In this document: piece after piece, positions 1 to 37,134 of the stretch
How positions within the stretch are numbered: the stretch's first letter is position 1
Layout: every line of letters starts with the position of its first letter
NCBI GenBank assembly: GCA_016794165.1
Contig: JAEUKV010000215.1
Span: 1-37,134, forward strand
Origin: Rhodospirillaceae bacterium
Lineage (GTDB): Bacteria; Pseudomonadota; Alphaproteobacteria; Dongiales; Dongiaceae
DNA length: 37,134 nucleotides
Reading direction: 5' to 3'
Notes under the pieces: generated by a model
What the model was told of the DNA's origin: nothing
Databases searched by the model: none
What the model saw: the letters and a program-made list of their open reading frames with translations, nothing else
Position numbers and translations under genes: made by a program

Positions 1-156
1 TGCCTGCATCAGGTTGGCCGCCATGCCTTCCTTGTCGTCGAGCAGCGTCTTGAGGAGATGCTCTGGGCTAAGGCGCTGATGGCCAGAGCGCAGTGCCAGC
101 GTCTGGGCAGCCTGAAGGAACCCACGCGAGCGTTCGGTGAACTTTTCCAAATCCAT
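1..156 (-). CDS. clpB: ATP-dependent chaperone ClpB, N-terminal fragment (runs off the window)
   Basis: Only the first 52 residues are inside the window; the rest lies beyond position 1. The visible protein begins MDLEKFTERSRGFLQAAQ and continues with LSPEHLLKTLL, which is the start of the Clp N-terminal domain of ClpB, the hexameric AAA+ disaggregase that works with DnaK in the cytoplasm. The start is ATG at 156, with GAGAGGG about seven bases upstream. A heat-shock-like promoter candidate lies at 212-238. The gene follows the DUF4167 gene on the same strand, with 228 bases between them containing a hairpin, so it is probably its own transcription unit. The family call is firm for the N-terminus; whether the gene is intact cannot be seen. 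Confidence 0.9.
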   Translation of the reverse strand, partial: MDLEKFTERSRGFLQAAQTLALRSGHQRLSPEHLLKTLLDDKEGMAANLMQA

Positions 157-211
157 AATATAGCCCTCTCTCAACCACGCCCAGGAAGCGGCGCATGGTT
201 ATGGATGCCGT

Positions 212-238
212 TGAAATCGGTTGGGCGGAAACATCAAG
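212..238 (-). promoter_or_regulatory. Candidate heat-shock (sigma-32) promoter of clpB
   Basis: On the minus strand CTTGATG (232-238) is followed after 11 bases by CCGATTTCA (212-220). This resembles the sigma-32 pattern CTTGAAA / CCCCATNT, though the -10 part matches only partly. It would start transcription about 50 bases ahead of the clpB ATG. ClpB is a classic heat-shock gene, which makes the match more believable. It was found by eye and has not been tested. Confidence 0.35.
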
Positions 239-302
239 TCCAGCCCTCCCCTTTCTTTAAATATGGAAAAGGTTAACAGCAAAACAAGGCCCCAAATGCG
301 AC

Positions 303-332
303 AGGGCCGGAGCAGATCCCTGCCCCGGCCCT
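303..332 (-). terminator. Strong hairpin after the DUF4167 gene, possible terminator
   Basis: AGGGCCGG (303-310) pairs perfectly with CCGGCCCT (325-332), and the stem continues inward with GCAG/CTGC after one mismatch, leaving a four-base loop. It lies about 50 bases past the DUF4167 stop codon and before the clpB promoter candidate. No uninterrupted T-run follows on either strand, so intrinsic termination is not certain. Confidence 0.45.
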
Positions 333-384
333 AATCTGCGCCCAAATGCCGCGCGGCCAAACTGTCGTGCCAGCGGGGTCTGGA

Positions 385-1326
385 CTATTCGCTGCCCTCG
401 GTTGCCGGGGCCACGGCATCGGAACCAGCGTCGGCGACAGCATCGCCACCCGCCGGACGCGGACGACGGCCACGCAAGCGACCGCGCGGCCGCGGACCGC
501 GACCGTCGTCGGTGCCATTGGCCGCCGCCACGGGCGGCAGAAGATCCTCGGGATAGTCCGGCTGCTCGTCAACTATGGGCTGGCCTGCCTGTTGCGCACC
601 ATTGGCAGCCTCGACGGTTCGGCCGACGACGGGAGCGCTGGGCCTGGACTGAGCCTCGTTCGACGCGGCTGAGTCAGTTGTCTGATTGCCACCAGTAACC
701 TGATTGCCCTGCTGGGGCCGTGCATTCTGCCCATTGGGGCCGGCATTGCCGAAATTGCCCTGTGGGCCCTGCCGGTTGCCGCTGCGCTGACGACCGCCCC
801 GATTGCCCTGGGGCGCTACGTCGTCGTCGCCGTCGTCATCGTCGTCGGACTGACCGTTGCCATCCCGGTCATTGCCACCGCTGAAATTTGCGTTCCCGCT
901 GCCGGGGTTCGCACCAGCACTCGGCGCGGCCGCGCCACCAGCGCCGGATTCGGCGATATTGGCCTGGGGTGCCTGACCACCGGTATAGAGTGCTGCCGAC
1001 AGGCCCTGGCTCACATTCTGCACATTGAAATCGGCAACCGAAATGTCGCGACCGCCGACCCGGGGGCGCTGGCCGTCATTCATCGACTGGATGACCCGGT
1101 AATAGTGGTCGGCATGCTGAAGATAGTTCTCGGCTGCGATTCGGTCGCCCGAAACGCCGGCGTCGCGCGCCAGCTGCAGGTACTTTTCCAGCACCTGATA
1201 GACATTGCCGCGAACCCTCGTTTCCGATCCGCCGCCGTCAAAACTCTGATTCTTGTTGGGTATGCCACCGTGCGGCTTGCGCGGGCCACGGTTGCGGCCA
1301 CGCCGATTATTGTTGCCTGGTCTCAT
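385..1326 (-). CDS. DUF4167 domain-containing protein, low-complexity and probably RNA-associated
   Basis: A 313-residue protein. The N-terminus is basic and Arg/Gly/Asn-rich (residues 1-20). A conserved helical block follows at about residues 35-85 (NVYQVLEKYLQLARDAG ... AENYLQHADHYYRVI), which is the DUF4167 signature found in alphaproteobacteria. From about residue 110 on, the chain is Gly/Asn/Gln/Ala-rich and contains an Asp run (near residues 160-170), RGG-like clusters and an Arg-rich stretch near the C-terminus (PRGRLRGRRPRP). It looks mostly disordered. The family has no established function that I know of; RNA or ribosome association is an inference from composition. It follows prmC on the same strand after a 319-base gap, so it may have its own promoter. 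The start is ATG at 1326, without a clear ribosome-binding site. Confidence 0.85.
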   Translation of the reverse strand: MRPGNNNRRGRNRGPRKPHGGIPNKNQSFDGGGSETRVRGNVYQVLEKYLQLARDAGVSGDRIAAENYLQHADHYYRVIQSMNDGQRPRVGGRDISVADFNVQNVSQGLSAALYTGGQAPQANIAESGAGGAAAPSAGANPGSGNANFSGGNDRDGNGQSDDDDDGDDDVAPQGNRGGRQRSGNRQGPQGNFGNAGPNGQNARPQQGNQVTGGNQTTDSAASNEAQSRPSAPVVGRTVEAANGAQQAGQPIVDEQPDYPEDLLPPVAAANGTDDGRGPRPRGRLRGRRPRPAGGDAVADAGSDAVAPATEGSE

Positions 1327-1645
1327 GCGTCGATCATTCGCTTCTGTTGCGGCTCAGCTCCGGCAACCTCGGTCCCGTGGTCAAACGGCCAGCAGACTCG
1401 CTTCCCGGCCGTGATTGGCTGGACTCGTTGCTGGCAGGTTCAGACTCCCCGGCGCGGACACGATGTGCGGAGGCCCAGTGGGGGCGGTTCGGCCCAACGG
1501 CCATATCCCAATTATCTCGCCCCGATGCCGCGCAAACCGTATCCGCTTCGCCCCTGAATTCCAACAACTATTTTGCCCTTTCCGGACGCGCGCGTCACTT
1601 TTACAGCGCCCCAGGCGCACCCGCGCAACCTGCTGATTTTATTTA
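1327..1645. other. Intergenic stretch between prmC and the DUF4167 gene
   Basis: No believable gene is present. The short open frames here are GC-rich shadows. Two small structures are visible: CTGATTT/AAATCAG (1633-1639 with 1648-1654), which includes the prmC stop codon, and a GCGCC/GGCGC hairpin at 1606-1618. Neither is followed by a T-run. A GATAAT -10-like hexamer (minus strand, 1511-1516) has no good -35 partner. Confidence 0.5.
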
Positions 1646-2518
1646 CTAAATCAGGTCGAGGCGAAACAGGAGGCAGCGCTCGCGCCGAGCCAGATCGAGG
1701 CGCATGCCGGCGGGCACCAGTCCCGCCGCCGTCATCAGCGCCGTGACGGATTCAGCCTGTCCGATTCCGATCTCCAGTGCGACCAGCCCATTGGGTGCCA
1801 GATGCTGGGCAAGCACAGATGCCAGCTTGCGATAGGCGTCGAGTCCATCCATGCCCCCATCGAGGGCGAGGCGCGGCTCATGTCGCGTCACTTCCGGTTC
1901 GAGCGTCGCAATCTCCTCACTGCGAATATAGGGCGGGTTGCTGACGATGAGGTCGAATTTCCCAGCATCGGCGGGCAGTGCATCCATCCAATTGCCCAGA
2001 TGAAAGGTGGCCCGGTCCGCCACCTGCAGTCGCAGGGCATTGCGCTGCGCCATTGCGAGCGCCACCTGGGAAATATCGACGCCCACTCCGACGGCCGCCG
2101 GCAGTTCCCGCAGCAACGTCAGCAGCAAGCAGCCCGACCCTACTCCCAGATCGAGCAGCCGCAGCCCGCGCGCCCTGTCCGGCAGGGCCTCCAGCACCGC
2201 CTCGATCACCGCCTCGCTGTCGGGCCGCGGATCGAGGACATCGCGACTAACCATGAAGGGCAGCGACCAGAACTCCCGTTCGCCGACGAGGTGCGACACT
2301 GGCTCGCGGTCGGCACGGCGCGCAATCAAGGCGCGATAGGCCGCCGCCGCAGCCTCATCCACGCTGCGCTCGGGAAACCCGATCATCACGGCCAACGGCA
2401 CCTTCGCAGCCATCCCCAGCAACATGCGTGCCTCATGGGCCGGGGCACCGATGCCGGCCGCTGCCAGGGCTTTCATGCCCTCGCTCAGGAGATCGGCAAT
2501 GCGGCTATCCGCTGCCAT
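1646..2518 (-). CDS. prmC: Peptide chain release factor N5-glutamine methyltransferase PrmC (HemK)
   Basis: A 290-residue SAM-dependent methyltransferase that methylates the glutamine of the GGQ motif in release factors RF1 and RF2, which raises termination efficiency. An N-terminal helical domain (about 1-75) is followed by the Rossmann methyltransferase fold with LDLGVGSGC (about 122-130) for SAM binding, the acidic loop GVGVDIS (about 144-150), and the catalytic NPPY (194-197) that holds the glutamine amide. Length is normal. The ATG at 2518 lies seven bases after the prfA stop codon, with GAGGGG directly ahead, partly inside that stop, so translation is probably coupled. Its substrate is the product of the gene just upstream. 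Confidence 0.96.
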   Translation of the reverse strand: MAADSRIADLLSEGMKALAAAGIGAPAHEARMLLGMAAKVPLAVMIGFPERSVDEAAAAAYRALIARRADREPVSHLVGEREFWSLPFMVSRDVLDPRPDSEAVIEAVLEALPDRARGLRLLDLGVGSGCLLLTLLRELPAAVGVGVDISQVALAMAQRNALRLQVADRATFHLGNWMDALPADAGKFDLIVSNPPYIRSEEIATLEPEVTRHEPRLALDGGMDGLDAYRKLASVLAQHLAPNGLVALEIGIGQAESVTALMTAAGLVPAGMRLDLARRERCLLFRLDLI

Positions 2519-2525
2519 GAGCCCC

Positions 2526-3602
2526 TCAATCGGTCTCGGCCAAGCGCTCGGCCTGGTCGTGCTGGATCAGGGCCTCGATGATTTCGTCCAGCGCTTCACC
2601 CTCGATAATTCTGTCGAGCTTGTAGAGCGTGAGATTGATGCGATGATCGGTGCAGCGACCCTGCGGAAAATTGTAGGTACGGATGCGTTCCGAGCGGTCG
2701 CCGGATCCGATCTGGCCCTTGCGGTCCGCCGCACGCGCGGCGTCGAGCTTCCCGCGCTCCTGATCATAGAGGCGGGCGCGCAGCACCTTCATCGCCTTGG
2801 CCTTGTTCTTGTGCTGCGATTTTTCGTCCTGCTGCTGCACCACAAGTCCGGTGGGCAGGTGCGTGATGCGCACGGCACTGTCGGTAGTATTGACCGATTG
2901 CCCTCCCGGCCCGCTGGAGCGGAACACATCGATCCGAAGATCCTTGTCGTCGATCTTCACGTCGACATCCTCGGCTTCCGGCAACACCGCGACGGTCGCA
3001 GCAGAAGTGTGGATGCGGCCCGACGCTTCCGTCTCCGGTACGCGCTGGACGCGGTGGACGCCGCTTTCGAACTTCAGCCGCTCGAACACGTTGCGCCCGG
3101 TGATCGAAGCGGTCGCTTCCTTGTATCCACCCAGCCCGGTCTCGCTCACATCCATCGGTTCGAACCGCCAGCCCTTGAGCGCAGCGTAACGGGCATACAT
3201 GCGGAAAAGCGTGGCGGCAAACAACGCCGCCTCTTCGCCCCCGGTTCCGGCGCGGACCTCTAGAATGGCGTTGCGGGCATCGGCCTCGTCCTTCGGCAGC
3301 AGCAGGACCTTGATCCGCTGTTCCAACCCCGGCAGACGTGCCTTGATCTCCCGCAACTCCTCTTCCGCCAGGGATTTCATCTCGGCGTCGGCGCTTGAAT
3401 CGCTCGCCATGGCAGCGAGGTCCGCCATATCGCGGTCCGCCTTCTGCAGCTCGCCGATGGCCGCCACCAAATGATCGAGATCGGCATACTCCTTGGAAAG
3501 GCGCGCGAATTCCTGCGCATCTTTCTGCCCGCCGGTCGCCAGCAGTGCGGAGAGTTCCTGATGGCGCTTCACCACGCGGCCGAGTTTCTCGCGAAAGGAC
3601 AT
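2526..3602 (-). CDS. prfA: Peptide chain release factor 1 (RF1)
   Basis: A 358-residue class I release factor that reads UAA and UAG and triggers peptide release on the ribosome. The PCRF domain comes first (to about residue 200), with [16 protein letters not shown] at about 114-129. The stop-codon-reading tripeptide is PET (189-191), in the PxT form typical of RF1 rather than the SPF of RF2. The catalytic loop [15 protein letters not shown] has GGQ at 233-235. Length matches the family. The ATG at 3602 is three bases after the stop of the hemA-like gene, with AAAGAG upstream. The order hemA-prfA-prmC is the same as in E. coli. Confidence 0.97.
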
Positions 3603-3605
3603 GGA

Positions 3606-4904
3606 CTACTCTTTGCTATGGTCGAGGCCAAACAGGCGCAGCGCCGCCTGTTCGAGGGCCCGATCCTGGGTATCACTGCGCAGGGACGTGAGCGGCCGGT
3701 GCAGCAATCGATTGACAAGCCGGCGCGACAGTTCGGCCGCGTCCAGTTGTGGGTTCTCGGTCAATAACGCCAACCGTTCGGCTTCGAAATGCGCCTGCAG
3801 CCTGGCGAGCGATCCACCGATATCGCGACCCTGGAGCGTGCGCTCGAACTGCGCCAGTTCGCTCTCCACGATCGCCTCCGCCGCGGCCACCGCGAGGGCG
3901 CGCTCCTGCCGCCCCGACATCGCCAGCCGCTCAAGATCGTCGAAGGCATAGCGGAAGGCATCGTCGACGGCATCGACCGCGACGTCGACATCGCCGGGCA
4001 GGGCAAGATCCACCAGCAGCATCGGTCGGTGGCGACGCCTGCGCAATGCCGCCTCGACCATGGGTGCGTCAATCACGACCTGCATGCTGTCAAGAGCGGC
4101 CACGACGATATCGGCATCCAGCAAGGCCTCGGACACGGCGGCGAGCGGAACCACATGGGCTGCCCGACGCGCGGCCAGCTCCGTGGCTCGCGCGGCATGC
4201 GGGTGCGCAACCGACCAGCGCCGCACGCCAGCTTCGCTCAGTTGGTCGGCGACCAGATCGCCCAGATCGCCATCGCCGATCAGCAGGGCCCCTGCCTTGT
4301 CGAGCTTGCCGTGGACCTGGCGACCCAGCTTGACCACGCAGGCTGCCATGGAGACCGATTGCGCGGCAATGTCGGTCTCGGAGCGGACCCGCTTGGCAGC
4401 GGCAAAGGCCGCCTGGAGGATGCCGTCGAGCTGCGAACCGAGCGCCCCGGCGCGCCCGGCAAGGCGATAGGCATCCTTGACTTGGCCCAGCACCTGCGGC
4501 TCGCCGACGACCTGGCTTTCCAGCGAAGCCGCCACGGCAAAGGCATAGCGAAGTGCCGCGCGGTTGCTGCGGCGATGCAGATAGGGGGCGACCTCCGTTG
4601 CTGGCAATCCGGCCGCCTCGGCGATCAGGCCCGTGATGTCGGCGGCGGCTCGGTCTTCATCCGCGACGATGGCCCAGACTTCGCACCGGTCGCAGGTTGC
4701 GAGCACCATCGCCTGGTCGAGACCCACTTCGCGGCAGCGCGACAAAAGGCGCAGGACGTCCGCCTCGTCGCCCTGCAGATGGGTGCGCAACAGGTTCGGT
4801 GCCTGCTTGTGTTCGGCACCGACGATCAGGAATGTGTGCGGCGCTATCCCAAGCGGATCACCGATAGGGTGCGAGAGCGGCGGCGAGATCGCCGAGGCGG
4901 ACAT
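3606..4904 (-). CDS. hemA: Divergent glutamyl-tRNA reductase-like protein
   Basis: A 432-residue protein that aligns along its whole length with glutamyl-tRNA reductase, the NADPH enzyme of the C5 route to 5-aminolevulinate. Conserved parts: VGAEHKQAP (28-36), a cysteine at the catalytic position (C71), an active-site His candidate (H110), GEPQVLGQVKDAY (134-146), KRVRSETDI (171-179) and the C-terminal dimerisation helix. Changed parts: the usual STCNRTE is ATCDRCE (69-75), RVASGLDS is FAVAASLES, the NADPH loop GAGE is GDGDLG, the NRT after it is HPH (about 234-236), and VPRD is LPGD (303-305). The ATG at 4904 is the only usable start; it lies 47 bases inside hisS, with AGGCGAG seven bases ahead. 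Activity is doubtful; the fold assignment is firm. Confidence 0.8.
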   Translation of the reverse strand: MSASAISPPLSHPIGDPLGIAPHTFLIVGAEHKQAPNLLRTHLQGDEADVLRLLSRCREVGLDQAMVLATCDRCEVWAIVADEDRAAADITGLIAEAAGLPATEVAPYLHRRSNRAALRYAFAVAASLESQVVGEPQVLGQVKDAYRLAGRAGALGSQLDGILQAAFAAAKRVRSETDIAAQSVSMAACVVKLGRQVHGKLDKAGALLIGDGDLGDLVADQLSEAGVRRWSVAHPHAARATELAARRAAHVVPLAAVSEALLDADIVVAALDSMQVVIDAPMVEAALRRRRHRPMLLVDLALPGDVDVAVDAVDDAFRYAFDDLERLAMSGRQERALAVAAAEAIVESELAQFERTLQGRDIGGSLARLQAHFEAERLALLTENPQLDAAELSRRLVNRLLHRPLTSLRSDTQDRALEQAALRLFGLDHSKE

Positions 4905-6102
4905 TCTTCTGCTCGCCTGAATCGAGCAGCTTCAGGGCCGCCTCGCCACGGGCCAGCTCCTCGTCGCCCAGGATGATGGCGGCCACTGCCGCGATCTTGT
5001 TGGCGCGCTTCATGCGCTTGCCCATATTGCCGGAAAATCCGAGATCGACCACAAAGTCCTGGCGCCGCAGGTCGGCGGCAATGGCCGCAGCCTTGCGCTC
5101 CGCATTGGCCCCCATCGGCACGATGGCAACGGGACGCGGCGCCGGCGGCGTTTCGCCCAGAAGCATCGCGCAGCGTTCGACACCGCTGGCCCAGCCAACG
5201 CCCGGCGTTTCCGGGCCGCCCATCATCGCCACCAGACCGTCATAACGTCCGCCCGCCAGTACGGTTTTCTGGGCACCCAGCTCTGCACAGGTGATCTCGA
5301 AGCAGGTATGGCTATAATAATCGAGACCGCGCACGAGGCGCTGGTTGATCTGGTAGGAAATTCCGAGCGTCTCCAACCCGTCGCGCACGGCGGCGAAGAA
5401 ATCGCGTGCCTCGGGGGTCAGGTACTCGCTCGAGAGCGGCGCATTCGCCACGATCTTCTGGTCGCTCTCGTCCTTGGAATCGAGTACCCGCAGCGGATTT
5501 TTCTCCAACCGCTCCAGACTGTCCTTGGATAGCCGGCCGCGGTGGTCGTTGAGATAGGCGACCAGCACCTGGCGATAGGCCTGACGGCTGGCCGTGTCGC
5601 CAAGAGTGTTCAGTTCCAGCACGCAACGATCCCAGGCACCGAGGCGGCGCAGAAACTCGACACCGGCTGCGATCACCTCGACATCACCACCAGGCTCCCT
5701 GACGCCGAGCAGTTCTACTCCTGTCTGGTGAAACTGACGCAGGCGGCCCTTCTGCGGCCGCTCGTAGCGGAACATTGGGCCGGCATAAAAATACTTCAGC
5801 GGCAGATGCTGATTGAGCCCCCCGGAGATGAGCGCGCGGGCGACGCTGGCCGTATTTTCCGGCCGCAGGGTCACAGTCTCGCCGCCCTTGTCGGTAAAGG
5901 TGTACATTTCCTTGGTAACGACATCCGACGTGTCACCGAGGGTGCGCTTGAACACTTCGGTGAACTCGAAGATTGGCGTGGCCACTTCCTGATAGCCGAA
6001 ACACAGCGCCGCGCGCCGCGCCGTCTCGATCACATGGCGGTGTCGCCGCATGTCATCGGGCAACAGGTCATGTGTGCCGCGAACCGGCTGCAAACCAGAC
6101 AT
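4858..6102 (-). CDS. hisS: Histidine--tRNA ligase
   Basis: A 414-residue class II aminoacyl-tRNA synthetase charging tRNA-His in the cytoplasm. Motif 1 lies in the N-terminal part, motif 2 is FRYERPQKGRLRQFHQ (about 111-126), the histidine-specific loops include GLDYYSHTCFEI (about 264-275), and motif 3 includes GGRYDGL followed by GVGWASGVER. The C-terminal anticodon-binding domain starts at about residue 325. The start is ATG at 6102 with GGGGGA nine bases upstream. It is 17 bases after ispG, and its last 47 bases are shared with the start of the hemA-like gene. rodZ-ispG-hisS is also the order in E. coli. Confidence 0.97.
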   Translation of the reverse strand: MSGLQPVRGTHDLLPDDMRRHRHVIETARRAALCFGYQEVATPIFEFTEVFKRTLGDTSDVVTKEMYTFTDKGGETVTLRPENTASVARALISGGLNQHLPLKYFYAGPMFRYERPQKGRLRQFHQTGVELLGVREPGGDVEVIAAGVEFLRRLGAWDRCVLELNTLGDTASRQAYRQVLVAYLNDHRGRLSKDSLERLEKNPLRVLDSKDESDQKIVANAPLSSEYLTPEARDFFAAVRDGLETLGISYQINQRLVRGLDYYSHTCFEITCAELGAQKTVLAGGRYDGLVAMMGGPETPGVGWASGVERCAMLLGETPPAPRPVAIVPMGANAERKAAAIAADLRRQDFVVDLGFSGNMGKRMKRANKIAAVAAIILGDEELARGEAALKLLDSGEQKNVRLGDLAAALAPYR

Positions 6103-6119
6103 CGTTGTGATCCCCCGGT

Positions 6120-7268
6120 CTATTCGGCGGCGGTCTTGCCGGCGGTAGCCTCGGCCGCGGCTTCGCTCGCCTTGGCAGCGTCGATCTCGGCCGCCTTCTG
6201 TTCGATCAACTCCGCCATATGTTCGACGATGTCCTGATCTTTCAGGCGGTGATGCTGATTGCCGGCGAGGTAGACCATATGGGTGTTGTTACCACCGCCG
6301 GTGAAGCCGATATCGGTTTCGCGTGCCTCGCCCGGGCCGTTGACGACGCAGCCAATGATGCTGACCGACATCGGCGTGGTGATATGCGCGACCCGTCGCT
6401 CCAGCGCCTCGACCGTCTTGATGACGTCGAAATTCTGCCGCGCGCAGGAGGGGCAGGAGATGATGTTGACACCACGATGCCTGAGGTTGAGGGATTTCAG
6501 GAGATCGAAGCCGACCTTCACTTCTTCCACCGGATCGGCGGACAGGGAAACGCGGACCGTATCGCCGATGCCGGCCCAAAGCAGCGAGCCTAGGCCGATC
6601 GCGGATTTCACCGTGCCGATCCTGAGGCCGCCCGCCTCTGTGATGCCGATGTGAAGCGGATAGTCGCAGGCATCGGCAAGGCCCTGATAGGCGGCCACGG
6701 CGAGGAACACGTCGGATGCCTTGACGCTGATCTTGAAGTCGAAGAAATCGTGATCCTCGAGAATTTTCGCGTGATTGAGGCCGCTCTCGACCATCGCCTC
6801 CGGACAGGGCTCGCCATAGCGTTCAAGCAGCTCCCGCTCCAGCGACCCGGCATTGACGCCGATGCGCATCGAGCAACCATGGTCCTTCGCCGCCTTCACG
6901 ACTTCGCGCACGCGATCGGCGCTGCCGATGTTGCCGGGATTGATGCGCAGACATGCAGCACCCGCCTGGGCGGCCTCGATGCCGCGTTTGTAATGGAAAT
7001 GGATGTCGGCGACGATCGGCACGCTGACCTGCTTCACAATCTCCTTCAACGCCGCGGTCGATTCCTCGTCGGGGCAGGAAACGCGGACAATATCGGCGCC
7101 GGCCGCCTGGGCCGCCTCGATCTGCGCCACTGTCGCCTTGACGTCGGGGGTCAGGGTGTTGGTCATGGTCTGGACACTGATCGGGGCGTCGCCGCCGACC
7201 AGGACATTGCCGACGCGGATCTGCCGGGATTTACGACGCTGAATGTCTCGATAGGGCCGGACGCTCAT
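6120..7268 (-). CDS. ispG: 4-hydroxy-3-methylbut-2-enyl-diphosphate synthase (IspG/GcpE)
   Basis: A 382-residue iron-sulfur enzyme of the MEP (non-mevalonate) isoprenoid pathway, converting MEcPP to HMBPP. The N-terminal TIM barrel begins [11 protein letters not shown] and contains VQTMTNT (32-38). The [4Fe-4S] ligands C272, C275 and C307 are in [10 protein letters not shown] and [12 protein letters not shown] chose ATG at 7268 because homologues start near [12 protein letters not shown]. The frame is open to a GTG at 7319 (17 more residues), which has AGGAAG only a few bases ahead and would add a tail with no family features. It precedes hisS by 17 bases. Confidence 0.95.
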
Positions 7269-7468
7269 GATTTGTCTTTGCTCACAACTGGCTAGGGGTC
7301 TGACGCCACTGGCACGCACACTTCCTGACCCAGGGGGCTGCTAAGGGTGCCGGGCGATCCTGGCGGCTCATTTGGCCCTGAACATGCGCTGCCGGGCCCA
7401 AAAGATCAAGCCCCGGCGGTCGCGCCGGAACGCCGAGCCACGTCATAATATATCGCTAGATCAGCGCG

Positions 7469-8665
7469 TTACTGTGCCGACAGCAACTCCGGATCGAGTG
7501 CCACGCCGCGTTTGACGACGCCGATCGATCCCAGGCTTGGCTGCGCCCGCCCGTCGACCTCGATCACCAGGCCCCCGGCATTGCCCGTGTTCATGATCAA
7601 ACCGGGCAGGTCCGGCACCGCATAGGTTTCACCCGCGCGCAGGATCCGTTGCAGGATAACCTCTTGCTGTGCATCGAAAATTTCGACCCAGGAATCCTTT
7701 GAGGCACGCAGGACGATGCGTCGCTCAGGTTCTGCGGCCACTGGATCGGCATTGGCGGCGGCCAGATTTTCCGTACCGGGCGATGGCGCCTCGACCGGGG
7801 CGGATTCGCTATCCCCTGTGAGGGGGGCCGCGGGCGAACCTGCCGGCAGCGGGGCCGTCACCGCGGCTACATCGCCGGCGGTGTCAGGCGCTGCGGTGGG
7901 CGCAAATGGGGCCGTGGCGTCGACAGCCACACCCGGCTCGCTCGCAACGGGTGCAAGTGGTATCGCCGGTGACTCGACCGGCGCGGATACGACGTTGGCC
8001 TCCGGCACGACCGCCGGCGCCGGATCTGACACCGCTGGGCTCGATGCCTGTGCGCTCGACGGTGTGGCTGCGGGCGTCGCAGCAGGCGTACCCGTTTCAG
8101 CGCCGGCTATCGATGTCGTCCCACTGGCCGCCTCGGTTGGTACGGCAGAACCCTGTTCAGCCGGCGCTGCTTCTTCGCCCTGCTGCTTCATCAGCTCCGG
8201 CACCTTGTCGATGAGATCGATGCCGGTGCCGCCGGGTTGCGAGGCGAAGTACCAGCCGCCGTAGAGCACCACGGCCAAAACCAGGCTGACGATCAGGATG
8301 ATGCCGCCGGGGAAGTGCTTGTGCTCGACCTGATCCACCGGCCAGATCAGCTGGTTCTGGCGAGAGCGGCGCGCCAGTTCGTCGCGATAGTCGCTGACAA
8401 TGCTGTTGCCGTCGAGCCCCAGGTAATCCGCATAGGCTCGCACGAAGCCGACCGCATAGGCGGTCCCGGGCAGGTCCTGCAGGCGACCGTCTTCGATCGC
8501 CTGGATATAGACGGCGCGGATGCGCAGCTGCCGCGCCACGGTGGTGATGTCGCGGCTCAGCTCTTCCCGGCGGCGGCGCAACAGGGCCGCGACGCCATCC
8601 TCATTCTTATCGTCAAGAAGCTCGCTGGGTTCGACCCCAAACATTCCTATTCTGCGACTGGCCAT
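7469..8665 (-). CDS. rodZ: RodZ-like cytoskeletal membrane protein (HTH_25 plus DUF4115)
   Basis: A 398-residue bitopic membrane protein with the RodZ layout. The cytoplasmic helix-turn-helix (about residues 22-90) contains LLRRRREELSRDITTVARQL and AIEDGRLQDLPG ... GFVRAYADYLGLD, the face that binds MreB in RodZ. One transmembrane helix follows (about 121-141, GIILIVSLVLAVVLYGGWYF), then a Pro/Ala/Thr-rich periplasmic linker of about 170 residues, and a C-terminal DUF4115 beta domain (about 315-398, RIVLRASKDSWVEIFD). The ATG at 8665 has AGGA seven bases upstream; a GTG at 8716 in the same frame has no good site. Its likely role is rod shape and cell elongation with MreB. ispG follows downstream, as in E. 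coli. Confidence 0.88.
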   Translation of the reverse strand: MASRRIGMFGVEPSELLDDKNEDGVAALLRRRREELSRDITTVARQLRIRAVYIQAIEDGRLQDLPGTAYAVGFVRAYADYLGLDGNSIVSDYRDELARRSRQNQLIWPVDQVEHKHFPGGIILIVSLVLAVVLYGGWYFASQPGGTGIDLIDKVPELMKQQGEEAAPAEQGSAVPTEAASGTTSIAGAETGTPAATPAATPSSAQASSPAVSDPAPAVVPEANVVSAPVESPAIPLAPVASEPGVAVDATAPFAPTAAPDTAGDVAAVTAPLPAGSPAAPLTGDSESAPVEAPSPGTENLAAANADPVAAEPERRIVLRASKDSWVEIFDAQQEVILQRILRAGETYAVPDLPGLIMNTGNAGGLVIEVDGRAQPSLGSIGVVKRGVALDPELLSAQ

Positions 8666-8731
8666 ATAGCGATCCTGGTTACCGCCGTCCATCCCGTGGC
8701 CAAGGGAAAAGGCCACGCCGAGTCAACTACT

Positions 8732-8760
8732 TATATATATTCGCCACGGTTTGACCGCAA
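8732..8760 (-). promoter_or_regulatory. Candidate sigma-70 promoter of the rodZ-ispG-hisS block
   Basis: TTGCGG (8755-8760, minus strand) and TATATA (8732-8737) are separated by exactly 17 bases, a good housekeeping promoter layout. Transcription would begin near 8725, about 60 bases ahead of the chosen rodZ start. That also argues against the upstream GTG start at 8716. The AT-rich run stands out in a GC-rich neighbourhood. Found by eye. Confidence 0.5.
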
Positions 8761-8819
8761 TCGACTTTCATGGGCAATACCCACCGAAAACACACCATGG
8801 CATGATTCTGGTCGCATGG

Positions 8820-11108
8820 TCACGGCAGGGCCACGCCGTGGTCTCGGGCGAAGGCCCGCAGGCTGCTCCGCAAGTCCACCCCGCGCTGGGCGCCGAGCGC
8901 TGCCAGATGGGCCTGTAACTGGCCCATATCCAGGCTGCGGATCATGGCCCGGATCGGGCCGATTGCCGGTGGCGCCATGGAGAGTGTGCGCAGACCGAGC
9001 GCCAGCAGCGCCATCGCGTCAAGGGGATCGCCGGCCATTTCGCCGCACAGGCTGACCGGCTTCCCGCGACGCTGGCCGGCCTTGATGATGTCGCCGATCA
9101 GGCGCAGGAAGGCTGGTGAAAGCGTATCGTAGCGACCCTGCAACTGCGCATTGCCGCGATCCGCCGCGAACACGAACTGAGCGAGGTCGTTGCTGCCGAT
9201 GGAGAGAAAATCGACCCGGTCGAGCGCCTCTTCCATCTGCCAGTAGAGCGCCGGCACTTCGAACATCGCCCCCACGCGCACACTCGCAGGCAGCACCTGG
9301 CCCTTGGCTTCGGCGCGCTGCAGTTCGAGATCGAGAATGCCCTTGGCATCGTCGAATTCATCGACCTCGGCCACCATCGGAAACATGACGTGCAGCGCCC
9401 GTCCGGCCGCCGCCAGAATCATGGCGCGCAGCTGCTGGCGCAGCATGGCCGGGCGGTCGAGCGAAATGCGTAGCGCGCGCCATCCCATGGCCGGGTTTTC
9501 CTCGACGTCACGCTGCCAGTAGGGAAGGATCTTGTCCGAGCCGATATCGAGGGTTCGGAAGATCACCTGCTTGCCCTCGGCGCCGTCAAGCACGCGGCCA
9601 TAGACATCGCGCTGCCGCGCCACGTCGGGAAAGGTCGGCGCCACCATGAACGTGACTTCCGTGCGATAGAGACCGATGCCGGCGGCACCGGTCGCCGCCA
9701 GTTGCGGCACGTCCATCAGCAGGCCGGCATTGATCATCAGATCGACCGTGACCCCGTCCTTGGTGACCGCCGGCAGATTGCGGTCGGCCGCATAGGTTTC
9801 CTGGCGCGCCGCCCGCGCATTCATGCTGGTGGCGAAGACCTGCAGGATGTCCTCCGACGGACGCAGGAAAACCTGCTCATTGTCGCCGTCGAGTACCAGT
9901 GAATCCCCGGCCTGCACCTTGTCCATCAGGTTCTGGCAATGGCCGAGCAGCGGGATGTCCAGGGCGCGGGCGACGATCGCGACATGCGAACTCGCGGTAC
10001 CCTCCTCCAGCACCACACCCTTGAGGCGCCGGCGGTCATAGTCCAGCAGCTCCGCCGGGCCCATATTGCGCGCCACGATGATGGCGAATTCCGGCAGGTC
10101 CCGGGCCTGCGGCAGTTCCTGCATGCCGAGCAAATGCCGCAGCAGCCGGTTGTTGAGATCGTCGAGATCGGCGAGGCGCTCGCGCAGATAGGGATCCTGG
10201 ATCTCGCGCATGCGCGCGCGCATGTCGTTCTGGACCTTCTGTACCGCGGCCTCCGCGGTGAGGCCGGTTTCGATCGCCTCGATGATGCGGTTGGCCCAGC
10301 CGCGATCCTCGGCCAGCATGCGATAGGTGTCGAGCACCTCGCGATGTTCGCCGCCGCCGCCGCCATCGTTCTCAGTCAGCAACTCGTCGAGCGCCAGCTT
10401 CATCGCCGTCATGGCATCGTCGAGGCGGTCGATCTCGCGCAGCGGATCCTCGGCCACCAATTGCGTCAGCGTGATGTCGGGCTGGTGCAGGATCGCGGTG
10501 CCAAGGGCGAGGCCCGGCGCCAGGGCCTGGGCATCCAGCCGTTCCGGCAGCACGCCGATGCCGGAGATCGGCGAAAGTTCCTCGCGCCCCACCAGTTCGC
10601 CGCCGGCCACGAGTTCCGCCACCACCATGGCGACGGTCTCAAGCGTCTCGACCTCTTCCTCTGTATAATGGCGCCGGGTGCGGTTCTGCACCACCAGTAC
10701 GCCGATCATGCGACCGCCGCGCAGGACCGGGACGCCCATGAAGGATTGATAGAGTTCCTCGCCGGTTTCCGGGCGATAGGCAAATTGTGGGTGGTGCTGC
10801 GCATCGGCCAGCGCCAGAGGCCGCACGTGACTGGCGATATCGCCCACCAGGCCTTCGCCGACACGCAGGCGGGTGTGATGGACGGCTTCGGCCTTGAGGC
10901 CCTCGGTAGCAAAGAGTTCCAGTACCTCGCCGGCGCGCAGCACATAGACCGAGCAGACTTCGGCCACCATGGCACCAGCGATGGTGCGGACGATCTCCTC
11001 CAGCCGGCGTTGCGCCGGCAGGTTGCGCGCCATCACCGTGCGGATGCGCCGGAGCAGCAACCGCGCGGCCGTCAGATCGCCACCCGCGGGGCCGCCCGGC
11101 TGGTTCAT
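8820..11108 (-). CDS. ptsP: Phosphoenolpyruvate--protein phosphotransferase, nitrogen PTS enzyme I (EI-Ntr)
   Basis: A 762-residue enzyme I of the nitrogen-related phosphotransferase system, which takes phosphate from PEP and passes it to NPr. An N-terminal GAF domain (about residues 10-150, with SVYVLRAGEVLELFATEGL) marks it as EI-Ntr and is the sensor that binds glutamine or 2-oxoglutarate in studied members. The mobile domain contains TASSHVAIVAR with the phospho-accepting His near residue 375. The C-terminal PEP-binding TIM barrel contains GIGLYRTEVTFM, FRTLDIGSDK and SLCGEMAGDP. The start is ATG at 11108, five bases after the TGA of the upstream gene, which points to translational coupling. 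Its partners ptsO (NPr) and ptsN are not in the window. Confidence 0.95.
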   Translation of the reverse strand: MNQPGGPAGGDLTAARLLLRRIRTVMARNLPAQRRLEEIVRTIAGAMVAEVCSVYVLRAGEVLELFATEGLKAEAVHHTRLRVGEGLVGDIASHVRPLALADAQHHPQFAYRPETGEELYQSFMGVPVLRGGRMIGVLVVQNRTRRHYTEEEVETLETVAMVVAELVAGGELVGREELSPISGIGVLPERLDAQALAPGLALGTAILHQPDITLTQLVAEDPLREIDRLDDAMTAMKLALDELLTENDGGGGGEHREVLDTYRMLAEDRGWANRIIEAIETGLTAEAAVQKVQNDMRARMREIQDPYLRERLADLDDLNNRLLRHLLGMQELPQARDLPEFAIIVARNMGPAELLDYDRRRLKGVVLEEGTASSHVAIVARALDIPLLGHCQNLMDKVQAGDSLVLDGDNEQVFLRPSEDILQVFATSMNARAARQETYAADRNLPAVTKDGVTVDLMINAGLLMDVPQLAATGAAGIGLYRTEVTFMVAPTFPDVARQRDVYGRVLDGAEGKQVIFRTLDIGSDKILPYWQRDVEENPAMGWRALRISLDRPAMLRQQLRAMILAAAGRALHVMFPMVAEVDEFDDAKGILDLELQRAEAKGQVLPASVRVGAMFEVPALYWQMEEALDRVDFLSIGSNDLAQFVFAADRGNAQLQGRYDTLSPAFLRLIGDIIKAGQRRGKPVSLCGEMAGDPLDAMALLALGLRTLSMAPPAIGPIRAMIRSLDMGQLQAHLAALGAQRGVDLRSSLRAFARDHGVALP

Positions 11109-11112
11109 CTGG

Positions 11113-12147
11113 TCAGCTCTGCGGCATCTGGTGCCGGTCGGCGAGCGCCGCCACCGCACCATCGATCAAGTCACTGATGATCTCCGCCGTCGGCTGTTCC
11201 TGTGTCACCATGCCGACCGACTGACCGGCCATCACCGATCCGGTCTCGACGTCGCCGTCGACCACCGCCCGCCGGAGCGCCCCGGCCCAGAAATGCTCGA
11301 TTTCGAGTTGCGCTGCCTTTTGATCCAGTTCGCCAGCATTGACCCGGTCGATCACCTGGCGCTGCATCTCCATGAACTTGCGCGTACCCTCATTTGCGAG
11401 CGCCCGTACCGGAATGACCGGAAAGCGCGGATCGATCTGGGTCGAGGGCACCGCGTCGCGGGCAGCACCCCGGATGAAGGCGCGCTTGAAATTGGCGTGG
11501 GCAATCGATTCCGTGGCACAAACGAAGCGGGTGCCCAGCTGCACGCCGGAAGCGCCCATCTCGAGATAGCCCAGCATCGCCTGGCCGCGGCCGATGCCGC
11601 CCGCCACGAACACCGGCACCTCGCGGATCACCGGCAGGATCTCCTGCGCCAGCACGCTGGTCGAGACCGGGCCGATGTGGCCGCCTGCCTCCATGCCCTC
11701 GATGACGATGGCATCGCAGCCGGATTTGACCAGCTTGCGGGCGATGGCGACCGCCGGCGCAAAGCACAGCACCTTGGCACCGCCGTCCTTGATGCGCTTC
11801 AGGGCGGCGCCGGGCGGCAGGCCGCCCGCCAGTACGACATGCGACATCTTGAGATCGAGGCAGACGTCGATCAACTGGTCGAGCTGCGGGTGCAGGGTGA
11901 TCAGATTGACGCCGAAGGGCTCGCTGGTCATGGCCTTGGTGGCGGTGAGCTCGGCCGCCAGGATGTCGGGCGGCATCGAGCCGGAAGCAATGACGCCGAA
12001 CCCACCGGCATTGGAGATGGCGGAGACCAGATGGCGTTCGGACACCCAGGTCATGGCGCCGCCCATGATGGCATAGCGCGTGCCCAGGAACTCGCGGCCA
12101 CGCTGCCACAGCTCATCCAGGTGAGCGAGAGCGCGGGCTCGGTCCAT
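11113..12147 (-). CDS. Nitronate monooxygenase family FMN protein
   Basis: A 344-residue FMN-dependent TIM-barrel protein of the NMO/2-nitropropane dioxygenase family. Visible motifs are the N-terminal LVSAISNAGGFGVIASG, the phosphate-binding EGMEAGGHIG with the conserved His used in catalysis by the family, and AGGIGRGQAMLGYLEMGASGVQLGTRF. Members oxidise alkyl nitronates such as propionate-3-nitronate, but many relatives are uncharacterised and enoyl-ACP reductase FabK shares the fold, so the substrate is open. It begins 29 bases after the lysC stop and ends within a few bases of the ptsP start, so it is placed to be co-transcribed between two genes it has no obvious link with. Confidence 0.85.
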   Translation of the reverse strand: MDRARALAHLDELWQRGREFLGTRYAIMGGAMTWVSERHLVSAISNAGGFGVIASGSMPPDILAAELTATKAMTSEPFGVNLITLHPQLDQLIDVCLDLKMSHVVLAGGLPPGAALKRIKDGGAKVLCFAPAVAIARKLVKSGCDAIVIEGMEAGGHIGPVSTSVLAQEILPVIREVPVFVAGGIGRGQAMLGYLEMGASGVQLGTRFVCATESIAHANFKRAFIRGAARDAVPSTQIDPRFPVIPVRALANEGTRKFMEMQRQVIDRVNAGELDQKAAQLEIEHFWAGALRRAVVDGDVETGSVMAGQSVGMVTQEQPTAEIISDLIDGAVAALADRHQMPQS

Positions 12148-12176
12148 GTCGGTCTCCTTCAGTGTCGGTGAAGCGA

Positions 12177-13445
12177 TCAGTCGGCGTCGAGACCATAGGC
12201 GGTATGGAGCGCCCGCACGGCCAGTTCGGTGTATTCCTCGGCGACCAGGACGCTGATCTTGATCTCGGAAGTCGAGATCACCTGGATGTTGATGCCCTTC
12301 TCCGCCAGCGCCTTGAACATGCGCTGGGCGATGCCGGCGTGAGAGCGCATGCCGACGCCGATCACCGACACCTTGACCACGTTCTTGTCGGAAATGATCT
12401 CCTTGAAGACCAGCGTGTTGCGGCTGGCCTCCAGAACCTGTCGGGCGCGGTCGTAATCGCCCTTCGAGACCGTGAAGGTCATGTCGGTGGTCTGGCCGTC
12501 CTCGGAGATGTTCTGGACGATCATGTCGACATTGATGTTGGCATCGGTCAGCGGGCCAAAGATCGCCGCGGCGACGCCCGGTTTGTCGGCCACGCGAATC
12601 AGCGTGATCTTGGCCTCGTCGCGGCTGTAGGCGATGCCGCTCACCAGTTCCTTTTCCATGATCTCTTCCTCATCCACCACCATCGTGCCCGGCTTGTCCT
12701 CGAAACTCGAAAGGACCTGGAGCCGCACGCGGTGCTTCATCGCCATTTCAACGGATCGGGTCTGCAGGACCTTGGCGCCCAGCGACGCCATCTCCAGCAT
12801 TTCCTCATAGGTGATCTTGTCGAGCTTCCGCGCCTTGGCGACGATCCGGGGATCGGTCGTATAGACGCCATCGACGTCGGTAAAGATATCGCAGCGGTCG
12901 GCGCCAATCGCCGCCGCCAGCGCCACCGCCGAGGTATCCGAACCACCGCGACCCAGCGTGGTCACCCGGTTGTCGGCCCCGACACCCTGGAAGCCTGCGA
13001 TCACCGCCACCTGGCCCTGGGCGAAGCGGCGGTCGAGTTCCGCGCGGGGAATGTCGACGATCCGCGCCTTGCCGTGGGCATCGTCGGTCTCGATCGGCAC
13101 CTGCCAGCCGAGCCAGGAACGGGCATTGACGCCGAGTTCCTGCAGCGCGATCGCGGTAAGGCCGCTGGTCACCTGTTCGCCCGAAGCGACCACCACGTCG
13201 TATTCCCGAGCATCGTGCAATGGTGCCAGTTCCCTGCACCACTCGACCAACTGATTGGTGACGCCGGACATGGCGGAAACCACCACGGCGACCTCGTTCC
13301 CGGCATCGACCTCGCGCTTGACGCGTCGGGCGACCGCCTGGATGCGCTCGATATTGGCGACCGAGGTGCCGCCGAATTTCATCACGATTCGGGCCTTGCT
13401 GGCCCCAATCCCACTGGTCGCTTGCCCTGTAGCCGCTGCTTGCAT
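12177..13445 (-). CDS. lysC: Aspartate kinase
   Basis: A 422-residue aspartokinase catalysing the first step of lysine, threonine and methionine synthesis. The kinase domain starts with RIVMKFGGTSVANIERI (about 20-36) and includes VVVSAMSGVTNQL and a LGRGGSDTSAVALAAA loop. Two ACT domains at the C-terminus (from about residue 280) provide amino acid feedback control. I chose ATG at 13445, which has GAGGGG nine bases upstream and leaves a short N-terminal tail. The frame is open to 13688 but the extra 81 residues look like noncoding DNA. The gene diverges from ubiG, an arrangement common in alphaproteobacteria. Confidence 0.95.
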   Translation of the reverse strand: MQAAATGQATSGIGASKARIVMKFGGTSVANIERIQAVARRVKREVDAGNEVAVVVSAMSGVTNQLVEWCRELAPLHDAREYDVVVASGEQVTSGLTAIALQELGVNARSWLGWQVPIETDDAHGKARIVDIPRAELDRRFAQGQVAVIAGFQGVGADNRVTTLGRGGSDTSAVALAAAIGADRCDIFTDVDGVYTTDPRIVAKARKLDKITYEEMLEMASLGAKVLQTRSVEMAMKHRVRLQVLSSFEDKPGTMVVDEEEIMEKELVSGIAYSRDEAKITLIRVADKPGVAAAIFGPLTDANINVDMIVQNISEDGQTTDMTFTVSKGDYDRARQVLEASRNTLVFKEIISDKNVVKVSVIGVGMRSHAGIAQRMFKALAEKGINIQVISTSEIKISVLVAEEYTELAVRALHTAYGLDAD

Positions 13446-13688
13446 CGGGAACTGCCCCTCAAACCTGCCGATCCCCGGCAAGATCAGGCTATCCGCGAAT
13501 TCCGTGCCAAGACAGCCCCGCTGGCGCGCCCCAGCGGGAGCCGGGCCATGGGGGTCCAGGCGGGCGAAATCGTGGCGGTTGCGATCTTGTTTTGCCGGGC
13601 GCGCGTATCCATACTCAAGCACTGCACTGGGCGCAAGGGTTCCGGCTCCATTCCGTGCCTGTTTTTCAACCGTTTGACGGGATTCCAC
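13446..13688. promoter_or_regulatory. lysC-ubiG divergent intergenic region with hairpins in the lysC leader
   Basis: Both genes are transcribed outward from these 243 bases. On the lysC side there is a perfect 8-bp hairpin, CCCGCTGG/CCAGCGGG (13517-13524 with 13531-13538, six-base loop), and closer to the start a TGCCG/CGGCA hairpin (13466-13470 with 13476-13480) just ahead of the lysC ribosome-binding site. No clear -35/-10 pair was found for either gene. A role in lysC control is a guess from position. Confidence 0.4.
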
Positions 13689-14543
13689 ATGCCTTCAGGA
13701 CCGGCCGCCCAGATGCCGCCCCAGACACCGCCGCAACCGGGCCAGCCAATCGCTGGGCAGGGTGCTGCCCAAAATTCGACCAATCGCGGTGCCGCAGCTG
13801 GCGCTTCCGGCGGCGCTTCGACCGTCGATCTGGCCGAGATCGAAAAATTCGCCGCCATGGCGGAGGCCTGGTGGGACCCAGCCGGCAAGTTCCGGCCGCT
13901 CCATCGACTCAACCCGGTCCGCGTCGGCTTCATCCGCGACCGGGTGGCCCAACATTTCGGGCGCGATCCGAGCGATCCGGCCCCGCTCGCCGGCCTCAGT
14001 CTCGTGGATATCGGCTGCGGCGGCGGGCTGCTGACCGAACCGATGGCTCGCCTGGGAGCCGAAGTGACGGGGGTCGACGCCACTCCCCGCAACATCGAGA
14101 TCGCCCGGCTCCATGCCGAGCAGAGCGGGGTCCGGGTCACCTATCTACCCTGTGCCGCCGAAGATCTGGTGGCGACGGGCCAGACCTACGACGTTATCCT
14201 TGCCATGGAGATCATCGAGCACGTGGCCGATGTCGATGCGTTCATCGCCGCCCTGTCGCGCCTGCTGAAGCCGAACGGCCTGCTTTTCCTGGCGACCATG
14301 AGCCGGACGGCCAAGAGTTATGCCCTCGCCATCATCGGTGCCGAATACATCCTGCGCTGGCTGCCCAGGGGCACCCATGACTGGAACCGATTCGTCCGCC
14401 CCTCGGAACTGGCCCGTGGGTTGCGCCGGCATGGCCTCGGCATCGCCGAACTGACCGGCGTCTCCTACAATCCCTTCAAGGACAGCTTCAACCTCAGCCG
14501 CGACCTCGACGTCAATTACATGGCACTCGTCAAACCTGCGTGA
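13689..14543 (+). CDS. ubiG: Ubiquinone biosynthesis O-methyltransferase UbiG
   Basis: A 284-residue SAM-dependent O-methyltransferase that performs both O-methylations in ubiquinone synthesis. After a Pro/Gln/Ala-rich N-terminal extension of about 45 residues, the UbiG signature begins with IEKFAAMAEAWWDP and LHRLNPVRVGFI. SAM motif I is LVDIGCGGGLLTEPMARLGA, followed by VTGVDATPRNIEIARLHA, and the family motif GTHDWNRFVRPSEL appears near the C-terminus. Homologues are usually about 240-250 residues, so the extension is extra. The frame is open far upstream because it runs antisense to lysC. ATG at 13689 with ACGGGA ahead fits best, and a second ATG eight codons later is possible. Confidence 0.95.
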   Translation: MPSGPAAQMPPQTPPQPGQPIAGQGAAQNSTNRGAAAGASGGASTVDLAEIEKFAAMAEAWWDPAGKFRPLHRLNPVRVGFIRDRVAQHFGRDPSDPAPLAGLSLVDIGCGGGLLTEPMARLGAEVTGVDATPRNIEIARLHAEQSGVRVTYLPCAAEDLVATGQTYDVILAMEIIEHVADVDAFIAALSRLLKPNGLLFLATMSRTAKSYALAIIGAEYILRWLPRGTHDWNRFVRPSELARGLRRHGLGIAELTGVSYNPFKDSFNLSRDLDVNYMALVKPA

Positions 14544-14643
14544 TCTTGCGGCGACGACGCATTGCGCTCCCCACCCCCTGAGGTTATCTCTGATACTGAG
14601 ATGCGTTCCGAGTCGCACCGAGTCGGTGGCGCTGGCTGCCGCG

Positions 14644-14682
14644 CTGGAACCGGGCCCTGGAGCCAGACCCTGGAACCAAGCG
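14644..14682 (+). repeat. Three imperfect 13-bp tandem repeats upstream of the SYLF gene
   Basis: Units start at 14644, 14657 and 14670. The first two are CTGGAACCGGGCC and CTGGAGCCAGACC, and the third begins CTGGAACCAAGC. They lie about 90-130 bases ahead of the SYLF gene in a 228-base gap after ubiG that holds no gene. They could be protein-binding sites or chance GC-rich similarity. Confidence 0.4.
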
Positions 14683-14771
14683 GTGGCCGCCACGTTTCCA
14701 CTCGAGCGGACCCACCACGCACCTGGGACTGACCCGCGACCGGGAGGCGGCATTTTATTGGGAGAACGACG

Positions 14772-15458
14772 ATGACGACCATTCTGCGCAAAATGGCGGT
14801 CCTGGCGACATTGGCAGTGGCCCTGCTCCTGGGCCAGGCCATGCCCGGCCAGGCCCTCACGCCCCAGCAGGAACTGGTCGACAAGGCGCGCATTACCTTC
14901 GAGAAGCTGATCGCTTCCTATGAATTCGGCGAATTGCCCGGCTATCTGAAGCGCGCGCAGGCGGTGATGATCTTCCCCGACGTCTTCAAGGCCGGCTTCG
15001 TCATCGGCGGGGAAGGCGGCAACGGCATCCTGATGGTGCGCCATCCCGAACAGGGCTGGAGCCAGCCCGCCTTCTATACCCTGGCGGCCGGATCGGTCGG
15101 CCTGCAGATCGGCGGCCAGTCCTCCGAAACCATCTTCACCATCATGAGCGACAAGGCCCTCCAGGCCGTGCTCAACGACCAGATGAAATTCGGCGGCGAC
15201 ATGTCGGTCGCCGCCGGGCCGATCGGCAAGGGCCTCGGCGCCAACACCACCACCAATCTCGATGCCGACGTCTATACCTTCTCGAAGACCTCGGGTCTGT
15301 TCGGCGGCGTCAGCTTCACCGGCGCCGGCATCCTCCGGAAGGACGACTGGAACGCCGCCTATTACGGCCCCGGCACCCTGCCGCAATGGATCGTGATCGA
15401 CCGCAAGGTCTCGAATCCGAACACCCAGGCCATCGTCAACGCGCTGGCGCCGTATTGA
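14772..15458 (+). CDS. Exported SYLF-domain (Ysc84-like) lipid-binding protein
   Basis: A 228-residue protein with an N-terminal signal peptide (RKMAVLATLAVALLLGQAM, cut probably near QAL at about residue 29). The mature part is a SYLF/Ysc84 actin-binding-like domain with AQAVMIFPDVFKAGFVIGGEGGNG (about 65-88), FYTLAAGSVGLQIGGQSS, and the terminal SGLFGGVSFTGAGI. SYLF domains bind phosphoinositides in eukaryotes; the bacterial role is unsettled, with an envelope or periplasmic location likely here. The ATG at 14772 has GGGAGAA upstream. It stands alone, convergent with polA. The domain call is firm; function is unknown. Confidence 0.88.
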   Translation: MTTILRKMAVLATLAVALLLGQAMPGQALTPQQELVDKARITFEKLIASYEFGELPGYLKRAQAVMIFPDVFKAGFVIGGEGGNGILMVRHPEQGWSQPAFYTLAAGSVGLQIGGQSSETIFTIMSDKALQAVLNDQMKFGGDMSVAAGPIGKGLGANTTTNLDADVYTFSKTSGLFGGVSFTGAGILRKDDWNAAYYGPGTLPQWIVIDRKVSNPNTQAIVNALAPY

Positions 15459-15483
15459 TCCTCGGTCGATGCGGGTACTCGCG

Positions 15484-15501
15484 GCCGGGCCAAGTCCCGG
15501 C
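15484..15501. terminator. Small hairpin between the convergent SYLF and polA genes
   Basis: GCCGGG (15484-15489) pairs with CCCGGC (15496-15501) around a six-base loop, in the 60-base gap where the two genes converge. No T-run follows on either side, so it is only a possible bidirectional terminator. Confidence 0.3.
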
Positions 15502-15518
15502 AATGACGGGACGATGGA

Positions 15519-18329
15519 TCAGTGCGCCTCGGCCCAATTGGGCCCCGTCCCCACATCGGCTATGAGCGGCACGGAAATCTGGCGCGCCGGCAGCGGCGCC
15601 TCTTCCATCACCTTTTTCACCACGGGCCCGGTCGCGTCCACCTCGTTCTGAGGCACCTCGAAGACCAGTTCGTCATGCACCTGGAGCAGCATCCGCGCCT
15701 TGAGCCCGGCCGCCGCCAGCGCGCCCGGGATGCGGATCATCGCCCGCTTGATGATGTCGGCGGCGGTGCCCTGCAGGGGCGCGTTGATGGCGGCGCGTTC
15801 CATGAAGCTGCGCCTTGCCGGGTTCTTGTCGTTGATGCCGGGCATGTGACAGCGGCGGCCGAACAGCGTCTCGACATAGCCCTTTTCGTGGGCGAACTTC
15901 TTCATCCGCTCCATATAGTCGCGGATGCCGGGATAGCGCTTGAAATAGGCCTCGATATAGGCCTTGGCCTCGCCCTGCGGGATGCCCAGCTGCTGGGCAA
16001 GGCCGAAGGCCGAGATGCCGTAGATGATCCCGAAATTGATCGCCTTGGCCTGGCGCCGGATCATCGGGTCCATGCCCTCGACGGGCACGCCGAAGACCTG
16101 GCTTGCAGTCATGGCATGAATGTCAGCGCCATCGCGGAAGGCATCCTTCAAGGGCTGGATGTCGGCCATTTCGGCGGCAAGGCGCAGTTCGATCTGACTG
16201 TAGTCGACCGACATCAGCACATGGCCGGGCTCGGCCACGAAGGCGCGACGGATCTTGCGCCCCTCATCGGTGCGGATGGGGATGTTCTGCAGATTGGGAT
16301 CTGTCGAGGCCAAGCGCCCGGTCGAGGTGGCGGCGAGGGCGAAGGAGGAATGCACCCGCCCGGTTTCCTCATTGATGGCGAGCGGCAGGGCGTCGGTATA
16401 GGTGCTCTTCAGCTTCGACAATTGCCGCCAGTCGAGGATCTTCTGCGGCAGGGGATGGCCGGAGGTGACCGTCAGTTCCTCCAGCACGTCGGCGCCGGTG
16501 CCATAGGCGCCGGTCTTGCCCTTCTTGCCGCCCGGCAGCTTCAACTGGTCGAACAGCACCTCGCCCAACTGCTTGGGCGAGCCAACATTGAACTCGGTGC
16601 CCGCGATCTTGTGAATCTCGCGCTCGATCTCGACCATGCGCTGGGCGAAATCCTGCGACATGAGGCCGAGGGCCTGGGCGTCGATCTTGATTCCGGCCAG
16701 CTCCATCGCCGCCACCACGGGAATAAGCGGCCGCTCGATGGTTTCATAGACCGTGGTCAAACGCTCGGCGATGAGGCGCGGCTTGAGGAGGTTGTGCAGG
16801 CGCCAGGTGACGTCGGCATCCTCGGCGGCATAGGCGAGGGCCTTGTCGAGGGGCACAAAATCGAAGGTGACCTGCGACTTGCCGCTGCCGGCCACGTCAT
16901 TGAACTTGATCGTGCTGTGGCCGAGATGCAGCTCCGCCAACTCGTCCATGCCGTGTCCGTGGGCACCGCCTTCCAGCACGTAGGAGATCAGCATGGAATC
17001 GTCGATCGGCGTCACGTTCACGCCGTAGCGTGCCATCACCGCCATGTCGTATTTGATGTTGTGGCCGATCTTGACGATCGCCGGATCCTCCAGCAGCGGT
17101 TTCAGCAGTTTGAGCGCATCTTCAAGGGGAATCTGCCGCGGTCTCTCCGACCCGCCGCCCAGCAGATCGCCGCTTTGCCCCTGATGCCCGAGCGGGATGT
17201 AACAGGCGGCGCCGGCGCTGACCGAGAGCGAAATCCCCACCAGCTTTGCCTCGATGATGTTGAGCGAGGTGGTTTCGATATCGAAGGCGACCGCCCCCGC
17301 CGCGCGCGCCCGCGTGATCCACGAGACCAGCCGCTCCTTCTCCTGCACCAACTCGTAGGTACCGGCGGCGACCTCTGGATCGGCATCGATCTGCACCGGC
17401 GTCGTGCGTGCGGTATCGGCGCCAGCGGTCCGCGCCGCCTTGATCGTGGCCTCGCCGAGGCGCGCCTGCAGCTTGGCTGCGAGTTGGCGGAACTCGTTCT
17501 GCTTGAGAAACGCGAGAGCCGCCTCGCCGTCGATGCCGCGCTTGGCAAGATCGTCGAGCGGCACCTCGAGCGGCACGTCGCGCTTCAGCGTGACGAGATC
17601 GCGGCTGATGCGCGCCAGTTCCGCATTGCCCAGCAGGTTCTCGCGCCGCTTGGGCTGCTTGATCTCGCCGGCACGTGCCAGCAGCGTGTCGAGATCGCCA
17701 TAGGTGTTGATCAGCTCGGCCGCGGTCTTGATGCCGATCCCGGGGACGCCCGGCACATTGTCGGAGGAATCGCCGGCCAGCGCCTGCACGTCCACCACCT
17801 TGTCCGGGCCGACACCGAATTTCTCGGCCACCTCGGCGGCGCCGATTTTGCGGTTCTTCATCGGATCGAACAGCGAGATGCGCGGGCCGACCAGCTGCAT
17901 CAGGTCCTTGTCGGAGGAGACGATGGTGACGTCATGGCCCAGCGCCGCCGCCTGGGTCGCATAGGTGGCAAGAAGGTCGTCGGCCTCGAAGCCGCTGATC
18001 TCGATCGCCGGCACGTTGAGGGCGCGGGTCGCCTCGCGAATGAGGGCGAATTGCGGGATGAGCTCGGGCGGCGCCTCGGGCCGGTGCGCCTTGTATTCGG
18101 GATAGATCTCGTTGCGGAAGGTCTTGCGCCCGGCATCGAAGATGACCGCGACATACTCCGCCTCGGCATCCTCGATCAGCTTCAGCAACATGTTGGTGAA
18201 GCCGAGCACGGCATTGACCGGCGTCCCGTCGCTGCGGGTCAGCGGCGGCAGAGCATGAAAGGCGCGGAAGATGTAACCGGACCCGTCGACAAGATAGACG
18301 TGGTCGGGTTTCGGGGCGGGTTTGCTCAT
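15519..18329 (-). CDS. polA: DNA polymerase I
   Basis: A 936-residue DNA polymerase with all three domains. The 5'-3' exonuclease (about 1-290) begins HVYLVDGSGYIFRAFHAL and contains SSDKDLMQLV and GDSSDNVPGVPGIG. The 3'-5' proofreading domain (about 330-530) keeps its acidic residues in VAFDIETTSLN and IGHNIKYDM. The polymerase domain (about 530-936) has motif A SVDYSQIELRLAA, motif B RRQAKAINFGIIYGIS and motif C LLQVHDELVFEVP. Length is typical, so it is intact. It acts in Okazaki fragment processing and repair. The ATG at 18329 lies 23 bases after the stop of the small zf-CHCC gene, so the two are probably co-transcribed. Confidence 0.98.
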   Translation of the reverse strand: MSKPAPKPDHVYLVDGSGYIFRAFHALPPLTRSDGTPVNAVLGFTNMLLKLIEDAEAEYVAVIFDAGRKTFRNEIYPEYKAHRPEAPPELIPQFALIREATRALNVPAIEISGFEADDLLATYATQAAALGHDVTIVSSDKDLMQLVGPRISLFDPMKNRKIGAAEVAEKFGVGPDKVVDVQALAGDSSDNVPGVPGIGIKTAAELINTYGDLDTLLARAGEIKQPKRRENLLGNAELARISRDLVTLKRDVPLEVPLDDLAKRGIDGEAALAFLKQNEFRQLAAKLQARLGEATIKAARTAGADTARTTPVQIDADPEVAAGTYELVQEKERLVSWITRARAAGAVAFDIETTSLNIIEAKLVGISLSVSAGAACYIPLGHQGQSGDLLGGGSERPRQIPLEDALKLLKPLLEDPAIVKIGHNIKYDMAVMARYGVNVTPIDDSMLISYVLEGGAHGHGMDELAELHLGHSTIKFNDVAGSGKSQVTFDFVPLDKALAYAAEDADVTWRLHNLLKPRLIAERLTTVYETIERPLIPVVAAMELAGIKIDAQALGLMSQDFAQRMVEIEREIHKIAGTEFNVGSPKQLGEVLFDQLKLPGGKKGKTGAYGTGADVLEELTVTSGHPLPQKILDWRQLSKLKSTYTDALPLAINEETGRVHSSFALAATSTGRLASTDPNLQNIPIRTDEGRKIRRAFVAEPGHVLMSVDYSQIELRLAAEMADIQPLKDAFRDGADIHAMTASQVFGVPVEGMDPMIRRQAKAINFGIIYGISAFGLAQQLGIPQGEAKAYIEAYFKRYPGIRDYMERMKKFAHEKGYVETLFGRRCHMPGINDKNPARRSFMERAAINAPLQGTAADIIKRAMIRIPGALAAAGLKARMLLQVHDELVFEVPQNEVDATGPVVKKVMEEAPLPARQISVPLIADVGTGPNWAEAH

Positions 18330-18352
18330 GCGGCTTCGCTCAACCGGCCCGG

Positions 18353-18529
18353 TCAGTGGGCATGGGCCGCCGCACCTTCCTTAAGCACGAAGCGCTTGCC
18401 GCAATAGGGGCAGTCGACATGCCCTTCCTCCCCCATGGTGAGGTAGACCTTGGGGTGGCCGGAGGGCCCGCCGCCGCCATTGCAGGCAACGCGGCTCTCG
18501 GCGACGATTTCAGTCTCGATCGGTTCCAT
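18353..18529 (-). CDS. Small zf-CHCC zinc-finger protein ahead of polA
   Basis: A 58-residue gene. It starts MEPIETEIVAESRVACNGGG and ends KRFVLKEGAAAHAH. The metal-binding pattern is one Cys (residue 16), one His a few residues on (GHPKVYL), then CPYC: the C-H-C-C arrangement of the zf-CHCC family, which also contains the small NDUFS6-type subunit of respiratory complex I. In alphaproteobacteria such proteins are often encoded next to polA. Its cellular role here is not known; complex I association is possible. The start is ATG at 18529 with a weak GAG-containing site ahead. It diverges from the ABC ATPase gene. Confidence 0.85.
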   Translation of the reverse strand: MEPIETEIVAESRVACNGGGGPSGHPKVYLTMGEEGHVDCPYCGKRFVLKEGAAAHAH

Positions 18530-18649
18530 TCTGGCTACTCGGCTGGGTGATTGACGCTCGCTGGGGGCGATGATAGGCAGGCGGCTCGGGTGAAATCAAC
18601 CTCAGGGCGGCGAAAGCCGCCGAACCTCGAACGGGTCGCCGCTCCGAAA

Positions 18650-19639
18650 ATGCCCACCAATTCCCACGCTTCATTGCCGGACCTTGCCGTTTCGATCAAG
18701 GGATTGGTCAAACGCTATGCACCCAATACCGGCAAAGGTAGCGGCGGCAAGGATGCGGCACAGGGCAAACTGGCCCTCGATCATGCCGACCTGGCGATCC
18801 AGCGGGGCGGGATCTTCGGCCTGCTCGGACCCAACGGGGCGGGGAAATCGACCCTGATCAACATCCTGGCGCAATTGGTGCGCAAGACTGATGGCGAGGT
18901 CCGCATCTGGGACATCGATCTTGATGCCGATCCGCGCCACGCGGCGGCGGCCATTGGCGTCGTCCCGCAGGAACTCAACATCGACCCCTTTTTCACCCCG
19001 CGCGCGCTCCTCGATCTCCAGGCCGGCATGTACGGCGTGCCGAAGGCCGAGCGCCGGACCATGGAGCTCCTTGAAGCCCTCTCGCTCAGCGACAAGGCCA
19101 ATGCCTATGCCCGTACGCTGTCCGGGGGCATGCGCCGGCGCCTGATGGTGGCCAAGGCCATGGTGCACAACCCACCGGTCCTGGTGCTGGACGAACCCAC
19201 CGCCGGTGTGGACGTCGAGCTCCGCCAGCAACTCTGGGCCTATGTCCGTGCGCTCAACGACCAGGGTGTCACCATTCTGCTCACCACCCACTATCTCGAG
19301 GAGGCGGAGGAGCTCTGCGACCAGATCGCCATCATCAATCATGGCAAGGTGATCGCCTGCGAACCCACGGCGAAACTGGTGAAGCGCCTCGACACCAAGG
19401 AAGTGCTGCTCACCCTTGGCGCCGATCTCGAGAGTGTGCCGGCCGTGCTTGCCCCTTTTGCGCCGGAACTCAAGGATGCGCGGCATCTCCGGCTGCACTA
19501 CCGCCCCTCCGACAACAAGTTCGGCGCCCTGCTGGATGCGGTCCGTTCCACGGGCATGGAGATCGTCGATCTCACCACTGTGGAAACCGATCTCGAGGAC
19601 ATCTTTCTCGAACTTACGCGGCGACAGCCGGCTGCCTGA
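18650..19639 (+). CDS. ABC transporter ATP-binding protein, ABC-2 type, without a neighbouring permease
   Basis: A 329-residue ATPase of the ABC-2 export type (similar to YadG, NodI and CcmA). Walker A is GPNGAGKST (about 60-68), the Q-loop region has VVPQELN, the signature is LSGGMRRRLMVAKAM, Walker B is VLVLDEPTAGVD, and the H-loop is TTHYLEEAEELCD. A C-terminal region of about 80 residues follows the nucleotide-binding domain. I took ATG at 18650. The frame reaches a TTG at 18551, but the added residues have no family features. No membrane partner is encoded on either side, which is unusual since these genes normally sit beside their permease. The exported substrate cannot be told. Confidence 0.88.
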   Translation: MPTNSHASLPDLAVSIKGLVKRYAPNTGKGSGGKDAAQGKLALDHADLAIQRGGIFGLLGPNGAGKSTLINILAQLVRKTDGEVRIWDIDLDADPRHAAAAIGVVPQELNIDPFFTPRALLDLQAGMYGVPKAERRTMELLEALSLSDKANAYARTLSGGMRRRLMVAKAMVHNPPVLVLDEPTAGVDVELRQQLWAYVRALNDQGVTILLTTHYLEEAEELCDQIAIINHGKVIACEPTAKLVKRLDTKEVLLTLGADLESVPAVLAPFAPELKDARHLRLHYRPSDNKFGALLDAVRSTGMEIVDLTTVETDLEDIFLELTRRQPAA

Positions 19640-19659
19640 TCGCGTTTGCGCCAACGCCG

Positions 19660-19983
19660 TCAATCCAGCATGTCGCCGCCCGGCAGCAGGCGCCGCGCAG
19701 CGGCCACTCGTGCGGGGGGCAGGTCGGTCTCGGCGCAGAAGGCCAGCAGCTCCGGCTCCCATCCCAGCAGGTGATCGAGCACCGCGCCGAGCCCGGCGAG
19801 GTTCCCCGGCAGCGATCGCACCGCGCCCCCATCCAGCCCGGTGAGGCCCAGGAAACGGTTGCGCCGGTCGTCGTCGGAAAGGATGAAGGCCAGCGCCTGG
19901 AGCGCCAGGGTCTCGGCCGCAGGCAAATCGGCGTCCGCCGTCCGCGCCTGGGATGCCTTGAAATTGGGGGGTTTGCGGGTCAT
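19660..19983 (-). CDS. DUF3572 domain-containing protein
   Basis: A 107-residue protein with the helical DUF3572 features: AAETLALQALAFILSDDDRRNRFLGLTGLD (about 22-51) and VLDHLLGWEPELLAFCAETDL (about 68-88). It has no signal peptide or membrane helix and is probably cytoplasmic. The family is alphaproteobacterial and uncharacterised as far as I know. ATG at 19983 has GAGAGGAA upstream. It converges with the ABC ATPase gene (20 bases apart) and diverges from the carbonic anhydrase gene, so it is probably transcribed alone. Confidence 0.82.
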   Translation of the reverse strand: MTRKPPNFKASQARTADADLPAAETLALQALAFILSDDDRRNRFLGLTGLDGGAVRSLPGNLAGLGAVLDHLLGWEPELLAFCAETDLPPARVAAARRLLPGGDMLD

Positions 19984-20114
19984 GGCGTTCCTCTCGGCCG
20001 GACTTCCACACTCCTAGCGCAAGCGCGGGTGCCGGCCAAGGCCGCCGATTGCGCAAGCCCATCCGATCGGTCAGAATCGGCCCACAATCCTGCAGCCCAA
20101 GGATAGCAATCCGC

Positions 20115-20852
20115 ATGACCCGCGACCTCGATCACCTGTTCGACCAGAACGTCGTCTGGGCCCAGCAGAAGACCCGGGACGATCCGGATTACTTCCGGCG
20201 CATGGCCGAGCAGCAGACCCCGCGCTATCTCTGGATCGGCTGTTCCGACAGCCGCGTCACCGCCAACGACGTGTTGCGGCTGGATCCCGGCGAGGTCTTC
20301 GTCCACCGCAACATCGCCAATGTCGTCCATACCAGCGATCTCAACATCCTTTCGGTACTGGAATTCGCGGTCGACCACCTGCAGGTGCGGCACGTGATCG
20401 TCTGCGGCCACTATGCCTGCGGCGGTATCCAGCGCGTGCTCGCCAATGCGCGCGGCGCGATGTTCGACCACTGGCTGCAGCCGGTCGCGATGCTCTATCG
20501 CAAGCACCGCGCCATGTTCGACAGCATCGCGGACGAGGCGAAACGAGTCGACCGGATGTGCGAGATCAATGTCGAAATGCAGGTCCGCCGCGTTGCCGCG
20601 ACGCCGATCATCGAAAATGCCTGGGCGCGCGGCCAAACCCTGCATGTTCATGGCTGGCTCTACGGTGTCCATGATGGACTGCTGCGCGACCTCGGGCCCA
20701 CGCTCTCCTCCATCGCCGAGCGCGACGCCCTGCCCTCCATCGATGAACGCGTGCTGGCGCCGGGAGAGCCGGTCAGCGCCGTACGCCGGCATGCCCTGGA
20801 GGCCTTTGGCTGCTGCGACGAAGCCGGGGGCAAGGACGCGCCGGAAGGCTGA
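20115..20852 (+). CDS. Beta-class carbonic anhydrase
   Basis: A 245-residue cytoplasmic zinc enzyme interconverting CO2 and bicarbonate. The zinc ligands and catalytic dyad are present: C43, D45 and R47 in IGCSDSRV, and H99 and C102 in VCGHYACGG. FVHRNIANVV (about 62-71) and NILSVLEFAVDHLQVRHVIV are typical of bacterial Can-type enzymes. The start is ATG at 20115 with AAGGA upstream; a TTG at 20049 in frame was rejected because homologues start close to MTRDLDHLFDQN. It stands alone ahead of the tRNA gene, with about 90 bases between them. Confidence 0.95.
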   Translation: MTRDLDHLFDQNVVWAQQKTRDDPDYFRRMAEQQTPRYLWIGCSDSRVTANDVLRLDPGEVFVHRNIANVVHTSDLNILSVLEFAVDHLQVRHVIVCGHYACGGIQRVLANARGAMFDHWLQPVAMLYRKHRAMFDSIADEAKRVDRMCEINVEMQVRRVAATPIIENAWARGQTLHVHGWLYGVHDGLLRDLGPTLSSIAERDALPSIDERVLAPGEPVSAVRRHALEAFGCCDEAGGKDAPEG

Positions 20853-20941
20853 GCGCCCGGGGCCGGTCGGGCGGTTTGTGGGCCTGGGGCTTGCGGTTGG
20901 CCGCCCCCATCGGTATGTTGCGGCGCATTGCAAGACGGCAT

Positions 20942-21018
20942 GCACCCGTAGCTCAGCTGGATAGAGCGTTGCCCTCCGAAGGCAAAGGTCGGACGTTCGA
21001 ATCGTCTCGGGTGCGCCA
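20942..21018 (+). tRNA. tRNA-Arg (anticodon CCG), CCA end encoded
   Basis: The cloverleaf can be folded by eye. The acceptor stem is GCACCCG with CGGGTGC (21008-21014), the D arm includes GTAGCTCAGCTGGATAGAGC, the anticodon arm is TTGCC-CTCCGAA-GGCAA giving anticodon CCG (reads CGG, arginine), and the T arm contains GTTCGAATC. The discriminator G is followed by an encoded CCA (21016-21018). Six T residues come right after (21019-21024) and probably end transcription. tRNA genes can be integration sites, but no repeat of the 3' end or integrase was seen nearby. Confidence 0.96.
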
Positions 21019-21109
21019 TTTTTTCAATAGGTTATTGACTCGCAGGCGGCCGATTTTGAGCGCTGCCAAAGGCGCCGCGGTCGGAAACTGATAACCAGGC
21101 CGACCTTGT

Positions 21110-21142
21110 CCAGCAGGAACCAACGACCACCTGTTCCGCTGG
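21110..21142 (+). repeat. Inverted repeat upstream of the small membrane protein gene
   Basis: CCAGCAGGAAC (21110-21120) faces GTTCCGCTGG (21133-21142), a 10-bp inverted repeat with one bulged A and a 12-base loop. It lies about 80 bases ahead of the start of the small two-helix gene, in the 205-base gap after the tRNA, which otherwise holds nothing I can identify. No T-run follows. It could be a leader hairpin or an operator. Confidence 0.4.
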
Positions 21143-21223
21143 GAACGATTGGCGCGGTGACGCGTTTCATCACTGCTTATGGGCTGTCCAAGCCAAGCGC
21201 ACCATCTTCCGGGGGTTACTACT

Positions 21224-21445
21224 ATGAAACCACTTTCACTGATTGGCCTGGTGCTGGTCGTCGTCGGCGTCGCCGCACTCGCTCTTGGGCGGTTTTCCTA
21301 TACGACGGAAGAAAAAGTGCTGGAGGTCGGGCCGATCGTCGCCACCGCCGACCAGGAGCACACGGTCGACATCCCCGACATCGCCGGCATCCTGGCGGTG
21401 GTGGCCGGACTGGCCCTCATCGTGGTCGGTCGACGCCGCGCCTGA
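21224..21445 (+). CDS. Small protein with two transmembrane helices, unknown function
   Basis: A 73-residue protein. Helix one is LSLIGLVLVVVGVAALALG (about 4-22) and helix two is IAGILAVVAGLALIVVG (about 53-69). Between them is a short loop (FSYTTEEKVLEVGPIVATADQEHTVDIP, in two parts around residues 24-50), and the chain ends in GRRRA. The motif with TTEEKVLEVGP is recurrent in small inner-membrane proteins of many bacteria whose role I do not know. The start is ATG at 21224 with a GGGGG site upstream; an in-frame ATG at 21179 lacks one. It stands alone between the tRNA and ygiQ. Confidence 0.75.
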   Translation: MKPLSLIGLVLVVVGVAALALGRFSYTTEEKVLEVGPIVATADQEHTVDIPDIAGILAVVAGLALIVVGRRRA

Positions 21446-21747
21446 CTCCGGCGATCGCCGGCATAGGGCGCTGGCGCGCATAGCCGATAATCCCTTGATA
21501 CATCCGGCCTTTGCGGGTTCGGCATTGTCGCGGAGATGATCGCCTGCGCCTGCATGACACATCCGCCGCGGATTGACCAAGATCATGTAGACATTGCCAG
21601 AAGAGCGCAGAATGAGTAGGTTCTGGCCGAATTTCCGCGCGCGATGGGTGCTGGCGGAACAGATCTCGCCGAACCGTGCTGACTTGATCCGCTAACCGAT
21701 TGATCGGGTGCGGTAATGCCGTTCGAGCAAGCCGAATTGAATACATC
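21446..21747. other. Intergenic stretch ahead of the ygiQ-type gene
   Basis: No gene is supported in these 302 bases. A 14-bp perfect palindrome, CCGGCGATCGCCGG (21448-21461), lies just after the small membrane protein gene. TTGACCAAGATCAT at 21573-21586 matches the FNR/FixK box TTGAT-N4-ATCAA at eight of ten fixed positions. Neither has further support. Confidence 0.4.
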
Positions 21748-23769
21748 ATGGAAGCCGCCAGGAACCTCTTTTCACACCGCAAGTACTGGGCGCACCGGTT
21801 CGGGACCGCGCCCTTCCTGCCCATGACCCGGGCGGAAATGGATGAGTTGGGCTGGGATTCCTGCGACGTGATCCTGGTCACTGGCGATGCCTATATCGAC
21901 CATCCCAGCTTCGGCATGGCGGTGGTGGGGCGGCTCCTCGAATCCCAGGGTTTCCGCGTGGGGATCCTGGCGCAGCCGGATTGGCAGAGCGCCGAGCCGT
22001 TCAAGGCACTGGGCAAGCCCAACATCTTCTTCGGAGTCACCGGCGGCAACATGGATTCCATGGTCAACCGCTACACCGCAGACCGGCGCCTCAGGCACAA
22101 CGACAGCTACACACCGAACAACGAGGGCGGCAAGCGACCAGACCGCGCCGTCATCGTCTATGCCCAGCGCTGCCGCGAGGCCTACAAGGACGTGCCGATC
22201 GTGCTCGGCGGGATCGAAAGCTCGCTGCGGCGCATTGCGCACTACGATTACTGGTCGGACAAGGTCCGCCGCTCGATCCTGGTCGATGCCAAGGGCGACG
22301 TGCTGCTCTATGGCAATGCCGAGCGCGCCGTGGTCGAGGTGGCGCACCGCCTCGCCCGAAAAGCGGACGTGGCTAGCCTCGATGATATCCGCGGCGTGGC
22401 GCTCATGAAGGATGCCGTGCCCGACGGCTGGACCGAGGCCCCCGCCAACGATATCGACGATGCGGCCGAAGGTGCCCGCATGCTGGGCGAGCGGACCGTC
22501 GTGCGCCTGCCGGCCTTCGAGCAGGTGGTGAACGATCCGGAAGCCTATGCCCGCGCCTCGCGCGTGCTGCACCGGGAGAGCAATCCCGGCAATGCCCGCG
22601 CCCTGGTGCAGCGCCATGGCGACCGGGAACTGTGGGTGACGCCACCGCCGATCCCGCTCGAGACGCCGGAAATGGACGGCGTGTTCGAACTGCCCTACGC
22701 GCGCGCGCCACATCCTTCCTATGGCGATGCGAAGATCCCGGCCTGGGACATGATCCGCTTTTCGGTCACCATCATGCGCGGTTGTTTCGGCGGCTGTTCC
22801 TTCTGCTCGATCACCGAGCATGAGGGGCGCATCATCCAGAACCGCTCGGAAGGCTCGGTCCTGAAGGAGATCGAGCAGATCCGCGACAAGACCGCCGGCT
22901 TCACCGGCATCATCTCGGATATTGGCGGGCCGACCGCCAACATGTACCGCATGGCCTGCAAGGACAAGCGCACCGAATCGCTCTGTCGGCGACCCTCCTG
23001 TGTGTTCCCCGGGATCTGCCCCAATCTCAACACCAGCCATGAGAGCCTCATCCAGCTCTACAAGAAATCGCGCGAGCTTCCGGGCATCAAGAAGGTGATG
23101 GTGGCATCTGGTGTGCGCTACGACCTCGCGGTCGAGAGCCCGGCCTATATCAAGGAACTGGTCACCCATCATGTCGGCGGCTACTTGAAGATCGCCCCGG
23201 AGCACACCGAGGAGGGCCCGCTCTCCAAGATGATGAAGCCGGGCATCGGCACCTATGACCGGTTCAAGGCGCTGTTCGACAAGGCTGCAAAGGAAGCCAA
23301 GAAGGAATACTTCCTGATCCCCTATTTCATCGCCGCCCATCCGGGGACGTCGGACGAGGACATGATGAACCTCGCCATCTGGCTGAAGCGCAACAAGTAC
23401 CGCGCCGACCAGGTGCAGACCTTCCTGCCCTCGCCGATGGCACTCGCCACCGCGATGTATCATTCCGGCGTCAATCCGCTGAAACCGGTGCGTCGCGGCG
23501 CCTCGGAGAAGGTTGCCACCGTCAAGGGGCTGAAGCAGCGGCGCCTGCACAAGGCGTTCCTGCGCTACCACGATGCCGAGAACTGGCCGCTATTGCGCGA
23601 GGCCCTGAAACGCATGGGCCGTGCCGATCTCATTGGCAACGGCAAGCATCACCTCGTCCCCACCTGGCAACCAGCCGGCACGGGCGAGACCGGCGGCGAA
23701 GGCAAGCGCCTGGGCCGCAAGCACGGGGCCCAGACCTTCACCACCAAGGGTGTCGCGAAGAAATATTGA
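21748..23769 (+). CDS. YgiQ family radical SAM protein
   Basis: A 673-residue radical SAM protein of the UPF0313/YgiQ family. An N-terminal cobalamin-binding-like region (about 30-200, with [18 protein letters not shown] and [20 protein letters not shown]) is followed by the radical SAM core with the [4Fe-4S] cysteines C346, C350 and C353 in [19 protein letters not shown], then [12 protein letters not shown] and the family's C-terminal region with [18 protein letters not shown]. The substrate and reaction are unknown. The start is ATG at 21748, close to where homologues begin, with only a weak ribosome-binding site. It converges with the helicase gene, with their stop codons 12 bases apart. 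Confidence 0.93.
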
Positions 23770-23794
23770 GCGGCGGGCGGGTCAGCTGCCGCTC
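23768..23794. terminator. Hairpin spanning the stop codons of ygiQ and the helicase gene
   Basis: GAGCGGC (23768-23774) and GCCGCTC (23788-23794) form a perfect 7-bp stem with a 13-base loop, overlapping both convergent stop codons. On the plus strand GGTTTC follows, which is a poor T-run. It is a possible shared bidirectional terminator. Confidence 0.35.
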
Positions 23795-25857
23795 GGTTTC
23801 CGCCGCTTGCCCTTGTCCTTGTTGACGCGGTCCTTCTTCTTCGGCTTCACGCCAAAGGGCCGTTCCCTGGCAGGACCGTCCTTCTGGAAGCGCGCCGCCG
23901 GCGCCGGATCGGTGGCCGCCGTATCGCCCCGCGCGAGGTCGCGGATGGATTTCAGCGGCCAGGGCTTGTCCCCCGAGGGTTTCTCGCCGCGTGGCTTGCC
24001 GGCCCAGGGCTTGTCGCCGCGTGGTCTGTCCACCCAGGGTTTGTCGCCTCTGGGCTTCTCAGCCCGGGACTTGTCGCCATAGGGCTTCTTCCCATATGGC
24101 TTGGCACGATCCCCTTCGCCGCGCGCTTCCCGCACACGGGCGGCGGATTCGGTTTTCGGATAGGGAGCACTTCTGGGCGTCTGTTCGGTTCGGGCTACTG
24201 GCGCCGCACCGCCGGCGCGCTGGATCGCGATGTCCTGCGGCCCCGCCTTACCCAGCGCCGCCTCGAACCGTTCGGCCGCGTCGGCGACGATCTCGAAACG
24301 CGTCGTCTCCGGCTCGATCTTGATGAAGCCGATCTCGTTCTTGGTGATGTGGCCGCGCCGACAGATCAGCGGGATGAGCCATTTCGGATCGGCATTGGCG
24401 GCGCGACCGACACCCAGTTCGAACCACACCATGTCGCCGCGATTGCGCTCGCCCTTGTACTTGTCGGTGCGGGGCCCGTCTTCGCGCTCGCGGAAGGAGT
24501 CGCGGCGCTCGCGCGGCATGTCCGGGCGGCGCGTATCCATCCCCGGCCCGCTGTTGAAGAGATCTTCCGGGGCCGGCAGGCGTGCACGGTGGAAGCGGAT
24601 GAAGGCCGCCGCCACGTCCTCCGCCGAGCGTTCTGCGAGCAACGCCCGCGCCAGCACCAGGTCTTCGGGCGCGTTCGCTTCCGTGAGCAGCGGATCGGAG
24701 AGCAGGCGCTGCTGATCGCGGGCGCGGATATCCTCGGGTTTCGGCGGGTCCTGCCACAGCGCCTTGATGCTGGCATTGGCCAGCAGTTCCTCCAGCCGGC
24801 GGCGGCGGGTGAACGGCACCATGAGGACGCAGATGCCCTTGCGCCCTGCGCGGCCGGTGCGACCGCTCCGGTGCAGCAGTGTGGCCTTGTCGCGCGGCAG
24901 TTCCGCATGGATCACGAGATTGAGATCGGGCAGGTCGAGCCCGCGCGCCGCCACGTCGGTGGCGACGCAGACCCGGGCACGGCCGTCGCGCAGCGCCTGC
25001 AGCGCGTGGGTGCGCTCGCTCTGGCTAAGCTCGCCAGACAGCGCCACGGCGGCGAAGCCGCGCTCGACCAGGCTGGCATGGAGATGCCGCACCGCCTCGC
25101 GGGTATGGCAGAAGACCAGGGCCGCCTTGGCCTCATGATAGCGCAGCACATTGACGATGGCGTGATCAACGTCCGTGGGGGCGAGACGGATCGCGTGGTA
25201 CTCGATGTCACCGTGGGCCTGGTTGCGCAGCTGCGTATCGATCCGCAGGGCGTCGCGCTGATAGGTGCGGGCAAGATTGGCGATCTCGCGGGCGATGGTG
25301 GCGGAGAACAGCAACGTGCGCCGCTCGCTTGGGGTCGCATCGAGGATGAATTCGAGGTCCTCGCGGAAGCCGAGGTCGAGCATCTCGTCCGCTTCGTCCA
25401 GCACCACTGCGCGCAGGGCGGAGGCGTCGAGATGGCCGCGTTCGAGGTGATCGCGCAGGCGTCCCGGCGTCCCCACCACGATGTGACAGCCATCGGCCAG
25501 CTGGCGCTGTTCGCGTCTCGCATCCATACCGCCGACACAGGCGACCACCCGGGCCCCGGCATCGGCATAGAGCCAGGAGAGCTCGCTATGCACCTGCATG
25601 GCAAGCTCGCGTGTCGGCGCCACGATCAGGGCGAGTGGCTGTCTGGTGCGCGCGAATTGCGGCGCGTCGCCGAGCAGCGTGCGCGCCATGGCGAGGCCGA
25701 AGGCAACGGTCTTGCCGGATCCGGTCTGGGCGGAGACGAGGAGATCGCGCTCGGCCGCCTCGGCGGCGAGAACCGCCGCCTGTACCGGGGTCGGTTCGAG
25801 ATAGGCACGCGCAACGAGGGCGCGCTCCAGCGCGGGATGGGATGAAGGAAAGGGCAT
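23782..25857 (-). CDS. DEAD-box RNA helicase with DbpA-like RNA-binding domain and repeat tail
   Basis: A 691-residue ATP-dependent RNA helicase, probably acting in ribosome assembly or RNA decay. The RecA domains hold AQTGSGKT (43-50), PTRELA (81-86), TPGR (130-133), DEAD (154-157), SAT (185-187), ATDVAARGLD (299-308) and HRSGRTGRAG (329-338). A DbpA/CsdA-type RNA-binding domain follows (about 475-535: WFELGVGRAANADPKWLIPL and IGFIKIE). The basic C-terminal tail carries repeats of the type RGDKPW (about 580-640) and ends KKKDRVNKDKGKRRKPSGS. I chose ATG at 25857, since the upstream frame (to 26013) has no family features. It is longer than DbpA (about 460 residues). Confidence 0.92.
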   Translation of the reverse strand: MPFPSSHPALERALVARAYLEPTPVQAAVLAAEAAERDLLVSAQTGSGKTVAFGLAMARTLLGDAPQFARTRQPLALIVAPTRELAMQVHSELSWLYADAGARVVACVGGMDARREQRQLADGCHIVVGTPGRLRDHLERGHLDASALRAVVLDEADEMLDLGFREDLEFILDATPSERRTLLFSATIAREIANLARTYQRDALRIDTQLRNQAHGDIEYHAIRLAPTDVDHAIVNVLRYHEAKAALVFCHTREAVRHLHASLVERGFAAVALSGELSQSERTHALQALRDGRARVCVATDVAARGLDLPDLNLVIHAELPRDKATLLHRSGRTGRAGRKGICVLMVPFTRRRRLEELLANASIKALWQDPPKPEDIRARDQQRLLSDPLLTEANAPEDLVLARALLAERSAEDVAAAFIRFHRARLPAPEDLFNSGPGMDTRRPDMPRERRDSFREREDGPRTDKYKGERNRGDMVWFELGVGRAANADPKWLIPLICRRGHITKNEIGFIKIEPETTRFEIVADAAERFEAALGKAGPQDIAIQRAGGAAPVARTEQTPRSAPYPKTESAARVREARGEGDRAKPYGKKPYGDKSRAEKPRGDKPWVDRPRGDKPWAGKPRGEKPSGDKPWPLKSIRDLARGDTAATDPAPAARFQKDGPARERPFGVKPKKKDRVNKDKGKRRKPSGS
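23957..24104 (-). repeat. Coding repeats for the RGDKPW-like tail of the helicase
   Basis: Within the helicase gene the minus strand repeatedly encodes Lys-Pro-Arg/Tyr-Gly-Asp-Lys units (KPYGKKPYGDK, EKPRGDKPW, DRPRGDKPW, GKPRGEKP, SGDKPWP). Unit length is mostly eight to nine codons and the copies differ, so this is an old, degenerate protein repeat. Such a basic tail probably adds nonspecific RNA affinity. Confidence 0.7.
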
Positions 25858-25947
25858 AACGGTCCAGTCTGAAAAAGAGGACGCGGGCCGGTCTCCGCTC
25901 CGGAGAACTGGGGCCACATCGCGTCGGATTGGGCGCTTGATAGCCGA

Positions 25948-26038
25948 AATCCCGGCAAAGTGCGACTCCCATTCCCTGCGGTCATGGGGGATAAAGCCCT
26001 TTTTCCCGTTCAATCCGGGCCGAATCCGGGCAAAGTGC
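25948..26038 (+). repeat. 16-bp direct repeats in the divergent promoter region of the helicase and flavoprotein genes
   Basis: AATCCCGGCAAAGTGC (25948-25963) and AATCCGGGCAAAGTGC (26023-26038) differ at one base and start 75 bases apart, about seven turns of the helix. A further AATCCGGGC copy sits directly ahead of the second one (26012-26020). They lie between the helicase start (25857) and the flavoprotein start (26068), where an operator would be expected. Confidence 0.5.
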
Positions 26039-26067
26039 CGCAGCCATCAGCCAGTGAGGTCGTCCCG

Positions 26068-28104
26068 ATGTCCCGCGAGCCGCGTTTCGATCCCCTGTTC
26101 CAGCCCCTGAAAATCGGACCGGTCACGGCTCCCAACCGCTTCTACCAAGTACCGCATTGTTCCGGCATGGGTTTCGCCATGCCGGAGACCCTGGCCGCCA
26201 TGCGCGCGATGAAGGCGGCAGGCGGCTGGGGCGTGGTTGCCACCGAGTATTGCTCGATCGACCCCAGCGCCGACGATCTCCCCTCGCCCTATGCCACGAT
26301 CTGGGACCAGGGCGATGTCCGCAACATGGCCAAGATGACCGCGGGGGTGCACGCCCATGGATCGCTGGCCGCCATCGAACTCTGGCATGGCGGGTTCCGC
26401 TCCTCTAACCTCCTCAGCCGTGCCACACCGATGGGTCCGGTCAGCCAGATGGCCGGCAAGGCCCCGGTGCAGTCGCGCCGCATGGATCTGGCCGACATCC
26501 GCGACTATCGCCGCGCCCACCGGGCGGCGGCGCTGCGGGCGCGCGAGGCGGATTTCGACATCGTCTATGTCTATGCCGCCCACGGCTATCTCATTGCGCA
26601 ATTCCTCAACCGCCAGATCAACCAGCGCGACGACGGCTATGGCGGCAGCCTGGAAGACCGCGCCCGCATCCTCCGGGAATTGCTGGAGGAAACCAAGGAG
26701 GCGGTGGGCGACCGCTGCGCCGTCGCGATCCGCATCGAGATCGACGACGAAGTGACGCCGGGCAGTGATCCCCTCGGCGAGAAGCGCGCCCTTTTCGAGA
26801 TGATCCGCGAGCTTCCGGACCTCTTCGATGTCACCATCACGGATTACGGCCAGGAAATGGGTGTCTCGCGCTTCCACAAGCAGGGCTCGCTGGAGCCGTT
26901 CCTGACGGATGTGCGCAAGCTTGTCGGCAAGCCGGTGGTGAGTGTCGGCCGCTACACCGCCCCCGAGGCGATGCTGAGCGCCGTCAAGAATGGAATTGTC
27001 GACATGATCGGCGCGGCGCGACCCTCCATCGCCGATCCGTTCCTGCCCAACAAGATTCGCGATGGGCGCCTCGACGACATCCGCGAATGTATCGGCTGCA
27101 ACATCTGCTATGCCAGCGACATCCAGGGGGTGCCGCTGCGCTGTACCCAGAACCCCACGATGGGCGAAGAATGGCGCCGCGACTGGCACCCGGAGATCGT
27201 CGCCTCCGCGGCGAAACCGGAGAAAGTCCTGGTGGTCGGCGCCGGGCCGGCTGGCCTGGAGGCAGCCCTTACCCTTGGCCGTCAGGGCCATGAGGTCATT
27301 CTCACCGAAGCCAGCCGCGATCTCGGCGGTCGCGTGCTGATGGAATCGAAACTGCCCGGATTGCAGGAATGGATCCGGGTGCGCGACTACCGCGCCCATC
27401 AACTCTCGAAACTCGACAACGTCGCCATCTATCGCGAGAGCCGCATGAATTCTGTCGATGTGCACGAGATCGGTGCCGCCCATGTGCTGGTGGCGACCGG
27501 CAGCCGGTGGCGGAAATCCGGCCTCGGGCGCTATCATCTGAGCTCCGTTGCCAGCTTCGACGATCCGCGCACGCTCGGCCCCGAGGAGATCATGGCCGGG
27601 AAGCGCCCTGAAGCGGGACCGGTGATCGTGTTCGACGACGAAGGTTATCTGATGGCGAGCGCCCTTGCGGAACTGCTGGCGAAGGAAGGACGGGACGTCA
27701 CCTATGTCGCCACCGCCGGCCTCGTCTCCGCCTGGTCTTTCTACACCAACGAGCAGCACCTCGCCCAGGCGCGACTGATCGAGAGCGGGGTCCGGATCCT
27801 GGTCAGCCACGCCGTCACCGGACTGGTCGCGGGCGGTGCCGAGCTTGCCTGCGTCTTCACCGGGCGCAAGCAGGAACTGCCCTGCGCGGGTCTCGTACCG
27901 GTGACCTCGCGCGAGCCCAACGATGCCCTGTGGCGCGAGCTCGGCGGCGAGACCGGCGCTTTCTCATCGCTGCAACGCATCGGCGATTGCAAGGCGCCGG
28001 CCTTCATCGCCACCGCAATTCATGACGGCCACCGTGCAGCGCGCGAACTCGGCGTGCCGGCGCCGTTCAAGCGCGACCGTGCCCATGTCGACACCGTCCT
28101 ATGA
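26068..28104 (+). CDS. Trimethylamine/dimethylamine dehydrogenase-like iron-sulfur flavoprotein
   Basis: A 678-residue homologue of trimethylamine dehydrogenase (TMADH). The N-terminal old-yellow-enzyme barrel keeps the cysteine that bonds FMN covalently (C31 in VPHC), Y61 in TEYCSI, and Y169/H172 of the catalytic triad in VYVYAAHGYL. The [4Fe-4S] ligands are C341, C344, C347 and C359. The C-terminal part has the ADP/FAD-type Rossmann fold VLVVGAGPAGLEAALTL (about 388-404). From memory of TMADH, the bowl residues Trp264 and Trp355 are Tyr (260) and Asp (351) here, and the catalytic Asp267 is Glu (263), so the substrate is probably not trimethylamine. The ATG at 26068 has GAGG eight bases ahead. 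The gene overlaps the next start by four bases. Confidence 0.88.
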   Translation: MSREPRFDPLFQPLKIGPVTAPNRFYQVPHCSGMGFAMPETLAAMRAMKAAGGWGVVATEYCSIDPSADDLPSPYATIWDQGDVRNMAKMTAGVHAHGSLAAIELWHGGFRSSNLLSRATPMGPVSQMAGKAPVQSRRMDLADIRDYRRAHRAAALRAREADFDIVYVYAAHGYLIAQFLNRQINQRDDGYGGSLEDRARILRELLEETKEAVGDRCAVAIRIEIDDEVTPGSDPLGEKRALFEMIRELPDLFDVTITDYGQEMGVSRFHKQGSLEPFLTDVRKLVGKPVVSVGRYTAPEAMLSAVKNGIVDMIGAARPSIADPFLPNKIRDGRLDDIRECIGCNICYASDIQGVPLRCTQNPTMGEEWRRDWHPEIVASAAKPEKVLVVGAGPAGLEAALTLGRQGHEVILTEASRDLGGRVLMESKLPGLQEWIRVRDYRAHQLSKLDNVAIYRESRMNSVDVHEIGAAHVLVATGSRWRKSGLGRYHLSSVASFDDPRTLGPEEIMAGKRPEAGPVIVFDDEGYLMASALAELLAKEGRDVTYVATAGLVSAWSFYTNEQHLAQARLIESGVRILVSHAVTGLVAGGAELACVFTGRKQELPCAGLVPVTSREPNDALWRELGGETGAFSSLQRIGDCKAPAFIATAIHDGHRAARELGVPAPFKRDRAHVDTVL

Positions 28105-28553
28105 GCGAGATCTTCGTCGACGCCGATGCCTGCCCGGTCAAGGCCGAAATCATCCGCGTGGCCGAAAGGCACGGCATCGTCGCTCATATCGTCAGCAATA
28201 GCGGATTCCGCACCAATGCCAACCCGCTCATCCGCAACGTGCTGGTGAGCGACAAGTTCGATGCCGCCGATGACTGGATCGTCGCGCGGGCAGGCCCCGG
28301 CGACATCGTCATCACCGCCGATATCCAGTTGGCCGACCGTTGCCTCAAGGCCGGCGCCGAGGTGATCGGCAACACCGGCAAGCCGTTTACCGAGAACAGC
28401 ATCGGCACGGCGCTCGCCATGCGCGAGCTTTCCAGCCAGCTCCGCGACATGGGCGAAATCAGGGGCGGTGGGCCCATTTTTTCGCAGGCCGACCGGTCAC
28501 GTTTCCTGAATGCGCTGGAGGCGGCGGTGCAGCGAGCCAAGCGGCGTAACTAG
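28101..28553 (+). CDS. YaiI/YqxD family (DUF188, UPF0178) protein
   Basis: A 150-residue protein that starts IFVDADACPVKAEIIRVAERHG and contains GDIVITADIQLADRCLKAGAEVIGNTGKPFTENSIG, the two conserved blocks of the UPF0178 family. The acidic pattern (DADACP, TADIQLAD) resembles PIN/NYN nuclease folds, but no activity is established that I know of. Its ATG overlaps the stop of the flavoprotein gene (ATGA), so the two are translationally coupled. Its own stop overlaps the stop of the convergent nitrile hydratase activator gene (CTAG at 28550-28553). Confidence 0.9.
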   Translation: MSEIFVDADACPVKAEIIRVAERHGIVAHIVSNSGFRTNANPLIRNVLVSDKFDAADDWIVARAGPGDIVITADIQLADRCLKAGAEVIGNTGKPFTENSIGTALAMRELSSQLRDMGEIRGGGPIFSQADRSRFLNALEAAVQRAKRRN

Positions 28554-28894
28554 CGCTTCAACTCCACCGGCTGGCCGTGCGGCGTGTGTTCATAGGCCTC
28601 GACCCAGGCTGCCTTGCGCATGGCAAGCGCAGTCGCGTCGGTCAGCGCCTGTTCCTGTGCCAGCCTCTCGAGGGCATCCAGCGCCGATTGATAATAGGTT
28701 GCGGTCGTATCTGGGGCGCCCGCCTGACTGGCCCGGCGAATCTCGGCGCCCAGTGCCGCCGACCATTGCGCCGCGGAGAATCGCCCCTCGGCCACCAAGG
28801 CCGCGGCGAGCGCGATCACCTGGGCCTGCCAGGGCTCCGCGAAGGCCGGCTCGCCGTCGCGCGCTTTCAGCGGCGAAAGATCATCAGCGCTCAA
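28550..28894 (-). CDS. Nitrile hydratase accessory (activator, P14K-type) protein
   Basis: A 114-residue protein of the nitrile hydratase accessory family: DGEPAFAEPWQAQVIALAAALVAEGRFSAAQW near the start, then YYQSALDALERL and a C-terminal WVEAYEHTPHGQPVEL. In cobalt-type enzymes such proteins help deliver the metal and mature the alpha subunit (self-subunit swapping). No ATG is available in frame. The best start is TTG at 28894, which overlaps the beta-subunit stop by 11 bases and gives a normal length. The open frame extends to 29293, but that part is a shadow of the beta subunit. The order alpha-beta-activator matches other proteobacterial clusters. Confidence 0.85.
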   Translation of the reverse strand: MSADDLSPLKARDGEPAFAEPWQAQVIALAAALVAEGRFSAAQWSAALGAEIRRASQAGAPDTTATYYQSALDALERLAQEQALTDATALAMRKAAWVEAYEHTPHGQPVELKR

Positions 28895-29537
28895 GATAGC
28901 GCTCCCACAGATCGACGAAGATGCGGTCGCGGCGGCCGGCGGCTTCCGGCCACAGATCCGCCGCCTGAAAGGCGATCGTATAGAGCGGCTCAGCCACCTC
29001 CCGGCCCAGCGCGTTCTCATCCGGCACGATATGCGCCCCGCGACAGGCATGGACAATGCCGGGTTTTTCCATCGCATACCCGGGGAGGCGCGTATGGGCG
29101 ATGCCGCCGAGGCGGATCGTGCGGACCTTGTCGCCAATCGCGAAGGCCGGCGCCGTGTCGGCGGGCAGGCGGAAGTCCTTGGCGAAGCGGGCCGCCGCCG
29201 GTACATCGGCGGCACGTTGCGGCGGTGGCACGTCAGGCGCCCCGCGCTCGGCCTTGCCGCGGGCGATTTCTGCGACGCTGGCCCAGCCGTCATCCACCAT
29301 CATCGCCGCATAGACCTGCATCCACTGATCGAAATAGGGCCGGGTCAGGTAATCCTCGGCCGAGATCAGTTCGCGGACATGGCGCCACCAATCGAGGGTC
29401 CACCCCGGAGCACCGGTCATCGCCTCGTTGATGCCCCACATGCGCGCCTCCCAATCGGCATGAAACGGCGCTTCATCGGCATCCATCACCACGGCACCCA
29501 GACCGGTGCGGCCACCCATATCGTGAATACGGCTCAT
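28884..29537 (-). CDS. nthB: Nitrile hydratase beta subunit
   Basis: A 217-residue beta subunit that with the alpha subunit converts nitriles to amides. It begins SRIHDMGGRTGLGAVV, like the family's GxHDxGG start. The helical N-terminal half contains FHADWEARMWGI and YFDQWMQVYAAMM, and the C-terminal SH3-like barrel contains GDKVRTIRLGGIAHTRLPGYAMEKPGIV (in parts, about 135-165). The conserved Arg residues that contact the metal claw in known structures should lie here but I did not assign them. It starts three bases after the alpha stop. Length matches the family (about 210-230). Confidence 0.93.
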   Translation of the reverse strand: MSRIHDMGGRTGLGAVVMDADEAPFHADWEARMWGINEAMTGAPGWTLDWWRHVRELISAEDYLTRPYFDQWMQVYAAMMVDDGWASVAEIARGKAERGAPDVPPPQRAADVPAAARFAKDFRLPADTAPAFAIGDKVRTIRLGGIAHTRLPGYAMEKPGIVHACRGAHIVPDENALGREVAEPLYTIAFQAADLWPEAAGRRDRIFVDLWERYLER

Positions 29538-29540
29538 CGC

Positions 29541-30176
29541 TCAGGCCCTCGCCTTCAGCAGGTCCGTGCCGATCATGCTGTTGCGCGTGACGAGTGCCGC
29601 CAGGGCTGCCGCATCAAGGCCATCAGTGCCCTCCGGCCGTTGCGGCACCACCAGATAACGCAGCTCCGACGTGCTGTCCCAGACGCGGATCTCGACCTCC
29701 TCGCCAAGCGCGACTCCGAATTCCTTCAAGACTGCGCGTGGCTCGCGCACCACGCGGGCGCGATATTCCGCCGCCTTGTACCAGCCCGGTGACATGCCGA
29801 GGAGCGAGAAGGGATAACAGGAGCATAGCGTGCAGACGACCACGTTGTGGACAGTGTCGGTGTTCTCCACCGCGATCAGATGCCCGGTCGCGTGGCCCTG
29901 ATAGTCGAATTCGCGAATGGCGGCGGTGCCGTCGGCCAGTAGTTTGGCCTTGAAGGCGGGATCGGTCCAGGCCCGCGCCACCACATGGGCACCGCGCTTG
30001 GGCCCGATTTCCTCGGCATAGAGATCGATCCAGGCATCGATCGCGGCCGGATCGACCAGCCCCTGCTCCACCAGCAGGCTTTCCAGCGCCTTCACGCGGA
30101 GCGCCGGGTCGCTCGGCAGGTCACTGTGCAGATGGGCGTGGATATCGATGATCTTCTGGGGATCGTAGCTGGTCAT
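29541..30176 (-). CDS. nthA: Nitrile hydratase alpha subunit, cobalt type
   Basis: A 211-residue alpha subunit. The metal-binding claw is VCTLCSCY with C115, C118 and C120; Thr in the second position of CTLCSC is the mark of cobalt enzymes, whereas iron enzymes have Ser. In the family two of these cysteines are oxidised to sulfinic and sulfenic acids. The next block, PGWYKAAEYRARVVREPRAVL, is strongly conserved. A thiocyanate hydrolase gamma subunit is similar, but the separate alpha/beta pair plus activator favours nitrile hydratase. ATG at 30176 has AAGAAG upstream. It is 63 bases after the dehydrogenase gene on the same strand, so probably in one operon. Confidence 0.94.
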   Translation of the reverse strand: MTSYDPQKIIDIHAHLHSDLPSDPALRVKALESLLVEQGLVDPAAIDAWIDLYAEEIGPKRGAHVVARAWTDPAFKAKLLADGTAAIREFDYQGHATGHLIAVENTDTVHNVVVCTLCSCYPFSLLGMSPGWYKAAEYRARVVREPRAVLKEFGVALGEEVEIRVWDSTSELRYLVVPQRPEGTDGLDAAALAALVTRNSMIGTDLLKARA

Positions 30177-30239
30177 GATGCGGGCTTCTTGTGCTGGCGG
30201 TCATCCTCGCCGCATCTCACCCGAGATCGGTGACATGGG

Positions 30240-31172
30240 TCAAGGGCGCTCGACATGTCCGCGCAGCTTGAGCAGGTCGATCAGGAAACGGTCGCGTTCC
30301 GCCTCCAGCTCGGCGATCGAGCGGCCCGCGGCTTCACTCTCAATTCCAGCCACCAGTTTGGCCTTGATCTCGTCAGTGAGCTGTACCCGTCCCAGACTCA
30401 ACCAGCGCTTTTCCTGGCTGGGGCCCAGATGGTCGAGATAATGGCGGATCCCCCCCGCACCGCCACCCAGATGGTAGGTGAGATGCGTTCCCTGCACCGC
30501 CCAGCGCATGGCCGGCCCGTGGATCAGGGCCTCGTCGATATCGCCGACCTCGGCCACCCCTTCCGCCACGAGGTGCACCGCCTCCTGCCACAGGGCGGCA
30601 CCGAGACGGTTGGCAATGTGCCCCGGCATCTCGCGCTTGAGGCGGATGGTCACCTTGCCGATGGCGCGGAAGAAATGCTCGGCCCTGTTCAGGATACCCG
30701 TATCGGTGCCGAACAGTTCTACCAGCGGCATCAGATGCGGTGGATTGAAGGGATGGGCGATGATGATGCGCGCCTTGTTGAAGCAGTCAACCGTCATGTC
30801 GCTGAGCAGTAGCGAGGAGGTGTTGCTGCCGATGATTGCCCCGGGACCAGCTGCGGCGTCGATCTCGGCCAGCAGGTCAATCTTGAGACCCAGCCTCTCC
30901 GGCGCGCATTCCAGCACCAGATCGGCATCCATCACGGCGACCTCAAGCGTGTCCACGATCGCCACCTGGCCACCGGCATCCGCCCGCAATTCCGCCAGCT
31001 GGCGCCTGAGTTTCTGCACCACGTCCTGGAGCTCATCACGCCGCTGGGGCGAGGGATCGTAGGCGGTGACCCGCAGGCCCCGGCTGGCACAGAGCGCCAT
31101 CCAACTGGCGCCGATCAGGCCGCAGCCGATGACGGAAATACGGTCGATACCGCGGAATTTCTGCTCTGGCAC
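30240..31172 (-). CDS. 3-hydroxyacyl-CoA dehydrogenase family protein, carnitine/L-gulonate dehydrogenase-like
   Basis: A 310-residue NAD-dependent dehydrogenase. The N-terminal Rossmann fold has ISVIGCGLIGASW (12-24). APERLGLKIDLLAEID, SNTSSLLLSD and the catalytic His in AHPFNPPHLMPLVELFG follow, and the C-terminal helical domain has HGPAMRWAVQGTHLTYHLGGGAGGIRHYL in two parts. The RWA/GGxxGxRHxL features and the short single C-terminal domain are closest to carnitine 3-dehydrogenase and lambda-crystallin/L-gulonate dehydrogenase, rather than to beta-oxidation FadB-type enzymes. The start is GTG at 31172, two bases after the binding-protein stop. The substrate is probably a free 3-hydroxy acid, not certain. 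Confidence 0.85.
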   Translation of the reverse strand: MPEQKFRGIDRISVIGCGLIGASWMALCASRGLRVTAYDPSPQRRDELQDVVQKLRRQLAELRADAGGQVAIVDTLEVAVMDADLVLECAPERLGLKIDLLAEIDAAAGPGAIIGSNTSSLLLSDMTVDCFNKARIIIAHPFNPPHLMPLVELFGTDTGILNRAEHFFRAIGKVTIRLKREMPGHIANRLGAALWQEAVHLVAEGVAEVGDIDEALIHGPAMRWAVQGTHLTYHLGGGAGGIRHYLDHLGPSQEKRWLSLGRVQLTDEIKAKLVAGIESEAAGRSIAELEAERDRFLIDLLKLRGHVERP

Positions 31173-31174
31173 GG

Positions 31175-31972
31175 TCAGTTGATCGCGTCCTGCCCATAGC
31201 GTCGCTGGATCGCGCCAAATGTACCATCCTCGCGCATTTCGGCAATGGCGGCATTGATCCGCGGCAGCATCGCAGCCGTGTCCGGCACTTTCCGGCTGAG
31301 ACAGAGATAGTAGGGCGAGCTGCGGAGTTCGGTATAGGCGATTTCGCGTGTACTGCTGTCGCGCAGGATGAAGTTGATCGGCGCGGCGAAGGAGTAGAGG
31401 TGGTCGAAGCGCTTTTTCAGCAGCATCTGATAGGCCTGCTCGTCGCCGCTCACGGCCTGATAGGGAATCCGCGCATCCGCGAGTTCGTCCTCGAGATTGT
31501 AACCTTTGACCACGCCGACGCGGTGGGCTTTCAGATCGTCGATCTTCGCCACCGGTGGATAGCGTCGGTCGGCTGCGCTGAAGACGCCGATCGACGTCTC
31601 ACCGATCGGCTCCGAGAAGTAGAACAGTGCCGTGCGATCTTCGCGATACGAACAGGAACACAAGCCGTCGATGATGCCGTCGCCGGCCTCGGCGTAACCG
31701 CGCTTCCACGGCATGAAGCGCGGCTCGAGGCGCAGGCCCGTGCGCCGCGCGATCTCCTCGATCACCTCGACGTCACTACCCTGCAGACCGTCGGCCCCCG
31801 GATTCTCGATCTTGAGGGGAGGAAAATCGTTGCAGGCCAAAACGACAGTGCGTTCCTCTGCTGCTGCGGCCGCCATGCTCACTCCCTCGCACAGGCCGAG
31901 CGCAGCCACAGCCAAGACTAGATGCCAGGCTGCACGACGCAAGATTGTTCGCTGTGAGGATTTGGTGAGCAT
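31175..31972 (-). CDS. Periplasmic solute-binding protein, family 3 (amino-acid type)
   Basis: A 265-residue protein with a signal peptide (LVLAVAALGLCEGVSMAAAAA, cleavage near residue 38). The mature part is a family 3 binding protein: LACNDFPPLKIENPGADGLQGSDVEVIEEIARRTG (in two parts from about 45), then FSEPIGETSIGVFS, HRVGVVKGYNLE and the hinge region with PYYLCLSRKVPD. Such proteins deliver amino acids or other small polar molecules to ABC importers; related orphans can act as sensors. No permease or ATPase gene is near. The stop is two bases ahead of the dehydrogenase start, so the pair is coupled and the protein probably binds a compound related to that enzyme's substrate. Confidence 0.85.
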   Translation of the reverse strand: MLTKSSQRTILRRAAWHLVLAVAALGLCEGVSMAAAAAEERTVVLACNDFPPLKIENPGADGLQGSDVEVIEEIARRTGLRLEPRFMPWKRGYAEAGDGIIDGLCSCSYREDRTALFYFSEPIGETSIGVFSAADRRYPPVAKIDDLKAHRVGVVKGYNLEDELADARIPYQAVSGDEQAYQMLLKKRFDHLYSFAAPINFILRDSSTREIAYTELRSSPYYLCLSRKVPDTAAMLPRINAAIAEMREDGTFGAIQRRYGQDAIN

Positions 31973-32115
31973 TTGCCGGTTCGTCGGGAAAGACAGGAGT
32001 ACACCATCGTTTCAGGCATTGGTTAAGGAAGTACGAACAGTCAGCAAGGCGCTGATTGAACCCCCATCCCTAATAGTGGTAGTGAGATCCAGGTAACTTT
32101 CTCGATAGGCGACGC

Positions 32116-33132
32116 ATGTCAGGAAACCCAACTCGGTCTTTGACTCCCTTGGCCCTTTGCCTTGCCTTGGTTGCTTGCGCTCAGACAACATCAACCGGTG
32201 AAACCAAGACGGACCCTGCCTTGCAGGGCGATGCGACGGCCGGCAACGGAGCGGCTCTGGGCCGGATCTCGGAAGTCGACGGTGGCTATATGCGATGCGG
32301 CGCGCAGATTATCCGCGTGCATCCTCAAGATGACATGCTTCTGGTTTTGATTGGTGACTGGTTGACCAGCCTTGCACCAGCAGTATCCGCGTCAGGTGCC
32401 CGGTTCGTCGCCACCGACGGCCGCGACACGAGTTTCTGGAGCATGGGCGAACGGGCACTTCTTACGGTCGGCGGCGAAGAATTCCCTGAATGTCAGTCGA
32501 TCCCTGCCACCGGCACACCCAGCTATGTTGCCGGAGGAGTCGCGCCGGACTGGACGCTCTCGATCGGGCCCGCCTATGTGACATTTCATCCGGCACCCGG
32601 CAGCGTTGTCAATCTCCCGGTACCGGTGGCCGATATGGTAGAGGGCAGCCAGTTATTTGTCGCCACCCGCAAAGACGAGAGACTGACGATCACAGTCTTG
32701 CCCGGGCCATGCCGCGACAGTGCGAGCAACGCACGATATCCGGACAAGGTCGAGGTCAGGTCTGGCAACGACATATGGCTTGGCTGCGGTGGATCTCCAA
32801 TCGACCTACTCAGTGGCCCGGAATGGATCGTGGAAGACATCGCCCAACGCGGTCTGGTGGAAAACTCGCGCGTCACGCTGCAATTCGGCGCTGACGGCCA
32901 CCTCTCCGGCCATGCCTCCTGCAACAGCTACGGCATGAGCTATTCGGTGGCCGGCGGTCGGCTCGACACGGGTGCCGCGATCACGACGCGGATGGCTTGC
33001 GCCGCGGCCATCGACCAGCAGGAGGACATCTTCCTCGGCCTGCTGTTGAATTCGGACCGTTTTGCGTTCGCCGATGACGGTGCCCTGATTCTCTACGCCA
33101 AGGACGGCCGCACCATCGCGGCACGGCGCTGA
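32116..33132 (+). CDS. Lipoprotein with MliC-like, COG3650-like and META domains
   Basis: A 338-residue predicted lipoprotein with lipobox LVAC (acylated Cys21). Three regions follow. About 50-130 resembles the lysozyme-inhibitor MliC domain (YMRCGAQIIRV, ASGARFVATDGRDTSFWSMGERALLTV). About 135-230 resembles the COG3650 envelope domain (SYVAGGVAPDWTLSIG, PDKVEV, GCGGSPIDLL). About 232-335 is a META/HslJ domain (GPEWIVEDI, ASCNSYGMSYSVAGG, TTRMACA). The product is probably in the outer membrane or periplasm, in envelope stress or lysozyme defence. ATG at 32116 has AGGCGA upstream. It diverges from the binding-protein operon and ends two bases before the ureohydrolase stop. MliC and META calls are good; the middle domain is weaker. 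Confidence 0.78.
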   Translation: MSGNPTRSLTPLALCLALVACAQTTSTGETKTDPALQGDATAGNGAALGRISEVDGGYMRCGAQIIRVHPQDDMLLVLIGDWLTSLAPAVSASGARFVATDGRDTSFWSMGERALLTVGGEEFPECQSIPATGTPSYVAGGVAPDWTLSIGPAYVTFHPAPGSVVNLPVPVADMVEGSQLFVATRKDERLTITVLPGPCRDSASNARYPDKVEVRSGNDIWLGCGGSPIDLLSGPEWIVEDIAQRGLVENSRVTLQFGADGHLSGHASCNSYGMSYSVAGGRLDTGAAITTRMACAAAIDQQEDIFLGLLLNSDRFAFADDGALILYAKDGRTIAARR

Positions 33133-33134
33133 TC

Positions 33135-34091
33135 CTATTTGCGGTAATGGAAAATCCGGCCGAGAGTGTTGAGCAGCACCTGGGCAGCGAGGATCGCGGT
33201 CATGCCGGTATGGTCGTATTCCGGCGCCACCTCGACGAGATCGATGCCGACGATGTTGCCGCGCTGGGCGAGGCCGTCGAGGAATTCCAGCATGTCGTAA
33301 TAGAGAAAGCCGCCATGGCTGGGGGTCCCGGTTCCCGGCGCGATCGAAGGGTCGAAGCCGTCGATATCGATGGTGAGGTAGTAGTTCTTGCCGGCCGGCA
33401 CCCGCTCCAGCACCGCGGCGACACCGAGCTTGCGGAAATCCCTGACCGAGAGGATGTCGGAGCCCATGCGCCTGGCATCGGCATAACCCTCCCGCGCCGT
33501 TGATGAAACATTGCGGATACCAAGCTGGGTCAGGCCGGTCACGTAGTCCTTTTCAGCGGCGCGGCGCATCGGATTGCCGTGACCGAAGCGCACGCCGTGG
33601 CGCTCGTCGACGAAATCGAGATGGGCGTCGATCTGGACGACATGGATCGGCCCCTGGTCGTCGAAGGCATTGATGCAGGGGATGTTGACCGAGTGATCGC
33701 CGCCCAAAACCACCGGCAGGGCACCGGCCTTCAGGATCTTGCGGACGGCGAATTCGACATTGGCGTGACTCTTGATCGTATCGGTATGCACGATGTCGGC
33801 ATCGCCGATATCGACCATGCTGACCTTGCTCTTGGGCATGTAGACGACGTCGTCCTCGAAATCATAGGCGCCGTCATGGCCGAAAGAGAACAGGGTCGAC
33901 GCCTCGCGGATCGAGCGCGGGCCGAAACGGGCGCCGGCGCGCCATTGCGTGCCGAAATCGAAGGGAGCGCCGACTACCGCCACATCGGCCTTGATATTGT
34001 CCCAGTCGAGGCAGATCGGACTCTTGGCAAAGGTGCAGATGCCGACGAAGGGCAGATCCAGCCTGCCCTGTTCATATCCATGCTCCGCCAT
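33135..34091 (-). CDS. Agmatinase/arginase family ureohydrolase
   Basis: A 318-residue ureohydrolase with the complete dinuclear metal site: H133 in GGDHS (130-134), D155, H157 and D159 in DAHLD, and D242 and D244 in DIDGFDPS, followed by APGTGTPSHGG. The metal is usually manganese, though nickel occurs in guanidine-hydrolysing relatives. HGVRFGHGNPMRRA replaces the agmatinase form of the substrate loop and resembles guanidinobutyrase-like members, so agmatine is not assured. The product would include urea. ATG at 34091 has GGGAGGGAA upstream. It faces the lipoprotein gene, and 71 bases separate it from the dienelactone-hydrolase gene upstream on the same strand. Confidence 0.88.
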   Translation of the reverse strand: MAEHGYEQGRLDLPFVGICTFAKSPICLDWDNIKADVAVVGAPFDFGTQWRAGARFGPRSIREASTLFSFGHDGAYDFEDDVVYMPKSKVSMVDIGDADIVHTDTIKSHANVEFAVRKILKAGALPVVLGGDHSVNIPCINAFDDQGPIHVVQIDAHLDFVDERHGVRFGHGNPMRRAAEKDYVTGLTQLGIRNVSSTAREGYADARRMGSDILSVRDFRKLGVAAVLERVPAGKNYYLTIDIDGFDPSIAPGTGTPSHGGFLYYDMLEFLDGLAQRGNIVGIDLVEVAPEYDHTGMTAILAAQVLLNTLGRIFHYRK

Positions 34092-34162
34092 GCTTCCCTC
34101 CCGACCGACGACGTTTCGGCGGTGACCCTAGCGATCCGCCGCCGGTCGGGAAAGGGGCTTGT

Positions 34163-35020
34163 TCAGGCGAGCTTGGATTTCAGGAACTCGATGGTCCGCG
34201 ACCAAGCCAGGGTCGCGGCCGATTCATCATAGCGCGCCGCATTGGTATCGTTGTTGAAGGCGTGGTTGGCGCCTTCATACATGTAGAGCTGGAATTCCTT
34301 GCCGGCCCCTTCCAGCGCCGCCTTGTAGGCGTCGATCCCGGCATTCACCCGGTCGTCGATCCCGGCATAGTGCAACAGCAGGGAAGCCTGAATTTTCGGC
34401 ACGTCGGCGGCGTCCGGCTGTGTGCCGTAATAGGCCACCCCGGCATTCAGGCTGGGGTCGTTGACGGCGAGCGCGTTGACCATGGCACCACCCCAGCAGA
34501 AACCAACCGCGCCGACCTTGCCATTGCTCTCCGGCCGTTTGCGCAAGGCATCGACGACGGCAACCGCGCCGGCGATGGTGGCTGGCCGGTCGAGGGTCCC
34601 GATCATCTCGCGGGCCTTGTCCTCATCGGCCGGCGTTCCGCCCAAAGGTGACAGGAAATCCACCCCGCCGGCGAGGAAGCCTTCCGTCGCCATGCGCCGG
34701 GTCACATCCTTGATATGCGGGTTGAGCCCCCTGTTTTCATGGATGACTTCGACCGCCGGGAATCGGTCGCCTTGGGCCGGTTTGGCAAGATAGACGGTGA
34801 AATCCCCGACCTGGATGGTTTCCGTCACAATCCGGGGGTCGTTCTCCGGGACGATCTCGGCCCGGGCGTAATTGTTCTGCAGCAACGGCAGGAGGGCATA
34901 GGCCGCGGTCGAGCTGCCGGCCAGAATACTTAGCTTTTCCAGGAACTTGCGGCGATCCATCTCGCCATGGGTGAAGCGGTCGTAAAGATCGATGACGCCC
35001 TGTTCGAGCTTCTTCCTCAT
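34163..35020 (-). CDS. Dienelactone hydrolase family protein with twin-arginine-like signal
   Basis: A 285-residue alpha/beta hydrolase with the dienelactone hydrolase triad: C175 in VGFCWGGAMV, Asp 222 or 223 in GIDDRV, and H253 in EGANHAF. IHENRGLNPHIKD is also typical. The N-terminus has a 20-residue lead, then DRRKFLEKLSILAGSSTAAYALL, a twin-arginine pattern (R23-R24) followed by a hydrophobic stretch; cleavage may follow ARA near residue 54. That predicts a folded protein exported to the periplasm, unlike cytosolic ClcD. I chose ATG at 35020 (GGGAGGC upstream); the frame is open to 35083. It follows the heme operon by 83 bases, and function beyond hydrolysis is unknown. Confidence 0.88.
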   Translation of the reverse strand: MRKKLEQGVIDLYDRFTHGEMDRRKFLEKLSILAGSSTAAYALLPLLQNNYARAEIVPENDPRIVTETIQVGDFTVYLAKPAQGDRFPAVEVIHENRGLNPHIKDVTRRMATEGFLAGGVDFLSPLGGTPADEDKAREMIGTLDRPATIAGAVAVVDALRKRPESNGKVGAVGFCWGGAMVNALAVNDPSLNAGVAYYGTQPDAADVPKIQASLLLHYAGIDDRVNAGIDAYKAALEGAGKEFQLYMYEGANHAFNNDTNAARYDESAATLAWSRTIEFLKSKLA

Positions 35021-35103
35021 GGGGCTGCCTCCCTGTTTTTGCGGTGGAACAGAGGATATAGGGCGGGCGGGCGGCATATCCAACCGACCGAATGCACAAT
35101 CGA

Positions 35104-35889
35104 TCAGCCGGCAGGCTTCTCGCCCAGCACGGCGACATGGGAACTACCCAGTGGCCCCGCCAGGATGACGGCTTCGACATCGAACGCCGCGGCGATGGCG
35201 GCGGGAGTGAGGACATCATGGATCGGTCCCCCGGCCACCACCCGGCCATCACGCAACAGCAGGCCATGATCGGCGAAATTGAGCGCCTCGGTCAGGTCGT
35301 GGAGCACCGCCACCACGGCGGTCCCCTGCCCGGCCAGGCGGCGTACCAGTTGCATGAGGGCAAGGCGCTGGGCCGGATCGAGATTGTTGGTGGGTTCGTC
35401 CAGCAGCAGGAGACGCGGCGAGGTTTCGCCCGGCGGCCGCCAGATCTGCGCCAGAACGCGGGCAAACTGCACCCGCTGCCGCTCGCCACCTGAAAGCCGC
35501 TGATAGGGACGGTGTGCCAGATGCTGGAGACCGAGGGCCGTGAGCGCCGCCGCCACGGCCTCGGCGTCCCCACCACGGGCCAGGCCGCGATGGGGCAGCC
35601 GGCCGATCGCGACCAGATCCGTGACCTGGATCGGAAAGGCGACTTGAGAGGTCTGCGGAAGCACCGCGCGAATGGTGGCGAGCGCCGCCGCCGGCCAGGC
35701 CGCGAGCGGGCGCCCCTGCAAGCGCACCGAACCGGAACTGGCGGCAAGATCCCCGGCCAGCACATGGAGCAGGGTCGATTTCCCCGATCCGTTGGGCCCC
35801 ATCAGTGCCAGCACCGTGCCGGGCTCCGCCCGCAGCGAGATCCCGGCGAGATTGCCGCGCGTGGTGCAGATGCCCTCGGCCGCGATCAT
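35104..35889 (-). CDS. hmuV: Heme ABC transporter ATP-binding protein HmuV
   Basis: A 261-residue ATPase of the heme/iron-siderophore importer family. Walker A is GPNGSGKST (31-39), the Q-loop has VLPQTSQ, the signature is LSGGERQRVQFARVLAQ, Walker B is LLLLDEPTNNLD and the H-loop is AVLHDLTEALNFAD. The sequence VAFPIQVTDLVAIGRLPH is typical of HmuV. It would power heme uptake through HmuU after delivery by HmuT. Its ATG overlaps the hmuU stop by four bases (ATGA), so the two are translationally coupled. Confidence 0.93.
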   Translation of the reverse strand: MIAAEGICTTRGNLAGISLRAEPGTVLALMGPNGSGKSTLLHVLAGDLAASSGSVRLQGRPLAAWPAAALATIRAVLPQTSQVAFPIQVTDLVAIGRLPHRGLARGGDAEAVAAALTALGLQHLAHRPYQRLSGGERQRVQFARVLAQIWRPPGETSPRLLLLDEPTNNLDPAQRLALMQLVRRLAGQGTAVVAVLHDLTEALNFADHGLLLRDGRVVAGGPIHDVLTPAAIAAAFDVEAVILAGPLGSSHVAVLGEKPAG

Positions 35890-36965
35890 GCGCCACCGCC
35901 GCGCATCTGGCGCACCAGCAGATAGAGAAAGACCGGTGCCCCCAGGGCGCCGGTGACCAGGCCGATCGGCAGTTCCGCCGGCGCCACGGCCACGCGCGTG
36001 ACCAGATCCCCGAAGCCGATGATGATCATGCCCACCAGCACCGAGACTGGCAGCAGCCAGCGATGGTCGTGGCCGATGAGCAGACGCGCCAGATGCGGCG
36101 CCACCAGGCCAAGAAAGCCGATCATTCCGGAAAAGGCGACGATGGCGCCAATCGCGGCGGCGACCGCGATGACGATCAGGCGCTGCAGACGCGCCACCGG
36201 TACGCCGAGGTGCCGCGCCACGTCCTCACCCAGGCTGAGCGCGTTGAGGGCCGGGGCGATCGACCAGGCAAGGGCCGCAATGACGCTCACCGGCAGGGCG
36301 ACGATGCCGGCCTGCAGCCAGCCATTGCCGGCAAGGCTGCCCATCCGCCAGAAAGTGAGATCGCGCAACTGCTGTTCGTTGCTGATGAAAACCAGGAAAC
36401 CGATCGCCACTTCCGCGATGACGCCGATGCCGATCCCGGCCAGCAGCAGCACAACCGTGGCCGTACCTCCGGCAAAATCGGCCAATCTGAGAATGACGAA
36501 AGTGGCGGCAAGACCGCCGCAGAAGGCAGCCACCGGCAGAGCAAAGGGGCCGAAGGCGTGAAACCAGAAGGGCAGCATGGGCGCGAGCACGATGGTGATG
36601 GCGGCGGCCAGGGCGGCACCGCTGCTCACCCCGATCAGGCCGGGATCGGCCAGCGGGTTGCGAAACAGGCTCTGCATCAGGCAACCGCTGAGGGCAAGGC
36701 CCGACCCAGCCAGGAGGGCCACCACCACGCGCGGGAGCCGGATCTGGGCGAGGACATGGCGCTCGACCTCGCCCAGAGCCGGTTGGCCGTCGAAACCGAT
36801 GGCCCAGGCCAACACATCGAGCGGTGCAATCGGCAGCGGCCCGGCGGCAATTGCCGCCAGTGCCGCCACGATGGCGAGCAGGCTGAGCGCCAGCACGATG
36901 TGCCAACGCTGTCGCCTGCGCCTGTTCCCGGAAAGGGCCGGCGCGTCGATACCCAGGATTGCCAT
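35886..36965 (-). CDS. hmuU: Heme ABC transporter permease HmuU (FecCD family)
   Basis: A 359-residue inner-membrane permease of the FecCD family with about ten transmembrane helices. Typical sequences are RLPRVVVALLAGSGLALSGCLMQSLFRNPLADPGLIGVSSGAAL (in parts, about 74-118), WRMGSLA near the middle, and the cytoplasmic coupling loop FSGMIGFLGLVAPHLARLLIGHDHRWLLP near residues 276-304. It forms the channel for heme with HmuV. The ATG at 36965 is 15 bases after the hmuT stop, so one operon hmuT-hmuU-hmuV is likely. Confidence 0.94.
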   Translation of the reverse strand: MAILGIDAPALSGNRRRRQRWHIVLALSLLAIVAALAAIAAGPLPIAPLDVLAWAIGFDGQPALGEVERHVLAQIRLPRVVVALLAGSGLALSGCLMQSLFRNPLADPGLIGVSSGAALAAAITIVLAPMLPFWFHAFGPFALPVAAFCGGLAATFVILRLADFAGGTATVVLLLAGIGIGVIAEVAIGFLVFISNEQQLRDLTFWRMGSLAGNGWLQAGIVALPVSVIAALAWSIAPALNALSLGEDVARHLGVPVARLQRLIVIAVAAAIGAIVAFSGMIGFLGLVAPHLARLLIGHDHRWLLPVSVLVGMIIIGFGDLVTRVAVAPAELPIGLVTGALGAPVFLYLLVRQMRGGGA

Positions 36966-36980
36966 CTGCGGCCGGCCCGC

Positions 36981-37134
36981 CTATCCGACCCAGGGCCGGT
37001 GGGGCAGCGCCGGCCAATGCAGCGCCGGATGCAGAAGCGCTGCCAGATCCTGGCAGGCGTGGGCCGAGCGCGGACCGAGACCGAGCAGATAGGCGCCGTC
37101 GATCACGATCATGCGTGGTCGGGCGGACTTGGGA
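36981..37134 (-). CDS. hmuT: Heme-binding periplasmic protein HmuT, C-terminal fragment (runs off the window)
   Basis: Only the last 51 residues are inside the window. They read ...RMIVIDGAYLLGLGPRSAHACQDLAALLHPAL... and end at TAG (36981-36983). The DGAYLLGLGPR block is the characteristic end of HmuT-type heme-binding proteins (TroA/BtuF fold), and the next two genes are hmuU and hmuV. The start and signal peptide lie beyond 37134, as would any Fur-controlled promoter. Confidence 0.88.
   Translation of the reverse strand, partial: PKSARPRMIVIDGAYLLGLGPRSAHACQDLAALLHPALHWPALPHRPWVG

Follow-up and report, generated by a model that had tools for sequence, protein, structure and literature searches.

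A YxxEM subfamily of TMADH/HADH-family dehydrogenases that likely acts on an amine other than trimethylamine or histamine

Introduction

A close homologue of trimethylamine dehydrogenase (TMADH) with a changed aromatic bowl raises the question of whether it still acts on trimethylamine or serves another substrate. The gene lies in a stretch of 37,134 nucleotides from a Rhodospirillaceae bacterium (contig JAEUKV010000215.1, assembly GCA_016794165.1), the whole of which is called the window here. An earlier note on this DNA had found two of the three bowl aromatics changed and had proposed a different substrate. Our analysis indicates that this observation was largely right, with its emphasis partly wrong and its conclusion of another substrate probably right.

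Results and Discussion

The dehydrogenase gene and its product

The gene is an open reading frame of 678 codons without internal stop, with an ATG start codon and a GAGG ending 8 bases before it.

26068..28104 (+): TMADH/HADH-family dehydrogenase, YxxEM subfamily, 678 aa (PDB sequence search, Pfam, structural comparison, tree)

Pfam placed Oxidored_FMN at residues 10-335, followed by pyridine nucleotide-disulphide oxidoreductase domains, and no NCBIfam model scored above its cut-off on this protein. The PDB sequence matches were 3k30 (E 3.1e-197), 6l6j, 6de6 and 1djn (E 1.5e-160), the nearest solved structure by sequence being the histamine dehydrogenase (HADH) 3k30. A structure model built from 43 sequences had a mean pLDDT of 89.2; although the model was good overall, the loops 261-270 and 341-350 reached a mean of only 58. 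The model matched 6l6j, 2tmd, 3k30, 1djq and 6de6 with Z values of 49.0-51.0, and the next protein, 2-naphthoyl-CoA reductase, gave 42.6. The gene can safely be placed in the TMADH/HADH family of iron-sulphur flavoproteins: the OYE barrel and the nucleotide-binding domains run over the full length, and the FMN cysteine, the four cluster cysteines and the equivalents of Tyr169, His172 and Arg222 were found by alignment. The predicted architecture is an N-terminal OYE-type barrel, a putative 4Fe-4S cluster on C341, C344, C347 and C359, and C-terminal nucleotide-binding domains.

Residues of the active site

The codons of interest are given below; clade rows are the 78 rows of the alignment described in the next section.

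26158..26160 (+): codon of C31, predicted 6-S-cysteinyl-FMN cysteine (TMADH Cys30), by alignment; C in 78/78 clade rows
26248..26250 (+): codon of Y61 (TMADH Tyr60, HADH Gln65), by alignment; Y in 76/78 clade rows
26383..26385 (+): codon of W106 (TMADH Trp105); W in 70/78 clade rows
26398..26400 (+): codon of R111 (TMADH His110, HADH Asn115), candidate carboxylate or anion contact, from the clade alignment
26572..26589 (+): codons of Y169, H172 and Y174 (TMADH Tyr169, His172, Tyr174), by alignments
26845..26859 (+): codons of Y260, E263 and M264, the clade signature (TMADH Trp264, Asp267, Ala268), by alignments and tree
27088..27144 (+): predicted 4Fe-4S cysteines C341, C344, C347 and C359, by alignments
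27118-27120 (+): codon of D351 at the Trp355/Asp358 place, by count from the cysteine and comparison with HADH

Pairwise alignment with TMADH (1djn) confirmed the residues that the earlier note had listed as kept: C31, Y61, Y169 and H172 correspond to Cys30, Tyr60, Tyr169 and His172, and C341/344/347/359 to Cys345/348/351/364. R222 is also conserved. C31 is predicted to hold FMN covalently. The same alignment paired Y260 with Trp264 and E263 with Asp267, again as had been claimed. The third proposed replacement, Trp355 by D351, required another approach, since the aligners put a gap at Trp355 and paired D351 with TMADH Glu356. The gap arises because TMADH has one extra residue between the third and fourth cluster cysteines, so that the placement relies on counting from the cysteine and on the comparison with HADH. 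D351 is four residues past the third cluster cysteine, the same spacing as for Trp355 of TMADH and Asp358 of the HADH of N. simplex, in agreement with the original assignment.

Of the three bowl positions two differ from TMADH, but a ring is lost at the Trp355 place only. Both Y61 and Y260 carry an aromatic side chain, as do Y75, W106, Y169 and Y174, and the exchange of Trp264 for Tyr is conservative, since an aromatic ring stays. Y174 is the residue of TMADH and also matches N. simplex HADH. Judged from the sequence, D351 is the HADH-like state at its position, and with Y61, W106 and Y174 the pocket is otherwise closer to that of TMADH.

Asp358 is listed among the proposed histamine-binding residues of N. 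simplex HADH, and the Asp354 at that place in Rhizobium histamine dehydrogenase is sensitive to mutation (PMC10180351). In our alignment Asp or Asn was common at position 351 outside the clade (19 Asp and 11 Asn in 34 rows). We considered the Asp at the Trp355 place as a novelty and rejected this, since the position is occupied by Asp or Asn in HADH and throughout most of the family. The suggestion that an Asp in the bowl marks a smaller or additionally charged amine stands only in part: an additional charge would agree with an Asp of the HADH kind and with the polyamine-type importers described below, but Asp or Asn is usual outside TMADH and tells little by itself.

The YxxEM clade

A scan of species genomes returned at least 573 relatives, and the best 79 distinct loci, the near part of the family, were kept. 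The alignment contained 112 rows, of which 78 were clade rows picked by Y260 and E263, and 34 were other family members. L006 and L008 (remote), L060 (broken frame) and L010, L011 and L091 (the same genes as L037, L038 and L012) were dropped before counting and tree building; L040 and L083 were kept with an X at a stop, and L007, a C-terminal fragment, was left out of the alignment.

Among the matches listed, Y260-x-x-E263-M264 was found in 78/78 clade rows, whereas E263 and M264 were each found in 0/34 of the others. Y174 was present in 78/78 and Y348 in 77/78 clade rows; M264, Y174 and Y348 had played no part in selection. The Y/E/M combination is more than chance. When the active-site segments were removed, the 78 rows needed one change on the tree (SH-aLRT 94), and with the active-site columns included they formed a clade of 79 rows, one duplicate gene among them, with a support of 99. 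The clade has a single origin, even without the active-site columns. Since Y/E/M is fixed across the clade and the origin is single, the Trp264-to-Tyr and Asp267-to-Glu exchanges are fixed, old changes. Among the matches listed, the clade spans Alpha- and Gammaproteobacteria, Acidimicrobiaceae, Myxococcota and one Desulfococcaceae record, the sequences being mostly from metagenome-assembled genomes. Hence, the gene of the window is a member of a populous subfamily and not an oddity.

Two positions are less uniform. R111 is Arg in 12/12 rows of the window's subclade, in 57/78 clade rows and in 1/34 others, and position 351 is Asp in 63 and Asn in 15 of the 78 clade rows. As R111 and D351 vary, one substrate for all members is unlikely, and the variation suggests several substrates within the clade. 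In two clade members, L086 and L101, the Tyr60 place is taken by Trp.

On the tree 1djn and L028 form the TMADH branch (support 100); the protein of the window falls outside it and does not group with the known histamine dehydrogenases either, as L004 and L034 do. The YxxEM enzyme is likely neither TMADH nor HADH, and so likely uses another substrate. One alternative is a trimethylamine or dimethylamine dehydrogenase of the usual kind, able to work with a changed bowl. Such an enzyme could be expected from Y61, W106, Y169, H172, Y174 and R222, all as in TMADH, and from the aromatic Y260; against it stand the position outside the TMADH branch, the missing Trp355 and the Glu in place of Asp267. 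In addition, TMADH Tyr442, presumably part of the ETF interface, is R437 in the window protein, and Arg is also found in HADH. We regard this alternative as improbable.

We found no account of the YxxEM clade in the literature searched, which is weak evidence as subscription journals were mostly beyond reach. Relatives in the plasmid collection are annotated merely as FAD-dependent oxidoreductase or NAD(P)-binding protein.

Surroundings of the gene in the window

The earlier note had taken the adjoining YaiI gene as co-translated and had pointed to a nearby nitrile hydratase operon. The first gene does overlap the dehydrogenase.

28101..28553 (+): YaiI/YqxD family protein (DUF188), synteny neighbor; its start overlaps the dehydrogenase stop by 4 bases (ATGA)

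Upstream lies a divergent DEAD-box helicase, and downstream YaiI is followed by convergent genes for the nitrile hydratase accessory, beta and alpha proteins, a 3HCDH protein and a solute-binding protein. The 3HCDH protein is carnitine-dehydrogenase-like (243.6 bits, under the cut-off of 414). The order helicase, dehydrogenase, YaiI, nitrile hydratase beta/alpha, 3HCDH and solute-binding protein is kept in the window, in D. mobilis (L037) and in genome G003 (L116). The block is absent at the R-7 orthologue (L038), so that it is kept in 3/4 of the orthologue-bearing Dongia-type genomes examined, and it was not seen elsewhere. The nitrile hydratase genes are close, as claimed, but they are convergent on the opposite strand and so belong to another transcription unit; with the block missing at L038, a functional link was rejected. 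YaiI and nitrile hydratase beside the dehydrogenase are lineage synteny, not functional evidence. As a side observation, the nitrile hydratase genes with the 3HCDH and family-3 solute-binding proteins (28550-31972, reverse strand) form an unusual partner set for this enzyme.

Gene neighborhoods across the clade

In order to survey the clade, flanking genes were called crudely as the longest open reading frames, picked by cross-locus support. Neighbors were named by Pfam and NCBIfam in examples and by phmmer from those examples elsewhere. The resulting sets lean toward close homologues of the examples, which are counted among their own matches, and the fractions below refer to the best 79 of at least 573 loci on these terms.

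The recurrent neighbors were a PotF/PotD-like binding protein, PotG/H/I-like ABC parts, a BetI-type TetR regulator, an MttB-superfamily methyltransferase, DAO-GcvT demethylases and a GbcA-like Rieske oxygenase. A polyamine-type permease or binding protein was found at 26/79 loci and a methyl-handling enzyme (MttB, GbcA-like Rieske or GcvT type) at 22/79. Either was present at 39/79, both at 9/79 and neither at 40/79, several of these 40 being short contigs. The BetI-type regulator occurred at 17/79 loci and an aldehyde dehydrogenase at 8/79. Over the 71 clade loci placed on the tree, the labels changed 11 times for Pot, 4 for MttB, 3 for Rieske, 9 for the GcvT type and 6 for BetI. The links thus recur, although co-inherited clusters are not independent of one another.

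Ten genomes (44.5 Mb) served as background for 1.03 Mb of flanks. They contained 114 Pot-type permeases, so that about 2.6 were expected in the flanks, compared with PotH-type genes at 23/79 loci. Of their 51 MttB-like proteins, one reached at least 500 bits and was the copy linked in L057; close MttB was found at 8/79 loci against about 0.02 expected. Both links are well above background. The GcvT-type link is weak and modest in size (12/79 loci, about 3.5 expected from 152 matches in 44.5 Mb), such oxidases being common in the background genomes. For the Rieske proteins, of which the background held 54 at E 1e-20 and four at 300 bits or more, the link comes down to a handful of loci, L045, L084 and L086, and L045 and L084 had themselves supplied the queries.

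Two members of the window's 12-row subclade illustrate these arrangements. In L045 a GcvT-type gene, a GbcA-like Rieske gene, PotF/G/H/I-like genes and the YxxEM gene follow one another on one strand, and in L043 an MttB gene lies directly upstream, ending 12 bases before the YxxEM gene. Plasmid pW43C of Parasedimentitalea marina provides one more Rieske case, its YxxEM gene being accompanied by two such oxygenases as well as by an ABC importer, an aminomethyltransferase and a TetR regulator. At the loci of the window gene and of its Dongia-type orthologues there are no polyamine-type importers or methyl-handling neighbors.

These neighborhoods bear on two further alternatives. The polyamine-type importers (PotF/G/H/I-like) found beside the clade would suit an HADH-like deaminase of di- or polyamines, in which D351 would hold the far cationic group, a role proposed for Asp358 in histamine dehydrogenase, while the primary amine is converted to an aldehyde and ammonia. 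The aldehyde dehydrogenases noted above and HADH 3k30 as the nearest solved sequence point the same way. So does the Asp at the place of HADH Asp358/Asp354, and agmatine and putrescine are further substrates of N. simplex HADH (PMC10180351). However, HADH Gln65, Glu79 and Ala110 are replaced by Y61, Y75 and W106, the MttB, Rieske and GcvT neighbors have no evident role in the breakdown of a primary amine, the importers fall short of the named cut-offs (342 compared with 636 bits for PotF), and the same genome already has L004, a homologue placed with Rhizobium histamine dehydrogenase on the tree. We consider a deaminase possible but rather unlikely. It is very improbable that the flavin enzyme has given up amine dehydrogenation and performs another redox reaction on the same scaffold, as in the OYE/dienoyl-CoA reductase relatives. 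Such a change is suggested by the Glu in place of the catalytic Asp throughout the clade and by the reductions of the wider fold family, but Tyr169 (78/78), His172 (78/78) and Arg222 (77/78) are kept, and amine-type neighbors accompany the 39 loci mentioned above.

Proposed function

Our preferred reading, to which we give an even chance, is a dehydrogenase with covalent FMN and a 4Fe-4S cluster that removes a methyl group from a tertiary amine other than trimethylamine, the tertiary amine being derived from a betaine-like quaternary amine. The enzyme would oxidize a C-N bond of the methylated tertiary amine, R-N(CH3)2 giving R-NH-CH3 and formaldehyde. FMN would accept a hydride equivalent from the amine, the 4Fe-4S cluster would pass electrons one at a time to a carrier, which is ETF in TMADH, and the iminium would be hydrolyzed by water. 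R would be larger than methyl and would probably bear a charge, and it may be held by D351, R111 or both in the room left by the missing Trp355. In the relatives, a polyamine-type ABC importer would take up the quaternary parent compound, and an MttB-type methyltransferase or a GbcA-like Rieske oxygenase would remove the first methyl group.

Quaternary ammonium compounds lose a methyl group to MttB-type enzymes and to GbcA-like Rieske oxygenases and become tertiary amines, and TMADH demethylates a tertiary amine. From its place and family, the simplest reading is that the YxxEM enzyme may take the next methyl group. The gene of the window gets this reading only through its clade, as its own locus is without such neighbors. 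N-methyl amino acids, which the earlier note proposed for assay, or betaine-derived amines fit the conserved R111 and the Rieske, MttB and GcvT neighbors. The different substrate proposed in that note is made likely by the position outside the TMADH branch, the lack of Trp355 and clade neighbors for larger methylated amines; the Asp and the Trp264-to-Tyr exchange on which it had leaned carry little weight. In marine roseobacters the MttB relative MtgB demethylates glycine betaine (PMC12478193).

More tentatively, and at somewhat less than an even chance, the YxxEM clade may comprise tertiary-amine demethylases that are not yet described and that round off a modular betaine-like pathway in Proteobacteria, Actinomycetota and other groups. 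A polyamine-type importer would come first in this pathway, a Rieske or MttB enzyme second and the YxxEM enzyme third, and positions 111 and 351 would differ between branches to suit the methylated compound of each. The fixed three-residue signature and the recurring neighbors give a testable assignment for a common enzyme group, which probably feeds on methylated amines, a source of nitrogen and one-carbon units. They also call for caution, as not all close TMADH homologues should be named TMADH.

Related genes in the same genome and elsewhere

The genome of the window has four further close relatives of the dehydrogenase gene. L005 and L007 (G000:C176, C224) are probably one TMADH-family gene split over two contig ends. 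L118 (with L003) is a paralogue adjoining an MttB-like protein, and L121 (with L007) one adjoining a Rieske protein and a BetI-type regulator. L004 (G000:C240:3737-5785) has the same residues as Rhizobium histamine dehydrogenase at the 17 key columns compared. Elsewhere, L124 (Leisingera thetidis pBMJM1_4) is a TMADH-family gene of another group (Trp/Asp), flanked by the choline-sulfatase gene betC on one side and on the other by an ABC importer with betB. The family member L125 (Mesorhizobium sp. B2-1-8 plasmid) has Ala at the FMN-cysteine place, like 6l6j; a trimethylamine methyltransferase family gene comes after it, and an ABC importer lies nearby.

Comparison with known systems

The protein of the window resembles HADH (N. 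simplex 3k30, Rhizobium sp. 6de6) in its fold, FMN cysteine, cluster cysteines, Tyr/His/Arg residues, the Asp after the third cluster cysteine and the Arg at the TMADH Tyr442 place. It differs from 3k30 in having Y61, Y75, W106, Y260 and E263 for Gln65, Glu79, Ala110, Trp267 and Asp270, and in its separate clade; of the HADH residues Gln65, Glu79, Trp267, Asp358 and Asp270, only Asp358 has a kept equivalent, D351. With 6-hydroxypseudooxynicotine amine oxidase/dehydrogenase (Pno, 6l6j) it shares the fold and domain order (Z 51.0). Pno acts on a methylamino compound and hands electrons to ETF (PMC7688666); unlike the window protein, for which covalent FMN is predicted, it has Ala at the FMN cysteine, non-covalent FMN and Trp/Asp at 260/263.

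TMADH (Methylophilus W3A1, 1djn/2tmd) is similar in fold, Cys30, Tyr60, Trp105, Tyr169, His172, Tyr174, Arg222 and the cluster cysteines. The window protein differs in the Trp264-to-Tyr, Asp267-to-Glu and Tyr442-to-Arg exchanges, the lack of Trp355, shorter loops at the Trp264/Asp267 and Trp355 places and a separate clade. In sequence alignment the bowl Tyr60/Trp264/Trp355 reads Tyr/Tyr/no aromatic, the catalytic Asp267 is E263, and the two do not group on the tree. Dimethylamine dehydrogenase presumably has Gln60, Thr74 and Phe105, where the window protein has Y61, Y75 and W106. Finally, DgcA of the dimethylglycine-type systems presumably has no covalent-FMN cysteine, and these systems (DgcAB, GbcAB and MtgB) resemble the YxxEM enzyme in the proposed second-methyl step after a Rieske or MttB enzyme.
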